Shown: piece after piece, positions 1 to 64,000 of the stretch
How positions within the stretch are numbered: the first letter of the stretch is position 1
How the letters are laid out: the number at the start of each line of letters is the position of its first letter
DNA from: Halorhabdus sp. CBA1104
GTDB lineage: Archaea > Halobacteriota > Halobacteria > Halobacteriales > Haloarculaceae
DNA: 64,000 bases
Assembly (NCBI RefSeq): GCF_009690625.1
Contig: NZ_CP033878.1
Location: forward strand, 1,240,001 to 1,304,000
Direction: 5' to 3'
Made by a program: the position numbers and the translations under genes
Notes under the pieces: generated by a model
Database searches by the model: none
What the model saw: only the letters and a program-made list of their open reading frames with translations
What the model was told of the DNA's origin: nothing

Positions 1-2125
1 CAACCTGCAGGGCCAGTCGATTGGCTCGTGGGTCAAAGAGATGCGGACGAGTACCAGATCGGTCTCTAGCGGTGACGGACTCCAGACCGATCGCACAGCC
101 GCCGCACATATTCTCCTCCAGGATCAGCTGCTCTCTGAAGACATCGTGAGCATGCACTATGTCAACACGAGCCAAAACGAAGTCATCGCGAGTACCGAAC
201 TCCCGATCGAGGGGCGATCGCTCGATGAACTCTCAGCCCCCTGGACGGACGCCGAGGTGCCGGAAGGTCCCGGAGAGAACAGCCGCGTCTGGCAGTCCTC
301 GCGATCCTATCGCTCGCCGGTTTTGAACGACCGGCCGGTCATGGCCTTTGCCAGCTCTGTCCCACAGCGGGCAAACTCCTATCTCGTGGTCGTGAGTCGG
401 ATCCAGCCACAACTCGAGCGCGTCCAAGGGGAAAACACTGACCAGCGGACGACCATCGTCAACGACGCCGGCGAGACAGTCCTCGATATCGATCGAACGG
501 TCTCGGCGACGACCCACGCCACACAGTTCGACACCATCCGTAACGGCTCAGCAAACGGAACGACCTCCCGGATCGGGGCCGATCAGGTCTTTGCCTACGC
601 GTCGGTGCCGGGGACCGACTGGGTGGCCATGACCGATATCGAGAAGTCGACGGCCTTTGCTGTCCGTGACGACGTCGCCCAGTCAGTGCTGTTGTTGGTG
701 GTGCTCGGACTGGTCTCGCTCGTCATCGTCGGGCTCGTCCTGGGCCAACGGACGATCAGGCCCTTGACACGGCTCCGGTCACGGGCCGAGCAGATGGAGG
801 CGGGGGAACTCGACGTGGACTTAGAAACCAAACGCGAAGACGAGATCGGGCGCCTGTACGACAGTTTCGACGCGATGCGCAATTCCTTGCGGGAACGCAT
901 CACCGAGGCCGAAGAGGCCCTCGAAGACGCAGAGAACGCCCGAAGCGAAGCTGAAGCGGCAAAACAAGAGGCTGAAGCGGTCAGCAGACAGCTCAAACAG
1001 CGTGCTGGGGCTTACAGCGACGTCATGCGTGCCGTTGCCGAAGGCGACCTCACCCGACGGATGGATCCCGACGCCGACCAGGAAGCGATGGCCGAGATCG
1101 CACGCGAGTTCAATGCGATGATCGACCAACTCGAAGAGACTGTCGGCGGCGTGATGGCCTTCGCCGAATCGGTCGCCACGGCAAGTGAAGAAGTCGCATC
1201 CGGTGCTGGCGAGATCGAGACGACGAGCCAGACGGTTGCGACCCGCGTCCAGCAGATCTCCGACGGTGCACTCCAGCAAAACGAGACACTGCAAGAAACC
1301 GCAGGCGAGATGAACGATCTCTCGGCGAGCATCGAAGAGATCGCGTCTGCGTCCGCATCAGTCGCCGAGACGGCAAACGAAACAGCCGAACGTGGCCGGG
1401 AAGGACGGCAGGCGGCCCAATCTGCCATCGACGACATGGCCGAAATCGAAACGCGCTCGGAGACGGCCGTCGAACAGATCCTCGAACTGCAATCCCAGAT
1501 GGACGAAATCGGGGAGGTCGTCGACTTCATTACCGACATCGCCGAACAGACGAACCTACTCGCCCTCAACGCGAACATCGAAGCGGCCCACGCCGACGAC
1601 AGCGGCGATGGGTTCGACGTCGTCGCAAACGAGGTCAAGAACCTCGCCGAGGAGACCAGAACGTCGGCCGAACAGATCGAAACCCAGATCGAACAACTCC
1701 AGGCAGCGACCGACGAGACAGTTTCGGACATCCGCACGACGAGCGAGCAGATCACCACCGGTGTCGAAACAGTCAGAGAAGTCTCGAACGCACTCGACGA
1801 AATCGTCGACGCTGTCGAAGACACCAATCAGGGCATTCAAGACATCAATACGACGACCGACGAGCAAGCCGAATCGACACAGCGTGTCGTCAGCCGTGTC
1901 GATGAAGTCTCCGACATCAGCCAGAACGTCACCGAAGACGCCGAGCAGGTGTCGGCTGCCGCAGAGGAACAAACGGCCTCCGTCACGGAAATTGCAAACA
2001 ACGCAACCGAACTCAAAGACCGGGCGACGGAGCTGGCCGCTACGCTCGATGCGTTCACTGTCGACGACCAGCGAAAATCAACGGCGAACCTCTCGGCGTC
2101 GAAATCCGATCACGACGAACGGTAA
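1..2125 (+). CDS. Methyl-accepting chemotaxis transducer, 5' truncated
   Basis: The frame is open from base 2 to the stop at 2125, so the gene enters from the left of the window; the first internal ATG is at 41. An extracellular sensor region is followed by one membrane helix (about residues 215-236 counted from that ATG), a HAMP domain, a second HAMP-like segment (about 330-375) and the long coiled-coil signalling domain. The hairpin tip contains [15 protein letters not shown] (about residues 500-515), the CheA/CheW contact region of the family. The protein should relay an external stimulus to CheA at the membrane. Its N-terminal helix lies outside the window and the ligand cannot be deduced. 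Confidence 0.92.
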
Positions 2126-2249
2126 CCCCACTGTGTCCCTGCCGTCGCGGGGCTGTACCGGGTGCCGGTCCGACCGCGGGACGGGCAACAGCCGGACTGA
2201 TTCGGGACGCGTCGCGTAGATTTTTATCTCACCGAACGCAATTGCGGGT

Positions 2250-2540
2250 ATGTCCGAGTTCGATCTGGATCTGCAGGCCGTCGAGTCCCAGCTAGAAGGC
2301 GACGAGGGGGACCACCGCGTCGTTCTGGGTATCCTCGACGGGACGACCCCCGACGAGGAGTGGGTGCAACTCGCCACAGACGGGGCTGTGTTGGTATTAG
2401 ACGTCCAGGGAGACGTCAACGAGCAGGCCGGTGGGTTCGCTCGCGACGTGCGGGACAACGGCGGGAGCCTCGTTCACTTTCGTGGGTTTCTGATCGTGAC
2501 ACCCCCACGCGTAGAGATCGATACCGATCGCCTCGAATGA
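2250..2540 (+). CDS. Small conserved haloarchaeal protein (DUF5779-like)
   Basis: A 96-residue acidic protein without cysteines, membrane segments or a recognisable catalytic motif. It resembles the haloarchaea-restricted family annotated as DUF5779, whose function is unknown. A T-rich TATA-like element at about 2219-2228 lies 25 nt before the ATG, consistent with a leaderless transcript and this start. It is transcribed alone, downstream of the transducer gene. Confidence 0.7.
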   Translation: MSEFDLDLQAVESQLEGDEGDHRVVLGILDGTTPDEEWVQLATDGAVLVLDVQGDVNEQAGGFARDVRDNGGSLVHFRGFLIVTPPRVEIDTDRLE

Positions 2541-2637
2541 GCGACAGTCGAGCACACGGCCGGACGTGATCGGCGTCGCCCCCTCAAGATCAGCCGTCGA
2601 CTGATGGTTTATGCCAGTCCGGATCGTAGGCTGAGGT

Positions 2638-3312
2638 ATGCCAATGAAGGGAACCGGCACCGGTACGTTCGAGCCGGTCGACGGCCGCGAGAACGGCTCG
2701 ACGTGGATCGCACAGCCAGACGAGACGATGCAGCGGGCGAGTCACGCCCTCGGGATCGACGGCGAGGTCTGGCTCGTCGATCCAGTCGACGTCGACGGGC
2801 TAGACGAGCATCTGGCCGACCTGGGAGAGGTTGCCGGCGTCGTCATACTGCTGGACCGCCACAAACGCGACGCCGGGGCGATCGCCACGCGCCACGATGT
2901 TCCGGTGTACGTACCGGAGTGGATGGATGGGGTCGCCAGCGAGATCGGCGCCGATATCGAGCGCTTCGGGACGACGCTGGCAGACACGTATCGGGTCTAC
3001 CCGATCGTCGACTCACGCTTTTGGCAAGAAGCCGCACTGTACGACGAGGATAGCGGCACGCTGGTCGTCGCGGAGTCCCTCGGGACAGTGTCGTATTTCA
3101 CAACGGGCGATCGACACCTCGGCGTCCACCCGATGCGCCGACACCGCCCACCCCGCCGACTCGGCCAGTTCGACCCCGAGCGGCTGCTCGTCGGTCACGG
3201 GGCACCGGTAACGACAGACGTGGCAGCCACGATCGAGGACGCTCTGGCTGGGGCTCGTCGTCGGGCGCCGCGACTGTACGCCGAGTCCCTTCGGGACTTC
3301 GTGTTCGGGTAG
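2638..3312 (+). CDS. Conserved haloarchaeal protein, possible degenerate metallo-beta-lactamase fold
   Basis: A 224-residue protein I do not recognise with certainty. The alternation of short strands, the segment VVILLDRHKRDAGAIA and the late LLVGHGAP motif recall metallo-beta-lactamase-fold proteins, but the HxHxDH metal motif is absent, so a hydrolase activity is not supported. The start at 2638 is favoured over an ATG at 2644 because a TATA-like TTTATG at about 2607-2613 lies roughly 27 nt upstream. The next gene begins 3 nt after the stop, so the two probably form an operon. Confidence 0.6.
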   Translation: MPMKGTGTGTFEPVDGRENGSTWIAQPDETMQRASHALGIDGEVWLVDPVDVDGLDEHLADLGEVAGVVILLDRHKRDAGAIATRHDVPVYVPEWMDGVASEIGADIERFGTTLADTYRVYPIVDSRFWQEAALYDEDSGTLVVAESLGTVSYFTTGDRHLGVHPMRRHRPPRRLGQFDPERLLVGHGAPVTTDVAATIEDALAGARRRAPRLYAESLRDFVFG

Positions 3313-3315
3313 CAG

Positions 3316-3741
3316 ATGGCCACAGAGCCAGTCTACGCGACGACAGGACTCATCGACGTACTCTTAGCACGTGCTGGAGAGCAAGCACCCGATCCAACGA
3401 CGATCTCGGTGTCGGTCACACGAGCGGCCGAGTTCAAGGAATTAGACATAAACGGGGACACGCCGGTGTTCACACACTTTTATCTACCCAACGCCGGGAA
3501 CGCGGTCAACTTCGTCTTCGGCGTCGATCTCGGGACGCCAGTCGGCCAGACCCAGGGCCGATTCGTCTCCCACCCCGAGGGGCCGCTCGAACCAACCCAG
3601 GCCGACGACTTTCACGAGGTGCTGTTCGTCGCCGTCCCGCCGTGGGACCGGCAATCGATCGTGGCGTTCGATCGAGACAACACGCGCCGGGAGCTACGGC
3701 TGCTGGACGTCGAACCGCCCGAAGAAGTGTTCGAAGAGTGA
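3316..3741 (+). CDS. Conserved hypothetical protein
   Basis: A 141-residue soluble protein with no family I can name. It is acidic, with a mostly beta pattern in the middle (FTHFYLPNAGN, VNFVFGVDLG) and a conserved-looking VAVPPWDR segment. It starts 3 nt after the upstream stop and is likely translated from the same mRNA. A function linked to the upstream gene is possible, but nothing in the sequence says which. Confidence 0.6.
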   Translation: MATEPVYATTGLIDVLLARAGEQAPDPTTISVSVTRAAEFKELDINGDTPVFTHFYLPNAGNAVNFVFGVDLGTPVGQTQGRFVSHPEGPLEPTQADDFHEVLFVAVPPWDRQSIVAFDRDNTRRELRLLDVEPPEEVFEE

Positions 3742-3791
3742 CGACGAGTGACCACGTGGCACGACCGATAGCCGGCAGTGGCCCGTGACAG

Positions 3792-4001
3792 TTACTCCAG
3801 GTAGCCCAGATCCTGAAGTTGGGACGTAATCTCGTCGAACTCCGCTTCGGTGAGTGCCTCCGATTGCTGGTGCTGGATCACGATACTCCGGAGCAAGAAG
3901 CGAACGAGGTCGCTGGTCGATGAGAAACTCGTCCCTTCGATCGTGTCCTCGACCCGATCGGCGAGGTCCTTCGGAATTGAAACGGTTGTGTACTCGGTCA
4001 T
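3792..4001 (-). CDS. Ribbon-helix-helix (CopG-type) DNA-binding protein
   Basis: The 69-residue protein begins TTVSIPKDLADRVEDTIEG, the beta strand and first helix of the ribbon-helix-helix fold, followed by a second helix with SDLVRFLLRS. Such proteins bind DNA as dimers through the paired N-terminal strands. No toxin gene lies beside it, so a free-standing regulator is more likely than an antitoxin. A T-rich TATA-like element about 25 nt upstream on the minus strand supports the start. Confidence 0.75.
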   Translation of the reverse strand: MTEYTTVSIPKDLADRVEDTIEGTSFSSTSDLVRFLLRSIVIQHQQSEALTEAEFDEITSQLQDLGYLE

Positions 4002-4067
4002 ACGCTATGGTCGTGACCGGACGAAAAAGGCGTTGCGTCCGCGTGGGAGTCGCGTGGTCAGTTGGGA

Positions 4068-4274
4068 CTACCGCTCGTGATACTCCGCCTCCGTCTCGAA
4101 CATGTCGGGCAGACTCGCTCGTTCGGTCGGAGCGAAGATACTCGGTGCTGACGAGGGATTGCCATCGGGCGAATCCGGGTCGGACAGGCGGTCACGCTCG
4201 GGGATCGCTGGCTGTTGGGTTGTCGGTGGTCGATACGCGGTCTCGGTCGGGCGGTGGTTCGGATTGGAACTCAT
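4068..4274 (-). CDS. Small proline-rich hypothetical protein
   Basis: A 68-residue frame starting MSSNPNHRP, rich in proline, serine and threonine and ending MFETEAEYHER. It looks intrinsically disordered and I recognise no family. The same frame opens upstream at a GTG (4367), which an AT-rich TATA-like stretch at about 4385-4395 would suit as a leaderless start, but the extra 31 residues have non-coding composition. Existence of the gene is uncertain. Confidence 0.35.
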   Translation of the reverse strand: MSSNPNHRPTETAYRPPTTQQPAIPERDRLSDPDSPDGNPSSAPSIFAPTERASLPDMFETEAEYHER

Positions 4275-4414
4275 CGGGACGTGGATCGCAGGTAGTCGGC
4301 GAGCGGTACTGGCCGGACTCAACGGAACGGTGCGCCACGTACACGAAGTTCGATCATCGTATCGCACCCGATGTGAGCCGGGCTAATAAATATAACGATT
4401 GTAAATGATAGATT

Positions 4415-5590
4415 CTACTCGGCGAGTGAAACTGGATACTCGGTCAGGTTTTCGGCCCCGTCCTCGGTCACGACGAGAAAGTCTTCGATACGGACACCGC
4501 CCACATCGGGGTCGTACAGCCCCGGTTCGATCGTGATGACGTGGCCGGGTTCGAGTTCGCCGCCGCCCGGACCGATAGTCGGCTGTTCGTGGACGGCGAG
4601 GCCGACGCCGTGACCGGTCGTGTGAATGAAGCCGGTCTCGGTGCTCCCGTCGCTGCGGAGCGTCGGCAGGCCCGCGTCCTCGTAGATATCACACACGACG
4701 TCGTGGACGTCCTCGCCGGTGACACCCGGTTCGACTGCATCGATAGCCGCCTGTCTGGCCTCGTCAGTCAGGTCGAACCACTCCCGGATCGTCTCACTTG
4801 GCTCACCGACGAGGAACGTCCGCGTCATGTCGGCGTGGTACTGGGTCGCCTTGTCCTGGGGGAAGATATCGACGATGATCGGCTCGTCGGCCCGGAGTGG
4901 TCCACTCCCACGATCGTGTGGGTCGGCGGCATCCTCGCCACAGGCGACGATCGTCTCGTCGAGTGCACAGCCGTTCCGGAGCAACGTGACTTCGATTTCC
5001 TCGCTGACGCGTTCGCTCGTCAGCACGTCGCCGTCGACCAGGAGGCGTCCCTCGTCGTCGACTGACGCCCCGCGAATGAGTTCCTCGGCGGCAGCCATCG
5101 CCTGCTCGTTGGCCCGCTGGGCGGTCCTGACGTGTTCGATCTCCGTCTCGGCCTTCCTCGCCCGGACAGATTCGATCACGTTGTCGTAGTCGACGGTGAC
5201 GGTAACGCCCTGCTCGCGGAGGCCATCGGCCGCCCCGGTCGGGAACCGCGGTGGGACAGCGAGGGATTCGACGCCGTGCTCGGCGAGGAAGGCCGCACGG
5301 ACGCGATCGACAGCCTCGCGCCGGTCGTACTCCTCGCGCAATCGATCGTAGTCGTAGTCGACGTATCGCTCGACGGTTGCGGCGTCGGATTCCCGTTTGG
5401 CTCGTCCGTATTCGAGACTCCGGGGGAAAAACAGATGGACGTCACCGGCATACAGCGTCACAAACGGGTCGGGAGCACCGAATCCCGAGAGGTACTGCTG
5501 GTTCGGGTCGGTGCCATCGGCGTCTAGCAGATACCCGTCGGCCTCCAACTCGGCGAGTCGGGCCTCCAGTTGGGAGAAGTCTTTCTCCAT
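4415..5590 (-). CDS. pepQ: M24 family metallopeptidase (Xaa-Pro dipeptidase-like)
   Basis: A 391-residue M24 'pita-bread' peptidase with a creatinase-like N-terminal domain (about residues 1-140) and a C-terminal catalytic domain. The five dinuclear-metal ligands are visible: Asp in IIVDIF (about 239), Asp in YHADMT, His in TTGHGVG (about 327), Glu in TIEPGLY (about 355) and Glu in VRIEDF (about 370). It should cleave Xaa-Pro or similar short peptides in the cytoplasm. The ATG at 5590 (MEKDFSQ) is preferred. The frame runs further up to 5641, but that extension encodes a repeated ATAVG peptide made by a 24-bp tandem repeat and is unlikely to be translated. Confidence 0.85.
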
Positions 5591-5600
5591 GCCACCGCAT

Positions 5601-5648
5601 CCGACTGCGGTGGCCAAAGGCGTACCGACTGCGGTGGCCAACGGCGTG
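5601..5648. repeat. Two-copy 24-bp tandem repeat upstream of the peptidase gene
   Basis: Two adjacent 24-bp units, each beginning CCGACTGCGGTGGCCAA, differ at two positions. They lie just upstream of the M24 peptidase start and downstream of the tetR stop side. The unit length is a multiple of three, so the peptidase frame stays open through it. Confidence 0.7.
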
Positions 5649-5665
5649 CGACGGCAGCCGGCAAG

Positions 5666-6271
5666 CTACCCTTCGGCAAGCAGTCGAGATTCGACGTAGG
5701 CCTCGGCTTCTGCTCGCAGCGTCGAGAGATCGACAGCGGCCGTCGACCGGTGGGTCATCGCGCCGGTGATCGTCGCGTGCAACATCGTCGCCACGGCCTC
5801 TGGATCGACGTCCCGAAAGGTCCCATCCTCGACCCCCTCGCGAACGATCGCAGCGAGCCGATCCCGGAAGAACGCGTCGTGTTCGCTGAACTGTTCCTGA
5901 TAGGCAGGGTCGGTCGTCGCCTGGGCGCGCAATCCCAGCATCGTCCGCCGGAACGCGGCGGCCTCCGGGTCGTCGTCGGGCGAGAATACGCGGTCGAAGA
6001 GTACCTGCAAGCGGGCCTCGGGACCGAGATCACTGTCGATCCCGAGGTCAGCCTCGGCGTGTTCGAGGAGGTAGGACAGAAAGTCCAACAGGAGTTCGTC
6101 CTTGCCGTCGTAGTGATGGTAGACCAGCGACGTACTCTTGGGGAAGTGTTCACCGATGCGTTCGATCGTCACGTCCGCGTATCCGTGTTCGCGCAGCGCC
6201 CCGTAGGTCGCTTGCAAGATCTCGATACGAGTCTCCTCGGGCGCGTCCGGAAAGAGATGATCGGGTGCCAT
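5666..6271 (-). CDS. TetR/AcrR family transcriptional repressor
   Basis: A 201-residue protein with the N-terminal TetR helix-turn-helix: ADVTIERIGEHFPKS followed by TSLVYHHYDGKDELL (about residues 33-62). The variable C-terminal domain would bind an inducer. The ATG at 6271 (MAPDHLF) starts the conserved part; the open frame upstream to 6391 is rich in Arg and Ser and unlikely to be coding. It is divergent from an ABC-2 exporter operon with a palindrome in the shared promoter region, the usual arrangement for a TetR protein controlling its neighbouring drug or lipid exporter and itself. Confidence 0.88.
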   Translation of the reverse strand: MAPDHLFPDAPEETRIEILQATYGALREHGYADVTIERIGEHFPKSTSLVYHHYDGKDELLLDFLSYLLEHAEADLGIDSDLGPEARLQVLFDRVFSPDDDPEAAAFRRTMLGLRAQATTDPAYQEQFSEHDAFFRDRLAAIVREGVEDGTFRDVDPEAVATMLHATITGAMTHRSTAAVDLSTLRAEAEAYVESRLLAEG

Positions 6272-6599
6272 TCCGTTAGTTCCACCCTGACACTCCGCCC
6301 TCGAAGACGTCACGGTTCGGTGTGGGCACAGCCGCGGGCAAGCGGGCGAAAATTCCGACTGTTCTCTCGGCAGCCGAGACCGCCTCGCCATCTTGGCTAC
6401 GTGTGTCCCACTGGACCGTGACCACCCGGTCGAGCGGTGTTTTGTCGACGCCTGAATCGGCTGTCACCGTGGCCCTACGTGGGACCCTCTGGTTGCCGTC
6501 GCTATGCATACGACCGCGAAAGAGCCGAAGGACCAAAACGGTGTTGAGTAAATATTCAATCAACAAATTTTAGTCTGCGTCGCTGCGACGATCAGAGCG
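6272..6599. other. Divergent intergenic region, tetR / ABC exporter
   Basis: These 328 bases contain no convincing gene; the open frames on both strands have shadow-like composition. The right end becomes AT-rich (6543-6573) and carries the candidate operator and a TATA-like AAATTTTA at about 6565-6572, placing a transcription start close to the ATG at 6600. Confidence 0.5.
6544..6559. promoter_or_regulatory. Candidate TetR operator
   Basis: TTGAGTAAATATTCAA is an imperfect 16-bp palindrome (arms TTGA/TCAA, with inner TA/TA also symmetric). It ends a few bases before the TATA-like element of the ABC operon, where a bound repressor would block the basal transcription factors. Assignment to the adjacent TetR protein is inferred from position. 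Confidence 0.45.
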
Positions 6600-7664
6600 A
6601 TGAGTACAAGTAGCAACGACGCCGGCGGATCCGATGCTGGGCAGGCGATCGAAGCCGACGGGCTAGAGCTCACCTACGCCGACGGGACAGAGGCAGTCTC
6701 GGGTGTGTCCCTTGCGGTCCCTGAGGGGGAGTTTTTCGGCTTTCTCGGCCCCAACGGTGCGGGGAAGACGACGACGATCAAAGTCCTGGCCACGTTGCTG
6801 GCCCCCACTGGCGGCTCGGTGCGTGTCAACGGCTTCGATGTCGAGCGTGAGGCCCAGAAGGTTCGTGAGTCGATCGGCTACATGGCCCAAGAGACCAGCG
6901 TCATCAACGAGATGACCGCCCGGGAGAACCTCCGATTTGCCTGTGACGCATACGGCGTACCACGCGGCGATCGAGGTGGCCGTATCGACGAACTACTCGA
7001 TCTCGTCGACCTGGCCGACGTCGCCGATAAGCAGGCCCAAGATTTCTCGGGTGGGATGAAAAAGCGACTCGATGCCGCGATGGCACTCGTCCATCGCCCA
7101 CCGCTGGTCTTTCTGGACGAACCGACCACCGGCCTGGATCCGAAAGCACGCAACCGACTCTGGGATTACTTCGAGGAGATCAACGACCGCGGGACGACCA
7201 TCTTTCTGACGACCCAGTATCTGGAGGAGGCCGACCACCTCTGTGACCGGCTCTCGGTCATTCTCGACGGCGAAATCGTCGCGGACGGCTCGCCCGAGAC
7301 ACTCAAGCGAGAGGTTGGCGGGGAGATCTTAGACGTCGAACTCGACGACGGGGCCGAGGAGCGCGAGCGGGCCGCCGAAATCGTCCAGTCGGACGATCTC
7401 TTTGGCGACGATCCCAACGTCGACGTCACCGACGACGGGATCTCGGTGACTTCGCGGGAGGCTCGAAAGCGCGGCCCGGATCTGCTGGTTGCACTCCGGG
7501 ACGCAGCGATCACCGTGACGGGATTCAACGTCCGCTCGCCGACGCTTGACGACGTTTTCCTCGCGATTACCGGCGAGCACGTCGAAGCCGAGGCCGCGAC
7601 GGACGACGAGCGCGTCACGTCGGCGGCCGACCAGTCGACTGCCACCGACGGGGGTGGCCAATGA
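6600..7664 (+). CDS. ABC transporter ATP-binding protein (DrrA-type exporter)
   Basis: A 354-residue ATPase with Walker A GPNGAGKTT (about residues 51-59), signature FSGGMKKRL (about 149), Walker B PLVFLDEP and an H-loop-region TTQYLEEAD in place of the usual THxxxE. The C-terminal ~100 residues form the extra domain typical of daunorubicin-resistance-type ATPases. It powers the ABC-2 permease encoded immediately downstream, whose ATG overlaps its stop by 4 nt. The pair should export a hydrophobic compound or a lipid-linked substrate; the substrate cannot be read from sequence. Regulation is probably by the divergent TetR protein. Confidence 0.92.
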   Translation: MSTSSNDAGGSDAGQAIEADGLELTYADGTEAVSGVSLAVPEGEFFGFLGPNGAGKTTTIKVLATLLAPTGGSVRVNGFDVEREAQKVRESIGYMAQETSVINEMTARENLRFACDAYGVPRGDRGGRIDELLDLVDLADVADKQAQDFSGGMKKRLDAAMALVHRPPLVFLDEPTTGLDPKARNRLWDYFEEINDRGTTIFLTTQYLEEADHLCDRLSVILDGEIVADGSPETLKREVGGEILDVELDDGAEERERAAEIVQSDDLFGDDPNVDVTDDGISVTSREARKRGPDLLVALRDAAITVTGFNVRSPTLDDVFLAITGEHVEAEAATDDERVTSAADQSTATDGGGQ

Positions 7665-8521
7665 GTACTGATACGGTCGGCGACGAAGAAGTCGTCCGGA
7701 CGTCGAATACGTTTCTGCGGGACATCTGGACGAACTTCATGCGCTGGAATATCAACGCGATCCGCAACCCCTTCGTGGTAGTCTCCTCGCTCGTCCAGCC
7801 GATCATCTTCCTCGTCCTCTTTACCCAGATCTTCGGGAACGTCGTCACGGGAACGCTACCTGGCGGAATCAGTTACGAGTCCTATCTCGTTCCGGCCATC
7901 GCCGTCCAGATCGCACTCATCGTGGCCTCCTCGTCGGGAATCGGGCTCGTTGATGACATCGAGAGCGGCGTCTTCCAGAAGACGCTGGTCACGCCGATGA
8001 ACCGGGTCGCCATCTTCCTCGGGAAGACCCTCTCTGAACTGATCCGGATCGTCATCCAGGTCGTCATCATCCTGGTGTTGGGCGTCATTCTGGGCGCGGA
8101 GGTCGCCACCGGCCTGCCCGGGGCGCTGGCGATCATCGGGATTGCGATCCTCTTTGCACTGTGGTTCCTGGCGTTTTCGAACGTCGTCGCGCTCATCACG
8201 CGCGACCAGGAGTCGACGATCATCGCCGCCAACATGGTTCAGTTGCCGCTGTTGTTCGTCTCCAGTGCCTTCCTCCCGGTGAGTTCGATGCCGGGGTGGG
8301 TCCAGACGGTCGCGACGTACAACCCGATCACCTACGGCGTCGACGCCGCACGGGCACTCATGCTCGATGCCGACGTCATGGAAGTGCTCGATATCACTGC
8401 CTTCGGTGGAATCTGGAACACGATCGTCCCCGCACTGGCGGTGCTGGTCGTCCTCGACGTGATTCTGGGCGCAATCGCCGTCTACATGATCAATCGGGCC
8501 TCCAGTGCGAGCGTCCAGTGA
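7661..8521 (+). CDS. ABC-2 type transporter permease
   Basis: A 286-residue membrane protein with about six helices: one near residues 45-65, then a cluster from about 75 to 205, and a last one near 255-280. The LPLLFVSSAFLPVSSMPGW segment before the fifth or sixth helix is the conserved re-entrant region of the ABC-2 family. Its ATG overlaps the stop of the ATPase gene by 4 nt, indicating translational coupling. It forms the membrane part of the exporter. Confidence 0.92.
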   Translation: MSTDTVGDEEVVRTSNTFLRDIWTNFMRWNINAIRNPFVVVSSLVQPIIFLVLFTQIFGNVVTGTLPGGISYESYLVPAIAVQIALIVASSSGIGLVDDIESGVFQKTLVTPMNRVAIFLGKTLSELIRIVIQVVIILVLGVILGAEVATGLPGALAIIGIAILFALWFLAFSNVVALITRDQESTIIAANMVQLPLLFVSSAFLPVSSMPGWVQTVATYNPITYGVDAARALMLDADVMEVLDITAFGGIWNTIVPALAVLVVLDVILGAIAVYMINRASSASVQ

Positions 8522-8533
8522 TCTCGAGGCGGC

Positions 8534-11260
8534 CTAGACGAGATCGACGTCGGTAAACTCGAAGCGCGCGCCGCCGTCTTCGCTCTCGGTCACGGTGACA
8601 GCCCAGTCGTGGGCGTCGGCGATCCGTTCGACGATCGTCAGCCCGAATCCGGTCCCCTCCGCTGTCGTGGTGTACCCTGGCTCGAAGACAGCTGTCCGTT
8701 CGTCTTCGGGGATACCAGGGCCATCGTCGGCGACGTAAAACCCGCGATCACCGATTCGTCCGATAGCGATCGTCACATCCGCTGGTGGCGCCGATTCGTC
8801 GGCGGTCGAAACCGTCCGCTCTCCGGTTGCGTGCTCGACCGCGTTGCCAAAGAGATTCTCGAAAACGTGGCGAACGCGATCGGGGTCGCCCCGGATCCGA
8901 AACTCCTCGGCAATATCGATCGACACCGCCTCGGTATCGATCATCTCCGCACACTGCTGGGCGACAGCCGGCACGGCCACGGCTTCAGTTTCCCCGACAG
9001 TGTCGCCTTGCCGGGCGAGAGTCAGCGTGTTGTCGACGATATCACCCATGCGTTCGAGAGCGTCGATCAACGGACGGGTGTGTTCGCTCTCACACGCCTC
9101 ATCGAGCAGCGTTGCCCGTCCGGTCGCGACGTTCAGCGGGTTCCGAAGATCGTGGGCGACGACTTCCGCAAACTCGTCTAAGCGTTCGTTGTGACGTTCC
9201 AGTTCCTGTTCGTACTCTCGTAAGACGGTGACGTCGGTGACCGTCCCGACGACACGCGGCGCATCTCCGTCGTCCAACACTTCGGCCTGCTCGCGGACCC
9301 AGATCCGTTCGTCGTCCGGTTCGACCGGGTACGTGAGATCGTAGCTAGCTTCCTCGTCGATCGCACGCTGGATGGTGTCTTTGACCCGCTCGCGGTGGCC
9401 CGGCGGAATGATCTCGAAGAAGGTATCGAACACCGGCTTGGCCGTCGTCGAGTCGATCCCAAAGACGTCCTCGAAGGTCGGGTAGCGCCGGATCGCCTCG
9501 TCTTCAGGGTGCCAGTCGAACGTATAGGCGTTTGTCGTCTCCAAGGCGAGTTCGAGTTGCTCGCGTACTGACTGGAGTCGGTCGTTGGTTCGCTGTAGCT
9601 CGCGTTCGCGTTCGATCGTGTCGGTGACGTCCCGATAGAGCCAGAGATTCCCCACGCCGTCTGGCAACGAGAACGGGACGTAGCTCCGAGAGAGGGTTCG
9701 ACCGTCTGCCATTTCGACGTGTTCGTTCAGTACCGGTTGTCTTCTAGCCAAAATCTCCTCGAGACGGTCGCGGAATCCGTCCGCGTCCGCGATATCGTCA
9801 CTGACGTCGGCCGCGAGCGCCATACAGTCGGTACCGACGAGTTCCTCACAGTCGGCAGAGAAATCGAAGATCTCACAGAGTTTCGGGTTCGCGGCCATGA
9901 TCTCCCGGTCAGGGTCCTCGACGAGGATGCCAAACGGGAGGTTCTCGAGTAACGTCGAGAGGAGCCTGTTGGTCTCGAGTAACTCCTGGTCGCGCTCGAC
10001 GACCGTCGTAATATCGTTGAATGTCGTGACAAAACGGTCTCCATCGAGTGGGAACGCCGAAATTGCGTAGTGTGCCTCAAGCGATTCCGCGTAGTGATCG
10101 AATCGGACCGGTTCGCCCTCGCGGACGACCTGCGCGTAGCGGTCGATGAACGTCGGATCGAGGTCCGGTAAGACGTCTGTGGCACGCTCGCCGACGATCG
10201 CCGCTCGTTCGAGCCCGGTCGTGTGCTCGAAGGCCTCGTTGACGTCCAGAAAGACGTAATCGACCGGCTGGCCGTTCTCGTCGGTCCGGAGTTCGTGGAC
10301 GGCGATCGCGTTGATGGACTCCTCGAAGAGCTGCCGATAGCGACGCTCTCGTTCGATACGATGGAGCGCGTGTCCGATGTCCCCGCCGAGTTCGCCCAAT
10401 AAGTCCATCTCCGTCTCGTCGAAGGGGGTCGGGTCGGTGCTGTAAACGTTCAACACGCCGTACTGCTCGTCCTCGAAGGACAGTGGCACGGCCGCACTCG
10501 ATCGAAACCCACGGTCGAGGGCTGCCTCCCGCCAAGGGGCAAACGCCTCGTCGTCGGCGATCGATTGGGTCACAACGAGGTCGTTTTCCCGGAGCGCCTG
10601 GACGGTCGGCCCACCTGCACTCGCCCCGTCTTCGAGCGTAATCGTGATCTCCGATGTGTAGTTCTGGCCGTCTCCCGCGCTCGCTCGTGGCCGAACGATA
10701 CCCTCGTCTGTATCCCGCTGGCCGATCCAGGCGAACTCGTAGGGCGCCCCGCTGGCGACGACCGCACACACTCGCTGTTCGAGATCCGATCGGGTTCGCG
10801 AGCGGACCAACTCCTGATTGACGTCACGGACAGTCTTGCGGATGCGATCGAGCGTGGCCGCGCGCTTGCTGGCCCGATACTGCTCGACGGCGTTCTCGAT
10901 CCGGTTGCGGAGAACAGTATACTGTGCCGGGCCCCCGGATTTCTCCAGATAATCAGTCACACCCGCCGAGATGGCCTCGCTGGCAACGTCTTCCGATCCT
11001 CGAGCAGTATAGAGGATAAATGGAAGGTCCGGATACTCGCTGCGGACCGCATCGAGGAGTTCGAGCCCGTCTCGCCCGGGCATTTCGTAATCACTCACGA
11101 CACATTCGAATTGTTGGTTCCGAAGCATCGCAAGCGCGTTCGACCCACGTGATGCGGTCTCGACGATGAGTCGATCGCTCTCGGCATCGAGCATGGTCGC
11201 GGTCAGCTCGAGAAAGTCCGGGTCGTCGTCGACGTGAAGCACCCGAATCGACTCACGCAT
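8534..11260 (-). CDS. Hybrid sensor: receiver-GAF-PAS-PAS-PAS-histidine kinase
   Basis: A 908-residue soluble signalling protein. An N-terminal receiver domain (about 1-120) has the phospho-acceptor Asp57 in VVSDYEMPG. A GAF domain (about 140-300) is followed by three PAS-type domains (about 310-420, 430-550 and 560-685), then a HisKA domain with His703 in VAHDLRNPL and an HATPase domain (NLFGNAVEHA, DDGPGIPEDE, GTGFGLTIVER). There are no membrane segments, so it senses a cytoplasmic cue, perhaps redox or light through GAF/PAS. The receiver at the N terminus suggests it sits inside a phosphorelay. No partner regulator is encoded beside it. Confidence 0.9.
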   Translation of the reverse strand: MRESIRVLHVDDDPDFLELTATMLDAESDRLIVETASRGSNALAMLRNQQFECVVSDYEMPGRDGLELLDAVRSEYPDLPFILYTARGSEDVASEAISAGVTDYLEKSGGPAQYTVLRNRIENAVEQYRASKRAATLDRIRKTVRDVNQELVRSRTRSDLEQRVCAVVASGAPYEFAWIGQRDTDEGIVRPRASAGDGQNYTSEITITLEDGASAGGPTVQALRENDLVVTQSIADDEAFAPWREAALDRGFRSSAAVPLSFEDEQYGVLNVYSTDPTPFDETEMDLLGELGGDIGHALHRIERERRYRQLFEESINAIAVHELRTDENGQPVDYVFLDVNEAFEHTTGLERAAIVGERATDVLPDLDPTFIDRYAQVVREGEPVRFDHYAESLEAHYAISAFPLDGDRFVTTFNDITTVVERDQELLETNRLLSTLLENLPFGILVEDPDREIMAANPKLCEIFDFSADCEELVGTDCMALAADVSDDIADADGFRDRLEEILARRQPVLNEHVEMADGRTLSRSYVPFSLPDGVGNLWLYRDVTDTIERERELQRTNDRLQSVREQLELALETTNAYTFDWHPEDEAIRRYPTFEDVFGIDSTTAKPVFDTFFEIIPPGHRERVKDTIQRAIDEEASYDLTYPVEPDDERIWVREQAEVLDDGDAPRVVGTVTDVTVLREYEQELERHNERLDEFAEVVAHDLRNPLNVATGRATLLDEACESEHTRPLIDALERMGDIVDNTLTLARQGDTVGETEAVAVPAVAQQCAEMIDTEAVSIDIAEEFRIRGDPDRVRHVFENLFGNAVEHATGERTVSTADESAPPADVTIAIGRIGDRGFYVADDGPGIPEDERTAVFEPGYTTTAEGTGFGLTIVERIADAHDWAVTVTESEDGGARFEFTDVDLV

Positions 11261-11412
11261 GTGCTGATATCGAACGGTTCAGCGGAAAAATGTATGGTGA
11301 AATGTCACACGTCAAACGCCACGGGGTCGTCAAGCACATCTCCGGACAGATGGCCACGATCTAGCTGGGGTGCACCGGTACCCTCATGTCGCCCCCTCCC
11401 GATCACTCGCGC

Positions 11413-12699
11413 ATGGATGTCCACGTTTCCCAGTCGACGGTCGACGGGACAGTACAGGCACCGCCGTCGAAGAGTTATACGCACCGTGCAATCCTCGCCG
11501 CGGGGTACGCCGACGGTGCAACCGTTCGAGATCCGCTCGTCAGCGCCGACACGGAGGCGACGATGGGGGCTGTCGAGGCCTACGGCGGCAGCGTCGATCG
11601 CGGTGACGGCACCCTCGAAATCACCGGTTTCGATGGGAAACCGTCGGTACCCGATGATATCGTCACGTGTGCAAACAGCGGCACGACGATGCGCCTGGTG
11701 ACAGCCACGGCCGCCCTCGCCGACGGGATCACGGTCCTGACGGGGGATGACTCGCTCAGATCGCGCCCGCAGGGGCCGCTACTGGACGGGATCGAACAGC
11801 TCGATGGGCGCGCAGAGAGCACGCGTGGGAACGGCCAGGCCCCACTCGTCGTGAAGGGGCCTGTCGACGGCGGGGAAGTGTCGATCCCCGGGGACGTCTC
11901 CTCGCAGTATATCACAGCGCTGCTGATGGCCGGTGCCGTCACCGACGACGGCATCGAGATCGATCTGGAGACCGAATTGAAATCCGCACCGTACGTCGAC
12001 ATCACGATCGAGGTTCTGGCGGCGTTCGGCGTCGAGACAGTATCGACGGCTGAGGGATTCGAAGTCGAGGGCGGTCAGACGTACGATCCTGCGGGCGGCG
12101 AGTACGCTGTCCCGGGGGACTTCTCCTCGATGTCTTATCTCTTGGCAGCGGGCGCCCTCGCCGCACCGGACGGGCTGACGGTCACGAGCGCCCACCCGAG
12201 CGCACAGGGTGACTCAGCGATCGTGGACGTGCTCGAACGCATGGGGGCCGACATCGAGTGGGACCGTGAGGCAGGCGAGATTACCGTCGAGCAGTCCGAT
12301 CTGACGGGCATCGAAGTCAGCGTCGCGGACACGCCCGACCTCCTGCCGACGATCGCGGTCCTCGGTGCAGTTGCCGAGGGCGACACACGGATCGTCGACT
12401 GCGAACACGTCCGCTTCAAGGAGACCGACCGCGTTCGCGCGATGGCCGAGGAACTCGGTGCGATGGGGGCGAACGTCACCGAACAGCAGGACGTGCTGAC
12501 GATCCACGGCGGCGACACCGAACTCTCGGGTGCGAACGTAGACGGACGGGCCGACCACCGGATCGTGATGTCCCTGGCGATCGCCGGGCTGGTTGCCGAC
12601 GGCGAGACGACCGTCCGGGGTGGCGAACACGTCGACGTGTCGTTCCCGAATTTCTTCGACGTTCTGGACTCGATGGGCGGGCGCGTCCGCCAGGAGTGA
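11413..12699 (+). CDS. aroA: 3-phosphoshikimate 1-carboxyvinyltransferase (EPSP synthase)
   Basis: A 428-residue enzyme of the shikimate pathway that joins phosphoenolpyruvate to shikimate 3-phosphate. Diagnostic features are [15 protein letters not shown] near the N terminus, [10 protein letters not shown] (phosphoenolpyruvate binding), [24 protein letters not shown] and [15 protein letters not shown]. Length is normal for the family. The ATG at 11413 gives the canonical MDVHVSQ start; an ATG 27 nt upstream would add nine residues not seen in the family. It is followed at 50 nt by a membrane-protein gene on the same strand. Confidence 0.95.
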
Positions 12700-12748
12700 G
12701 TGGGCCAGGCGGGTCACGTTCATGTGCCGGGCGCTCGGTACGTGAGGT

Positions 12749-13330
12749 ATGGGAAGCTTCGACGGACCGGCATCGGACGGGCCACCCGACCAGCCCAACG
12801 TCGCCGATCTGCTCGACGAACTGGACGAGCTCGAGGCAACGGTCGACTCTCCGGAGGAACGCGAGCGCGTCGAGTCCGTGCGGGAAACTGCACTCTCGGT
12901 CAGCAGCAGTGGCCCCTTCGGCCGGGTGATCTCCGGGTTCGACCGCGCGGACGCCTCGGAAGCACTACTTGGCAGCGTCCTCTTTGGCATCCCGATGTTC
13001 GTCGAAGGCGGGACGAGCGAAGTCGGTAACTATCTCGCGGCCCACCCGTACTTTCTGGTTGGAACAGTCGGATGTACGTTCGCACTCGTGGCCGGGATCC
13101 TCTACGTCGCCGAGATTCAGGACGTTCGCGTGGTCGACCCGTACTTCGGATTCATCCCCCAGCGGTTCGCCGGCGTCCTGGTGATCGCATCCGTGACAGC
13201 ACTGGTGTTGATGACGCTGTGGGGTCGCCTAACGTGGTCCGAACCGTTAGTCGTAGCCGGGGAACTCGCCACCGCGATCCTGCCGATGGCCGTTGGCGGC
13301 GCGCTCGGGGATATCTTGCCCGGTTCCTGA
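12749..13330 (+). CDS. DUF2391-type integral membrane protein
   Basis: A 193-residue protein with a charged N-terminal ~60 residues containing DLLDELDELEATVDSPEER and about four membrane helices from residue 70 onward (FGIPMFVEGG, FLVGTVGCTFALVAG, FAGVLVIASVTALVLM, ILPMAVGGALGDI). This matches haloarchaeal members of the DUF2391 family, which has no known function. It lies 50 nt after aroA and may share its mRNA. Confidence 0.75.
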   Translation: MGSFDGPASDGPPDQPNVADLLDELDELEATVDSPEERERVESVRETALSVSSSGPFGRVISGFDRADASEALLGSVLFGIPMFVEGGTSEVGNYLAAHPYFLVGTVGCTFALVAGILYVAEIQDVRVVDPYFGFIPQRFAGVLVIASVTALVLMTLWGRLTWSEPLVVAGELATAILPMAVGGALGDILPGS

Positions 13331-13343
13331 CCGAGTGAGAAGG

Positions 13344-13757
13344 TTACTCCGTCGTGGCGACTTCTTCGAGATAGGCGAGTTGGTCTTGCAGTTCCTGTGT
13401 CCGCTGGCGTTTGATCAGCGTCGCGTCCAGTGCCGAGCCGATCATCCCACCGAGTTCGAACTCCGTGGTCGCTGTGACGCTCGTTCCGTCTCCGTCGCCG
13501 TCGACCCGGTAGCTCGTCGTCATTTCGTCGAACATCCCCTCGACCTGTTCGTACGCCAGATCCACGTCACGTTCGACGAGTTCGAGTGTCAGTTCGAGCT
13601 CCGCCAGACCGATCGTCCGCCCGACAGTCACGGTATCGCCCTCGACCGTGACCGAATCGAAGCCGGCTGCACGCATGAACGCCCCCACGTCGTCGAACCC
13701 GTTGCTGACCGCGTCGGGAGCTGCGGGAACGTCCCGCGAGACAGTGACTGTTTGCAT
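13344..13757 (-). CDS. SRPBCC (START-like) family protein
   Basis: A 137-residue protein with the helix-grip pattern: TVTVSRDVPAAPDAV at the start, DGDGTSVTATTEFELGG in the sheet and a long C-terminal helix ending QELQDQLAYLEEVA. SRPBCC proteins bind hydrophobic ligands or act as cyclases; the ligand here is unknown. The ATG at 13757 (MQTVTVS) is the natural start. It is divergent from a Bat-like regulator across a promoter with two palindromes, so its expression is probably controlled from there. Confidence 0.8.
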   Translation of the reverse strand: MQTVTVSRDVPAAPDAVSNGFDDVGAFMRAAGFDSVTVEGDTVTVGRTIGLAELELTLELVERDVDLAYEQVEGMFDEMTTSYRVDGDGDGTSVTATTEFELGGMIGSALDATLIKRQRTQELQDQLAYLEEVATTE

Positions 13758-13791
13758 ACTCCGGAGGTAGACCCCCTGCCTGAACAACCTG

Positions 13792-13811
13792 CCGACGAAC
13801 ACGTTCGTCGG
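13792..13811. promoter_or_regulatory. Palindromic operator candidate 1
   Basis: CCGACGAACACGTTCGTCGG has perfect 9-bp arms around a 2-bp centre. Its core CGAACACGTTCG matches the second palindrome 33 bp downstream. It lies between the divergent SRPBCC and Bat-like genes. Confidence 0.6.
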
Positions 13812-13826
13812 TGAATCGGCCGACGG

Positions 13827-13842
13827 TTCGAACATGTTCGAA
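13827..13842. promoter_or_regulatory. Palindromic operator candidate 2
   Basis: TTCGAACATGTTCGAA is a perfect 16-bp palindrome sharing the core CGAACAYGTTCG with candidate 1. It covers the first possible ATG (13834) of the Bat-like gene, which argues for the later start at 13879. A half-site CGAACATG follows at 13863-13870, again about 34 bp on. Confidence 0.6.
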
Positions 13843-13878
13843 ACAACTACCGTGGATGGGGCCGAACATGGGCAGGAC

Positions 13879-14535
13879 ATGGTACACGCGACGTTGACGT
13901 TGTCGATCCCGCGTCGAATCTGGATCGGTGCGCTCTCGATGGATCACCCGGAGTCTCGAATTCGCGTCCTCTCTGCGTTTCCGAAAGGCGACGAGTCGGG
14001 CGTCGGGCTCGTGGAAGTCGACGGCCCGGATGTCCCCGCAGTCGTGCGAGCGATCGACGACGAGGAGACCGTCACGGATCTGGCAGTGTTGGGCCGTCAC
14101 GACGACCAGGCCTTAGTCCAATTCGAGACGACCGACCCACTGTTGCTGTTTCCGATCGTCGGCTCGGGCATCCCCTTAGAGCTGCCATTCGACATCCGCG
14201 ATGGGCAAGCCCGCTGGGAGTTGACCGCCTCTCAAGATCGCCTCTCGGAACTCGGCGAGCAACTGGAGACACTTGGGATCTCCTTTACGGTCGAACAACT
14301 CCGCCAGCACGTCGAGCCCGAACAAGTACTGACCGATCGCCAGACGACGATCGTCCGGGAAGCGATCGATCGCGGCTACTACGACACCCCGCGGGAGTGT
14401 ACGCTGACCGAACTCGCCGAGAACATGGACATGGCGAAATCGACCTGCAGCGAGACGCTCCACCGCGCCGAAGAGAAGATCGTCAAGCAGTTCTTCGAGG
14501 ACGAACCGACCGCGAGCGCGCGGCGAACAATCTGA
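13879..14535 (+). CDS. Bat-like helix-turn-helix transcriptional regulator
   Basis: A 218-residue protein ending in the HTH_10 domain first seen in the bacterio-opsin activator: LTDRQTTIVREAIDRGYYDTP and LTELAENMDMAKSTCSETLHRAEEKIV. The N-terminal half is the variable beta-rich sensor part of the family, with no recognisable cofactor motif. The start at 13879 (MVHATLTL) is chosen because an upstream in-frame ATG at 13834 falls inside a perfect palindrome. The gene is divergent from the SRPBCC gene and may regulate it and itself. Confidence 0.85.
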   Translation: MVHATLTLSIPRRIWIGALSMDHPESRIRVLSAFPKGDESGVGLVEVDGPDVPAVVRAIDDEETVTDLAVLGRHDDQALVQFETTDPLLLFPIVGSGIPLELPFDIRDGQARWELTASQDRLSELGEQLETLGISFTVEQLRQHVEPEQVLTDRQTTIVREAIDRGYYDTPRECTLTELAENMDMAKSTCSETLHRAEEKIVKQFFEDEPTASARRTI

Positions 14536-14580
14536 GTCGTCGGCTGGATCGGAACGAACGAAATCTGCGGGTCCGATCGA

Positions 14581-15396
14581 TCACTCGCGATCGAGACGTT
14601 CCCGAAGGGAAGCCACTACGTCCTCGTGAACCGCCCCGTTGGTCGCGATCAACGAGTCGCTGTCGTGTCGCCAGCGATCCCCGGACAGGTCAGTGACTCG
14701 GCCACCGCCAGCCCGAACCATGTGCGCCCCGGCGACGGTATCCCAGGCCGTCATGTGGACCGTCGAGATCGCGGCGTCGATCTCACCGCAGGCGACCATG
14801 GCAAGCGAGGTCTGGCCGCTGCCCAGTCGGCGCAAGTCACCCAATTCGTGGTGGATGTAACTCGTCACGTGGTCGTACTCGTCTCGATCACGCTGCTTCA
14901 GCCCGAAGATAGGCGCGACGATCAGCGAGGCGGGATCGGTCCGGTCGCTGACCGAGTGGTCGACGCCGTTGCGCTCGACGACGTCCCCACCGGCCGCATA
15001 GGTATCGTCAGTGGCTGGCAACGTCGTCGCGGCGGCGACGGGTTCGCCATCGACTGTCCGGGCGAGGGAGACACTCCAGAGTCGATTGCCCCGGACGAAG
15101 TTGTTCGTCCCGTCGATCGGATCGATGATCCAGGCCGCCCCCGACTCGGGAACGGTCTTGCGGGCGTCGTTCTCTTCGCCGACGATCGCAGCTGCCGGGT
15201 CGCGCTCGTCGAGCACGTCGATAATCCGCGCTTGAGCCTCCTGATCAGCTTTGGAAACCGGATCCATCCGGTCGCGCTTGAACTCGTTGTCGATCCCCGC
15301 ACGGAAATATCGACAGGCGATTTTAGCGCCGGCTTCGGTGGCCTCACGAGCAATTGCGAGCGATGCGTCGGCCGTCAAATTGTCAGTTCGTCCCAC
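14581..15396 (-). CDS. Inositol monophosphatase / fructose-1,6-bisphosphatase family enzyme
   Basis: A 271-residue metal-dependent sugar phosphatase. Lithium-sensitive phosphatase motifs are present: GEEND, WIIDPIDGTNNFVRG (metal ligands Asp-Asp) and, near the C terminus, AWDTVAGAHMVRAGG. Archaeal members act on inositol phosphate, fructose bisphosphate or both. No good ATG exists; a GTG at 15396 (reading GRTDNLTADASLA) gives the normal length. The open frame continues upstream into the end of the phosphate transporter gene, which is unlikely to be used. It follows that gene on the same strand after about 98 nt. Confidence 0.85.
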   Translation of the reverse strand: MGRTDNLTADASLAIAREATEAGAKIACRYFRAGIDNEFKRDRMDPVSKADQEAQARIIDVLDERDPAAAIVGEENDARKTVPESGAAWIIDPIDGTNNFVRGNRLWSVSLARTVDGEPVAAATTLPATDDTYAAGGDVVERNGVDHSVSDRTDPASLIVAPIFGLKQRDRDEYDHVTSYIHHELGDLRRLGSGQTSLAMVACGEIDAAISTVHMTAWDTVAGAHMVRAGGGRVTDLSGDRWRHDSDSLIATNGAVHEDVVASLRERLDRE

Positions 15397-15494
15397 GTCG
15401 ATGCCTCGGGATGATCCCGTATGGCTTCCAGTCGCTTCAGTGGTCGGACTCGATCGACCGTCGAGTCGGGCCCCGTCCACTGTGGACGGATTGC

Positions 15495-16646
15495 TCAGAA
15501 GACAGTGAAAAACGAAAACGACAGGAGCGTCGCCATGCTGGGGCCGAGGATCCAAAACGAGACGAATCTGACGACCGTCCCCGGATTGAACAGCTGGGTG
15601 GCCGTTGTGATATCTTCGGGGTCTTCCTCGCCGATGGGGGCGGGACCGTCGTCGGTCTCAGCCGCGAGCGTATCGACGGAGATGTTGGTCTCTGCCTCGC
15701 CCGTGACGAGCTCCGGGACAGTCGCGGTCCGCGTCGCCCGGCCCCATCCGAGGCCGACGATCGTCATGATCGTCGCCATGGCCAGGCTCATCGGGATTCC
15801 GATCCAGGACAGGAACGTCGTGATCGTCGAGGCAACGACCATGACAACCATCGCGGCCAGCATCGGCAGGTCGGTAATGTCGTTGCCGACCGACTCCATC
15901 GTCCGCCGGGCGATCGTAAAGGCCCCAATGCCGATCGCTATGGTCCCGAGGAGGACAGCGACTCCGATATCGAGACTTCCGCCGCCGACCAGCGGTGCAA
16001 CGGCGTTTGCCACGTTGCTCGCGCCGGCACTGAAAGACATGTAGCAGGCGATGAGCAACACGAGAATGGCACTGTACAGTTCACGGCTCGTGGTTCCGGG
16101 GCCGAGTTGTGGCATTGGAACGATCGCCACCCAGCGATACGTGAGAAGCGGTCCCTCGGACTCGGGAATCGAGACGCGCTGCTCGAGATACGGGTAGATG
16201 TACCGGCCGATGAGACTGCCCAGCCAGAACCCGACGATCGGTGCGATAAGCCACCAGACGACGATCCCACCGAGAGCAGCCCGATCGAGCGTATTCGTCG
16301 CGAAGCCGTACCCGGAGATCGCACCCACGGCAGTCATCGACGTGGAGACGGGGACACCGTAGATGTTGGCGACCAGCATGCCCAGCCCGATGAACGAGAG
16401 GATGACCGTCGCAGCCGTCAAGGAGAATCCCGGGACGAGGTCGCCACCGAGCGTATCGATGACGTTCCGGCCCAGCGTCCACCCACCCACGAAGACGAAC
16501 ACCGTCATCAACCCGGCCGCAGCCGTCTTGTTGACAACTTCGGCACCGACGGCCGGCCCCCAGGCGACACCCGTCGAAGAACCACCGATATTGAAGCCGA
16601 CGAACGTCGCAACGAGAACCCCAAGTGCCAGCAAGAGACTGATCAT
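15495..16646 (-). CDS. Inorganic phosphate transporter, Pit/PHO4 family
   Basis: A 383-residue membrane protein with ten or more helices and the inverted duplication of the PHO4 family. The second-half signature is canonical (SAGASNVANAVAPLVGG), while the first half reads GFNIGGSSTGVAWGPAVG instead of the usual GANDVANA form. It should carry phosphate with a cation into the cell. A TATA-like ATATAC at about 16671-16677 lies 27 nt before the ATG, fitting a leaderless transcript. A divergent universal stress protein shares the promoter region, a common pairing for transporters. Confidence 0.9.
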   Translation of the reverse strand: MISLLLALGVLVATFVGFNIGGSSTGVAWGPAVGAEVVNKTAAAGLMTVFVFVGGWTLGRNVIDTLGGDLVPGFSLTAATVILSFIGLGMLVANIYGVPVSTSMTAVGAISGYGFATNTLDRAALGGIVVWWLIAPIVGFWLGSLIGRYIYPYLEQRVSIPESEGPLLTYRWVAIVPMPQLGPGTTSRELYSAILVLLIACYMSFSAGASNVANAVAPLVGGGSLDIGVAVLLGTIAIGIGAFTIARRTMESVGNDITDLPMLAAMVVMVVASTITTFLSWIGIPMSLAMATIMTIVGLGWGRATRTATVPELVTGEAETNISVDTLAAETDDGPAPIGEEDPEDITTATQLFNPGTVVRFVSFWILGPSMATLLSFSFFTVF

Positions 16647-16754
16647 ACATCAGCGTCGCCCAGCAGCAACGTATATGTGATGATGTCAGTGAAGACTGTG
16701 GCCGCCTAGCCAGTCGTGTCATCACTTATCATGGCTGGTCGCGTACCGAGACAC

Positions 16755-17174
16755 ATGGTCGATCGCCTGCTCGTTGCCATGGACGACTCGGAGATGGCCG
16801 CACAGACACTTCGGTACGCCCTCGATGCCTTTCCGGACGCCGAGGTGACGGCGTTCCACGTCGTCGGCGAACCCTCGCCGTGGATGGGCGCGGCCATGAG
16901 CCTCGCGATCGACGACGATCTCGAGACCGCAAAGAGAGACCATGCCGAGTCCGTTCTCGAGACAGCCAAAGCGATCGGGGCCGAAAACGGTCGCGAGATC
17001 CGAACCGACATCGGGATGGGGAGCCCAGCAAGAGCGATCGTCGATCGCGCCACGGACTTCGATCACGTCGTGATCGGTACCCACAGCGGGTCGCTCGTCG
17101 ATCGGTTACTCGTTGGAAACGTCGCAGAGAAGGTCTTTCGCCGTTCGCCCGTGCCGGTGACTGTCGTCCGATAA
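16755..17174 (+). CDS. Universal stress protein (UspA fold), degenerate ATP site
   Basis: A 139-residue single-domain UspA protein (DRLLVAMDDSEMA at the start, PVPVTVVR at the end). The nucleotide-binding loop reads GTHSGSLVDRLLVGN, where the usual G-x2-G-x9-G-S/T has lost the second Gly and the final Ser, so ATP binding is doubtful. The ATG at 16755 fits a TATA-like CTTATCA about 27 nt upstream and gives the family start; the longer frame from 16716 does not. It is divergent from the phosphate transporter and may modulate it. Confidence 0.88.
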   Translation: MVDRLLVAMDDSEMAAQTLRYALDAFPDAEVTAFHVVGEPSPWMGAAMSLAIDDDLETAKRDHAESVLETAKAIGAENGREIRTDIGMGSPARAIVDRATDFDHVVIGTHSGSLVDRLLVGNVAEKVFRRSPVPVTVVR

Positions 17175-17248
17175 CGAAGCAGGCCTGGGGAGCCCACTCT
17201 TGGACGCACCATCTCCGCGCTACGGACGGCAGTCGTGGCGACCGACAG

Positions 17249-18382
17249 TCACTCGGGGGATGGATCGTCGATGAGGAAGTCACTGAGCCTGGACGGTCGG
17301 GTCTGGGATGGCGGAGCGAGCGAAATCTCGTCGATATGAATCCGGTAGGCCTCCATATCTTCGAAGACTGAGCCCCAACTCCCGATCGTGTACGGCGTCC
17401 CATCGTTGTCGATGGTCACGGTAAGCCCCGAAGCAAGCTGATCGATCGAAGGCGGATCCTCGATCCGGAAATCGTCCTGATAGAAGGTGTCGATGACCTG
17501 GCCAGAGACGGTTTCGACTTGGTGCGTCTGGTTGTCGTATCCAGTGGCGACAATCGAGACATCGACGGGTTCGTCGAACAGTAGACTGAAATCCTGGATG
17601 AACTCCTCTAAGGTGACAAACGACCAGCCCTCGTCCGTGTCGACGTACGCCCGTTCGTTCAGTGACCAGTTGCACGTATAGAAGTACCAGTGGAAGATAA
17701 ACGAAAGAATGTCGTCGTCGATCATGATGCCGTACTGCTCCGGTGCACGCGTGTTCGGTGCAAAATAGCAGTGGCGACGGTCGACGACAGCCAGAGACGG
17801 CCCCGGGATGTACGACCAACGTAGTTCCGTCACCGCATCCTCGTAAGGTAGCTCTTCGACGGCTGCCTTGCTTTCGGGATCGGCATAGACACTGGCGCGG
17901 ACGACGACACCCGAAGACTTGGCTTCTCGAAGGGCCGGTAGCAGCGACTCGAACTGTTTGCCGGTCAGCACGGCTTCGATCAAGCTCTCACTGTCTGCGA
18001 ACGTTTCTCTGGCCCGTTCGATGATCGTCTCCTGATGTTTGACGACGCTCATCCCGTGCTCGGTGAGGTGGGGCCGTTCCCACCGATCCTCGATATCATC
18101 CGCTGCATCCTGAAGCCGCCGGCCCTGGGACCGTAGCTGGTCGAGCACGACTTCGGGTTCAGTTGGCCGGACGTGTAGCTGATCGCGGTCGATCGTCTCG
18201 ACGTACCCTTGGCGTTCGAGGTCGCGGAGAATCTTGTAAATCTGTGACGTTGGAATCGATGAGTTCTGGGCGACCTTGACGGCAGGGGTCATACCGAGAT
18301 CCAAGACAGTGAGATACGCCTCGGCCTGATAGGCGGTGAGGCCAGCGTTCTCCAAGGCCGCCTGTAACTCGTCGGGTTCCAT
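17249..18382 (-). CDS. TrmB family transcriptional regulator
   Basis: A 377-residue regulator. The N-terminal winged helix (LTAYQAEAYLTVLDLG, VAQNSSIPTSQIYKILRDLERQGYV) is TrmB-type, followed by a coiled-coil linker (VLDQLRSQGRRLQDAADDIED) and the C-terminal sugar-sensing domain of the TrmB/PF11495 family. TrmB proteins bind sugars or related metabolites and control transport or central metabolism. The ATG at 18382 (MEPDELQAAL) is used; a frame to 18436 adds 18 unlikely residues. It is divergent from the Usp gene at 18481. Confidence 0.88.
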   Translation of the reverse strand: MEPDELQAALENAGLTAYQAEAYLTVLDLGMTPAVKVAQNSSIPTSQIYKILRDLERQGYVETIDRDQLHVRPTEPEVVLDQLRSQGRRLQDAADDIEDRWERPHLTEHGMSVVKHQETIIERARETFADSESLIEAVLTGKQFESLLPALREAKSSGVVVRASVYADPESKAAVEELPYEDAVTELRWSYIPGPSLAVVDRRHCYFAPNTRAPEQYGIMIDDDILSFIFHWYFYTCNWSLNERAYVDTDEGWSFVTLEEFIQDFSLLFDEPVDVSIVATGYDNQTHQVETVSGQVIDTFYQDDFRIEDPPSIDQLASGLTVTIDNDGTPYTIGSWGSVFEDMEAYRIHIDEISLAPPSQTRPSRLSDFLIDDPSPE

Positions 18383-18453
18383 ATGGGATAGTGACCGGTT
18401 GGACGGATAATGATTATTCCGGTCGCCACCAGCCACCGGAATGCCCGAACGTT

Positions 18454-18476
18454 CATGTGTGAGTCACTATCACATG
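18454..18476. promoter_or_regulatory. Composite palindrome upstream of the second usp gene
   Basis: Arms CATGTG (18454-18459) and CACATG (18471-18476) flank an inner AGT-C-ACT centred on the same base, making 18 of 23 positions symmetric. It ends 4 nt before the Usp start codon, so a bound protein would cover the transcription start. The flanking GAACGTTC at 18447-18454 is a further small palindrome. Confidence 0.5.
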
Positions 18477-18480
18477 CAGT

Positions 18481-18915
18481 ATGGTCGAGACGGTCCTCGT
18501 CCCGTTCGACGGCTCCCAGATGTCCGAACGAGCCCTCGAGTACGTCGGTCGGGAACACCCCGAGACGGCAGTCCATCTCCTCTACGTGCTCGATCACGTC
18601 GAAGCGAGCTACGAGTTCGATTGGACGTCACTGCCTGGATACTGGGACAACGGGTCACAGGAAGCGACCGACCGTGGCCGGGCCATTCTCGACGACGCAG
18701 AGGAAGCCGCCCAGCGGGCTGGCCTGACTGTCGCCGAACGCGAGCTCCTGGTGGGGCGTCCAGCCACGCGTATCGTCGAATACGGCGAGGAACACGACAT
18801 ACACCTCATCGTGATGGGGACCCACGGCCGGCAAGGACTGTCTCGATACATTCTGGGCAGCGTCACCGAGCGCGTCCTGCGGCGGTCGAGTGTCCCGGTG
18901 ACGGTCGTTCGCTGA
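18481..18915 (+). CDS. Universal stress protein (UspA fold)
   Basis: A 144-residue UspA-type protein with a complete nucleotide-binding motif, GTHGRQGLSRYILGSV (G-x2-G-x9-G-S), unlike the other Usp in this window. Ends in the family PVTVVR strand. Its stop codon (18913-18915) directly abuts the stop of the convergent ATPase gene (18916-18918), leaving no intergenic base. Confidence 0.9.
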   Translation: MVETVLVPFDGSQMSERALEYVGREHPETAVHLLYVLDHVEASYEFDWTSLPGYWDNGSQEATDRGRAILDDAEEAAQRAGLTVAERELLVGRPATRIVEYGEEHDIHLIVMGTHGRQGLSRYILGSVTERVLRRSSVPVTVVR

Positions 18916-21243
18916 TCAAGACAGCGACCGCGCGGAGTTGGCGACGACCAGCAGACTGCTGGTCGCCATCGCCACCGCAGCCACGAGGGGATTCAACAGG
19001 CCGGCGACCGCGACCGGGAGCGCAACGGCGTTGTAGAGAAACGCCCACCCGAGATTCTGTCTGATACGGCGACGCGCAGCAGTCAGCAGCCTGAAGACGT
19101 CCGGGACCAGGGAGAGATCGTCGTGCGTCACCACGGCGTCGGCGGCATCGGCGGCGAGTTCGGTCCCCGTGGCGACGGCGATACCAAGGTCTGCTTCGGC
19201 CAGTGCGGGCGCGTCGTTACTCCCATCGCCCACCATGGCCACGGTCCGGTCGACTCCGAGCTGCCGAATGGTTGCGGCCTTGCCTTCCGGCGGGACGCCC
19301 GCAAACACAGAATCGACCGCGGAGTGGTCGCGGAACCGGGCGGCCGCTCGCTCGCTGTCGCCGGTGAGGACGACGATTTCGTGATCGGTCGCGAGTTGCT
19401 CGACGGTCGCTTCCCACCCGGGCCGGGGCTGATCGCCGGCGACGACGAACCCGCGAGCCTGGCCGTCCCAGCCGATCAGTGCCGGGATCGTTCCCCGTTC
19501 GCGGGCCGCTTCAACCCGATCGCGCAACGCCATTGGGATCGACGCCTCCCGGGCCTCGAACAGTGCGACAGAACCGACGAGAACGGCCTCGCCGTCGACT
19601 GTCCCCGAGACGCCTCGCCCTGGATGAGTCTGGACGTCGCTGACTTCGGGCAGCGGGTCGGCCGCCGCGTCGACGATCGCGGAAGCGATGGGGTGGTCGG
19701 CGAACTGTTCGAGCGCCGCGGCTCGCCGCAAGGCGGCCTCATCGGGTGTCTCCAGCAGCGAAAGCTCACCCGTCGTCAGCGTCCCCGTCTTGTCGAAGAC
19801 GACGACGTCAGCCGCCTCCGCGCGTTCGAAGGCTGCGCCGTCCGTGACGACGATCCCCCGATCGAGCGCCGCGCGGATTCCCGAGGCGACCGCAAGCGGC
19901 GTTGCCAGGCCGAGCGCACACGGACAGGAGACGATCAACACCGCCAGTCCCGTCAGAAGCGCAGCCGTCGGCGCGGCCCCGAGTGCGAGGTGAACGACGA
20001 ACGCAGCGATCGCGAGTGCGACGACGCCTGGGACGAACACGGCGGCGATCCGGTCGGCCAATCGCTGGACGCCAGGCCGGGAACTCTGGATAGCCCAGAG
20101 GTGGTCGACGAGGCGATCCAGCGTGCTCGTGGCCTCGGCCGCGACCGAAACGACCAGGCCGCCGTCGGTCACCATCGAGCCACCGATGACCGAATCGCCG
20201 GGCGCTTTCCGCTCGGGCAAAGACTCACCGGTCACCAGGGACTCGTCGACGGCCGCGCTGCCTTCGACGACAGTGCCGTCGACGGGGACGCGCTCGCCGC
20301 TCTCGACGATCACCTCGTCGTCGGGGGCGAGTGCCTCGACGCTGACGTCTTCGATACCGTCGGGGCCGCGGCGACGAGCGCGATCGACTTGCCTGGCGGT
20401 GAGTTCGCTCAATCCCGCGGCCGCACGGCGTTTGATCCGCTGTTCGTAGTAGTTGCCGAGTGAGACGACCACAACGACCACGACAGTGATGTCGAAGTAC
20501 AGCTCGGTGTGGCCCAGCAAGAAGGCGATCGCACTGTAGAGATAGGCCGTCGAGGCCGCCAGTGCCACCAACAGATCCATGTTCGGGTAGCCGGCCCGGA
20601 GGCTGACGTACGCCCCCCGGAGGATCGGAAAGCCCGTGTATCCGAGGACGATCGTAGCCATGACCCAGACGTTCGCCAACAGATAGGCCCCGGCCGGTCC
20701 GTCGACGTTCAGCAGGGCTGCGCCCTCGAATCCCAGATACGTCGGGTACAGAAAGAGGACGTACCAGACCATCGTCATCATGCCGAAGAAGCCGCCGATC
20801 AGCAGGCGGCCCTGCTGGATCGTCGCTGTGTCACGATCGCCCTGCTCGCGTTCGCTCGCGTCGTATCCCAGGCCGGAGATCGTTTCGGCGATGGCATCGG
20901 GTTCGGTCCGGTCGGGATCGTAGACGACTTTCACCGTGCTCGCGGGATAGCTGGCCTGGGCCGCCTGGACGCCGCCGTCACCGACCGCCTGGGACTCGAC
21001 GAACGCCTCGCAGGTCGCACAGTGCATCCCCTCGACCGAGAGATAGGCCGTCTCGCCGTCGGCCGCCTCGACGTCGCCAGTCTGGACTGACTCGCGGGCG
21101 GCTTCCGCATCGGTAGCATCGACGTCTTCGACCTGGCGAGCGACTTCGAGACACCCTTGACAGCAGAACGTCCCCGGGACATCCTCGTCGGTCACGGGCG
21201 GATCGGGCGTCGGCAGGTCACAGAGTGTACAGGCGCCGGACAT
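18916..21243 (-). CDS. Copper-type P1B ATPase (CcoI/CopA-like)
   Basis: A 775-residue heavy-metal P-type ATPase. The N terminus has a cysteine-rich metal-binding segment (CTLCDLP and FCCQGC) typical of oxidase-associated CcoI/FixI pumps, then an HMA domain with GMHCATC. Core motifs are SCPCALGLATP (CPC at about 441), DKTGTLT (phosphorylated Asp about 485), a TGES actuator loop and GDGSNDAPAL. It exports Cu(I), here most likely to supply or protect the ba3 oxidase encoded next door. The ATG at 21243 is 2 nt after the stop of the SafE-like gene, so the two form an operon. The long open frame upstream to 21927 is a shadow of that gene. Confidence 0.92.
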   Translation of the reverse strand: MSGACTLCDLPTPDPPVTDEDVPGTFCCQGCLEVARQVEDVDATDAEAARESVQTGDVEAADGETAYLSVEGMHCATCEAFVESQAVGDGGVQAAQASYPASTVKVVYDPDRTEPDAIAETISGLGYDASEREQGDRDTATIQQGRLLIGGFFGMMTMVWYVLFLYPTYLGFEGAALLNVDGPAGAYLLANVWVMATIVLGYTGFPILRGAYVSLRAGYPNMDLLVALAASTAYLYSAIAFLLGHTELYFDITVVVVVVVSLGNYYEQRIKRRAAAGLSELTARQVDRARRRGPDGIEDVSVEALAPDDEVIVESGERVPVDGTVVEGSAAVDESLVTGESLPERKAPGDSVIGGSMVTDGGLVVSVAAEATSTLDRLVDHLWAIQSSRPGVQRLADRIAAVFVPGVVALAIAAFVVHLALGAAPTAALLTGLAVLIVSCPCALGLATPLAVASGIRAALDRGIVVTDGAAFERAEAADVVVFDKTGTLTTGELSLLETPDEAALRRAAALEQFADHPIASAIVDAAADPLPEVSDVQTHPGRGVSGTVDGEAVLVGSVALFEAREASIPMALRDRVEAARERGTIPALIGWDGQARGFVVAGDQPRPGWEATVEQLATDHEIVVLTGDSERAAARFRDHSAVDSVFAGVPPEGKAATIRQLGVDRTVAMVGDGSNDAPALAEADLGIAVATGTELAADAADAVVTHDDLSLVPDVFRLLTAARRRIRQNLGWAFLYNAVALPVAVAGLLNPLVAAVAMATSSLLVVANSARSLS

Positions 21244-21245
21244 AC

Positions 21246-22007
21246 TCAGAGGGCAGGCGGCATCGGCAGCGGTAGATGGGGAACGGCAACGCCAAACAGT
21301 GACAGTCCCTTCGCGAGTGGAATCGTCCCGAGGACGACAAAGGCCACGCCGAGGGCACGGTGGATCCGCCGACGGGCGGCGACCGAAAGCGACTGGAAGG
21401 CCGTCCCGTAGGCGAACAGCGCCGGAATCGTCCCGATCCCGAGCACGCCGAGTGCAAGTGCGCCAGTCAGGGCCGACCCGGACGACAGCGCGTACAGATA
21501 GGCCGGGTACAGTAGCGGACAGGGAAGCAGTCCGTGGACAGCACCGAGAGCGAGGATTCCCGGGCCGTCGACGTAGCGATCGACCCGGGCCGTCAGCGCG
21601 CCGGTCACGCGCTGAAAGACGCCGCCGACCAGCGGCAGCGACCTGCCGGTCGGACTCGTGCCGGTAAAGACGTAGCCCAGGCCGAGCACGACGATGGCTC
21701 CGCCGACCAAGACACCAGTCCCACCACGCAACGTCGTTGCTACCGGCAGTCCGCCAACGGCACCGGTCGCGAGTGCGCCCAGCGCACCCAGCAGGCCGCC
21801 GATCGCGGTGTAACTGATCGTCCGCCCGAGATTGAACAGGCCGTGCTGGCGGAGGGCGTGGAAACTCGGGCCACGGGCCTCTTTGCCGGCCATCCGATCG
21901 CCGTACAGCGTCACCAGCGGGCCACACATCCCCAGACAGTGGGCGCCACCGAACAGCCCAACGGCAAACAGCACGGCGAGACTCGGGTCGGTAAGTACCG
22001 CGCTCAT
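21246..22007 (-). CDS. SafE/TauE-type membrane protein (UreH/CcoH-like oxidase assembly factor)
   Basis: A 253-residue membrane protein with about six helices. Two cysteine-containing motifs, GGAHCLGMCGPL in the first helix and HGLLPCPLLYPAY in the fourth, are the signature of the sulfite-exporter-like family found with cytochrome oxidase genes. Together with the ATPase whose start follows 2 nt after its stop, it probably handles copper for oxidase assembly in the membrane. Confidence 0.85.
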   Translation of the reverse strand: MSAVLTDPSLAVLFAVGLFGGAHCLGMCGPLVTLYGDRMAGKEARGPSFHALRQHGLFNLGRTISYTAIGGLLGALGALATGAVGGLPVATTLRGGTGVLVGGAIVVLGLGYVFTGTSPTGRSLPLVGGVFQRVTGALTARVDRYVDGPGILALGAVHGLLPCPLLYPAYLYALSSGSALTGALALGVLGIGTIPALFAYGTAFQSLSVAARRRIHRALGVAFVVLGTIPLAKGLSLFGVAVPHLPLPMPPAL

Positions 22008-22077
22008 CGTCGCCCCGGGGCCGGTAAGCGTGGCGCGACAGACGCTATCGCGACGGGGGCGGGGCGTGCAAGCGGCG

Positions 22078-22260
22078 TCACGCTGTCGATTCGCCCTCCC
22101 TGGATTCGTGGATGCCGAACATGAGATACAGCGAGCCGGCGATCAGCAGGACGCTGACCAGCGAGAGGATAGCCAGCAGCGAGCGACCGCTGGCGAACGC
22201 GACGCCTGGGAGGAGTGCGAGCAACGCGAGCAACGGGTACGCCCGAACGTCGAGTTCCAT
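22078..22260 (-). CDS. Small two-helix membrane protein of the ba3 oxidase locus
   Basis: A 60-residue protein with two predicted helices (YPLLALLALLPGVAFA and LLAILSLVSVLLIAGSLYLMFG). Similar small proteins accompany haloarchaeal ba3 oxidase genes and are annotated there as minor oxidase subunits. A T-rich TATA element at about 22285-22291 lies 27 nt upstream on the minus strand, so the mRNA is probably leaderless. It heads the minus-strand group leading to the SafE-like protein and copper ATPase. Confidence 0.65.
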   Translation of the reverse strand: MELDVRAYPLLALLALLPGVAFASGRSLLAILSLVSVLLIAGSLYLMFGIHESREGESTA

Positions 22261-22360
22261 GCGCGGCGCTTCGGGTTCGAGTGCTTAAAAACCAACCCCT
22301 CATTGCATGGGATTACAAGAGATGGCTGGTTTTTTAGGCCTGAAGGGAAAGCTTGTGGGC

Positions 22361-22483
22361 ATGGTACAGCGCCACTCACGGCGCGGACGCTCCCGAGTCG
22401 CGTCTGGGGCGACGTGGGCCACGCGATCCGCCGCCGTGACAGCACCGGGCAGGACCGTTCGAACGGGCGGTGATCGAGCGTGA
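22361..22483 (+). CDS. Possible 40-residue leader peptide coupled to halocyanin
   Basis: A TATA-like TTTTTTAG (22330-22337) lies 28 nt before the ATG at 22361, so a leaderless transcript would begin at this codon. The 40-codon frame ends in a TGA (22481-22483) that overlaps the GTG start of the halocyanin gene (22480-22482). The peptide is strikingly basic (nine Arg, one Asp), unlike haloarchaeal proteins, so it may serve only to deliver ribosomes to the downstream GTG. No homologue is known to me. Confidence 0.35.
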   Translation: MVQRHSRRGRSRVASGATWATRSAAVTAPGRTVRTGGDRA

Positions 22484-23334
22484 GCGGACCGTCGACGGAC
22501 GGGCGAACTCGACGGGACCTACTCCGCGCTGGAGCGGCCGCCGGCACGGCCGCCGCCGGCCTGGCGACAACTGGCAGCGCCACGGCGCAGGCGGGCGTGG
22601 ACTTCGACGGCTGGTTTTCGGACGTCTCGAACTACGACGGGATCGTCGACCGGCGCGGGCAAGACGAGGTGACCGTGACCGTCGGCGTCCAAGCCAACGG
22701 CAGCAACTGGGGCTTTGGCCCTGCGGCAGTCAGGGTCGATCCCGGGACGACCGTCGTCTGGGAGTGGAACGGCAAAGGCGGAGCTCACAACGTCGTCGCC
22801 GAGAACGACGACGGCTACTCCTCCGGAGAGGCAGTCGATCAAGCCGGCACGACGTTCGAACAGACCTTCGAGGAGACGGGCATCTCGAAGTACTACTGTG
22901 ACCCCCACCTCGCCGTCGGTATGAAGGGGGCGATCGTCGTCGGCGACATGGGTGCCAGCGCAGGCGGCGACGGCGGCGGTAGTGACGGTGGCCTCGAACT
23001 CAGCCAGGAAGGGTGGTTGCTGGCCGGGAGCTTCGGGCTGGCCGTCGCGTCGCCGATCCTGTTTGCGGCGTTCCTCCGATTCCGCGGCAGTGAGGAGGCA
23101 GTCGGGCCATCGGAGGAGACCCGAAAGCAACTCCAGCGCGTCGCGGAACACGATGGGCCGCCCGTGGCCGAAGAGGCGCCCGTCGAGGAACCAAAGCGGA
23201 AGATCGAACACGAGGAGTACGACCCTTGGGGAACGCTCTCGCTGGTCATCGGCTACCTGGTGCTGGTGGTCACGCTGTGGGTGTTCATGTACTTCGTGGA
23301 GTTCCTGGGTCGTGGCCCGACGGTGATCGGGTAG
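22480..23334 (+). CDS. Halocyanin-domain membrane protein of the ba3 oxidase
   Basis: A 284-residue exported copper protein. A Tat signal (TRRDLL followed by an Ala-rich stretch) is followed by a blue-copper domain with ligands His103 (GAHNVV), Cys140, His143 and Met148 (YYCDPHLAVGM), a Gly-rich linker, a membrane helix (about 175-198), a charged cytoplasmic loop and a second helix (about 250-275). It should donate electrons to the CuA centre of subunit II encoded 12 nt downstream. The start is a GTG overlapping the stop of a small upstream frame. Confidence 0.9.
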   Translation: MSGPSTDGRTRRDLLRAGAAAGTAAAGLATTGSATAQAGVDFDGWFSDVSNYDGIVDRRGQDEVTVTVGVQANGSNWGFGPAAVRVDPGTTVVWEWNGKGGAHNVVAENDDGYSSGEAVDQAGTTFEQTFEETGISKYYCDPHLAVGMKGAIVVGDMGASAGGDGGGSDGGLELSQEGWLLAGSFGLAVASPILFAAFLRFRGSEEAVGPSEETRKQLQRVAEHDGPPVAEEAPVEEPKRKIEHEEYDPWGTLSLVIGYLVLVVTLWVFMYFVEFLGRGPTVIG

Positions 23335-23346
23335 GAGGACACAGGT

Positions 23347-23868
23347 ATGGACATCCATCGCTTCGAAAAACTGTGGATCGGGATTGCACTGTTGTTGATC
23401 ATCGGGTTCATTTCGACGGTCGCCTACGGGTCTCTGGGACCGGGCGTGAAGATGATCGACAACTCCGGCGGGACCATCGACGCCGGGGAGGTCCAGGCTG
23501 GCACGTCGGGGACTGGCTTCGACGATCCGGGCGTCACCAAGACGGGACCGAACGAGTACGAGGTCTACGTGAAGGCCCAGCAGTTCCAGTTCGTGCCCGG
23601 CACCAGCCAACCGATCGAACTACCGGCCGGCTCGACGGTCACCTTCTACGTGACGGCGACCGACGTGACCCACGGGTTCAACATCGCCGGGACGAACGTC
23701 AATACGATGGTCATTCCCGGCCAAGTCGCCGAGTTGACCGTCAACTTCGAGGAACCTGGTTCGTATGGCATCGTCTGTAACGAGTACTGCGGTGGCGGCC
23801 ATCACACGATGGAAGGCCGGCTCGAAGTCCTCCCCCAGTCGGCATACAACAGCACGGAGGGAGCCTGA
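23347..23868 (+). CDS. cbaB: Cytochrome ba3-type oxidase subunit II
   Basis: A 173-residue subunit with one N-terminal helix (LWIGIALLLIIGFISTVAYG) and a cupredoxin domain. CuA ligands are His109 (VTHGFN), Cys143, Cys147, His151 and Met154 (CNEYCGGGHHTM). The single helix and short length are typical of B-type (ba3) oxidases. It accepts electrons from halocyanin and passes them to subunit I. The subunit I ATG follows directly after the stop. Confidence 0.93.
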   Translation: MDIHRFEKLWIGIALLLIIGFISTVAYGSLGPGVKMIDNSGGTIDAGEVQAGTSGTGFDDPGVTKTGPNEYEVYVKAQQFQFVPGTSQPIELPAGSTVTFYVTATDVTHGFNIAGTNVNTMVIPGQVAELTVNFEEPGSYGIVCNEYCGGGHHTMEGRLEVLPQSAYNSTEGA

Positions 23869-25554
23869 ATGGCATTCGTCGACGACTATCCTGACGCAGC
23901 GCAAGTAGTGCGCGCAAACTTCGGCGTGGCCTTTACCGCGCTGGCGATCGGTGGCCTGTTCGGCCTGATCCAGGCCCTCCACCGGACCGGCGTCTTCCGT
24001 GGCCTGATCAACTCGACGGACTACTATACGGTCCTGACTGGCCACGGCGTCCTGTTGGCACTGGTCTTTACGACGTTCTTCATCGCCGGGCTGTTCACCT
24101 GGGGCGTCACCAGCAGCTTAGAACGGTCACTACCGAACCCACGACTCACGTGGGCGTGGTTCGGGACGATGCTCGTCGGGACGGTTCTGGCGGCGGTCGC
24201 GATCGTCGGCGGGTTCTTCCCGGAACTGCCGCTCAGTGCGGACGTTCTCTTTACGTTCTACCCGCCGCTGCAGGCCAGTCCGGTCTTCTATATCGGCGCG
24301 GCGTTGTTGATCGTCGGCTCCTGGATCGCCGGGTTCGACTGGTTCCGGACCTTCTGGGCCTGGCGGAAAGACAATCCCGACGAGCGCATCCCCCTACAGA
24401 CGTTCATGGTCCTGACGACGATGATCATGTGGTACGTCTCGACGGTCGGCGTCGCCGTCGAGGTCGTCGTCTTCCTGATCCCGTGGTCGCTTGGCCTGAT
24501 CAGCGAGGTCGATCCGCTGCTGACGCGGACGCTGTTCTGGTACTTCGGCCACCCAGTCGTCTACTTCTGGCTCATGCCAGCGTACTTCATCTGGTATACG
24601 ATCTTGCCCAAGTTGGCCGGCGGTCGCCTCGTCAGCGACGCCCTGGCCCGGATCGTCTTCGTCCTGTTCGTCATCCTCTCGACGCCCGTCGGGTTCCACC
24701 ACCAGTATCTCGATCCCGGCATCCCAGAGGGCTTTAAGTTCATCGCGATGACGAACACGATGTTCTTGCTGTTGCCGAGTCTGCTAACCGCCTTCACGGT
24801 CGTCGCGAGCATGGAACACGGCGCTCGCCAACGCGGCGGGACGGGGTATCTCTCCTGGCTGTGGGATCTGCCCTGGGATAACCCCGCTTTCGCCGGCAGC
24901 GCCCTCGCAGGCATCATGTTCGCCGCCGGTGGGTTCTCCGGGATGATCAACGCCGGCATGAACATCAACTACCTCATCCACAACACGCTGTGGGTGCCGG
25001 GCCACTTCCACCTCACCGTCGGGACCGCAGCAGCGTTGACGTTCATGGCCGTCTCCTACTGGCTGGTGCCCCAGATCACGGGCAAGCGACTCCAACATCG
25101 CAATCTTGCGATCGTCCAGCCGTACGTCTGGTTCGTCGGCATGACGCTGATGTCGAACGCGATGCACCGTGCCGGACTGGCCGGTGTGCCGCGACGGACG
25201 GCCGAGCCGGAGTACAACGTCGTCGACGCGACGTTCCCCGAAGTACTCGGTGGCATGGGCGAGATGCAACTCCAGATCGCGCTCGGGAGTGTGTTGCTGT
25301 TACTCGGGCTCGGGCTGTTCCTCGTCGTCATGACGGGAACCTGGCTCGCCGAGCGCGGCCGCGGGACGCTATCGGTCAACAGCCACCTGCCGGCCCCCCT
25401 CTCCGGTCCCGAACACTCCCCGCGCGTACTGGATAATCTCCGCCTGTGGACGGCCATCGCGATCGTCCTCATCCTGATCGCCTACGGGCCACCGCTCGCG
25501 AGCATGATCGGTGACGGTATCTTGAATCCGGGCAGTCCCGGCTTCCCCGTCTGA
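23869..25554 (+). CDS. cbaA: Cytochrome ba3-type oxidase subunit I
   Basis: A 561-residue haem-copper oxidase catalytic subunit with at least 12 helices. The low-spin haem ligands are His58 (LTGHGVLL) and a His in the GHFHLTVG motif (about 375-380). CuB ligands are the His of FGHPVVYFW (about 227) and the HH of GFHHQYLDPG (about 277). HPVVYFWLMP has Tyr in the position of the cross-linked residue. It reduces oxygen to water and pumps protons. B-type oxidases are often preferred at low oxygen. Confidence 0.95.
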   Translation: MAFVDDYPDAAQVVRANFGVAFTALAIGGLFGLIQALHRTGVFRGLINSTDYYTVLTGHGVLLALVFTTFFIAGLFTWGVTSSLERSLPNPRLTWAWFGTMLVGTVLAAVAIVGGFFPELPLSADVLFTFYPPLQASPVFYIGAALLIVGSWIAGFDWFRTFWAWRKDNPDERIPLQTFMVLTTMIMWYVSTVGVAVEVVVFLIPWSLGLISEVDPLLTRTLFWYFGHPVVYFWLMPAYFIWYTILPKLAGGRLVSDALARIVFVLFVILSTPVGFHHQYLDPGIPEGFKFIAMTNTMFLLLPSLLTAFTVVASMEHGARQRGGTGYLSWLWDLPWDNPAFAGSALAGIMFAAGGFSGMINAGMNINYLIHNTLWVPGHFHLTVGTAAALTFMAVSYWLVPQITGKRLQHRNLAIVQPYVWFVGMTLMSNAMHRAGLAGVPRRTAEPEYNVVDATFPEVLGGMGEMQLQIALGSVLLLLGLGLFLVVMTGTWLAERGRGTLSVNSHLPAPLSGPEHSPRVLDNLRLWTAIAIVLILIAYGPPLASMIGDGILNPGSPGFPV

Positions 25555-25580
25555 CGGGGCCACATCCAAGTAGCCGGCAA

Positions 25581-26111
25581 GTGAATCTCGACCCGATGGA
25601 ACGTGCGACGCTCGTGAAAGTGCTGCTCGTCGTCGCGATCGGGATTCCGCTCGTAATCGAGGGTGCAACCTTCCTCAGTCTCTTCAATCAGCACCTCGGG
25701 AGTGAAGACACGGCCGGGACGGAGACGCCGGCCCCCGAGACGCTCTCGGTTGGCGACGATCTCCTGACGGACTTCGGAGGAGAAAACGTGACGGCGACGA
25801 TCGAAAACGGCTCGATTCAGGCGACCGGCGACGCCTGGTTGTTCACCCTAGAGATCGCAGTCCGAAACAGTGGCAACCAGTCGGTCGCCGTCAGTGTCGG
25901 GCCACTCACGACCGGCGACGGGACAGTAGGAGAGACCGTCGCCGAGAGCGGCGAGATCGCGCCGGCCGGATCGACGACGGTGTTCGTACAGTGGTCGCTC
26001 CCGACTGGGGAGACACCGCAGTCGCTTACCGTAACCAGAACCCGATACGGAAACGAGACGACCACCGCCGATGGAACCGTCCAAATCGGTGGCTTTCCCG
26101 TCCAGCGATAG
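25581..26111 (+). CDS. Accessory membrane protein of the ba3 oxidase (CbaE-like)
   Basis: A 176-residue protein with one N-terminal helix (VKVLLVVAIGIPLVIEGATF) and an extracytoplasmic beta-rich domain carrying the repeated pattern of an Ig-like fold (LFTLEIAVRNSGNQSVAVSV, STTVFVQWSLP). Proteins of this shape follow subunit I in other haloarchaeal ba3 operons. The start may be this GTG or an ATG at 25596. Its role is unknown, but its position implies oxidase assembly or stability. Confidence 0.65.
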   Translation: MNLDPMERATLVKVLLVVAIGIPLVIEGATFLSLFNQHLGSEDTAGTETPAPETLSVGDDLLTDFGGENVTATIENGSIQATGDAWLFTLEIAVRNSGNQSVAVSVGPLTTGDGTVGETVAESGEIAPAGSTTVFVQWSLPTGETPQSLTVTRTRYGNETTTADGTVQIGGFPVQR

Positions 26112-26136
26112 CGCCACACCCCCACCGCGACCCACG

Positions 26137-26775
26137 TTAGGGGTCGAGAATCGATTGAAACAGCCGTCCTTGGGCCACAGCGAGGTGTTCCACGAACGTC
26201 GCCGCCGAAATATCCATCTCTGTGGCCACTTCACTCGCGTTTGCGTTCCGCGGGTACTCGAAGTAGCCCATCCGGCACGCTGTCCGGAGACACTCCCGCT
26301 GGCGGTCAGTCAGCGCCGCCCGGTCGACGACGACGAAATCCTCCTCGGTGACGTCGAGATGAGAACGGACCAGGCGAAGGATCTCGACGCGCTCGAAGGT
26401 GTCTCGAAGCGCCGTCACGATCGACTGGACGCGATCCGTCGAGCGGGCGTGAAAAACCAGTTGTAACCACCCATCGCGTGCAACGAGGTCGTGGGGCGGG
26501 CAGTCGTGTCTGTCCAGAACGGTAGACGGACAGGCTGACGCTGGATCGTGTCCAGCACGATAGACACGACGGGACCCGGACTCGAAGACTATCTGAAACG
26601 CATCGGGCAGTGTCGCCGGCGGTTCGCTCGACGTAAACTCCGCGACCAAGCGACCGTCCGGCGAGCGGATACGATCGACGGTTTCGATCACTGCGCCGGT
26701 CGTCGCCGAGGCACGTGCCACCGGGCAGTGCTCGCTCGCCTCGACGCGGAGTGCAGCCCGGACACCGGCTCCCAT
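26137..26775 (-). CDS. Bat-like helix-turn-helix transcriptional regulator
   Basis: A 212-residue regulator ending in the HTH_10 domain (LTDRQRECLRTACRMGYFEYP, ASEVATEMDISAATFVEHLAVAQGRLF). The sensor half carries a SEHCPVA motif and two further cysteines in CPSTVLDRHDC, suggesting metal or redox sensing; this is an inference. It sits beside the oxidase operon and is divergent from a winged-helix gene, with a palindrome between them. The ATG at 26775 is preferred over an extension to 26853, which would run across that palindrome. Confidence 0.85.
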   Translation of the reverse strand: MGAGVRAALRVEASEHCPVARASATTGAVIETVDRIRSPDGRLVAEFTSSEPPATLPDAFQIVFESGSRRVYRAGHDPASACPSTVLDRHDCPPHDLVARDGWLQLVFHARSTDRVQSIVTALRDTFERVEILRLVRSHLDVTEEDFVVVDRAALTDRQRECLRTACRMGYFEYPRNANASEVATEMDISAATFVEHLAVAQGRLFQSILDP

Positions 26776-26831
26776 CAGTGACAGGACGTGCCAACGGCGA
26801 CTCCTAAAGAGTACCGGAATTTGTAATAAAA

Positions 26832-26851
26832 GACCCTCAATATTGTGGGTC
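26832..26851. promoter_or_regulatory. Palindrome between divergent regulators
   Basis: GACCCTCAATATTGTGGGTC is symmetric at 18 of 20 positions (arms GACCC/GGGTC and a perfect CAATATTG centre). It lies immediately upstream of a minus-strand TATA-like TTTATTAC (26823-26830) for the Bat-like gene and about 35 nt before the plus-strand regulator gene, so it could control both. Confidence 0.55.
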
Positions 26852-26885
26852 ACTGTCTGTTATTCGGGAGCCACACCTACGGGCA

Positions 26886-27233
26886 ATGACAGCCCAATCG
26901 AGCCGGCCGCCGGCCGCGAACGCCCGGGGCGAGGATCGGCCACCCGTCGAGGCCTTGTTCGGTGCGCTCGAAGACAGTGACTGTCGAGCCATCCTACGGG
27001 TCGTCGGCACGGAACCACTGACAGCACAGGAGATCGCAGACGCCTGTGAGATCCCGATTTCGACCGTCTACCGGAAGGTCGATACGCTGACCGATGCCGG
27101 ACTCTTGGAACCACGCACGCGGGTCAGAGACGATGGCAAGCACCCACAGCAATATACGGCCGGGATCGAAGAGATCCACGTCGATCTCGGGGACAACGGC
27201 GTCGCCGTCGACTGTGAAGGCGAGGGAGTCTAG
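26886..27233 (+). CDS. Winged-helix transcriptional regulator
   Basis: A 115-residue ArsR-like protein. The winged helix spans about residues 22-80 (LFGALEDSDCRAILRVVG, LTAQEIADACEIPISTVYRKVDTLTDAGLLEP). A short C-terminal strand region (QYTAGIEEIHVDLGDNG) may form a dimer interface. It is divergent from the Bat-like gene near the ba3 oxidase operon, which is a plausible target. The stop is separated by 1 nt from the convergent stop of the next gene. Confidence 0.82.
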   Translation: MTAQSSRPPAANARGEDRPPVEALFGALEDSDCRAILRVVGTEPLTAQEIADACEIPISTVYRKVDTLTDAGLLEPRTRVRDDGKHPQQYTAGIEEIHVDLGDNGVAVDCEGEGV

Positions 27234-27234
27234 C

Positions 27235-28134
27235 TCACTGCGTGGGAAGTGACGTCTCGACACCGACCTCGTCTAAGACGGTAGCGGCTCGGTCAGTCAC
27301 AGCCGTCCGTTCGGCGACGTTCTCGAGGAGGACAGTTTCACTCGGGAACAGCTGTTGGCCCACGACGAGCCCGTGCTCGCGGGCCGTCGACCCCGAGACA
27401 GTGAGGTAGACACCCAGTCCGGTCGCCGCGATCGCCGCTTCCTCGGTCTGGCCGCAGTCGGGATGTCGAAACGTAACGTTTTCAGTTGCAGTCGTCCCCA
27501 ACACGGCCTCGACTAAGCGTTCGTACCGGGGTGAGACACAGAGGTCGCCTTCGTAGGCGTCGACGAACGATCGATCGAGCGGTCGGTCGATCGTGTTCGC
27601 AGTGTCCGGTGTCGCGAGCAGTGTGTGATACACTGTATCGCCCAGTCCAGCCTGGAGACGCACGTCAGTGTCGCGTGGATCGATACGTTCGTTGACTGTC
27701 GAGAGCTCGGCCAGCGGATCCGGGTTCAGTCCCACGACCTCCTCTAAGACGAGATCCGCACTGTCGAACCCCAGGGCAAACTCGTGTTTCCGCAACGCTC
27801 GGAACGGTTCTTCCCGACCCACGAGGTGCAGATCGACGGTCTCGGTCGGGATCGTCACGCTATCGAAGACGATCCGGCGGGGCATCGACTCCCGATCGTC
27901 ACGCAAGAGCGTGTATTCGGGGTGGGTCGGGTCAGCCGTCTCACTGTAGCGAGCCAGGCGTTCGTAGACGGAGCGGTCGGCTTCTTGCTCGCCTTTCGCG
28001 ATGGCTTTTTCGTAGCGAAGCGTCGAGACGATGTCATCAGCGAGGGCCGTCCGGTTGGCCCTCGCCGCGATCCGCTCTAAGACGGCTTCGAGTGGCCGAC
28101 CTTTCCGGGGCACGGCGATCCGCACGACTGTCAT
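27235..28134 (-). CDS. HisG-like (ATP phosphoribosyltransferase fold) protein
   Basis: A 299-residue protein whose start, VVRIAVPRKGRPLEAVLERI, closely follows the N-terminal strand-helix of HisG. Later parts also follow the HisG order: FALGFDSADLVLEE, DLCVSPRYERLVEAVLG and a closing AAIAATGLGVYLTVSGSTAREHGLVVG resembling the phosphoribosyl loop and following strand. The insert at about residues 35-75 is not typical. No other histidine genes are nearby, so it may be a paralogue with another substrate. The ATG at 28134 is chosen from the family start; the frame extends upstream without support. Confidence 0.5.
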   Translation of the reverse strand: MTVVRIAVPRKGRPLEAVLERIAARANRTALADDIVSTLRYEKAIAKGEQEADRSVYERLARYSETADPTHPEYTLLRDDRESMPRRIVFDSVTIPTETVDLHLVGREEPFRALRKHEFALGFDSADLVLEEVVGLNPDPLAELSTVNERIDPRDTDVRLQAGLGDTVYHTLLATPDTANTIDRPLDRSFVDAYEGDLCVSPRYERLVEAVLGTTATENVTFRHPDCGQTEEAAIAATGLGVYLTVSGSTAREHGLVVGQQLFPSETVLLENVAERTAVTDRAATVLDEVGVETSLPTQ

Positions 28135-28201
28135 TGCGTGGTACTCGCGGCTCGTGCCTAAAACGAACTCGATTACAAAACAGCCACCACGGCCGCTCCA
28201 G

Positions 28202-29311
28202 TCACTCCGCGCCGCCGATAACCGACGAGAGCTGTTCGCGCCAGGCTTCGAGATCCTGGATCGTCGCTTCGATATCTTCGAGCCGGTCGTCGATCTCGCC
28301 GGTATCGCCGACCTGCTCGGAGACAGCTTCGATCTCGCTCTCGAGGTCAGCGACCGTCGATTCGAGATCGTCGACAGTCTCACTGTGAGAGGAGACAGTC
28401 TCCTGGACCGAGCCGACTTCGCCCTCGATGGCTTCGAGTTCGTTCTGGACGCTGGAAAGATTGCCCTCGAACGATTCGAGACGGTCACGGAAATCCGCGA
28501 TCAGTTCTTCGCCTTGCCCGTTCTCGTCGAGGAACTCCTCGAGTGCAGACGTGTAGGCGGTGAGATCACTGACGTCGTTCTGGAGCTGCTGGATCCGCGC
28601 GTCGACGGCCCCGCTGGTATTACCCGCAGAGCCACCCGCCCCACCAAGGTCGAGTTCGTCTTCGAGTACCGCCAAGGTAGCGTCGTCGACGGCGTCTTGG
28701 CGGATTTCCGCGGCGAGAGTCTTGGCGACCGAGCCCGGCTGGACGCCATCGATCGTGCCGTCCCCATCGCTTTCAGCACCCTCACTGCCCGCTCGATCGG
28801 TGTTGGGGTCGGCCAGGTCGAGTGTTTCGATCTCCTCGTCGTCAGCGTCATCCAACCCGGGAACACTGTCGCTCTCGCCAGCGATGACATCCCGAACCAC
28901 GTCACTACTCGCGTCCTCGACAAGATCCTCTTCGGCTTCCATGGGCGGATCGACAGATTCGATCGTCGGCTCGGTCAAGAATTTCTCGACGTCGTCGGTC
29001 CCCGTCGCGCGAATTCCATAGACGGTCGTGTACGCCGAATCCGCATCGATCTCCCGCTCGAAGCTGATCGTGTCCTCGTCGATCGTCCAGTGTTCGCTGC
29101 CGTATTCCGGGTGAAAGCCGAGATCTTCGACGGTAACGTCGCCCGGCACGTCGTCGGTGAGCGTGACCGTCACCGGTTCGGTCCGCTGGGACGTGATGTT
29201 GAACGCGATCGCAGGCACCGGGAACTCGTCGGCCTCGAAGCGCTTGACGACGGTGATGCCGTCCGCGGAGACGTTCACCGGCTCGTATGTCTGCGTGTTG
29301 CTCATGGACAT
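28202..29311 (-). CDS. Acidic coiled-coil protein
   Basis: A 369-residue protein I do not recognise. Residues 1-110 form a beta-rich domain (VTVTLTDDVPGDV, FHPEYGSEHWTI) resembling small haloarchaeal beta domains. A disordered acidic linker follows, then an almost continuous coiled coil (about 225-360) with regular heptads such as VQETVSSHSETVDDLESTVADLESEIEAV. It has no signal peptide and no membrane helix. A TATA-like TTTAATAC (29330-29337) lies about 25 nt upstream. A second start at residue 3 is possible. Confidence 0.65.
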   Translation of the reverse strand: MSMSNTQTYEPVNVSADGITVVKRFEADEFPVPAIAFNITSQRTEPVTVTLTDDVPGDVTVEDLGFHPEYGSEHWTIDEDTISFEREIDADSAYTTVYGIRATGTDDVEKFLTEPTIESVDPPMEAEEDLVEDASSDVVRDVIAGESDSVPGLDDADDEEIETLDLADPNTDRAGSEGAESDGDGTIDGVQPGSVAKTLAAEIRQDAVDDATLAVLEDELDLGGAGGSAGNTSGAVDARIQQLQNDVSDLTAYTSALEEFLDENGQGEELIADFRDRLESFEGNLSSVQNELEAIEGEVGSVQETVSSHSETVDDLESTVADLESEIEAVSEQVGDTGEIDDRLEDIEATIQDLEAWREQLSSVIGGAE

Positions 29312-29362
29312 ACGTCGGTGAACGAACGGTATTAAAGTTACTTCCGGCGGCCCCCGGGTTCA

Positions 29363-29479
29363 GTGCAAGTCGATGTGGACACCGATTTCGACGACGGCGA
29401 GCCGCTGTGGGTGCGGGAACGACCGAAAGTGACGGGCCAGCACTGTCGGATCGACCGTGCGGTCTCGCGCGTGTCCTGA
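29363..29479 (+). CDS. Possible 38-residue acidic peptide
   Basis: A GTG-started frame reading QVDVDTDFDDGEPLWVRE and ending RAVSRVS. Composition is haloarchaeal, and TATTAAAG at 29331-29337 lies about 28 nt upstream, a distance suited to a leaderless start. The same AT-rich element is probably the minus-strand promoter of the coiled-coil gene, so the support is weak. The rest of 29312-29605 shows no convincing gene, although a minus-strand frame there has partly coding-like composition. Confidence 0.25.
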   Translation: MQVDVDTDFDDGEPLWVRERPKVTGQHCRIDRAVSRVS

Positions 29480-29605
29480 CAGCCCGGGGGCAGTATCTCA
29501 CGCCTGCCTTCCCCAGTTGCTATGCGAGCCACGACGTCGATATCGCCGGAGAGTCCGACCGAGAGCAGCCCGTCGCCGAGATCGGCCTCCGGAGACGGCG
29601 TCAGG

Positions 29606-30001
29606 TTAGTGCTGACAGCAGCCACCGGCCTTCTCGCCGAAGTCGACCGCAAGCTCCGCCGAGATCGCCGTGTCGACACGCCCGAGGCGTCGTTCCAGGG
29701 CGCTTTGGGCCTGGAGGTACGTTTCCATTACCGGGAGTGATTGCAGTTCCTGATGGGCGGCTTCGAGTTCGCGGCGATCGAGTTCGGTGGCCTCGCCACG
29801 TTGTTTGGCGCGCTGGAAGTCCTCGCGTTTGCGTTCGAAAGTAGCAATCTGTTCTTGGACGTCCTCGTCGGCTTCGACGGCAGCCTTTGCCTGCCGGAAC
29901 TCCTCGTGTTCCGGGAGATCGGCGATCGCCTCACCCAACTCGCTTGCGAGTCGGTCGACCGTCTCGATCGCTGTCTCGCCACTGTCAGTGTCGACACTCA
30001 T
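29606..30001 (-). CDS. YlbF/YmcA family protein
   Basis: A 131-residue helical protein of the Com_YlbF (DUF964) family: long helices with ADLPEHEEFRQAKAAVEADEDVQEQIATFE and LEAAHQELQSLPVMETYLQAQSAL. Bacterial relatives form a complex that modifies RNase Y activity. The C terminus GGCCQH holds a cysteine pair, as in relatives that bind an iron-sulfur cluster, though binding here is not shown. The ATG at 30001 is preferred over one 18 nt upstream. Confidence 0.78.
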   Translation of the reverse strand: MSVDTDSGETAIETVDRLASELGEAIADLPEHEEFRQAKAAVEADEDVQEQIATFERKREDFQRAKQRGEATELDRRELEAAHQELQSLPVMETYLQAQSALERRLGRVDTAISAELAVDFGEKAGGCCQH

Positions 30002-30090
30002 ACCGACCGATTTGGCCACGACGAGTAAAACCAGTCCGAATGAAGCAGGTTCAGCCGGTTGTCCGGGGCGTCAGATCGGGGCCGTGCAGG

Positions 30091-31215
30091 TCACCGCTCG
30101 TCGATCGGCGTCCACGCACGCCCGCGGTCGCCGACGAACGTGCTTCGGGGGCGGATCAATCGATTGTTCTCGCGCTGTTCGAGACAGTGGGCCGTCCAGC
30201 CGGCGACCCGCGAGATCGCGAACGTCGGCGTGAACAACTCCGGCGGGATGCCGACCCCATGGAGGAGGACAGCAGTGTAAAATTCGACGTTCGTTTCGAG
30301 ATCGAGCGCGGGCCGATACTCGGTCAGGAGCTCGGTCGCGACGCCCTCGATCTCCTTTGCCGCCGCGAAGAAGTCATCCTCACCCGCGTAGAACGCCGCC
30401 GCAGCGTCTTCAAGCACGGCGGCACGCGGATCCCGCGCCTCGTAGACCCGGTGGCCAAAGCCCATCAGGCGGTCACCACGTTCCAGACGGCGTTGGAGTT
30501 CGGCCCGCACGTCGTCGGTCGCTTCGAGGTCTTCGAGCATCTCCAAGACAAGATCGGGCGCACCGCCGTGGAGATCACCCCGAAGCGCACCGATCGCACC
30601 CGTGATCGCCGAAACGAGTTCCGATTCAGTCGAGACGATCGTCCGGGCGGTAAACGTCGAGGCGTTGAAACCGTGGTCGACAACTGTCGTCAGGTACGTC
30701 TCTAGCCCGGAAACGGCAGCGTCGGTCGGCTCCTCGCCCGTCAGCATATAGAGGTAGTTCGCCGCGTGAGAGAGGTCGAGGCGCGGTTCGATCGGTTCCT
30801 TGCCCGAGAGGACACGCCAGTAGGTGGCTGTGATCGTCGGGAGCCGGGCGATCAACCGGAGCGCATCGGCCTCGGGATCGTTCGGTTCGACAGCGGTCGC
30901 AGTCGCCGCCCCCATCCGGAGGGCGGCCATCGGCCCAGCGCCGCGCTGGGCGGCCGCCACGACGGCGTCGTGACACGGTTCGGGAAGCGTCCGATACGAG
31001 CAGAGCCGATCCTCGAACGCTTCGAGCTCCTCAGCATCGGGTAGCCGATCGTGCAACAACAGGAACACCGTCTCGGGGTAGGTGGCCTTGGCTGCCAACT
31101 CGGCGACGGGATAGCCCGCGATCCACAGCTGGCCGGCCTCGCCGTCGATGTCGCTCAACCGCGTCTGGGCGACGGTCACGTCCGCCAACCCCTCGTGGAC
31201 CTCGTCGTCAGTCAT
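30091..31215 (-). CDS. citZ: Citrate synthase family enzyme
   Basis: A 374-residue citrate synthase fold, condensing acetyl-CoA and oxaloacetate. The active-site histidines lie in DHGFNAST (about 181) and LMGFGHRVY (about 256). The third catalytic residue, an Asp in the usual NVDFY motif, is a Glu here (NVEFY, about 311). GWTAHCLEQRENNRLIRP is the conserved C-terminal CoA/oxaloacetate region. It could be the TCA-cycle enzyme or a 2-methylcitrate-type paralogue; the Glu substitution keeps the question open. A TATA-like TTTTACC lies about 28 nt before the ATG. Confidence 0.85.
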   Translation of the reverse strand: MTDDEVHEGLADVTVAQTRLSDIDGEAGQLWIAGYPVAELAAKATYPETVFLLLHDRLPDAEELEAFEDRLCSYRTLPEPCHDAVVAAAQRGAGPMAALRMGAATATAVEPNDPEADALRLIARLPTITATYWRVLSGKEPIEPRLDLSHAANYLYMLTGEEPTDAAVSGLETYLTTVVDHGFNASTFTARTIVSTESELVSAITGAIGALRGDLHGGAPDLVLEMLEDLEATDDVRAELQRRLERGDRLMGFGHRVYEARDPRAAVLEDAAAAFYAGEDDFFAAAKEIEGVATELLTEYRPALDLETNVEFYTAVLLHGVGIPPELFTPTFAISRVAGWTAHCLEQRENNRLIRPRSTFVGDRGRAWTPIDER

Positions 31216-31316
31216 CGAACGTGGCTACTGGCTCAGCGGGTAAAACAGTGGGCGACTCGGGACGGAAAAGCGACTGGCGATTCGTGTCGCCTCACGACGC
31301 GTCCAGGCACAAACTA

Positions 31317-31341
31317 GGGACTAAAAGGCCCGTTTGAGTGT
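31317..31341. promoter_or_regulatory. Shared promoter element, copy 1 (membrane ArsR gene)
   Basis: GGGACT, AAAGGC and TTTGA blocks occur in the same order and spacing as at 32077-32101. The TATA-like TTAC at 31353-31356 sits at the same offset (760 bp) as TTAC at 32113-32116 of the second copy. The site lies just upstream of the BRE/TATA region, a position suited to an activator. Confidence 0.6.
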
Positions 31342-31378
31342 CCCGATGTGTTTTACTGTGCGACGAGAATGGGAACGT

Positions 31379-32017
31379 ATGACGTCGCTGCTGCCGTTGA
31401 AGTCCGGGACGGACCCGTCTGCAGACCGGGATCTCGATCCGGAACTTCTCGGTCTCACAGAGGAGCAAGCCGACGAGATCCTCGCGGCGATCTCGTCGAT
31501 GACCGCACGGCGGATCCTCGATGTCCTGTACGACGAGCCCCGTCCCACATCCGAGATCGCGACCGCACTCGACTCGTCGGTCCAGAACGTCAGCTATCAT
31601 CTCGAACGACTCGAAGACGCCGACCTCGTGGAAGTCGTCGATACGTGGTACTCGGCCCAGGGTCGCGAGATGGACGTCTACGGACCGACCAACGGCGGTC
31701 TCGTCCTCTATGCCGGTGCCGAGACGACCACGCCCTCACTGAAACGCGCGTTGGGGCGGACTGTCGGCGGAATCGGTATCCTGGGGGCTGTAAGCGTGAT
31801 CGTCCATCTGCAATGGGCACGATCCGGACCGTTCGCTCCGGCTCGGCGAGTCGCGCCGATCGGCGCCCAACCAGCGGACCCGACCCTCCAGGAATCGATT
31901 GTGCAATTTCTCACTGGGCCGGGCGGCGTGCTTCTTGGGGCTTGGCTGGTGTTGATCGCGGTGGTCGCCGTTCGGTGGTACTGGCACCGATACCGGCCGG
32001 CCAGAGAGCACGCTTGA
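31379..32017 (+). CDS. ArsR-type winged-helix regulator with C-terminal membrane helices
   Basis: A 212-residue protein with a winged-helix domain (about 30-100: SMTARRILDVLYDEPRPTSE, IATALDSSVQNVSYHLERLEDADLVEV) followed by two membrane helices (about 127-145, ALGRTVGGIGILGAVSVIVH, and about 182-200, GVLLGAWLVLIAVVAV). It is therefore a membrane-anchored DNA-binding protein that may sense the envelope. The ATG at 31379 lies 25 nt after a TATA-like TTTTAC; the frame upstream to 31334 overlaps the operator. The next gene encodes a lipoprotein with a nearly identical promoter. Confidence 0.82.
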   Translation: MTSLLPLKSGTDPSADRDLDPELLGLTEEQADEILAAISSMTARRILDVLYDEPRPTSEIATALDSSVQNVSYHLERLEDADLVEVVDTWYSAQGREMDVYGPTNGGLVLYAGAETTTPSLKRALGRTVGGIGILGAVSVIVHLQWARSGPFAPARRVAPIGAQPADPTLQESIVQFLTGPGGVLLGAWLVLIAVVAVRWYWHRYRPAREHA

Positions 32018-32076
32018 CCGTCCTGATGGCGGGAGCGTCTGGAGGCGTGTTCGTCGCCACTCACGCGTGATTTCCC

Positions 32077-32101
32077 GGGACTCAAAGGCGTCTTTGAATC
32101 T
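32077..32101. promoter_or_regulatory. Shared promoter element, copy 2 (lipoprotein gene)
   Basis: The inverted repeat TCAAAGGCGTCTTTGA (32082-32097) lies inside a block that matches copy 1 in 18 of 25 positions at a constant 760-bp offset, including the leading GGGACT. TATA-like CTTACTTA follows at 32112-32119 and the ATG at 32140 fits a leaderless start. Confidence 0.6.
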
Positions 32102-32139
32102 GGCACAGTGCCTTACTTATCTACCCCGTGTGTGAGTGT

Positions 32140-33144
32140 ATGAGGCGTAGAACGTTCCTCACGACGGTTGGCGTCGGCATCACAACGGCGGTCGCGGGCT
32201 GTAACTCAAAGGCACAGTCAGGCAAGCCCTCGACGGCGACCAGCGGCTCTAAGGGCGATGAAGACAGCCAACGGACCACGAGCGGTGCCGGCGAATCAAC
32301 CCCCACGGACACGAGCACGCCCGGAGACGAACGGACTCGTATCGAGCGCGGTGGCTCGAGCGACCAGGTGCTCGGAGACGGCTCGCTCACAGAGGAAGGA
32401 CTTCGCAGGCCCCATCGGGTCGCACTGACGAACCAGACCGACGAAGCACAACCAGTCTCGCTGTCCGTTCAGGGAACCGAGACGGCATCCTTCGACGGCC
32501 AGTACGTACTCGAACCGTCGGCCACGGTCTCGATAGCGCTGACCGATCTGGATACGTACACTGTCCAGGCGACGGGACTGGAGGCAGACGCAACCGAGTC
32601 GCTGTCGATCGAACCATCCCAGTTCACCTGCAACGTCACCCGCACCTCGATCGCGTTCACGGCCGAGGGGACCTTCGAGTCGACGAGTCTGTCGACACGC
32701 ATGGCCTGTCCGGGAGTGATCACGGAAGCCGTCCCAGCCGAGAGCACCGTCTCGAAGACGTTCGGCGATGAAGACCCGCCAGCAGCGGGTGGAGACGCGG
32801 CCCACAACGTCGTGGTAGGGAATCCGACCGGCGAGGCCTGGACGGTCCGAGTGATACTCGCCTCCGAGACGGCCCCCCAGCTCGATGGTATCTACACGAT
32901 CGAGCCTGACGGGGAGACTCGATTGACCCTCACCGAGAGTGGGACCTACGATATCGACGTGCGCGTGCTCGAAACCGGCACCACGGAGACGATCCGCCTT
33001 ACCGCCGCAGACTTCGACTGTAACGTCTCCACAACGCAAGTGGAGGTCGATGCAGACGGACATCTCGAAAAGACGACGGTCTCGACACTGATGGCCTGTC
33101 CTGGCGAGACCCAACCGACCGCCCACAACGAGTCATCGTCGTAG
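32140..33144 (+). CDS. Lipoprotein with a duplicated two-cysteine module
   Basis: A 334-residue secreted protein. An RRR-TFL Tat-type signal ends in the lipobox AVAGC (Cys21), then a Ser/Thr-rich linker (to about 90). Two modules follow, at about 91-194 and 221-324, each with a beta-rich pattern, a FTCNV or FDCNV motif and a closing MACPG. The cysteine pairs (164/190 and 294/320) have identical 26-residue spacing. The modules probably carry a disulfide or bind metal outside the cell. No named family is recognised. The promoter matches that of the preceding membrane ArsR gene. Confidence 0.8.
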   Translation: MRRRTFLTTVGVGITTAVAGCNSKAQSGKPSTATSGSKGDEDSQRTTSGAGESTPTDTSTPGDERTRIERGGSSDQVLGDGSLTEEGLRRPHRVALTNQTDEAQPVSLSVQGTETASFDGQYVLEPSATVSIALTDLDTYTVQATGLEADATESLSIEPSQFTCNVTRTSIAFTAEGTFESTSLSTRMACPGVITEAVPAESTVSKTFGDEDPPAAGGDAAHNVVVGNPTGEAWTVRVILASETAPQLDGIYTIEPDGETRLTLTESGTYDIDVRVLETGTTETIRLTAADFDCNVSTTQVEVDADGHLEKTTVSTLMACPGETQPTAHNESSS

Positions 33145-33233
33145 GCCGGCTCGCGTGATCGCAGTCTCGTCTCGGTGCGGCCCAGCCGCGGGCCATAGCA
33201 AGGATTATCGCCCCCGCGAACCGCCAAGCGAGT

Positions 33234-34355
33234 ATGACTGGGTTTTCACAGCGCGTCGAGCAAGTGTCGATCTCGGGTATCCGCGAGGTCTTCGAAGCGG
33301 CCGGCGAGGACGCGATCAATTTAGGCCTCGGCCAGCCGGACTTTCCGGCCCCGGAACACGCCCGCGAGGCAGCCGTCGAGGCCATCCGAGCGGGCGACGC
33401 TGATGCCTACACCTCGAACAAGGGAACGCGCGAGTTGCGGGAAGCGATCGCCCACAAGCACGCCCGCGACAACGACCTCGCGGTCGACCCCGAGCACATA
33501 GTCGCCACGTCTGGCGGCAGCGAAGCGCTGCATCTCGCCCTGGAGGCACACGTCGACGCAGGCGAGGAAGTCCTCTACCCTGACCCGGGCTTTGTCTCCT
33601 ACGAAGCGTTGACCCATCTCGCCGGCGGGACGCCCAAACCGATCGGCCTTCGGGACGATCTGACACTCGATCCCGCCGCCGTCGAGGCCGCACTCACCGA
33701 CGACACCGCGGCGTTCGTCGTCAACAGTCCCGCCAACCCGACAGGTGCAGTTCAGTCACCAGAAGACATGCGCGAGTTCGCCCGCATCGCCGACGAACAC
33801 GATGTGCTCTGTATTTCCGACGAGGTGTACGAACACATCGTCTTCGAGGGCGAACACCGCTCGCCGGCCGAGTTCACCGACGGCGACAACGTTGTCGTGG
33901 TCAACGCCTGCTCGAAAACCTACTCGATGACCGGGTGGCGACTGGGCTGGGTCACCGGCAGCGAGGAGCGCATCGAGCGCATGTTGCGCGTCCACCAGTA
34001 CAGCCAGGCCTGCGCCAGCGCACCCGCCCAGTTCGCCGCCGAAGCCGCCCTCACAGGGCCACAGGACCGCGTCACCGAGATGGTCGCGGCCTTCCAGCAG
34101 CGCCGGGACGTGTTGCTTGACGGCCTCGAAGATATGGGCCTGGAAACCCCAAAGCCACGTGGCGCGTTCTACGCGATGCCGTCGGTTCCCGAGGGCTGGG
34201 TCGAGGAAGTGATCGACCGCGGCGTCGTGGTCGTCCCCGGCGACGCCTTCGGCGACGGGGGTGACGGGTACGCCCGGATCTCCTATGCGACCGACCTCGA
34301 GCAGTTGAAAGAAGCGATCGAGGTCATGCACGAGGCGAGCAACGCCGTGGCGTGA
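33234..34355 (+). CDS. Class I/II pyridoxal-phosphate aminotransferase
   Basis: A 373-residue fold-type I aminotransferase of the aspartate/aromatic group. Motifs in order: INLGLGQPDFPAPEH, TSGGSEALHLAL (cofactor phosphate binding), NSPANPTGAV, CISDEVYEH with the cofactor-nitrogen Asp, and NACSKTYSMTGWRLGW with the Schiff-base Lys. The C-terminal substrate Arg lies in GYARISYA. The exact amino acid cannot be told from sequence. Confidence 0.92.
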   Translation: MTGFSQRVEQVSISGIREVFEAAGEDAINLGLGQPDFPAPEHAREAAVEAIRAGDADAYTSNKGTRELREAIAHKHARDNDLAVDPEHIVATSGGSEALHLALEAHVDAGEEVLYPDPGFVSYEALTHLAGGTPKPIGLRDDLTLDPAAVEAALTDDTAAFVVNSPANPTGAVQSPEDMREFARIADEHDVLCISDEVYEHIVFEGEHRSPAEFTDGDNVVVVNACSKTYSMTGWRLGWVTGSEERIERMLRVHQYSQACASAPAQFAAEAALTGPQDRVTEMVAAFQQRRDVLLDGLEDMGLETPKPRGAFYAMPSVPEGWVEEVIDRGVVVVPGDAFGDGGDGYARISYATDLEQLKEAIEVMHEASNAVA

Positions 34356-34388
34356 CTACTCGTCGCCGAGCAGATCGCTGGCGCCCAC

Positions 34389-34727
34389 CTAGCCGTCCGC
34401 GATGGCCTGACAGCGGTCGATCCACTCGGTCTGGAACGTCTCCGGTCCGACGACGCGGCCGGCCAGATCCGGGACGCGCTCGATGCCCTCCTGTGCACAC
34501 CATTCGATGCACGCCCGGTAGACCGAAAGATCGTACTCTGATTCGAGATCCTCGTCCGCGACGACCGATATCCGATCGCAACCGGTGAGAAACGCGACGA
34601 ACGCCCGGGTGTGTCCGTCCGTCAAGTACCAGTCCCCGTCGAACTCGTAGACGGGGAGCGGACCTGGTTCGAAGACGGCCCCCTCGATTCGATCGGTGAC
34701 AGCTGCTACTTTTGGGGCGTTTAACAC
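34389..34727 (-). CDS. ParB-like domain protein, possibly truncated
   Basis: A 112-residue protein with the ParB/sulfiredoxin-like signature WYLTDGHTRAFVAFL in the middle. It lacks the helix-turn-helix of a real ParB, so partition is unlikely. The frame stops at a TAG (34389-34391), but the following 10 codons (VGASDLLGDE) read like a normal haloarchaeal C terminus and end at 34356, directly abutting the stop of the convergent aminotransferase gene. The TAG may therefore be a recent nonsense mutation or a base error. Confidence 0.7.
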   Translation of the reverse strand: MLNAPKVAAVTDRIEGAVFEPGPLPVYEFDGDWYLTDGHTRAFVAFLTGCDRISVVADEDLESEYDLSVYRACIEWCAQEGIERVPDLAGRVVGPETFQTEWIDRCQAIADG

Positions 34728-34783
34728 TGGGTCGGTCGGAGGGCCTCGACTGGAACGGTATCTGCTGTCATTGTGTTCGCCGG

Positions 34784-35965
34784 TCAGTTCGCTGTCGAGA
34801 CGATCTTGATGACGTCTCCCTCTTCGAGTTCCGTGTCCTCGGCGATCCGTCTGTTCTCGCGGGCGTCGACGGCGTGGAGGTACCCGTCACCGATGTCCGA
34901 GTGGACGGCGTAGGCCAAATCCAGCGGCGTCGATCCGTCTGGGAGGAGGAACGCGTCGGGTAGCATGTTCCCCTGGCCGTCGGTCCAGTGGGTTTCGTCT
35001 TGGACCGGGTAGACAGTGATGTGATCGAGGACGTCGTATGCCGCCTCGTCCAGTGCGGTCTGGACGCCCGTCCCACCGTGATCGGCCATTACCTCGCGGA
35101 TCTGTTCGAGTCCCTGCCGTTGGTCGTCGCTGACCTCCCCGTGGATCTCGAAATCCTCGTCGCCCGGGTCGTACGCGAGGGCGTCTGCCTCGCTCGCCCG
35201 ACGGAGGGCGAGTTCGCCATCGGCCGTCGACGGGATCGTCGCCTCGTTGCGCTCTTTGAGCCGCTGGACGTTCTCGGAGCTGGCGGCGTCGGCCTTGTTC
35301 GCGACGACGACGATGGGTTTGGTCCGCTCGCGAATCTCCCGGGCCAGAGCCTCGCGGTGATCGTCGGTCCAGGCGATCGGGTCCGCGGGATACTCCACAC
35401 TCCGGAGCGTCCGGGCGACGTCGAGTTCCGTCGCGCCCACGCCCGTCAGAAACTCCGTCAGTGCCTCGTCGAGATCGAAATCCGGCGAGCGGGACTGGCG
35501 CTCGACGGTCTCCCAGTTGCGTTCGACGACGCTCGCCAGCCAGAGGTCCATCTCTTCTTCGATGAAATCCAGATCCTCGACGGGATCGTGTTCGCCGACC
35601 CCGACCGGTTCGCCTTCTTCGTCGGTCGCCCCGGCCGCGTCGACGACGTGCAAGATCGCGTCGGCGTCGGTCAACTCGTCGAGGAACTGGTTACCCAGTC
35701 CTCGCCCCTCGTGGGCACCTGGGACTAACCCGGCGACATCGAGCAACTCGACGGGAACGTACCGTTTCCCGTCGTGACAATGATCGCTGTCACAGCGCTG
35801 CTCGCGGTCGAGACACGGACAGTCGGTGCGGACGTGGCTCACTCCGCGATTCGCGTCGATCGTCGTAAACGGGTAGTTAGCGACGTCGACGTCAGCCATC
35901 GTCGCCGCGCGATAGAAGGTGGACTTGCCGGCGTTTGGCTTGCCGGCAAGCGCGAGTGAGAGCAT
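34784..35965 (-). CDS. ychF: YchF/Ola1-type GTPase (redox-regulated ATPase)
   Basis: A 393-residue Obg-superfamily P-loop protein: Walker A AGKPNAGKST at residues 7-16, switch region YPFTTIDANRG, DVAGLVPGAHEGRGLGNQFL and a C-terminal TGS domain. The G4 motif is VVANKADA. The family binds ribosomes and often prefers ATP. The ATG at 35965 gives MLSLALAG; the longer frame from a TTG at 36061 has non-coding composition. Confidence 0.92.
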   Translation of the reverse strand: MLSLALAGKPNAGKSTFYRAATMADVDVANYPFTTIDANRGVSHVRTDCPCLDREQRCDSDHCHDGKRYVPVELLDVAGLVPGAHEGRGLGNQFLDELTDADAILHVVDAAGATDEEGEPVGVGEHDPVEDLDFIEEEMDLWLASVVERNWETVERQSRSPDFDLDEALTEFLTGVGATELDVARTLRSVEYPADPIAWTDDHREALAREIRERTKPIVVVANKADAASSENVQRLKERNEATIPSTADGELALRRASEADALAYDPGDEDFEIHGEVSDDQRQGLEQIREVMADHGGTGVQTALDEAAYDVLDHITVYPVQDETHWTDGQGNMLPDAFLLPDGSTPLDLAYAVHSDIGDGYLHAVDARENRRIAEDTELEEGDVIKIVSTAN

Positions 35966-36088
35966 GCTCCGCCATACCGAAGCGAACAGTTTCCCACTTT
36001 CGGTTAGCTCTGATGAGCGCTTCAGACGAGACACCGAATGCCCGGCCGTAGCTGTTGGCAATGAACGACGAATGGCGTCGCCGACCGT

Positions 36089-36712
36089 TCAAGCGTCGGT
36101 CATCTGGACGATCTGAATGAGCGAGTAGATCGGCACGCCTTCGACCGTATCGTCGCCGTGTTTATCCGTGAGAACGACACCGGCGACTGGATTACCACCG
36201 CGTTCACGGACAACCTGGATGGTCTCTGTCATCGTCTTGCCCGTGTCGATGTTGTCGTCGACGATGTAGCAGTCCCGATCACGGATCGACGCGAAGTTCC
36301 GCGAGAACGACCCAACATCCTCCTGTTCGTCGTCGTCCCAGCGGTGCTTGCTCGGCGTATAGACGCTCAGGTCCGTTTCGAGATCGCGCGCGACGGTCGT
36401 CGCCAGCGGTCCGCCAGATTTGCCGATCCCGATCGTCAAGTCGACCGCTTCGCCTTCTTTCGAGAGGAGATCCGCCATCGCGCGACCGACGTAGGACAGT
36501 CGTTGGCTGTCTCGGCCCACTGCACTCCAGTCGACGTGGATGTCGTGGGGTTTCTCGGTAGTGCTGTCGGCGGCGTCGCCACCGTCGGTCTGCTCGACCA
36601 GCCAGCTTGCAGTCTCCCGGGAAACGTTCAACTCGTCCGCGATTTCGCCTTTCGAGAGGCCCAGTCCAGTGAGTTCCTCGGCACCGTCGATGAGATCGTC
36701 CAGTGACTTCAT
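36089..36712 (-). CDS. gfcR: Phosphoribosyltransferase-like transcriptional regulator GfcR
   Basis: A 207-residue protein joining an N-terminal helix-turn-helix (LSKGEIADELNVSRETASWLVEQ, about residues 18-42) to an orotate-phosphoribosyltransferase fold with the PRPP motif CYIVDDNIDTGKTM. In Haloferax the GfcR protein of this architecture regulates genes of sugar catabolism rather than pyrimidine synthesis. Location between ychF and a small helical gene gives no direct target. Confidence 0.88.
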   Translation of the reverse strand: MKSLDDLIDGAEELTGLGLSKGEIADELNVSRETASWLVEQTDGGDAADSTTEKPHDIHVDWSAVGRDSQRLSYVGRAMADLLSKEGEAVDLTIGIGKSGGPLATTVARDLETDLSVYTPSKHRWDDDEQEDVGSFSRNFASIRDRDCYIVDDNIDTGKTMTETIQVVRERGGNPVAGVVLTDKHGDDTVEGVPIYSLIQIVQMTDA

Positions 36713-36777
36713 CGACAGGAACTATCGAGCCTGAAACGGAAAACGATTGATTTTGCCCACCCCGCTCTCAGCGGCCA

Positions 36778-37311
36778 TCACTCGCCGTCGCCGTTTCGCT
36801 CGTCGGTGTCTGGCCCGTCTGTGGGACCGGCGTCGTACTGCGCTTTGAGGGAGGCCAGTTCCGCGTCGACGTCGACGGCCACCGCGTCGTCTTGGGCCTT
36901 TTCGGGCAGTTGCTCTTCGAGCCGTCGGTTGAGCCGCTGGGCGTCCGAGAGCAGTTCGGTCGTCCGTTCGTCGGCTGATTCGGTATCGATTCTGGACTGG
37001 ACCTCCGAAAGAGCCTCGTCGATTCGATCGACGACGGACCGGCCAACTGCCGGGGCCGTCGACTCCTCGACCGGTCGGTCAGTATCGTCGGCCAGTTCGA
37101 GCGCTCGCTGTAGCAATTGGAGTAGCTTGATGTTCGTCTGGAGGACCAGAATCGTCGCCGGGATCGTCACCTCGGTCGTAAATCGTCGCAGGCGGTCGAG
37201 GCCACGACGGTGCTGTGACCCGGCCCCGACCGTCCGCTGTAGCTCCTGGAGCGTGCCGAGGAGTTCGGCCACCAGTTCCCGGGGCGCGGGATCCACTGAT
37301 TGGTCACTCAT
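36778..37311 (-). CDS. Haloarchaeal helical hypothetical protein
   Basis: A 177-residue predominantly helical, acidic protein (LVAELLGTLQELQRTVG, TILVLQTNIKLLQLLQRALELADD, RLNRRLEEQLPE). No family is recognised by name. The ATG at 37311 (MSDQSVDPAPREL) follows a TATA-like TTTAAGG at about 37331-37338; the frame extending to 37401 has non-coding composition. Confidence 0.65.
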   Translation of the reverse strand: MSDQSVDPAPRELVAELLGTLQELQRTVGAGSQHRRGLDRLRRFTTEVTIPATILVLQTNIKLLQLLQRALELADDTDRPVEESTAPAVGRSVVDRIDEALSEVQSRIDTESADERTTELLSDAQRLNRRLEEQLPEKAQDDAVAVDVDAELASLKAQYDAGPTDGPDTDERNGDGE

Positions 37312-37566
37312 CAGCCGTATTTCGAAAGCGAGCCTTAAAGATCCGAGTAACGAGGCGAGCTTCGAGGCCGGTCGATGCGGTGGGCCACGAACCCCGGCCA
37401 CAGGTAGAAATATCAGTACAATAATCGACAGTCGGTATCACACCCCGCTTTCGAAATCCGGCGTTTTCACGCCCCTCCGGTCGAAGAATGTGCACGTCAA
37501 TCTGTACCAGACGGCAACGATTCAGGTAAATATTTCCCCCGCGATGCCCGACTTCCAAGGGATACG

Positions 37567-39660
37567 ATGGGCCAATTAGATACCTTATTCGCGCCCGAGC
37601 GAGTTGCAGTGGTCGGAGCCACCGAAAGCGACGGCTCCGTCGGGCGGGCTATCATGGAGAACCTTCTGGACGGCTACGTCGGAGACGTCGTGCCGATCAA
37701 TCCCAGTTCCGAGGACGTATTCGGACTGGAGTGTTACGACACTCTCACCGACGTCGACGGTATCGATCTCGCCGTCGTGGTCGTCCCACCACAGATCGTC
37801 AACAGCGTGCTGCAGGATGCCGGAGAAGCCGGGATCCAGGACGTCGCGGTCATTACAGCCGGGTTCGGCGAGTCCGGCAGTGAGGGCGTCAAGCGCGAAC
37901 AAGAGATGCGAGAGATCGCCACCGAGTACGATATCAACCTCGTCGGCCCCAACTGCCTGGGGGTCATCTCGACGTCACTCGGCATGAACGCCACGTTCAC
38001 CGAGAAATCGGCCATAGAGGGCAACATCTCCTTTATGAGCCAGTCCGGGGCGTTCATCTCGGCTGTCCTCGACTGGGCCGGCGACCACAACGTCGGGTTC
38101 AACGACATCGTCTCGCTTGGCAACAAAGCTGTCCTCGACGAAGGGTCGTTCATCGACTACTGGGGCGACGATCCCGATACCGACGTGATCCTCGGCTACC
38201 TCGAAGACATCGAAAACGGTCGAGAGTTCATCGAGACCGCCAGAGAGGTCACCAAAGAGACGCCGATCGTCGCAGTCAAGTCCGGTCGCACGGAAGCCGG
38301 TGCCTCCGCCGCGGCCTCTCACACCGGGGCGATCGCCGGCAGCGAGCGTGCCTACGAGGCCGGCCTCGAACAGGCTGGTGTGATCCGGGCCAACAGCGTC
38401 CAAGAACTGTTCGACTTCGCGACGATTCTGGGCGACCAGCCCCTGCCCGAGAGCAACAACATCGCGATCGTCACCAACGCCGGCGGACCCGGCGTGATGG
38501 CCACTGACGCGATCGGTGATTCGAGCCTCGAAATGGCATCGTTCACCGACGAGACCCTGGAAGGCCTCGAGGAAGCGATGCCCGAGGAAGCAAACATCTT
38601 CAATCCGGTCGACGTGCTCGGGGACGCCTCCGCGGAAACCTACGAACAGGCACTCGATATCGTCCTCGACGATCCGAACGTCGGCTCGGTCATCGTCGTC
38701 TCCTCGCCCCAGTCGATCGACTTCGAGGCACTCGCAGACGTCATGATCGACAAACACGAGGAATACGGCGTCCCGATGGCAGCCAGCCTGATGGGCGGCG
38801 AAACTGCCGAAAAACCAGCCGAGATGCTCGGTAAGGCCGGGATCCCCTCGTATTTCGATCCAGCACGTGGTGTCAACAGTCTGGACGCCCTCTGGGAGTA
38901 CGCCGAAATCCAGAGCCACGAGTACGTCGCCTCGACCGACTTCGACGTCGACCGCGAGCGTGCCCGTGAGATCCTCGAACGGACCAAAGAGCGAGACACC
39001 AACAAACTCGGCGTCGAAGCCATGGAACTGCTCGAGGCCTACGGTATCCCGATGCCCGACAGTGCCATCGCGACGAACAAGACCGAAGCTGTCCAGGCGG
39101 CCGGCGAGATCGACGGCAACGTCGTGATGAAGATCGTCAGCCCGGATATCCTCCACAAATCAGACATCGGCGGCGTCGAAGTCGGCGTCCCCGACGACGA
39201 GGTCGCCGACACCTACGACGATCTCATTGCCCGGGCACGAAACTACCAGCCCGACGCGACGATTCTGGGCGTCCAGCTTCAGGAGATGGCCGATCTCGAC
39301 GACGGTACCGAAACCATCGTCGGCATCAACCGCGACCCGCAGTTCGGTCCACTCGTGATGTTCGGACTGGGCGGGATCTTCGTGGAAGTGCTCGAAGACG
39401 CCACGTTCCGGGTCGCACCAGTCAGTGAACCCGAAGCCGAAGAGATGATCGACGAAATCGAGTCCGCGCCACTACTTCGTGGCGCGCGTGGCCGGGAGCC
39501 AGTGGACGAAGCCGCTGTCGTCGAGACCATCCAGCGCATCTCACAGCTCGTTACCGACTTCCCGTCGATCCTCGAGCTCGACATCAACCCACTCGTCGCG
39601 ACACCGGACGGTGTCTCGGCAGTCGACATCCGCCTGACAGTCGACCAGGAAGAGCTGTAA
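37567..39660 (+). CDS. ADP-forming acetate-CoA ligase, fused alpha-beta form
   Basis: A 697-residue acyl-CoA synthetase that makes ATP from ADP, phosphate and acetyl-CoA, the archaeal route for acetate excretion. The CoA-binding Rossmann domain (1-130: VAVVGATESDGSVGRAI), the succinyl-CoA-ligase-like domains with the phospho-His about 252 in AASHTGAIAGS, and the C-terminal ATP-grasp domain (KIVSPDILHKSDIGGV, LELDINPLVA) are fused in the usual haloarchaeal order. An AT-rich stretch with TAAATATTT lies about 40 nt upstream. A phosphotransacetylase-like gene follows on the same strand. Confidence 0.93.
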   Translation: MGQLDTLFAPERVAVVGATESDGSVGRAIMENLLDGYVGDVVPINPSSEDVFGLECYDTLTDVDGIDLAVVVVPPQIVNSVLQDAGEAGIQDVAVITAGFGESGSEGVKREQEMREIATEYDINLVGPNCLGVISTSLGMNATFTEKSAIEGNISFMSQSGAFISAVLDWAGDHNVGFNDIVSLGNKAVLDEGSFIDYWGDDPDTDVILGYLEDIENGREFIETAREVTKETPIVAVKSGRTEAGASAAASHTGAIAGSERAYEAGLEQAGVIRANSVQELFDFATILGDQPLPESNNIAIVTNAGGPGVMATDAIGDSSLEMASFTDETLEGLEEAMPEEANIFNPVDVLGDASAETYEQALDIVLDDPNVGSVIVVSSPQSIDFEALADVMIDKHEEYGVPMAASLMGGETAEKPAEMLGKAGIPSYFDPARGVNSLDALWEYAEIQSHEYVASTDFDVDRERAREILERTKERDTNKLGVEAMELLEAYGIPMPDSAIATNKTEAVQAAGEIDGNVVMKIVSPDILHKSDIGGVEVGVPDDEVADTYDDLIARARNYQPDATILGVQLQEMADLDDGTETIVGINRDPQFGPLVMFGLGGIFVEVLEDATFRVAPVSEPEAEEMIDEIESAPLLRGARGREPVDEAAVVETIQRISQLVTDFPSILELDINPLVATPDGVSAVDIRLTVDQEEL

Positions 39661-39723
39661 GTCCCCCCGGACTGGACGGCGATCGGGAGGAGCTTTAAAT
39701 CAGTCGGCATCGTAAGGGTTCAC

Positions 39724-40800
39724 ATGGACCCGATACTGGTTACCTCAACCGAAGAAGCGACCGGGAAAACCGCTGTTTCTCTGGCGATTGCAAAGCTCGG
39801 CGACGCAGCCGGCCATAGCGTCGGCTACATGAAGCCGAAAGGCACCCGCCTCCAGAGTGCAACCGGGAAAACCAGAGACGAGGATCCGATGCTCGCGCGG
39901 CAACTGCTGGGGCTGGACGCCGAGATGCACGAACTGGAACCGATCGTCTACACGCCCACCTTCGTCCAGGAAGCCATCCAGGGTCGGGAAAAGCCTGCGG
40001 AACTGCGCGATCGAGTCTTAGAGAACTACGAGAAGATGGCCAGCGACCGTGACATGATGGTCATCGAAGGCACCGACCGGCTCGTCACTGGCGGTATCGT
40101 CGATCTGACGGACAACGACATCGCCGAGATGCTCGATGCCAAGGTTGTGCTGCTCTCACGATACGACGAACCAGAAGACGTCGACGACATCCTGGCCGCC
40201 GCCGAGACGCTCGGTGATTCACTGGCCGGCGTCCTGTTCAACGCCGTCCCCGACTCGGTGTTCGATCAGTTGACGACCGATGTCGTACCGTTCCTCGAAA
40301 ATCGTGACATCCCGGTTCTGGGCGTCGTCCCACGCGTCCAGGAACTGGCCGGGCTGACGGTCGACGACTTGGCTGAACGGCTCGGTGCCGAAGTACTGAC
40401 TGAAAACGCCGGTACGGATCTGTTCGTCGAACGGTTTACCGTCGGCGCGATGTCCGGTGAGTCAGCACTGACGCAGTTCCGCCGGATGCAAAACGCGGTG
40501 ATGATCACCAGCGGCGATCGGCCGGAAATCATCACGGCGGCCCTGGAAGCGTCCGGCATCAAGTGTATCGTCCTCGGTGGCGGGTTCCGACCGTCGAGTG
40601 CCATCGTCGGGCGGGCCGAAGAGGAAGGGGTACCGGTTCTCCTCTTGCAATCGGATACCCGAATGGTGATCGATCGCACCGAGGACTTCCTCAAGACCGG
40701 GCCGACGCGCAGTCCGGGGACCGTCGAGCGGATGCAGGAACTCCTCGACGACCACGCCGACGTCAGCCCACTCCTCGACGACCCGGCAGGCGAGGACTGA
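39724..40800 (+). CDS. Phosphotransacetylase N-domain-like protein (P-loop plus DRTGG)
   Basis: A 358-residue protein with a dethiobiotin-synthetase-like P-loop domain (VTSTEEATGKTAVSLAIAKL at the N terminus, VIEGTDRL) and a C-terminal DRTGG domain (FTVGAMSGESALTQF, ALEASGIKCIVLGGG). This architecture equals the N-terminal part of long phosphotransacetylases but lacks their catalytic domain, so it is more likely a regulator of acetate metabolism than an enzyme. It follows the acetyl-CoA ligase by 63 nt with its own TATA-like TTTAAAT 28 nt before the ATG. Confidence 0.82.
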   Translation: MDPILVTSTEEATGKTAVSLAIAKLGDAAGHSVGYMKPKGTRLQSATGKTRDEDPMLARQLLGLDAEMHELEPIVYTPTFVQEAIQGREKPAELRDRVLENYEKMASDRDMMVIEGTDRLVTGGIVDLTDNDIAEMLDAKVVLLSRYDEPEDVDDILAAAETLGDSLAGVLFNAVPDSVFDQLTTDVVPFLENRDIPVLGVVPRVQELAGLTVDDLAERLGAEVLTENAGTDLFVERFTVGAMSGESALTQFRRMQNAVMITSGDRPEIITAALEASGIKCIVLGGGFRPSSAIVGRAEEEGVPVLLLQSDTRMVIDRTEDFLKTGPTRSPGTVERMQELLDDHADVSPLLDDPAGED

Positions 40801-40877
40801 AACCACGGGTCGGCCTGTCCTTTCAGCGTCTGATAACGGTCTCAGGACTTATGCTGTTCTAGAACGTACACCAGCGT

Positions 40878-40924
40878 GGAGCCAACCGGCTCCGTATTGT
40901 CACACGCAGGGGGCACTGCCCCCT
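40878..40924. terminator. Two adjacent GC-rich hairpins (terminator or small RNA)
   Basis: GGAGCC-AACC-GGCTCC (40878-40893) is a perfect 6-bp stem with a tetraloop. AGGGGGC-ACT-GCCCCCT (40908-40924) is a perfect 7-bp stem, followed by a C/T-rich run. They lie in a 200-bp gap between the phosphotransacetylase-like gene and hflX and could mark a transcript end or a structured RNA. Otherwise the gap shows no gene. Confidence 0.4.
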
Positions 40925-41000
40925 TCGTTCCCCTTTGCAATCGCTCCGTCGAGCGCACCGACCGAGGCTTGAATAACACCCACGACGTAGGCCCCGTTGA

Positions 41001-42314
41001 GTGACTGGGACAACCGAAGATACCGACGCAGCGATCATCGTCAAGCGTGTCGAAGACGGGAGTGCCAACACCGACGAAATCGAGCGGTTGACTGCTGCTG
41101 CCGGCTATCGCGTCGCCGGAGTCGTGACACAGACCAGAACCGAAGATCCGGCCTACCACATCGGGAAAGGCAAAGCCAGCGAGGTCGCCGAGCGCGTCCG
41201 AGAAGCCGACGCGAGTCTCGTGATCTTCGACAACCAGCTCGGGCCGTATCAGACGTTCAATCTCGGGACCGAACTCCCCGAGAGCGTCCGGCTGCTCGAT
41301 CGGTTCCGACTCATTCTGGAAATCTTCGGCCAGCGTGCCCAGACACGCAAAGCCCAACTCCAGGTCGAACTCGCGGAGTTACGCTACGAACTCCCGCGGG
41401 CCGAGGCAAAAGCCAGCTTGGCCAAACGCGACGAGCGACCGGGGTTTATGGGTCTTGGCGAGTACGACGAGAGCCGCGAAGAGGACATCAAAGCCCAGAT
41501 TTCGCGGATCCGAGACGAACTCGAACAGATCGAACAGACCGACCAGCATCGTCGCGAACAACGCCGGGAATCGGGCTTCGATCTCGTCGCGCTGGCAGGG
41601 TACACGAACGCCGGAAAGTCGACGCTGTTGCGCCGACTCGCTGCCGATCTCGACGTCGGGGAAAACGAAGACGTCCACCCGGACTTGGACCCGACAGCCG
41701 AGTCCGAGGATCGACTGTTTACGACACTGGGCACGACGACCCGGCGAGCAGATATCGACCGACGGGACGTGCTCGTGACCGACACCGTCGGGTTCATCTC
41801 GGATCTGCCCCACTGGCTGGTCGAATCGTTCAAGTCGACGCTGGATTCGGTCTACCGGGCCGATCTCGTCTTGCTGGTCGTCGACGTCAGCGAACCGATC
41901 GAACAGATCCGTGAGAAACTCGTCACGTCTCACGACACGCTGTATGAACGCAACGAGGCCCCGATCCTCACGGTCCTCAACAAGATCGATACGGTCGAGG
42001 CAGACGAACTACAGCACAAACGCGAGCAACTCTCCGCGTTGGCCCCGAACCCAGTCGCCGTCAGCGCGCGAACGGGCGAGAACGTCGATGGGCTCCGGGA
42101 CCGTATCGACGCGGAACTGCCAGCACTCGAACGCGAACGACTCGTCTTGCCGATGTCGAACGATGCGATGAGCGTCGTCTCCTGGATTCACGACCACGCG
42201 CACGTCGAAAGCGTCGAGTACGGCGAGCAGATCGTCGTCGAGTTCGAAGGCCGACCGGCGATCATCGAGCAATCACGGTCGAAAGCAGGCAACCTCGGCG
42301 AAGCCACAGCCTGA
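41001..42314 (+). CDS. hflX: GTPase HflX
   Basis: A 437-residue protein of the Obg-HflX superfamily. The N-terminal domain contains the signature YHIGKGKASEVA and VIFDNQLGPYQTFNLG, followed by a coiled-coil linker (residues about 120-190). The G domain has GYTNAGKST, DTVGFISDLPHWLVESF and NKID motifs. HflX proteins bind ribosomes and help recycle stalled or stressed ones. Start is a GTG at 41001. No hfq or hflKC gene is near, as expected in archaea. Confidence 0.93.
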   Translation: MTGTTEDTDAAIIVKRVEDGSANTDEIERLTAAAGYRVAGVVTQTRTEDPAYHIGKGKASEVAERVREADASLVIFDNQLGPYQTFNLGTELPESVRLLDRFRLILEIFGQRAQTRKAQLQVELAELRYELPRAEAKASLAKRDERPGFMGLGEYDESREEDIKAQISRIRDELEQIEQTDQHRREQRRESGFDLVALAGYTNAGKSTLLRRLAADLDVGENEDVHPDLDPTAESEDRLFTTLGTTTRRADIDRRDVLVTDTVGFISDLPHWLVESFKSTLDSVYRADLVLLVVDVSEPIEQIREKLVTSHDTLYERNEAPILTVLNKIDTVEADELQHKREQLSALAPNPVAVSARTGENVDGLRDRIDAELPALERERLVLPMSNDAMSVVSWIHDHAHVESVEYGEQIVVEFEGRPAIIEQSRSKAGNLGEATA

Positions 42315-42349
42315 GGAGTGCGTGCCAGCCGCCGGCGAGCCAGCGCCGA

Positions 42350-42796
42350 TCAGTCGTCGTCCCGTTCCCGTTCGAGCGCCCGTTCACGTAACTGTTTACA
42401 GCGATCGCCCTCAGCGGTCAGGTCAGGGACGCTGATCGGCGAGCCGTCCTCGTCGATAGCCACGAAGACGAATCTGGATCCGGTGGTCACTTCTCGATCA
42501 CCCGTGGCTGGGTCCTCGCGGGCAGCCTCCAGAGCGACTTTGACGCTCGTGCGACCGGTCGCGTAGGCATAAGACTCGATGACGACGATATCGCCAGTCG
42601 GCACCGGACGGTGAAAGTTCATCTCGTCGATCGAAGCCGTGACGCAGGGCTCGCCCGAGGCCCGCATCGCCGACATCGCGCCGAGTTCGTCCATCCACTT
42701 CATGACGTTGCCACCGTGGACGGTGCCGTAGTTGTTGGCGTGGTTGGGCTGGACCCGCCAGCGGTTCTCCAAATACGTCTCACTGATCGTCGGCAT
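42350..42796 (-). CDS. Acyl-CoA thioesterase (hotdog fold, YciA/BFIT type)
   Basis: A 148-residue hotdog-fold thioesterase. The catalytic-region pattern NYGTVHGGNVMKWMDELGAMSAMRASG, with the helix following an Asn/His-Gly-Gly turn, and the strand ETYLENRWRVQPNH fit the acyl-CoA hydrolase family. It would cleave CoA thioesters in the cytoplasm. The ATG at 42796 (MPTISETYLENRW) starts the conserved part. Confidence 0.88.
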   Translation of the reverse strand: MPTISETYLENRWRVQPNHANNYGTVHGGNVMKWMDELGAMSAMRASGEPCVTASIDEMNFHRPVPTGDIVVIESYAYATGRTSVKVALEAAREDPATGDREVTTGSRFVFVAIDEDGSPISVPDLTAEGDRCKQLRERALERERDDD

Positions 42797-42866
42797 CGTT
42801 CGGGTATTGCCCCGTGTACTTGTGATTGTACCGGCCGCGTCGTGAACGCACTGCACCCGGTCGAGC

Positions 42867-44321
42867 TCACTCGATCCGATCACGCCACAGTACACGCGAC
42901 ACCGCATCCGGGAGATCCGTCGCGACGAGCCCGTAGCCCTGCTCGTCGACGACTAGATCACCGGCCCGCCCGGTGACGAACGCACCGAGCGATGCGGCGG
43001 GGTGAGGATCGAGTGTGGCCGCGAGTGCTCCCGTAACCCCCGCCAGCACGTCGCCGGTGCCGCCGACGGTCATGCCGGGGTTCCCAGTGCGGTTGATGCG
43101 CGTCTGCGTGCCGTCCGAGATGATATCGTCGGGTCCTTTCAGGAGGATTGTTCCATCGAGATCGCCAGCCAGGTCCGCGACGGCTGTCGTCCGTGCCGCC
43201 AGGTCGTCCATCGAGCGCCCGCCCATACGCTCGAACTCACTGGCGTGTGGGGTACAGATCAGTGTGGCGTCCGTCTCGACAGCCGAGACGATCGCGAGCG
43301 GGTCGGCGTCGACGATCGCCCGTCCCTCGTACTCTTCGAGGAACGCGCGGGCCGCTTGCAACGTTTCGTCGGCTCGCCCGAGACCGGGGCCAACGACGAC
43401 GCTATCGTGGTCGGCTGCCAGGTCGAGAACGCGCGTGACGTTCTCGGGGGAGAGTCGGTCGCCGTCGAACGAGCGGACGATCAGGTTCTCGCTGTAGCCC
43501 TGGATCTCCGGGGCGATCGTCTCGGGACAGGCCACCCGGACGAGATCAGCGCCCGCACGGAGGGCCGACTGTGCCGCGAGAGCCGGCCCACCGGTGTAGG
43601 GACCGCCACCGACGATCAGTACCTCGCCGAACGCACCCTTGTGGCTATTGGCCGGCCGGGAGAGGCGGCGGAGATCACCACGTTCGACGACGCGCTCGGC
43701 AGCGTCGGGGATACCGATGTCCGCGACCTCAACTGGTGCGTCTACGTCTGCAAGCCCGGGCTTGGGCTTGTGAAACGTGACGATGTGATCCGGGTCGACG
43801 GCATTTTCGGCAAGCGTCCCCGAGGCAGCGTCGAGTCCAGACGGGACATCGACGCTGACGACGGTTGCCTCGGCATCGTTGATCGCCGCGCTCGCAGTCG
43901 CGACGGGTTCACGTACCGGGCCGGCGATACCGGTGCCGAGCATCGCATCGACGATCACGTCGGGGTCGTCGAGATCGAACGCCGTCGAGTCGGTGACAGT
44001 GCGCGTCTCGATGTCGGTCCGTTCGAGTGCCGTCCAGTTCTCGCGAGCGATGTCAGTCGTGATCGATTCAGGACGACCCAGCAACGTGACGCGAACGGGA
44101 AAGGCCTCGAGAAAGCGAGCGGCGACGAACGCGTCACCACCGTTGTTTCCACGTCCGGCGACGATCTCGACGCGATCGTCCGGTGTTGCGACGTCCGTCA
44201 CGGCCGCAGCGACGGCGTTACCGCTCGATTCCATCAACTGCTTTCGTGACACCCCCAAGGCGGTGGCGTTGGCGTCGATAACACCCATTTCCGCGCCGGT
44301 GATGACAGTCCCGAAACTCAT
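42867..44321 (-). CDS. nnr: Bifunctional NAD(P)H-hydrate epimerase/dehydratase
   Basis: A 484-residue repair enzyme. The N-terminal YjeF_N domain (about 1-215) has GRGNNGGDAFVAARFL and VDAMLGTGI, VDVPSGLDA; the C-terminal ADP-dependent dehydratase domain (about 220-484) has HKGAFGEVLIVGG, VVGPGLG and NPGMTVGGTGDVLAGV with its catalytic Asp. It restores hydrated NAD(P)H. Both catalytic regions look intact. Confidence 0.93.
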   Translation of the reverse strand: MSFGTVITGAEMGVIDANATALGVSRKQLMESSGNAVAAAVTDVATPDDRVEIVAGRGNNGGDAFVAARFLEAFPVRVTLLGRPESITTDIARENWTALERTDIETRTVTDSTAFDLDDPDVIVDAMLGTGIAGPVREPVATASAAINDAEATVVSVDVPSGLDAASGTLAENAVDPDHIVTFHKPKPGLADVDAPVEVADIGIPDAAERVVERGDLRRLSRPANSHKGAFGEVLIVGGGPYTGGPALAAQSALRAGADLVRVACPETIAPEIQGYSENLIVRSFDGDRLSPENVTRVLDLAADHDSVVVGPGLGRADETLQAARAFLEEYEGRAIVDADPLAIVSAVETDATLICTPHASEFERMGGRSMDDLAARTTAVADLAGDLDGTILLKGPDDIISDGTQTRINRTGNPGMTVGGTGDVLAGVTGALAATLDPHPAASLGAFVTGRAGDLVVDEQGYGLVATDLPDAVSRVLWRDRIE

Positions 44322-44419
44322 GGGCCGTCGTTGACTCGCAGTCGGGTTAACTGTTCAGATTTCAAATATTGAAACCAGGACCGTCCGCTTTTGGGCATCG
44401 ATACCCAACGTCCGTTACC

Positions 44420-44581
44420 ATGCCGCTGATGGCGGACGACGACTTCTCTATTCACGACGACGACTGCGAGAAACAGGACAGCGGGTGGATGCCCGTGTCT
44501 GATCTCCCGGACGAAGTGACCTCGATGGACGATCTGGAGTGTGAGTGTTGGGCGGAATACGATTCGATTGCCGAGATCTGA
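44420..44581 (+). CDS. Small acidic protein with a CxC motif
   Basis: A 53-residue protein (MPLMADDDFSIHD start; alternative ATG at 44429), extremely acidic, ending LECECWAEYDSIAEI. One Cys precedes (DDDCEKQ) and two form a CxC motif, which could bind metal. No family recognised. It lies alone between nnr and acylphosphatase genes transcribed the other way. Confidence 0.5.
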   Translation: MPLMADDDFSIHDDDCEKQDSGWMPVSDLPDEVTSMDDLECECWAEYDSIAEI

Positions 44582-44592
44582 TCGCCCTGTTC

Positions 44593-44871
44593 TCAGCGTT
44601 TGATCTCGAAGCCGTCCAGTCCCACTGGCGACTCGTATTCGACAGTCACGTCCTCGACAGCGGCCTGGGGACTCCCATCGTGACAGAAGTCGACCATCGC
44701 CTCGACATCGGCTTGGGGGCCTTCGAAGACAGCCTCGACGCGCCCGTCAGCGAGGTTCGTCACCCACCCGTCGACGCCCCGTTCTCGGGCAGTTTGCTGG
44801 GTCGTCGCCCGGAAGAACACGCCCTGAACGCGGCCGGAAACCAGAACGTGTGCGCGCGCTCGTTGGCTCAT
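44593..44871 (-). CDS. acyP: Acylphosphatase
   Basis: A 92-residue enzyme with the family motifs RAHVLVSGRVQGVFFRATTQQTARERGVDGWVTNL (catalytic Arg in VFFR, Asn in WVTNL) and ADGRVEAVFEG. It hydrolyses acyl phosphates. The ATG at 44871 gives the standard length. It follows the DNA glycosylase gene by about 62 nt on the same strand. Confidence 0.92.
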   Translation of the reverse strand: MSQRARAHVLVSGRVQGVFFRATTQQTARERGVDGWVTNLADGRVEAVFEGPQADVEAMVDFCHDGSPQAAVEDVTVEYESPVGLDGFEIKR

Positions 44872-44933
44872 GGACAACTGTTGGGGCGACGATCGGAAAA
44901 ACGCTCCTGTCGATTCGAAGTCGCCAAACAGCA

Positions 44934-45863
44934 CTAGGTTCCGCCGCCGTTCCGGAGATGATGAAACAGGTACGTCTGGGCGTACCCGGCGTACTCACCC
45001 CCGAGCCGTTGCCGAATCGCCCGGGACGTCTCGGCGTACGAGCCCCGGTCACAGTCCGGGAAGTACTCCTCGATGGTCGTCTGGATCCAGGTATCCAGGG
45101 GTACCGCTTCGAGGAAGCCAAGCGAGAACAGCGCCACACAGTCTGCGACCTTCTCCCCGACACCGACGAACTGTGTGAGTGAGTCACGGGCGTCTTCGTA
45201 GGGGCGCTCGCTCGCGTCGGCCGGGTGAGCTTCGCCGCCGGCGACCATCTCCGCGCTTCGCTTGACGTACGGGGCACGATACCCAAGACCTAGGTCCCGT
45301 AGTTCCGCTTCGCTGGCGCCCGCTAACGCTTCTGGAGTCGGATATGCGTGATACGTGTCGCCGTCGAAGGTGACCGACTCGCCGAACGCGTCGGCCAGCG
45401 CGCGTTGCATCTCGAAGATCCGACCCACACGCATCTGGGCCGAACAGATAAACGAGATCAGCGTCTCGAAGGGAGGATCACGGACCAGCCGCATCCCCCA
45501 GTAGCGATCGAAAGCAGCCGTAAGGGGCGATTCGTTCGGCGTCGCCGCCCGGATCGCCGCAAGATCGTCGTCCAGTCGCAGGCGATGTCGAAGCGTCGCG
45601 TCTGCGTCGAAGGTCCCTTGCCACTGTAGAGCGCCCCCTGTTTGGCGGACGCGAACGACTTCGGGACCGGAGTGAGCGTCATCGAGTGTCGGTTCCGTTT
45701 CGGGCCGGACGACGGTGACGTACCAGGCCTCACCGCCGTCGGGATCCTCGCCCTCGTACATCCGGTCGTCGTCCCGATCCCAGAGATACGACTGGCCACT
45801 CTCGACGGTCGCTTGTAGGTCGAACGGGCCGACAGCAGCCTCCGACAGCGTCCCCTCGTGCAT
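44934..45863 (-). CDS. DNA glycosylase, Ogg1/AlkA type
   Basis: A 309-residue protein with an N-terminal Ogg1-like domain (FDLQATVESGQSYLWDRDDD) and a C-terminal helix-hairpin-helix-GPD domain: FVGVGEKVADCVALFSLGFLEAVPLDTWI. The hairpin Lys (EKVADC) and the Asp (PLDTW) are the catalytic pair of bifunctional 8-oxoguanine DNA glycosylases. It should excise oxidised purines and cut the backbone. The C-terminal LHHLRNGGGT has no DNA-binding zinc motif. Confidence 0.88.
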   Translation of the reverse strand: MHEGTLSEAAVGPFDLQATVESGQSYLWDRDDDRMYEGEDPDGGEAWYVTVVRPETEPTLDDAHSGPEVVRVRQTGGALQWQGTFDADATLRHRLRLDDDLAAIRAATPNESPLTAAFDRYWGMRLVRDPPFETLISFICSAQMRVGRIFEMQRALADAFGESVTFDGDTYHAYPTPEALAGASEAELRDLGLGYRAPYVKRSAEMVAGGEAHPADASERPYEDARDSLTQFVGVGEKVADCVALFSLGFLEAVPLDTWIQTTIEEYFPDCDRGSYAETSRAIRQRLGGEYAGYAQTYLFHHLRNGGGT

Positions 45864-45951
45864 TCGATTACTCTCGGAATCGGACCCCTTTGTCGGTTTC
45901 GTGTCTCGCGAGGGGCTAACCTTCTTATCGGAGGCGATAGAACAAATTCGT

Positions 45952-46446
45952 ATGAACTGTCGAGTTGTCGTCGAAGCGGCTGTGCCCGTCTACGACGTCG
46001 AAACACCGGACGAGGCGGTCCGCATCGCGATCTCGAAAACGGGCGAGATGCTGAATCCCGATCTCAATTACGTCGAGATCAACATGGGCGAACGCCGGTG
46101 TCCGCATTGTGGCGACGACCTCGAACCGGCGTTTCTCGCTGCCGACGAGAGTCTGGTCGCCCTGGAACTGGAGATGACGGTCTTCAACGTCGAGCGCGAC
46201 GAACACGCCGCCCGCATCGCCCGCAAAGAGATCGGCCAGCGCTTAGAGAACATCCCACTGGATGTCCTCGAAATCGAAGAAGTCGAGGATGAAGACGACG
46301 ATGAAGACCAAGCCGAAAGTGAGACCTCAGACGACACCAGCGATGATGTCGACGCGGAGACAACCACGGCGACGACCGACGACCAAACGGACGACTCACG
46401 TGAGGACGACGTACTCCCGGAGTTCGAGGAACTCATCGACGAATAG
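45952..46446 (+). CDS. UPF0212 (DUF555) family protein
   Basis: A 164-residue archaeal protein. Residues 1-110 are the conserved UPF0212 domain (VVVEAAVPVYDVETPDEAV, VEINMGERRCPHCGDDLEPAF with a C-x2-C zinc knuckle); the C-terminal 55 residues are an acidic disordered tail. Function unknown. The ATG at 45952 (MNCRVVV) starts the conserved domain; the frame upstream to 45715 is antisense to the glycosylase gene. Confidence 0.88.
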   Translation: MNCRVVVEAAVPVYDVETPDEAVRIAISKTGEMLNPDLNYVEINMGERRCPHCGDDLEPAFLAADESLVALELEMTVFNVERDEHAARIARKEIGQRLENIPLDVLEIEEVEDEDDDEDQAESETSDDTSDDVDAETTTATTDDQTDDSREDDVLPEFEELIDE

Positions 46447-46727
46447 CCGGCCACCGCTGTCGGTCCAGTGAGACGGGCATCGACGGCAGGCCAGCTGGGG
46501 ACTTGCCGCCAGTACGTTTTCGTAGCGGGACTGCCTAAACGAACCAGTTGCAGTAGCGGATCTGCGTTCGGGGATTACTGTAGAGCCCGCCGTGGGTCTC
46601 AACCGCTAGGTCTGCGAATGTGCTATCGACACGACAGACTGCAGTGGCCAGCGACGGCGGGAGACGGATCCGATCAGGCCACAGCCCTGCCGCTGGTGGC
46701 CAGTCTACCGCAGCCGAAAAGTCGTGT
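46447..46727. other. Intergenic region with a coding-like minus-strand remnant
   Basis: No complete gene is visible in these 281 bases. On the minus strand, the frame ending at a TAG (46535-46537) reads HDFSAAVDWPPAAGLWP and later ETHGGLYSNPRTQIRYC with haloarchaeal composition, but it has no start codon and runs into the frame-shifted end of the UPF0058 gene. It may be a decayed gene end. Confidence 0.3.
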
Positions 46728-46964
46728 TCAGTCCGCAGCAGCGGAGACGCGCTCGGCGTCTGTCGCCTCGAGTTCGTCAGTGATGCCGTCGGCAAGTGCA
46801 AACACAGCCGCCTTGTGGTCTGTTTTGGACTTGTGGATCGATGTCGGCTTGACGCCGAGGTCAGTGTATCGCTCGTGTGTGACCTCCTCGCCTTTGTTCT
46901 CTTCGTAGTGGTCACGTACCTGCGCGAGCAGCCCATGGAGATGAATGAGCTCCTGCTTTTTCAT
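46728..46964 (-). CDS. UPF0058 family protein (paralogue 1)
   Basis: A 78-residue helical protein of the archaeal UPF0058 family: ELIHLHGLLAQVRDHYEE and the conserved PTSIHKSKTDHKAAVFALADG. The His-rich TSIH...DHK pattern suggests a metal site, but function is unknown. A second copy is encoded at 53579-53857. A TATA-like CTATAACC lies about 29 nt upstream on the minus strand and overlaps the repeated AGTACT element. The ATG at 46964 is used, with another two codons upstream. Confidence 0.85.
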   Translation of the reverse strand: MKKQELIHLHGLLAQVRDHYEENKGEEVTHERYTDLGVKPTSIHKSKTDHKAAVFALADGITDELEATDAERVSAAAD

Positions 46965-46995
46965 GGTCACTTGCCTGTAATGATTCGAGGGTTAT

Positions 46996-47013
46996 AGTAC
47001 TACTCTGAGTACT
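46996..47013. promoter_or_regulatory. Duplicated AGTACT element at the UPF0058 promoter
   Basis: AGTACT-ACTCTG-AGTACT places two self-palindromic hexamers 12 bp apart, about one helical turn. It overlaps the upstream edge of the minus-strand TATA-like sequence and could be a dimer operator. Confidence 0.35.
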
Positions 47014-47181
47014 GTTACCAAACGTCTCCGGAAAGCACGGCGTCCCTAACGGTTGATTTGCCATATTTATCTCTGCGAATCGGCCCAATCCATTCATTAA
47101 ACTGAGAGGATTGGCTGCACCATCCAGGAAGTACCGACGTGGGTTGAAAGGTTTTTACTCGCCGGTTAGCAACCAAGGAGT

Positions 47182-47586
47182 ATGGACTACGACGACATGC
47201 TCGATCGGGCCATCGAAGAGACGCCCGAGATCGACGCCAGTTCCGAGCGGTTCGACGTCCCCGATCCAGACGTCCGCCAGGAGGGCAACGTCACAGTCTA
47301 CGAGAACTTCCAAGCGACGACGCGGCGTCTCTCTCGGGACGACGATCACGTGATGAAGTTCCTGCAAAACGAGTTGGGGACCAGTGGTCACATCGACGAA
47401 AGCGGGCGCGCTCGCCTCACTGGCGAGTTCCGCGAGCGCCGGATTGCAAACGCGATCGACGCCTATACCGAAGAGTTCGTCTTCTGCTCGGAGTGTGGCC
47501 TCCCGGACACACGATTGGTCAACGAGCAAGGAGCCATGTTGCTCCGCTGTGAAGCCTGCGGCGCGCGGTCAGCGACCAGCGGGTAG
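47182..47586 (+). CDS. Translation initiation factor aIF2 subunit beta
   Basis: A 134-residue subunit of the ternary complex that brings initiator tRNA to the ribosome. N-terminal helix, core alpha-beta domain (VTVYENFQATTRRLSRDDDHVMKFLQNELGT, LTGEFRERRIANAIDAYTEEFV) and a C-terminal zinc ribbon with C-x2-C pairs at about 102-127 (CSECG, CEACG). A TATA-like TTTTTACT about 27 nt upstream supports a leaderless mRNA, although GGAG also precedes the ATG. Confidence 0.95.
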   Translation: MDYDDMLDRAIEETPEIDASSERFDVPDPDVRQEGNVTVYENFQATTRRLSRDDDHVMKFLQNELGTSGHIDESGRARLTGEFRERRIANAIDAYTEEFVFCSECGLPDTRLVNEQGAMLLRCEACGARSATSG

Positions 47587-47590
47587 TCCC

Positions 47591-47770
47591 TTACTGTAAC
47601 TCGCGTACGGTTTCGAGGTCGTGCTCGGTGCGCATGAACTCAGAGAGGCGTCGCTGTTCGTCACACGCCGGACAGGCGAACGTCTCGTCGGGCGCGGGAA
47701 GGTCACGAGGCGTCGATTCCCAGTCTTTGCCACAGTCGGGACACAACAGACGGACGTACGCTTCTTCCAT
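47591..47770 (-). CDS. Small zinc-ribbon protein
   Basis: A 59-residue protein (MEEAYVRLLCPDCG at the start). Two C-x2-C knuckles, CPDCG and CPACD, are 25 residues apart and define a zinc ribbon; the rest is acidic. A minus-strand TATA-like CTTATCA at about 47797-47803 lies 27 nt before the start and is covered by an inverted repeat. It is convergent with aIF2-beta. Similar small zinc-finger proteins are widespread in haloarchaea, with unknown roles in RNA or DNA binding. Confidence 0.75.
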   Translation of the reverse strand: MEEAYVRLLCPDCGKDWESTPRDLPAPDETFACPACDEQRRLSEFMRTEHDLETVRELQ

Positions 47771-47778
47771 CTATGCGC

Positions 47779-47802
47779 TATCATGACAGGCGAGCCATGA
47801 TA
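47779..47802. promoter_or_regulatory. Inverted repeat across the zinc-ribbon gene promoter
   Basis: TATCATG (47779-47785) and CATGATA (47796-47802) are perfect 7-bp arms 10 bp apart. One arm coincides with the minus-strand TATA-like element and the other lies near the transcription start, the layout of a repressor site. Confidence 0.45.
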
Positions 47803-47967
47803 AGCCTTGTCACCATCTTTCCGCCGTTCGGTGGCCGGGCTCCACCTATCGGGACCTACAAGGCACGTCGTGGCCGAAAATCGGCCGCCGAAAAGCGGCT
47901 TGATCCGGGAACTCTCTGCTAGCCAGCCAACGATGAGAATGGTCTCAGCAGTGACCAGCGCCGACAA

Positions 47968-48377
47968 TCAGGCCCCGTGGCGCTCGATCAACGAGGCGTA
48001 GTGACTCTTGTCACGAACACCGACGACCTGCTCGGCAACCTCGCCGCCTGCAAAGAGGACGACTGTCGGCACACCACGTACCTGATGCTGGCTCGCGAGT
48101 TCCTGATGGGCGTCGACATCGACTTTCAGGACTGCCGCGTCGGTCTCTGCCGCCAGTTCCTCGACAACGGGTTCGAGCATCTTGCACGGTCCACACCAGT
48201 CCGCATAAAAGTCGACCAGGACGGTATCGTACTCCTCGACTGCGGACTCGAACTCCCCGACGCCGCCGACGTGAACCGGTTCGTCGGGCGAGACAGTCGT
48301 GTCGTCAGTTGATTCGTCCGTCAGCAACTCTTCTTTTTCTGGGCTTTGATCTGTTCGATGTCTTCTGCGTCGCTCAT
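47968..48377 (-). CDS. trxA: Thioredoxin, apparent frameshift near the N terminus
   Basis: The body encodes a thioredoxin: VLVDFYADWCGPCKMLEPVVEEL with the redox WCGPC, VLKVDVDAHQELASQHQVRGVPTVVLF with the cis-Pro. The ATG at 48377 begins MSDAEDIEQIKAQK, a normal haloarchaeal thioredoxin start, and has a TATA-like TACTTAA (48405-48411) 28 nt upstream. That frame hits a TGA soon after, while the thioredoxin body continues in the next frame. Adding one base to the run of five A (48334-48338 on the minus strand) restores a single frame. It is a base error, a mutation or a slippage site. Confidence 0.75.
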
Positions 48378-48607
48378 TCGACGACGAGTACGCCCCGTAC
48401 GAAGTTAAGTATTTTGAACGAACGAAACAATACTGTTCCGGAGGGGCTGTCACGATCTCTGTCATCGAAACCGGCAGAATTCGCACGTCGATGACAGCCA
48501 CGTCAGCAACCGGAAAGTGCCGCCCACGCCGAAAGCGCCAATCACGAAGGTAGTGATGCACAACTCTCACAACACTTTTGAACGGAACTGCCTAATACTG
48601 AGACAGA

Positions 48608-48979
48608 ATGTCAGCGTCGATGGTCGAATATCTCAATCAAGACATGCAGTGTGAGGGACTGTTGGAGTGTGTACACGGACTCAAGGACCTCGACAGGGAA
48701 GTGTTCGTCACCTTGACCGACGCCGAGGAGCCAAAGACGATCGACGAGATCGCAGCCGCGGTCGATCGTGAGCGCTCGACGGCCTACCGGTCGGTCCAGC
48801 GGCTATTGCAATCCGGGTTCATCCAGAAAGAGCAAGTCAACTACGAACAGGGTGGGTACTATCACGTCTACCATCCAACAGACCCAGACGAGATCGCCGA
48901 CGAGATGCAGCGGACACTCAACGATTGGTACGCGAAGATGGGGCAGTTGATCGGGGAATTCCGCGAGAAATACGACTGA
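48608..48979 (+). CDS. Helix-turn-helix transcriptional regulator (TrmB-like winged helix)
   Basis: A 123-residue winged-helix protein: LDREVFVTLTDAEEPKTIDE, IAAAVDRERSTAYRSVQRLLQSGFIQKEQVNYE and a C-terminal helix (DEMQRTLNDWYAKMGQLIGEFREKY). One Cys pair-like element (MQCEGLLEC) near the N terminus could sense redox state, which would suit the divergent thioredoxin gene. The start is either 48608 or the ATG at 48620 (MVEYLNQ), which lies about 25 nt after a TATA-like CTAATACT. Confidence 0.8.
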   Translation: MSASMVEYLNQDMQCEGLLECVHGLKDLDREVFVTLTDAEEPKTIDEIAAAVDRERSTAYRSVQRLLQSGFIQKEQVNYEQGGYYHVYHPTDPDEIADEMQRTLNDWYAKMGQLIGEFREKYD

Positions 48980-49072
48980 CAGCCGCAATATTTCCACCCG
49001 GGATGGGGGCCAGGGACAGACCGGTATATGTTTTATCAGTGACTGTCTGGGTCCACCAAAGTCCCCGCGAAC

Positions 49073-49911
49073 ATGGCCCGCACGTTCTACGACGTCTTGG
49101 GCGTCCCCGAATCCGCCACCGTCGACGAAATCGAGTCAGCGTACCGAGAGCGTGTCAAGGAGACCCATCCGGACGTCACCGACGAGGAAGACGCCCACGA
49201 AACCGTCCAGCGCGTCATCGAAGCGCGAGACGTCCTCGCGGACGAGGCTGAACGGGCCAAATACGATCGGCTTGGCCACGAAGCCTACGTCCAACAGACG
49301 GCACACGAGCCCACAGACGCCAACAACACCGCCGACCAAGCGCCCGACAACCGCGAAGAGACTGTTTCGACAGGCCGTAATCGCGGCGAGTGGACGAGAG
49401 ACACCCGAAGAGCCGAAGCTGACTGGTGGGAAGAGCCCGCCGACAAACCGCCAGAGAGCCAGAAAACAACGAGTGACCGGACTGTCGGGGAACACGTCGC
49501 CGAGGCCGACGGCGAGGGCGTCGGCTGGACAAACGGGTCCGGCTACGCCGTCCGCCAACCGACCGCTTCGAACGAGCTCAACTGGAGCCGGCTGTTTCCG
49601 GGCAGTCAGTCGGCCGTGCTCTTGCTCGCAGCGTTCATCTGCTATCCGATGCTCGTCGTATCGAGTGTCTACCCGCCGTTCTCGTTGATCGTCAATCTCG
49701 TCGTCGGTGCCTGTACGCTCGTCATCGTGATCTATTTCGTCTCCATCCCGAGGTCGGGGCACTCGCGTTCGGTTTCTGGAGTCTTGTCACGGTCGGAGCC
49801 GTTGGGCTTGGAAGCCTCGATCCGTTCACGTTGGCCGGGGTCCTCACGTTGACAGTCACGTGGGTCCCGTTTGGCCTCTCACTGGCCGTGTTCGCGCTCG
49901 TCCGACCGTGA
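49073..49911 (+). CDS. DnaJ-domain membrane protein, apparent frameshift near the C terminus
   Basis: A J-domain occupies residues 1-70 (FYDVLGVPESATVDEIESAYRERVKETHPDVTDEEDA with the HPD motif), then a disordered acidic linker and a membrane helix (LLLAAFICYPMLVVSSVYP). The reading frame changes at about 49747-49750: after IYFVSIP, the intact frame ends by 49852 in Arg/Ser-rich sequence, whereas the adjacent frame continues EVGALAFGFWSLVTVGAVG to a stop at 49909-49911 with clear membrane helices. One extra base in the CCC run restores it. It would recruit Hsp70 at the membrane. Its end overlaps the convergent menD by about 33 nt. Confidence 0.75.
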
Positions 49912-51669
49912 TGGGAGTCTCGTAGCGAGGTCGTCGGCGAGCGCCTCGCGAGTCCGGTGGCTGTCTGTCGCATTCGTCTGAACCTCGATGATCTGGGTCC
50001 CCGAGGACGCCAACGACTCCCGATAGAGATCCGGAAACGCCCCAGGCGTCTCCACGCTGAGGAACGTCGCGCCGAAGAGATCGGCGACCGGCGAGAAATC
50101 GAGACCGTGAGGGGTTTCGAAAAAGTCCCTAAAGGGCGGGTCGAACGCTTCGATCGGCAGCATGTGGAAAATGCCGCCGCCGTCGTTGTTCACCAGCACG
50201 ATCGTCGCCTCGACGTCGCCACGATCCAGTGCCAACAGGCCAGTGAGGTCGTGATAGAACGCCAGGTCGCCGATCGCAAGGACCAGCGGGCCGTCGGTGA
50301 CGCTTCCGGCCCCCAGTGCCGTACTCGTCACACCGTCGATGCCACTGGCCCCGCGATTGCCCAGGACCCGGATGGACGCCTCCCGGGGCTTGCCGAACCG
50401 GTCGAGATCACGGACCGGCATGCTATTCGAGACGACCAGCGTCGCCCCAGCCGGGGCATCGGCCGCGATGTGAGACAGAATCGCCCCTTCGAAGTCGGCT
50501 GTCTCTCGGCGCTGTTCGATCAGCGCCCAGTAGGCGCGCTCGGTCTCGGCGAACCGTGCTCGCCACGCCTCGCTCCCGGGTGTCGAAACCTGCGTGGCCA
50601 GGTCATCGGCGAGGTCCGTCGGCTCGGCGACCAACAGATCGGTGGCCGTGAATTCGGCTTCGGGCCATCGGCCGGCTGGGTCGACGACGAACTGGCGGGC
50701 CTGGGCGTCCCGTAAGTAGTGTCGGCAGACTTTCGACGTAGGCGAGCGACCGAACCGAACGACGACCTCTGGGTCGGGCCAGTCCCACGCCTCGGCGGCC
50801 CCAAGGTAGGAATCGTAGCCACCACAGACGACTGGGCCATCCCCGTCGTGGCCGAACCGATGTCCCGAGAGCGGATCAGCCAGCACCGGAAAGCCGGTCG
50901 CCTCGGCCAGGGCAGCGAGTGCCGGTCTCGTCGGTGAGGGCTGGTTGGCCGGCCCAGCGACGATCAAGCCGCGGTCGGCGTCCTCGATAGCGTCGACAAC
51001 GTCGTCGCGGGCCGCGTCCGAGAGGGTTGGTCGGCCAGTGCTGACGTCGACGAACGGCCCCTCGCGCCCCTCGACGGCAAGCGGTGCTCGATCGGCGAGA
51101 TCGGCGGGCACATCACCTTCGACCGGCGTCGGCTCCAGCGGTTTACGGAAGGGAACGTTGAGATGTACGGGTCCAGGTGGCGTGCCCGTCGCCGATTGGA
51201 CCGCACGGGCGGCCGTCACACGGAGCGAGCGGAGTGCCCGCGATCGAGGGGCTGGTTCGGGCAGTGTCCGGGACTGTCGGACGGCCGAGCCGTACAGCCG
51301 CTGTTGATCGATCGTCTGGTTCGCACCGCTGTCGTGGAGTTCTGGGGGCCGATCCGCCGTCAGAACCACGAGCGGGATGCGGGCAGCGTCGGCTTCGATG
51401 ACGGCCGGGTGCAGGTTCGCCGTCGCTGTCCCTGACGTAGTGACGATTGCGGTCGGCTCGCCGGTCTGTGCCGCCTGGCCCAGCGCGTAGAACCCAGCCG
51501 ACCGTTCGTCGAGCAACGATACGGCCTCGACGTCCTCGTGGGCAGCGAATGCGACCGTCAGCGGCGTCGAACGGCTTCCTGGTGCGAGGACAGCTCGATT
51601 GACCCCGGCGGCCGCTAGTTCGGCGACGAGTGTCTGTGCCCAAAGGACGCTCCGATTGGGCGCAGTCAT
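49879..51669 (-). CDS. menD: 2-succinyl-5-enolpyruvyl-6-hydroxy-3-cyclohexene-1-carboxylate synthase
   Basis: A 596-residue thiamine-diphosphate enzyme of menaquinone synthesis, joining 2-oxoglutarate-derived succinic semialdehyde to isochorismate. VNLWAQ-like start, LAPGSRSTPLTVAFAAHEDV, VTTSGTATANLHPAVIEA and the ThDP motif IGDLAFYHDLTGLLAL with NNDGGGIFHML are present. Its ATG at 51669 overlaps the menF stop (ATGA). Length is normal. Confidence 0.93.
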   Translation of the reverse strand: MTAPNRSVLWAQTLVAELAAAGVNRAVLAPGSRSTPLTVAFAAHEDVEAVSLLDERSAGFYALGQAAQTGEPTAIVTTSGTATANLHPAVIEADAARIPLVVLTADRPPELHDSGANQTIDQQRLYGSAVRQSRTLPEPAPRSRALRSLRVTAARAVQSATGTPPGPVHLNVPFRKPLEPTPVEGDVPADLADRAPLAVEGREGPFVDVSTGRPTLSDAARDDVVDAIEDADRGLIVAGPANQPSPTRPALAALAEATGFPVLADPLSGHRFGHDGDGPVVCGGYDSYLGAAEAWDWPDPEVVVRFGRSPTSKVCRHYLRDAQARQFVVDPAGRWPEAEFTATDLLVAEPTDLADDLATQVSTPGSEAWRARFAETERAYWALIEQRRETADFEGAILSHIAADAPAGATLVVSNSMPVRDLDRFGKPREASIRVLGNRGASGIDGVTSTALGAGSVTDGPLVLAIGDLAFYHDLTGLLALDRGDVEATIVLVNNDGGGIFHMLPIEAFDPPFRDFFETPHGLDFSPVADLFGATFLSVETPGAFPDLYRESLASSGTQIIEVQTNATDSHRTREALADDLATRLPSRSDEREHGQ

Positions 51670-53024
51670 CGTAAGGCGTCGATGATCGGCTGGTATTTCA
51701 GTTGTATCTCGTCCCACTCCTCGTCTGGATCGCTATCGGCGACGATCCCCGCGCCCGCAAACAGCGTCGCCTGCTGGTCCCGCGCCAGGGCGGATCGGAT
51801 GCCCACGGCGAAGGTCCCATCGCCCGCGGCGTCGAACCACCCGATCGGGGCTGCATACCAGCCACGATCGAAGGCTTCGGCGTCTCGGATCGCAGAGAGG
51901 GCCGCGTTCGGCGGCAGCCCTCCGACAGCCGGCGTCGGGTGGAGTTGGGCGACCAGTGAGAGGACGTGGATGTCCTCGGCGAGGGTGGCCTGGATCGGGG
52001 TCCGGAGGTGCTGGACGGTTGCGAGCTGGCGGATCGACCGCTCGCCCGTCGCGACGGTCTCGGCGACACCGTCGAGTTGCTCGCGGATCGCTTCGACGAC
52101 CAGTGCGTGCTCGTGGCTGTCTTTCTCGCTGTCGTGGAGTTGCTCGGCCAGCCACTCGTCTTCGGCGTTGGTCTCGCCGCGGCCCGTCGACCCGGCCAAT
52201 GCCGCCGTCTCGACGGTCCGCCCGCGGCGAGCGACCAGCCGTTCCGGTGTCGCGCCGAAGAACGTCCCGGCATCGGAATCGTCGGGTCTGAGCGCAAAGC
52301 GATAACAGTCCGGATACGTCGATCCGAGTCGATCAATCGCGTCCGGCACCGACAGGGTATCGGCCAATTGGACCGACTGTGCGCCCGCGAGGACGACTTT
52401 CCTGAGATCGCCGCGGGCAACGCGCTCGACCGCCGACCTGACTTGTTTCGTCCAGGCACCCCGGTCCGGGAGTTGGGTCCGGGCCAGGATGCCGGGTGAC
52501 CCGGTTGCTGTCGGCGGCTCGGCGGCCTCGAGTGTCGTCTGCCAGCGGTCGAGTGTCCGTTCAACGTCGGCATCGGCCTCGGGACCGACGGCAGCGGCGG
52601 TCAGCCACTGCTCGCCGTCACGTTCGATCACTGCGACCGATGGAAGCACGAACCTGGCATCGGGATACCCGCCCCAGTCTGGCTCACCGTGGGACTCGTC
52701 TCCGCCGTCGTGGAAGGCAAAGCCACCGAACAGGCGAGGTGTGGCGAACGCCGGGAGTGCCTCCGAGACAGTCCGATTGGCGAACAACTCGCGTGCGCGG
52801 TGGCGAACTGTCTCGAAGCGGTCCGGTCCAGTCGCCGTGATCGTCGCCGCACTGCCGAGACCGGTCACTCGCTCACCCGGACCGTGCCAGACGACCCACG
52901 GCCGATCGTCGTCACGTCCATCAGCCAGCAGCGATAGTGACGACGCCTCGATCGGCCGACCAGCGACGACCAGCGAACCGTCTCCACCAGCGTATTCGAC
53001 CGCGTTGGCACGCGCTGACTCCAT
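51666..53024 (-). CDS. menF: Isochorismate synthase
   Basis: A 452-residue chorismate-binding enzyme converting chorismate to isochorismate, first step of menaquinone synthesis. The C-terminal half carries the family motifs RFALRPDDSDAGTFFGATPERLV, AGSTGRG, DSEKDSHEHALVV and LHPTPAVGG. It is followed by menD with a 4-nt overlap, so both are made from one mRNA; the other men genes are not in the window. Confidence 0.93.
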   Translation of the reverse strand: MESARANAVEYAGGDGSLVVAGRPIEASSLSLLADGRDDDRPWVVWHGPGERVTGLGSAATITATGPDRFETVRHRARELFANRTVSEALPAFATPRLFGGFAFHDGGDESHGEPDWGGYPDARFVLPSVAVIERDGEQWLTAAAVGPEADADVERTLDRWQTTLEAAEPPTATGSPGILARTQLPDRGAWTKQVRSAVERVARGDLRKVVLAGAQSVQLADTLSVPDAIDRLGSTYPDCYRFALRPDDSDAGTFFGATPERLVARRGRTVETAALAGSTGRGETNAEDEWLAEQLHDSEKDSHEHALVVEAIREQLDGVAETVATGERSIRQLATVQHLRTPIQATLAEDIHVLSLVAQLHPTPAVGGLPPNAALSAIRDAEAFDRGWYAAPIGWFDAAGDGTFAVGIRSALARDQQATLFAGAGIVADSDPDEEWDEIQLKYQPIIDALR

Positions 53025-53298
53025 TCACCACGTCTTAGGGCACAATCCATTAAGGGCTGACGGTAGCCTGTCTCGGCGAAGATTTCGAAATCAGGACGCA
53101 CAGAGGGGCCAGACGCGTCAAAATCGGCGATTACGAGCGAGGAAGCGGACACCGCAAAATATGCCGTGAGATGGCCGAACGTGAACGTTTCCGACCAGTT
53201 TCCGGAAAGAAATTTCTCAGTCGACGAACGAATCGTGCCACGAGTGGCATGCTGCCCGTCAGGCTTAAATGCCCCTCCGTGCAACCCCCAACGACTCG

Positions 53299-53514
53299 AT
53301 GGCGAAAGTAGAGATCACAGTACCGGAACATCTCGAGATGCAGATCGCTCAGATGGTCGAAGAAGGAGAGTTTCTCAACCGCGAGGAAGCGATCGAGGAT
53401 CTCCTTTCGACCGGCCTGAAGGCCTACAAGACAAGCGGGCCGATCGACGACGAGGAGGAACCAGGCTTAGAGGACGACGGCATGATGGGTCACGAAGACG
53501 AGTACGTCTTCTGA
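53299..53514 (+). CDS. Ribbon-helix-helix DNA-binding protein
   Basis: A 71-residue protein starting MAKVEITVPEHLEMQIAQMVEEGEFLNREEAIEDLLSTGL, the strand-helix-helix of the CopG fold, followed by an acidic tail with DDEEEPGLEDDG. It is probably a small transcription factor. The ATG at 53299 is supported by TTAAATG about 31 nt upstream; the frame from 53269 would include that promoter. Confidence 0.8.
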   Translation: MAKVEITVPEHLEMQIAQMVEEGEFLNREEAIEDLLSTGLKAYKTSGPIDDEEEPGLEDDGMMGHEDEYVF

Positions 53515-53578
53515 TCGATCGTCTGGTAGGGCTTCTCGGGCAATCCTTAAGCCGGATTCTCCGTAAGTTCAGACAAGG

Positions 53579-53857
53579 ATGCACAAAGACGAGTTGCTCG
53601 AATTACACGAGCAGATGTTGACGATCAAAGACTACTTCCGCGAGCAGGAGGCTGTCGATGACAGCCTCTTCGAGCCCTACGAAGAACTCGACGTGACCCC
53701 GGCGGACGTCCACATGTCAAAAAGTGAACACAAACATGCGGTGTTCGTCCTGGGCAACGCACTGGCCAACGCGATGAGCGAAGACGAGTTCTCCGATGCC
53801 GGTCGCGTGAGCAAGCGGATGAAAGAACTCGCCGAAGACGCCGAATCGAAGCTATAG
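53579..53857 (+). CDS. UPF0058 family protein (paralogue 2)
   Basis: A 92-residue helical protein of the UPF0058 family, with ELLELHEQMLTIKDYFREQE and PADVHMSKSEHKHAVFVLGNAL; the DVH...EHK pattern parallels TSIH...DHK of the paralogue at 46728. It follows a ribbon-helix-helix gene by 64 nt. A TATA-like CTTAAG lies about 28 nt upstream. Confidence 0.85.
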   Translation: MHKDELLELHEQMLTIKDYFREQEAVDDSLFEPYEELDVTPADVHMSKSEHKHAVFVLGNALANAMSEDEFSDAGRVSKRMKELAEDAESKL

Positions 53858-53878
53858 CTGTCAGTCGGTATCGACACG

Positions 53879-54637
53879 CTAGGCACCGTCGAGAAAGGTC
53901 TGGACACACTCACGGTGGGCAGCTGTCCCGAGGAGGTGTCGCTGTGTCGCTCGTTCCGCAGCCATGGCTGCCACGAGCTGTTCTCGATCAGCTCCGAGTG
54001 TGCGCTTGGTCGCTGCCTGAACGGCTCGGGGAGCATCGACGAGTCGACCCACGAGTTGGGCGAGGCCGCGGTGGAACTCCTCGACCCCGAACACGCGATC
54101 GAACAGGCCGTACTGGTCGGCCTGCGTGGCGTCGAGTAACGCCCCGGTAAAGAGCAACTCCTTTGCGGTCGCCAGTCCGACGGCCTCGGGAAGGAGATAC
54201 GTCGCGCCGCCGGCCGGAGCGAGGCCGAGTCGCCGGAATCCGAATCCGATCTTGCCGGCCGTGCTGGCGACGATCAGATCACAGGCCAGCGCAAGCGACG
54301 CCCCTGTCCCGAAGGCAGGCCCGTCGACCGCCGCGATCGTTGGCGCTGGGAAGTGGACGATCCGACGAATGATGTCGTCGATCGCCGCCAGTCGGTCCAG
54401 AAGTGCATCTGCCGAAAGATCTCCGGTCGCCTCCCTGATGACGCCAGTCACGTCCCCACCCGCACAGAACGTCTCACCGGCTCCCTGGACGACGAGACAG
54501 CGCGCTCCGGAGATGTCATCCAGGGCGTCTTCGAGGCCGGCGACGACAGCGGGGTTCAAGACGTTGCGGGTCGCTTCCGCGTCGATCGTCACCGTCGCAA
54601 TGTCGTCGGCAAACTCCGAGCGTACCGGTGTGGCCAT
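53879..54637 (-). CDS. Enoyl-CoA hydratase/isomerase family protein
   Basis: A 252-residue crotonase-fold enzyme. The two oxyanion-hole segments are visible (GAGETFCAGGDVTGV and DGPAFGTGASLALACDLIVAS), with a C-terminal helix region typical of the family. The Glu residues of classic hydratases are not clearly placed, so isomerase or other crotonase activity is possible. It lacks MenB hallmarks despite the nearby menFD genes. The ATG at 54637 is preferred to the long frame up to 54778. Confidence 0.85.
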   Translation of the reverse strand: MATPVRSEFADDIATVTIDAEATRNVLNPAVVAGLEDALDDISGARCLVVQGAGETFCAGGDVTGVIREATGDLSADALLDRLAAIDDIIRRIVHFPAPTIAAVDGPAFGTGASLALACDLIVASTAGKIGFGFRRLGLAPAGGATYLLPEAVGLATAKELLFTGALLDATQADQYGLFDRVFGVEEFHRGLAQLVGRLVDAPRAVQAATKRTLGADREQLVAAMAAERATQRHLLGTAAHRECVQTFLDGA

Positions 54638-54760
54638 TGAAGATAGGTGGGTCCGTCGACCCCAAAAGGATTGAGGAGCCGGACGGCCAGTCGGGTCACC
54701 ATGACACCGCGGCGCGGCCGAGCCCGTGCATTGACGTAGCTCCCAGACGAGAGTGGGCTT

Positions 54761-56170
54761 ATGCGCATCCACTGGCATCGACGCGACCTCCGGATCGAGG
54801 ACAACCCGGCCCTGGCTTCGGGCGGCGCCGACACAACAGAGCCAGTACTACCGGTGTTCGTGCTCGATTCGGCCGTCCTCGAGCACGCTGGACCGCCCCG
54901 CGTGGCGTTCATGCTGGAGGCACTCGAGGCCCTCCGGTCGGCCTACCGCTCGCTCGACAGTGATCTGCTCGTCGTCCAGGGCAATCCAGTCGAGACGCTC
55001 CCCGAAATCGCGACAAAGCGGGACGCGACCACGGTCACCTGGAACCGTGATTACTCCGGGTTGGCTCGCGAACGGGACACCGCCGTCAGGCAGGCACTGG
55101 AAGACGCCGGAATCGACCGAGACGCCGACCACGGGGCAGTCCTTCAGGAGCCGGGCTCGATCCGCACCAACGACGGCGACCCCTACTCGGTGTTTACGTA
55201 CTTCGGGCGCAAGTGGCACGACCGCCCGAAAGACGAGCCGGTCGACCCGCCCACGAGTGACGATCTCGTCAGTATCGAGACCGACTCGTCGATCCCGACA
55301 CTGGCCGACCTCGACATCGAACAGCCGACCGCGACGATCCCGGAAGCGAGTACCACGGCCGCCCACGACCGGCTCGAAGCGTTCTGCGAGGCGGACATCT
55401 ACCGGTACGAGGAGCGTCGGGACTACCCTGCCGATGACTGTACATCACGGCTCTCAGCGCACCTGAAGTGGGGAACGATCGGCATCCGGACGGTCTACGA
55501 AGCGACCGAACGGGCACTGGAGGCGGCCACCACAGACGCCGAACGCGAGTCTGTCGAAGAGTTCCAATCGCAACTCGCCTGGCGCGAATTTTACGCCCAA
55601 GTACTGTGGTTCAACCCTGAGGTCGTCGAAGAGAACTACAAATCCTACGAGCAGCCGATCGAATGGCGGGCGGACCCGGCGGCACTTGCTGCCTGGAAAG
55701 CAGGCGAGACCGGCTATCCGATCGTCGACGCTGGAATGCGCCAGCTCCAAGCGGAGGCGTACATGCACAATCGCGTGCGGATGATCGTCGCTGCGTTCCT
55801 GACAAAAGATCTGCTGATCGACTGGCGAGAGGGTTATGAGTGGTTCCGGCAGCGCCTGGTCGATCACGACACGGCAAACGACAACGGCGGCTGGCAGTGG
55901 GCGGCCTCGACCGGGACCGACGCCCAACCGTACTTCCGGATCTTCAACCCGATGACCCAGGGCGAACGCTACGATCCAGACGGCGAGTACATCCGCGAGT
56001 ACGTGCCGGAACTGGAGGGAGTCCCGGCGGATGTCATTCACAGCTGGCACGAACTCGATCAAGGAGCCAGGGAGATGCACGCGCCCGAGTATCCCGCTCC
56101 GATCGTCGATCACAGCGAGCGCCGCGAGCAAGCACTCGCGATGTTCGAGCGGGCACGGGGAGAAGAATAG
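54761..56170 (+). CDS. phr: Deoxyribodipyrimidine photolyase
   Basis: A 469-residue cryptochrome/photolyase family DNA repair enzyme. The N-terminal antenna domain (IHWHRRDLRIEDNPAL) and the C-terminal FAD domain (WREFYAQVLW, GYPIVDAGMRQLQAEAYMHNRVRM, NDNGGWQWAASTGTDAQPYF) are complete. It repairs UV-induced pyrimidine dimers using light. It is the class I (CPD) form by length and motifs. Confidence 0.94.
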   Translation: MRIHWHRRDLRIEDNPALASGGADTTEPVLPVFVLDSAVLEHAGPPRVAFMLEALEALRSAYRSLDSDLLVVQGNPVETLPEIATKRDATTVTWNRDYSGLARERDTAVRQALEDAGIDRDADHGAVLQEPGSIRTNDGDPYSVFTYFGRKWHDRPKDEPVDPPTSDDLVSIETDSSIPTLADLDIEQPTATIPEASTTAAHDRLEAFCEADIYRYEERRDYPADDCTSRLSAHLKWGTIGIRTVYEATERALEAATTDAERESVEEFQSQLAWREFYAQVLWFNPEVVEENYKSYEQPIEWRADPAALAAWKAGETGYPIVDAGMRQLQAEAYMHNRVRMIVAAFLTKDLLIDWREGYEWFRQRLVDHDTANDNGGWQWAASTGTDAQPYFRIFNPMTQGERYDPDGEYIREYVPELEGVPADVIHSWHELDQGAREMHAPEYPAPIVDHSERREQALAMFERARGEE

Positions 56171-56307
56171 CCGAGTCGTCAGGGAAACACGTTAGCCGGC
56201 CACCTCACCAAGCTTCTAGGGAGTGTCGATCCGTATCCAGTGTCTGCTTGGCGATTGATAAGGGAGAGCCTCACCGACTTTTGGTAATTGATACCGTGGA
56301 AAGCGGT

Positions 56308-56313
56308 TTTATA
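56308..56313 (+). promoter_or_regulatory. TATA-like element that fixes the start of the three-gene operon
   Basis: TTTATA lies 28 nt before the in-frame GTG at 56338. That GTG is the first codon of a 544-residue protein, so the operon probably begins with a leaderless mRNA. Other in-frame GTG codons at 56296 and 56326 would lie on or just after the TATA element. Confidence 0.5.
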
Positions 56314-56337
56314 CTGCTGGACACGGTGCACAGACGT

Positions 56338-57972
56338 GTGAGAATCCGAACTGGTATCTTCGCAGACGGATCACCGATCAACGAACAGCGGGAGGGAGCG
56401 CTCGTCGTCGCGGACGCCGTCGCCGATCCGATACGTGAGCACCTGGACGACGTACGGACCCGGGTACGGTACGCGGCCCTCGGCGCGGGGATGAGTGTCG
56501 TTCTCGCACTCGGCGTCGCCTACGCGATCGAACTGCTCGCAGGTATCGCTGTGGGTATCGTCGGCGTCGGTGTTGGGGCAGGATACGCGTATCTCTCTAT
56601 CGAATCCGAGCCCAACGTCTCGGTCGTTCAGGCCGAGAAACGTTACTGGACCGGGCACGTGGTCCCACAGCCTGACGGTGCGCTGGTCTACGACGCGACC
56701 GGATCAGTCGTGCCAACTGAACTTGAAGTCGAACAGTTCGAGGACCTCGCCGGACTCGAATCGAGTACCGCGTCCTTCGGGGCAAATACCGAGTTCCCGA
56801 TCGTCCAGGATACGAACCACGACGTCGAAAATACGGTCCAGCAGCGACTCGAGACGATGCGGTCACGAGTCGAAGCCGCCGAGACCGTCAGTTTCGAGGC
56901 CCCACTCGCCGATACATCTGGTTCGGTCCTCGAGAATGTCACGGCGATTCCGGACGAAGGGATCGGGACGGATGTGCCATCTACTGCTGTGGAGTTCGAG
57001 CTCGAAACGGCGACCGAGCAGGCCGAGCAAATGCAGACAATGGAAACGATGGCCTTCGAGACTGACCCTGACGAAACGTTGCAAGCGGTCAAAGACGAAA
57101 GTGAAACCGTCGTCGAGTCGCTCACGACGGCCAAAGCGGACGCAATCAGGCGACTGAATGACCACGTCGATGTCGCCAGTGACATCACCTCGATGACGAG
57201 TTATAACTTCTATTGTCCGGACTGCATCGAGGATGACGTGTACGCCGAGCTAGATGTAGAATTCGACGGGGGCGAACCAACCTGGTTCTGTGAGACGTGC
57301 CGTGGACGGTTCGATGCCGACGACGAGCCGGTGCCCAAACACCGCATGAAAGACGAACTCGTCGAGGAGATTTGGGACCGCCTGTGGATCGAAAAGGACG
57401 ACGAACGACGGCGGATCTACGAGAACATCGAGGACCAGAAGTCCGATCTCACCGAACGTGAATTCGAACAACGACAGGAGGCCATCCGGACAGCCTGGGA
57501 TCGGATCAAGGAAGTCCGATCGAAGATTCGCGATCTCGAAACGGAAGCCAAGGCCGAACGAGGAGCGATCACGGAGATCGGCGCCGTCATGACCAAATAC
57601 GATCGGCTCGCCGCCGAGCGACGGGAAGCGTTCGAGGCGGACGTAGAAGCGGCTCTGACGGAGATCGAGACCGCCACGGAGGAGGCGATCGACGAGATGC
57701 GCAATTACGAGGAAGAGAAAATCGAAGAGGCCCAGGAGGAGGCCCAAGAGCGCGCCGAAGTGATCAGAGCCGAGGAGCGCAAACGGCACCAAGAGAAGAT
57801 GGCCAAACTCGAAAGCATCGAAGAAGTAAGCCAGGAACGGCTCGACCACGAGGAGGAAGTTCACCAGCGCGAGGTCCTTCTCGAGACCCGTGGGGGAACG
57901 AGCGCATCCGGGCTAGTCAACAAGTATCACCTCGCGAAAGGGAAGCTGTTCGGCTATTCGAAGGAGGACTGA
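56338..57972 (+). CDS. Two-helix membrane protein with zinc ribbon and coiled coil
   Basis: A 544-residue protein without a named family. Two adjacent membrane helices (about 44-88) are preceded by a cytoplasmic or external N-terminal 40 residues. A region of mixed sheet follows, then a zinc ribbon with C293-x2-C296 and C318-x2-C321 (FYCPDC, FCETC), then a coiled coil from about 335 to 515 rich in Glu, Lys and Arg. It starts a tight three-gene operon: the next ATG is 3 nt after its stop. The structure suggests a membrane-anchored scaffold that binds nucleic acid or protein through the zinc ribbon; this is inference. Upstream frames overlapping phr are not used. Confidence 0.75.
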   Translation: MRIRTGIFADGSPINEQREGALVVADAVADPIREHLDDVRTRVRYAALGAGMSVVLALGVAYAIELLAGIAVGIVGVGVGAGYAYLSIESEPNVSVVQAEKRYWTGHVVPQPDGALVYDATGSVVPTELEVEQFEDLAGLESSTASFGANTEFPIVQDTNHDVENTVQQRLETMRSRVEAAETVSFEAPLADTSGSVLENVTAIPDEGIGTDVPSTAVEFELETATEQAEQMQTMETMAFETDPDETLQAVKDESETVVESLTTAKADAIRRLNDHVDVASDITSMTSYNFYCPDCIEDDVYAELDVEFDGGEPTWFCETCRGRFDADDEPVPKHRMKDELVEEIWDRLWIEKDDERRRIYENIEDQKSDLTEREFEQRQEAIRTAWDRIKEVRSKIRDLETEAKAERGAITEIGAVMTKYDRLAAERREAFEADVEAALTEIETATEEAIDEMRNYEEEKIEEAQEEAQERAEVIRAEERKRHQEKMAKLESIEEVSQERLDHEEEVHQREVLLETRGGTSASGLVNKYHLAKGKLFGYSKED

Positions 57973-57974
57973 CA

Positions 57975-58919
57975 ATGGCAAACGACGACCTACACCCGCT
58001 CTTGCGGGACATCCAGCGAAAGATCGTCAGTGTCCGTGAGGACCTCAAGACGATCATCGGTAAGATCGAAGGGGTGCAGGAAACGATCCAGGACGGCGTC
58101 GACAAGGTTCTAGAGGCGATCAACGACAACATTCAGGCCCAGGCGGAACTGAAACTGATGGACAAAGTCGCGAGCGTCAGGTCAATCCCGGCCCATATCG
58201 AGGCAGAGCGCGAGCAAGTCGAGGCCGAAAAGAAAGAACTCGAAGAGAAACTCGACCGCATCGACGATCGGTACGCACAGCGCCATCAAGAACTCAACGA
58301 GAAAGCCGACGACCGCATCCGAGAACTCGGCGACCATATCTTCGAGATTCAGGAAGACGAGTACGAAGACCAGATCGAACAGCCGTTCCACGAGCACGTG
58401 ACCGAGACCTGGCGCCAAATGCGACGAGACAACGCCGAGATCGGAAAAGAGCACATCGAGGCCTTAGAGAGTGAACTGGACGCGACCCATGAGTCGATCG
58501 ACGACCTGCTAGAGCGACGCGACCGGTTCCTCACGGAGATCCGGCAGAGTCGTGTCCCGGCAGGCGAGCATGTCGAGTCGCCGTATCGAGTGCAAGTACC
58601 ATTCTGGACAGTTACCGTCGAACAAGACGGGGAACGCTACCAGCATGTCTACGCGCCGGCAGATCTGACCCGTCAAAGCGACGCGTGGTATCCAGTCGGC
58701 CTGCGTGAGCGAGAGGGCCTTGCCCCACTGGTTCGGACAGTCGCGGACGCCTCGGACGCTGAGACGACATCGAAGACAATCCGGAGCGACGCGATCGGGG
58801 CAACTGTTCGCCAGTACGCGACGGGCGACGTCGCAGGGCAGATCGACTTCGCTGATACGCTTGAGGACACACTCGGTGAAAGCATCCCGATTGCTGTCGA
58901 AGGTGGTGATCAGACGTGA
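57975..58919 (+). CDS. Coiled-coil protein of the three-gene operon
   Basis: A 314-residue soluble protein. Residues 10-70 and 60-180 form coiled coils (DLKTIIGKIEGVQETIQDGV, EREQVEAEKKELEEKLDRID, LDATHESIDDLLERRDRFLT). The C-terminal 120 residues are a compact domain with a conserved-looking YRVQVPFWTVTVEQDGERY and VYAPADL. No catalytic motif is visible. The ATG is 3 nt after the preceding stop and its stop overlaps the next start (GTGA), so the three proteins are probably made together and act in one complex. Confidence 0.75.
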   Translation: MANDDLHPLLRDIQRKIVSVREDLKTIIGKIEGVQETIQDGVDKVLEAINDNIQAQAELKLMDKVASVRSIPAHIEAEREQVEAEKKELEEKLDRIDDRYAQRHQELNEKADDRIRELGDHIFEIQEDEYEDQIEQPFHEHVTETWRQMRRDNAEIGKEHIEALESELDATHESIDDLLERRDRFLTEIRQSRVPAGEHVESPYRVQVPFWTVTVEQDGERYQHVYAPADLTRQSDAWYPVGLREREGLAPLVRTVADASDAETTSKTIRSDAIGATVRQYATGDVAGQIDFADTLEDTLGESIPIAVEGGDQT

Positions 58920-59731
58920 GCAAAATCGAAGAAACCCGAGCCATCGTCGACGAGGCAGAGACATATGAAGGGGCGGTGATTCCGACTGGCCAGGCCGAGA
59001 TTGAGCGGCCGGTCACGATCCACGAAGACGCGACCGTCACAGATGGTGTCTATGGCCAGGCGGTAACCATCGAACCCGGCGCGACTATTGACGGTCCGGT
59101 CATGGCAAAGGAAGGCGTCGAAGTCGACGATGGGTCCGTCAACGGCGACGTGGGAACGCCCGGAAGTGTCTCGATCGAGTCAGGGGTCGTCAGCGGGACG
59201 GTGATGGGATCTCGGCTGCGGTTGGTGGATACAACGGTCGTCGGGAACGTCGTCGCGAGCGAAGCCATCCTCGAAAACTGTACGGTAATCGGGACGGTCG
59301 TCGGCGAACAGCGCCTCCGGATGGAATCGACGACCTGCTATACGTTCAAGTCCTACATCGACAGCACGTTCGAAGATGTCAACGTGCTGCTCCCGCAAGC
59401 GATTGTCGACGGGTCGTTCTCGGTGGAGTCACCGATAGAGGTCCGATCCATCCGGCGGAAAGACCAGTTCGTCGACGACAACGAGGCTGTGCCAATCCTG
59501 ACCGAAGACGATGCGCGGACGGTAGATGGAACCACGTATCTCACGCTGGTCCCCCGGTTGCTTGATGTCGAAGCCGTCGAGACGCGGATCGACCAGCTGG
59601 AATCGTTCCTCAGGGCGGTCGCACTCGCCCAAGACGCCGGGACCACGGTCGATCCGCCTGCCGAGAGCGAATGGGTGCTCGATGCTTTTGACGTGACTGC
59701 CGAAGCGTTGGACTTCTCGACACCCACCTGA
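58916..59731 (+). CDS. Bactofilin-like beta-solenoid protein
   Basis: A 271-residue protein. Residues 10-150 have the repeating short-strand pattern of a polymer-forming cytoskeletal (bactofilin) solenoid: GAVIPTGQAEIERPVTIHED, GAVTIEPGATIDGPVMAKEG, GSVNGDVGT, GNVVASEAILENCTVIGTVVG. Bactofilins and the halofilins of haloarchaea form filaments that set cell shape. The C-terminal part (about 175-271) is a helical acidic domain not found in simple bactofilins. The start is a GTG overlapping the upstream stop by 4 nt. Confidence 0.78.
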   Translation: MSKIEETRAIVDEAETYEGAVIPTGQAEIERPVTIHEDATVTDGVYGQAVTIEPGATIDGPVMAKEGVEVDDGSVNGDVGTPGSVSIESGVVSGTVMGSRLRLVDTTVVGNVVASEAILENCTVIGTVVGEQRLRMESTTCYTFKSYIDSTFEDVNVLLPQAIVDGSFSVESPIEVRSIRRKDQFVDDNEAVPILTEDDARTVDGTTYLTLVPRLLDVEAVETRIDQLESFLRAVALAQDAGTTVDPPAESEWVLDAFDVTAEALDFSTPT

Positions 59732-59821
59732 GCGATAATCGTATCGCCGTCTTTGCCTCTATGTGGTACGTTACCGAATGGTTCCTCAAGCTTTAACAGA
59801 CATCCGACCGTCATCAAATTT

Positions 59822-59826
59822 GGAGG
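59822..59826 (+). promoter_or_regulatory. Shine-Dalgarno site of superoxide dismutase
   Basis: GGAGG lies 8 nt before the ATG at 59835. With a TATA-like CTTTAAC at 59791-59797, the mRNA would have a short leader of about 10-15 nt carrying this site. This sets the start at 59835 rather than the in-frame ATG at 59763 (which precedes the promoter). Confidence 0.55.
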
Positions 59827-59834
59827 AATATCAC

Positions 59835-60446
59835 ATGCCAGAACGTTCCAATCCCGAATTGCCGCCCCTGCCCTACGAGTACGATGCCCTCGAGCCCCAC
59901 ATTTCAGAGCAGGTCCTCGAGTGGCACCACGATACCCACCATCAAGGCTACGTCAACGGCCTCGACAGTGCCGAGGCGACCCTCGAAGAGAACCGCGCCG
60001 CAGGCGATCATTCGACGACTGGTGGTGCGCTGAGTAACGTCACGCACAACGGCTCGGGCCACTACCTACACACGCTGTTCTGGGAGAACATGTCCCCGAA
60101 CGGCGGCGGCGAGCCCGACGGCGACCTCCGGGCACGTATCGAGGAGGACTTTGGCTCCTACGACGCCTGGAAGGCCGAATTCGAGGCCGCTGCGGGCGCT
60201 GCCGGTGGCTGGGCACTACTCGTATACGATCCTGTCGCCAAGCAACTCCGCAACGTCGCGGTCGACAAACACGACAACGGTGCGCTGTGGGGCTCCCATC
60301 CGATCATGGCCCTTGACGTCTGGGAGCACTCTTACTACTACGACTACGGCCCCGATCGCGGGAGCTTTATCGATGCCTTCTTCGAGGTCGTCAACTGGGA
60401 GAAAGTCGCCGAAGAGTACCAGAAGTCCGTCGAGCACTTCGAGTAG
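59835..60446 (+). CDS. sod: Superoxide dismutase (Mn/Fe family)
   Basis: A 203-residue enzyme that dismutates superoxide in the cytoplasm. Metal ligands are in EWHHDTHHQGY (His), HYLHTLFWENM (His) and DVWEHSYYYDYG (Asp and His). LPPLPYEYDALEP is the usual N terminus of the family. The Gly-rich loop (NGGGEPDGD) is typical of haloarchaeal Mn enzymes. The start at 59835 is preceded by a clear ribosome binding site, so this gene is leadered, unlike most here. Confidence 0.95.
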   Translation: MPERSNPELPPLPYEYDALEPHISEQVLEWHHDTHHQGYVNGLDSAEATLEENRAAGDHSTTGGALSNVTHNGSGHYLHTLFWENMSPNGGGEPDGDLRARIEEDFGSYDAWKAEFEAAAGAAGGWALLVYDPVAKQLRNVAVDKHDNGALWGSHPIMALDVWEHSYYYDYGPDRGSFIDAFFEVVNWEKVAEEYQKSVEHFE

Positions 60447-60614
60447 CGACGCGCGAGCAGTTTTCTGACGGTCGGGGCAATCTCGACGTAGATCGCGTCA
60501 CTCTCACAGACAGGAAAGTTTTAGCGAGTCGTTCGCTGGATCCGTCGACTCGCTTGGCTCGATGCAGGCGAGCGTTTCGAGGGACTTACCCCGAGAGAGT
60601 GGGTACGCAGGGCT

Positions 60615-60887
60615 ATGCCACGACCGAAAGCGGACTTCGACGATCTGCGGCCGCTTGCCTTTCGCGAACCGGCGGACGTACTGGACTCAGACCGGATGTA
60701 CACCATCTACGAGGTCGCGCGTCTCCTCCAGGGTGTCGACCCGGATGCCGAACTCGACGTCGATACCGAAAACGTCCTGCTCGACTGGGCAATCCCCTGG
60801 ATGCTGAAGTACGCCGACGAGTTCGTCTTCGCGGAGCCAGACAGCGACGCGGAGCCGGGTCACTACGGGCTGGCCGCTGAAGAATGA
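60615..60887 (+). CDS. Small conserved haloarchaeal protein (DUF5827-like)
   Basis: A 90-residue acidic protein with MYTIYEVARLLQGVDPDAELDVDTENVLLDW and PGHYGLAAEE. It resembles the haloarchaeal family named DUF5827, function unknown. The start of the next gene overlaps its stop by 4 nt (ATGA), so they are co-translated. The 168-nt gap upstream shows no further gene. Confidence 0.65.
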   Translation: MPRPKADFDDLRPLAFREPADVLDSDRMYTIYEVARLLQGVDPDAELDVDTENVLLDWAIPWMLKYADEFVFAEPDSDAEPGHYGLAAEE

Positions 60888-61687
60888 AGCTCCTGGTGGC
60901 CGGTGGCGATCGCGTCGACGCCGGCAAGACGACGTTCTCGGTCGGATTGATCGAACGAACGGGTGCGGCCGGGTTCAAACCGCGGGCGGGCAACGACTAC
61001 TGGTTCGATCAGGACGACTATCGACGAGCGATCGAGGCCGGACGCCTCTATGGGAAAGACGCGAAGCGACTAGCCACAGCTAGCCCTGGCGATCGTCGCC
61101 CCGAGTCGATCAATCCGATCCACCGGCTGTGGCGACCCGACCCAGGGGGTGGTTCCGGGCTGGTTGGGCGGCCGGACCGACAGTTCCTGCTCGATCGAGT
61201 CGGTGGGCAGTACCTCCGGAATGGGACCGTCGACGTGCCCGAATCGGCCCGCGAGCACCTCCCTCTCGAGGATGCAACCGTCGTCAAGTCAGTCGACGAA
61301 CTCGATGCGGCAACCGAGCGACGACACCTCCAAGCACTGACGGAAATTACCGAGACGATCGCGGCTGCCGACCGCGCGGTCGTCGAGTCCTACGGGGACG
61401 TTGCACGCCCACTCACTGACTTCGAGCCCGACGCCGTCGCCGTCGTCGAGCCCCGGCGGGCACGGATCTATCCGGGACGACGATATACGAAGGCCTGTAC
61501 GGTTGCCTCGGGTTCGGCCGCACATGGGCGTCTCGAAGAACGTGTACCCTCAGTTGTCGATCTCGTCGACCCGATCGCTTCGGTGACGCTGCCGGCCCTG
61601 ACCAGCGACCAGCGCGCTGATCCGGCGGCCGTCGCCGACGCCTACGAGCCAGCCTACGACGCGCTGGTGGCCGCGGCACTGGAGTGA
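60884..61687 (+). CDS. P-loop ATPase/GTPase-like protein
   Basis: A 267-residue protein with a Walker A variant GGDRVDAGKTT at residues 7-17, as in dethiobiotin-synthetase or MobB-like proteins, and a conserved Arg/Asp pair region (AGNDYWFDQDDYRRAIEAGRLYGKDAK) absent from those families. A later VVESYGDVARPLTDFEPDAVAVVEP contains a Walker B-like strand. Archaeal relatives are annotated only as predicted P-loop ATPases. It is coupled to the preceding small gene. Confidence 0.75.
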   Translation: MKLLVAGGDRVDAGKTTFSVGLIERTGAAGFKPRAGNDYWFDQDDYRRAIEAGRLYGKDAKRLATASPGDRRPESINPIHRLWRPDPGGGSGLVGRPDRQFLLDRVGGQYLRNGTVDVPESAREHLPLEDATVVKSVDELDAATERRHLQALTEITETIAAADRAVVESYGDVARPLTDFEPDAVAVVEPRRARIYPGRRYTKACTVASGSAAHGRLEERVPSVVDLVDPIASVTLPALTSDQRADPAAVADAYEPAYDALVAAALE

Positions 61688-61706
61688 CAGCCGAGAAAAC
61701 AGCGCC

Positions 61707-62282
61707 TCACATCCGGGCGGCTCGGTAAGCGAGTTTGATACTCTCGTAGGGATCAGTTGTCACGCTCGGGCCGTGCCCGACGTGGAGTTGCCCGAGATCG
61801 GCAGAGACGACATCCAGGACCCGATCGATACTCTCGATCAGCAGGTCGCGATCCCCCTCTTCGAGATCCGTCCGCCCGAAGCCACCGTTCTCGAAGACGA
61901 GGTCACCAGCGAACAAGATGCCAGGGTCAGCCCCGTACAAACAGATGTGGTCGTTCTTGTGGCCCGGCGTGTGGAGGGCGGTATACTCGTGGTCGCCGAG
62001 TGTGACCGTCGCTTCGTCGGCCAGTTCCCGATCGACGCCCTCGACAGTCGGATCGAATCCCCAGACGTCGACGTCGAAGGCGTCCGTGACCGCCGCGAGG
62101 TTGCCCACGTGATCGGGGTGGGTGTGAGTCAACACTACGGCGTCCAAATCGTCAGTGTGTGCGCTGATGGCATCGACAACGTCGAAGCCGTTGCCGGCGT
62201 CGATCAAGACGGTACGGTCGCCCTGAACCAGGAACGTGTTACTCGTGAATCCCTCGACACCAGTTGCGAGATTGTCGATCAT
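61707..62282 (-). CDS. Metallo-beta-lactamase fold hydrolase
   Basis: A 191-residue single-domain hydrolase with VVLTHTHPDHVGNLAAV (HxHxDH), HTPGHKNDHICLY, ILFAGDLVFENGG and a final LHVGHGP, so two metals can be bound. The substrate is unknown; glyoxalase II-type or phosphodiester activity is possible. The ATG at 62282 (MIDNLATGVEG) starts the fold; the frame upstream to 62441 has non-coding composition. Confidence 0.9.
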   Translation of the reverse strand: MIDNLATGVEGFTSNTFLVQGDRTVLIDAGNGFDVVDAISAHTDDLDAVVLTHTHPDHVGNLAAVTDAFDVDVWGFDPTVEGVDRELADEATVTLGDHEYTALHTPGHKNDHICLYGADPGILFAGDLVFENGGFGRTDLEEGDRDLLIESIDRVLDVVSADLGQLHVGHGPSVTTDPYESIKLAYRAARM

Positions 62283-62453
62283 GGTCGGACAGTAGGTGGC
62301 GACCACCTTTTGTAGTGTCGGGTTCGCTCGCGGTCCCGTGCCGACCTGAACAGCAAGGCGGCCCCTGGTTTGGCCGGCTCCCCGCGGGCGTCGAAGTCGA
62401 CCAGACCCACAGTGATATGTAGCAGGAGGTAGTTGTCTCACGGTAGATGGCCG

Positions 62454-63038
62454 ATGTCTGATTCCGAACCGCCAGCCGTCCTCATCGTCGAAGATGAACC
62501 GGACGTGGCCGAAACGTACAATCTCTGGTTACAGGACCAATACGAGGTGCGTATGGCCGGCGACGGGAGCGAAGCACTGGAACTGTTAGACGACGACGTT
62601 GCGGTCGTCTTGCTCGACCGGATGATGCCGGGACTCTCCGGTGACGAGGTCTTAGAGCGCATCAGAGACAGTGACAGTGACTGTCGCGTCGCGATGGTGA
62701 CGGCGGTCGAACCCGATTTCGATATTCTGGAGATGGGATTCGACTCGTATCTGACCAAGCCGATCCGGAGTGACGAACTCCACGAGACGGTCTCGAACCT
62801 GCTCGAACGCTCCGAATACGACGATCTCCTCCAGGAATACTACTCTCTCGTCGAGAAGCAGGCAACCCTAGAAGCGACCAAGAGCAGCGCCGAACTCGCC
62901 GAAAGTGAACAATACGCGACGCTGACCGAGCGCGTCGAAGATCTGCGGGGAGACCTCTCACAGACGCTCGGTGGCGTCGAGAACGACGAAGACTTCATCG
63001 CGACATTGCGGGAGTTGAGCAATGGCGACGAACACTGA
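62454..63038 (+). CDS. Response regulator with HalX domain
   Basis: A 194-residue protein with an N-terminal receiver (AVLIVEDEPDVAETYNLWL, phospho-acceptor Asp in VVLLDRMMPGLSG) and a C-terminal HalX domain (coiled helical region, about 125-190). HalX response regulators are common in haloarchaea and have no DNA-binding domain. Its stop overlaps the following gene by 17 nt, so the RecA-like protein is likely its partner. Confidence 0.88.
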   Translation: MSDSEPPAVLIVEDEPDVAETYNLWLQDQYEVRMAGDGSEALELLDDDVAVVLLDRMMPGLSGDEVLERIRDSDSDCRVAMVTAVEPDFDILEMGFDSYLTKPIRSDELHETVSNLLERSEYDDLLQEYYSLVEKQATLEATKSSAELAESEQYATLTERVEDLRGDLSQTLGGVENDEDFIATLRELSNGDEH

Positions 63039-63708
63039 CAGCCCAGAGACCATGTACGACCTCTCATCAGTACTGGACGTGGAGGCACTCGAAGCTGTCC
63101 GTCCAGGGACCAGTATCCTCGTCTCGGGGCCGGCGATGACCGGAAAGGAGGCGTTGGCCTACGATATTCTCGCGGACGGTGCCGCTTCCGGCCAGGGCGC
63201 GGTGATCGTCTCGACGGGAGACCGAGCCGAAACAGTCATCGAGACGTTCGACGAGCGTGTCAGTGGCGAAGCATACAACCTGGGAATCGTCGACTGTGCT
63301 GGCGATCAAAGTAGTGCCGAGTCACGACCCCAAGACGGTATCTTCGTCCACCACGTCGCCTCACCGGGCGATCTGACCGGGATCGGGATCGGCTTCACCG
63401 AAGCCTTGGAGGCACTCCACGATCAGGGGGTCGATAGTGGACGGCTCGCTCTGTCCTCGCTGTCGACGATGCTGACCTACACTGACCGGAAGACAGTCTT
63501 CAAGTTCTGTCACGTCCTCTCGTCGCGGCTCGATGCTACCGAGTACCTCGGTCTGTTCACGATCGATGCCAGCGCCCACGACGAGCAAACCCTGCAGGTC
63601 ATCAAACAGGCTTTCGATGGACTGATCGACATCCGGGAACGCGACGGGACCCGGGAGGCACAGGTTCGGGGGCTCACAGCCGACCCCAGCGATTGGACCA
63701 GTCTGTAA
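63022..63708 (+). CDS. RecA-superfamily (KaiC/RAD55-like) signalling protein
   Basis: A 228-residue protein with the KaiC/RAD55-like fold: SILVSGPAMTGKEALAYDILADG (Walker A variant with Glu after GK) and SGRLALSSLSTMLTYTDRKTVFKFCHVL (Walker B region, without the usual Asp). Haloarchaeal relatives are called HTR-like proteins and accompany two-component genes. The altered P-loop suggests weak or no ATP hydrolysis. The gene overlaps the HalX regulator, supporting one signalling unit. An alternative start at MYDLSS is possible. Confidence 0.78.
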   Translation: MATNTDSPETMYDLSSVLDVEALEAVRPGTSILVSGPAMTGKEALAYDILADGAASGQGAVIVSTGDRAETVIETFDERVSGEAYNLGIVDCAGDQSSAESRPQDGIFVHHVASPGDLTGIGIGFTEALEALHDQGVDSGRLALSSLSTMLTYTDRKTVFKFCHVLSSRLDATEYLGLFTIDASAHDEQTLQVIKQAFDGLIDIRERDGTREAQVRGLTADPSDWTSL

Positions 63709-63731
63709 GGGGACACGGCCCCTCGAACGCG

Positions 63732-64000
63732 TCAGTGGCTGCCGGATGGGTCGTCGCCTGGATCGTACCGTTCGGCTTGCTCCCAGTGTTTCCGGAACTG
63801 TGATTCGAGCTCCAGAGCAAACGAGGGATCTTTGACGTTGAGCAGTCCGACGACAGCGTCTGGCTCCATCGGGTTGGTCACCTCGAAACACAGCTCGACG
63901 TGATCGATGAGGAAGAACCCGCCGTGGAGCCGGTCAGTGAAGCGAACGCGAAAGGCATCGTCGTCGAACGGCGGGTGTTCGATCCGTTCGAGGAGGCCAC
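63732..64000 (-). CDS. Partial regulator gene (TbsP/DUF5821-like C terminus)
   Basis: The final 89 codons of a minus-strand gene that enters from the right edge. The visible C terminus reads DDAFRVRFTDRLHGGFFLID, HVELCFEVTNPMEPDAVVGLLNVKDPSF and ends in FRKHWEQAERYDPGDD. This resembles the C-terminal domain of the haloarchaeal DUF5821 regulator family (TbsP), but the DNA-binding part lies outside the window, so the assignment is tentative. The stop TGA is at 63732-63734. Confidence 0.5.
   Translation of the reverse strand, partial: GLLERIEHPPFDDDAFRVRFTDRLHGGFFLIDHVELCFEVTNPMEPDAVVGLLNVKDPSFALELESQFRKHWEQAERYDPGDDPSGSH

Follow-up and report, generated by a model that had tools for sequence, protein, structure and literature searches.

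A horizontally acquired three-gene cassette of Halorhabdus that may encode a membrane-tethered, bactofilin-like scaffold

Introduction

Cytoskeletal and membrane-shaping genes are usually seen as inherited housekeeping. Bactofilins (PF04519) polymerize without nucleotides, and those with solved structures form a right-handed, three-sided helix. The halofilins A and B of Haloferax volcanii work where the membrane is curved and influence the shape of the cell (PMC12186497). Another system to be considered here is the archaeal ESCRT, whose Main-type loci are described as containing Vps4, ESCRT-III, arCOG09748 (a coiled coil with a winged helix), arCOG08177, and kinases, the latter being typical of the Main clade (Makarova et al., 2024; PMC10936438).

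In this work we describe a compact set of three genes from Halorhabdus sp. CBA1104, the genome of which is a single 2.63-Mb contig (NZ_CP033878.1). The set lies within a stretch of 64,000 nucleotides (contig positions 1,240,001–1,304,000), hereafter the window, to which coordinates refer unless another locus is named. The third protein resembles bactofilins in its beta-solenoid core, its flanking tail, and a weak but repeated profile match, and differs from them in staying under the family cut-off, in having no confident Foldseek match in the PDB, and in its long helical tail and the constant company of two coiled-coil partners. The halofilins HalA and HalB, compared here by description alone, share with it the character of archaeal bactofilin-type proteins, although within the order only 14 of 293 genomes carry the trio. 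As for archaeal ESCRT (Main and Meth_adaptin types; PMC10936438), the trio of some carriers is linked to genes for a Vps4-like ATPase, coiled-coil proteins, and kinases, and the combination of zinc ribbon and coiled coil is also found in an ESCRT-linked SPFH protein; however, the trio has no recognizable ESCRT core protein and the module is absent from most carriers.

Results and Discussion

Organization of the cassette

The features of the locus are the following:

56170..59791, no strand: inserted segment comprising cassette and putative promoter, delimited by the empty site in relatives and lower in GC content than most of the upstream flank
56307..56314, + strand: TATA-like TTTTATAC, preceding the GTG of gene 1 by about 27 nt; putative promoter, from sequence only
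56338..57972, + strand: gene 1, GTG start, TGA stop, 544 aa
57975..58919, + strand: gene 2, ATG start, TGA stop, 314 aa
58916..59731, + strand: gene 3, GTG start, TGA stop, 271 aa

A preliminary description of this DNA had pointed to three tightly packed genes behind one TATA-like element. Re-reading the sequence gave the same coordinates, with a 2-nt gap between genes 1 and 2, a GTGA overlap between genes 2 and 3, and TTTTATAC at a position that would fit a leaderless haloarchaeal promoter of the cassette. The GTG start codon of gene 1 is supported by its relatives, which start at the same conserved Met-Arg.

The anatomy predicted earlier for the first two proteins was borne out as well. Gene 1 has a single hydrophobic region (residues 43–88), modeled with low confidence as a two-helix hairpin, then a small alpha/beta region (about 106–190) and helices that precede a four-Cys zinc ribbon (C293, C296, C318, and C321, invariant in 17 sequences), and finally a coiled coil (about 339–517) that the low-confidence model resolves into two long helices, 339–407 and 411–517. 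Much of this coiled coil is invariant (e.g., L349, W350, E352, K353, E365, D366, and Q367), which suggests a specific interface rather than just a spacer. Gene 2 combines a coiled coil (about 1–195) with a C-terminal globular domain (about 205–310). Neither protein has a named family in Pfam or profile searches, nor does the C-terminal domain of gene 2 have known relatives. Comparison with solved structures gave no meaningful match for gene 2 and nothing meaningful for gene 1, whose best match was a designed repeat protein and whose structure model (pTM 0.21) is too poor for a fold search.

Conservation and horizontal movement

Joint conservation of the three genes had been set beforehand as a test of the preliminary description. 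When the 293 genomes of the order were searched with gene 3, 14 of them proved to be strong carriers; a gene 1 profile search recovered exactly the same 14, and gene 2 sits between the other two genes in all of them. Three more carriers appeared among named genomes (Natronorubrum thiooxidans, Halorarius halobius, and Halorientalis marina), and the set is also present in G310, which belongs to a different class of the same phylum. Scanning genome contigs with the gene 1 profile found eight haloarchaeal loci; a scan with gene 3 alone gave no match. Identities to the proteins of the window are about 30–48% among the relatives. Since the gene order is kept in 18 genomes, the trio is a genuine unit, beyond what chance would produce.

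The cassette is also a horizontally acquired insertion in this genome and moves as a whole. It takes up some 3.6 kb, with a photolyase gene on one side and a superoxide dismutase gene on the other; in five other Halorhabdus genomes these two genes are adjacent and the cassette is absent from between them. In locus L153 the flanks align with window positions 54857–56169 and 59792–60470, with about 144 bp between both blocks. The inserted segment has a GC content of 0.58–0.61, compared to 0.64–0.69 in most of the upstream flank. Terminal repeats were sought at the insertion ends and none were found. Carriers are scattered over five families. In the trees of genes 1 and 2, which have their main groups in common, the cassette of the window branches deep and apart from that of L027, a member of the same genus; resolution is poor in the gene 3 tree. 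An integrase-like gene is found near the cassette in L025, and broken or partial copies occur, namely a duplicate of the gene 3 C-terminus in L037 and gene 1 fragments in G051. An origin in viruses or plasmids was considered and rejected, as the search of viral contigs and plasmids retrieved no relatives.

Regarding the partial copies, the C-terminal third of gene 3 is repeated, nearly identical, at 8143–8430 of L037 (genome G023), beside an ATP-grasp-like gene; the full cassette of this genome is about 150 kb away. In G051 (loci L024, L055, and L086) two frames make up the broken gene 1, and another piece of this gene, interrupted by stops, is found in a separate region rich in kinase, transposase-like, and ESCRT-type genes.

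The gene 3 solenoid

A solenoid in the structure prediction of gene 3 was the second test put forward at the outset. AlphaFold2 predicts a beta-solenoid at about residues 33–176, with pLDDT >90 over most of it, followed by a small strand pair and then a helical tail (218–241). The bactofilin-like nature claimed for this protein held only in part: the solenoid core is there and a weak PF04519 match is seen in 13 of 14 gene 3 proteins, but the match stays below the Pfam cut-off in every cassette tested. For the protein of the window it reaches 27.6 bits (E = 3.5e-6) against a cut-off of 27.9, and for those of the other cassettes 19–25 bits, whereas other haloarchaeal proteins pass the cut-off in the same comparison. 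This genome has a separate PF04519 protein at 1466760, and a profile comparison of gene 3 with a haloarchaeal bactofilin group gave 87% probability over 113 columns. Foldseek returned no PDB match at E <0.1, the weak top matches being mostly parallel beta-helices of the pectate-lyase or tailspike type, and the sequence also matches left-handed hexapeptide families weakly. Gene 3 is bactofilin-like in design and no clean bactofilin.

Genes next to the cassette

In 11 of 17 haloarchaeal loci, a gene immediately up- or downstream of the cassette encodes a membrane protein that has a disordered linker and HEAT repeats at its C-terminus. Its size had raised the suspicion of a transposon protein, an identity rejected by the sequence itself, which is that of a membrane protein with a HEAT tail. 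Three other loci lack the HEAT protein and have instead, after gene 3, an 81-aa two-helix membrane protein:

L031, 8168-8413: 81-aa two-helix membrane protein, follows gene 3
L025, 10415-10660: 81-aa two-helix membrane protein, follows gene 3
L108, 11463-11708: 81-aa two-helix membrane protein, follows gene 3

This replacement suggests that the membrane subunits are exchangeable. Halonotius aquaticus (L028) has a HEAT-type membrane gene on each side of the cassette (5434–6528 and 10157–11416). Neither of the two kinds of gene adjoins the cassette in the window, and a HEAT orthologue elsewhere in this genome was discarded, as only generic HEAT matches were obtained.

A different set of neighbors links some cassettes to Vps4/ESCRT-type genes, which lie within about 12 kb of the trio in G109, in the same-genus genome G268, and in G310. 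Upstream of the trio, G310 encodes an AAA ATPase, a protein kinase, a coiled-coil protein, and two helical proteins, one small and the other of 664 aa; near the cassette in G109 and G268 are a kinase, a zinc-ribbon SPFH-like protein, and the AAA ATPase and coiled-coil protein shared with G310. This composition matches that described for Main-type archaeal ESCRT loci (PMC10936438), with single proteins putatively assigned by gene order and architecture. Pfam detected no MIT or Snf7 domain in the putative ESCRT-type neighbors and gave no match for the candidate ESCRT-III protein of the relatives. Two further carriers, G051 and G168, have the module in the same genome as the cassette, and among the genomes tested full-length Vps4-like proteins were found only in these five.

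The association is uneven. Four of the 14 carriers have the ESCRT-type coiled-coil marker, compared to 6 of the 279 remaining genomes (Fisher p 6e-4, uncorrected for kinship). Considering all 18 carriers, five have the module and 13 do not, and four of those five fall in one cassette subclade. The tie between cassette and ESCRT is thus seen in one subclade and the outgroup G310 and is not general, and ESCRT as an obligatory partner was rejected. The genome studied here (G000) has no Vps4-type ATPase, its best AAA match (a 799-aa frame with two AAA matches) scoring 258 bits compared to 520–631 bits in the module genomes, nor a match at 1e-15 for an arCOG09748-like coiled-coil protein. Neither the module nor the fourth gene is obligatory, given that the former is absent from this genome and the latter from beside its cassette.

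Proposed function and alternatives

We propose that this horizontally moving three-gene cassette makes a membrane-tethered cytoplasmic scaffold, bactofilin-like, that organizes a patch of membrane, a reading to which we give about even chances. Gene 1 would anchor the structure by its two-helix hairpin, with zinc ribbon and long coiled coil facing the cytoplasm. Gene 2 would be its coiled-coil partner in a putative complex, and gene 3 probably stacks, by way of its solenoid ends and helical tail, into a filament or sheet, so that the trio together might stiffen or mark the membrane patch. We infer that in most relatives this scaffold could serve as a docking platform for the HEAT-repeat membrane protein, and in some of them for the kinase and Vps4/ESCRT-type remodeling proteins. 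The membrane-tethered scaffold with no enzyme that the preliminary description suggested agrees well with the anatomy; Pfam and profile searches found no enzyme domain in the trio. Our analysis adds the horizontal insertion, the usual fourth membrane component, and the kinase and Vps4/ESCRT-type companions in some lineages. A bolder version, in which the transferable trio and its exchangeable fourth subunit are a new archaeal cytoskeletal system, a membrane-anchored lattice of solenoids and coiled coils that can be coupled to ESCRT-type scission, is rather doubtful. If true, a cytoskeletal trio would give some archaea a removable membrane-shaping module. A compact gene set of membrane-shaping type that moves between species, with a clean insertion site in one of them and ESCRT-type neighbors in others, contrasts with the housekeeping view of such genes; the trio adds candidate partners to archaeal ESCRT systems, and the tie in some relatives makes the unit worth testing.

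The genomic neighborhoods could also be read in another way, the cassette being an accessory module of Main-type archaeal ESCRT, an adaptor that places or regulates ESCRT-III/Vps4 in vesicle formation or cargo sorting and is left orphan where ESCRT was lost. In its favor, the cassette of G109, G268, and G310 is linked to genes for Vps4-like, coiled-coil (arCOG09748-like by architecture), and kinase proteins, that of G051 and G168 shares its genome with the module, and ESCRT loci of the Main clade typically include kinases (PMC10936438). We consider it unlikely, however, with 13 of the 18 carriers, the genome of the window included, living without the module and the main text of the archaeal ESCRT survey making no mention of such genes (PMC10936438).

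The pattern of acquisition bears on another reading, a defence or stress cassette whose coiled coils and zinc ribbon would detect an invader or damage to the membrane. Defence cassettes typically show patchy transfer, and for this reason the reading is retained; the patchy distribution, the horizontal insertion between housekeeping genes, the integrase-like gene in L025, and the decayed copies in some genomes would all fit. Yet the trio has no nuclease, toxin, or NTPase domain and no matches in viral contigs or plasmids, and PADLOC matches are weak and confined to coiled coils, which makes such a role decidedly improbable; a defence system as such was rejected on these weak PADLOC matches and equally weak PHROG ones, limited to the coiled coils of genes 1 and 2. 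Finally, gene 1 runs from a membrane hairpin through a small domain into a long coiled coil rich in Ala and Glu, a succession that recalls SPFH/flotillin proteins, and an SPFH-like zinc-ribbon protein lies near the cassette in L026, so the trio might be a sorting or quality-control platform that organizes membrane microdomains rather than a filament. Gene 1 has no SPFH match in Pfam and its predicted structure is too poor for folds to be compared, and we regard this last reading as very improbable. The bactofilin-like scaffold described above is the interpretation we favor.

The SPFH-like protein of L026 (15149–16912) is an observation in its own right. It has 587 aa, a zinc ribbon at each end, and a weak match to SPFH (Band 7), and its gene is located between the cassette and the Vps4-like gene, which makes it a possible ESCRT-linked SPFH protein in haloarchaea.
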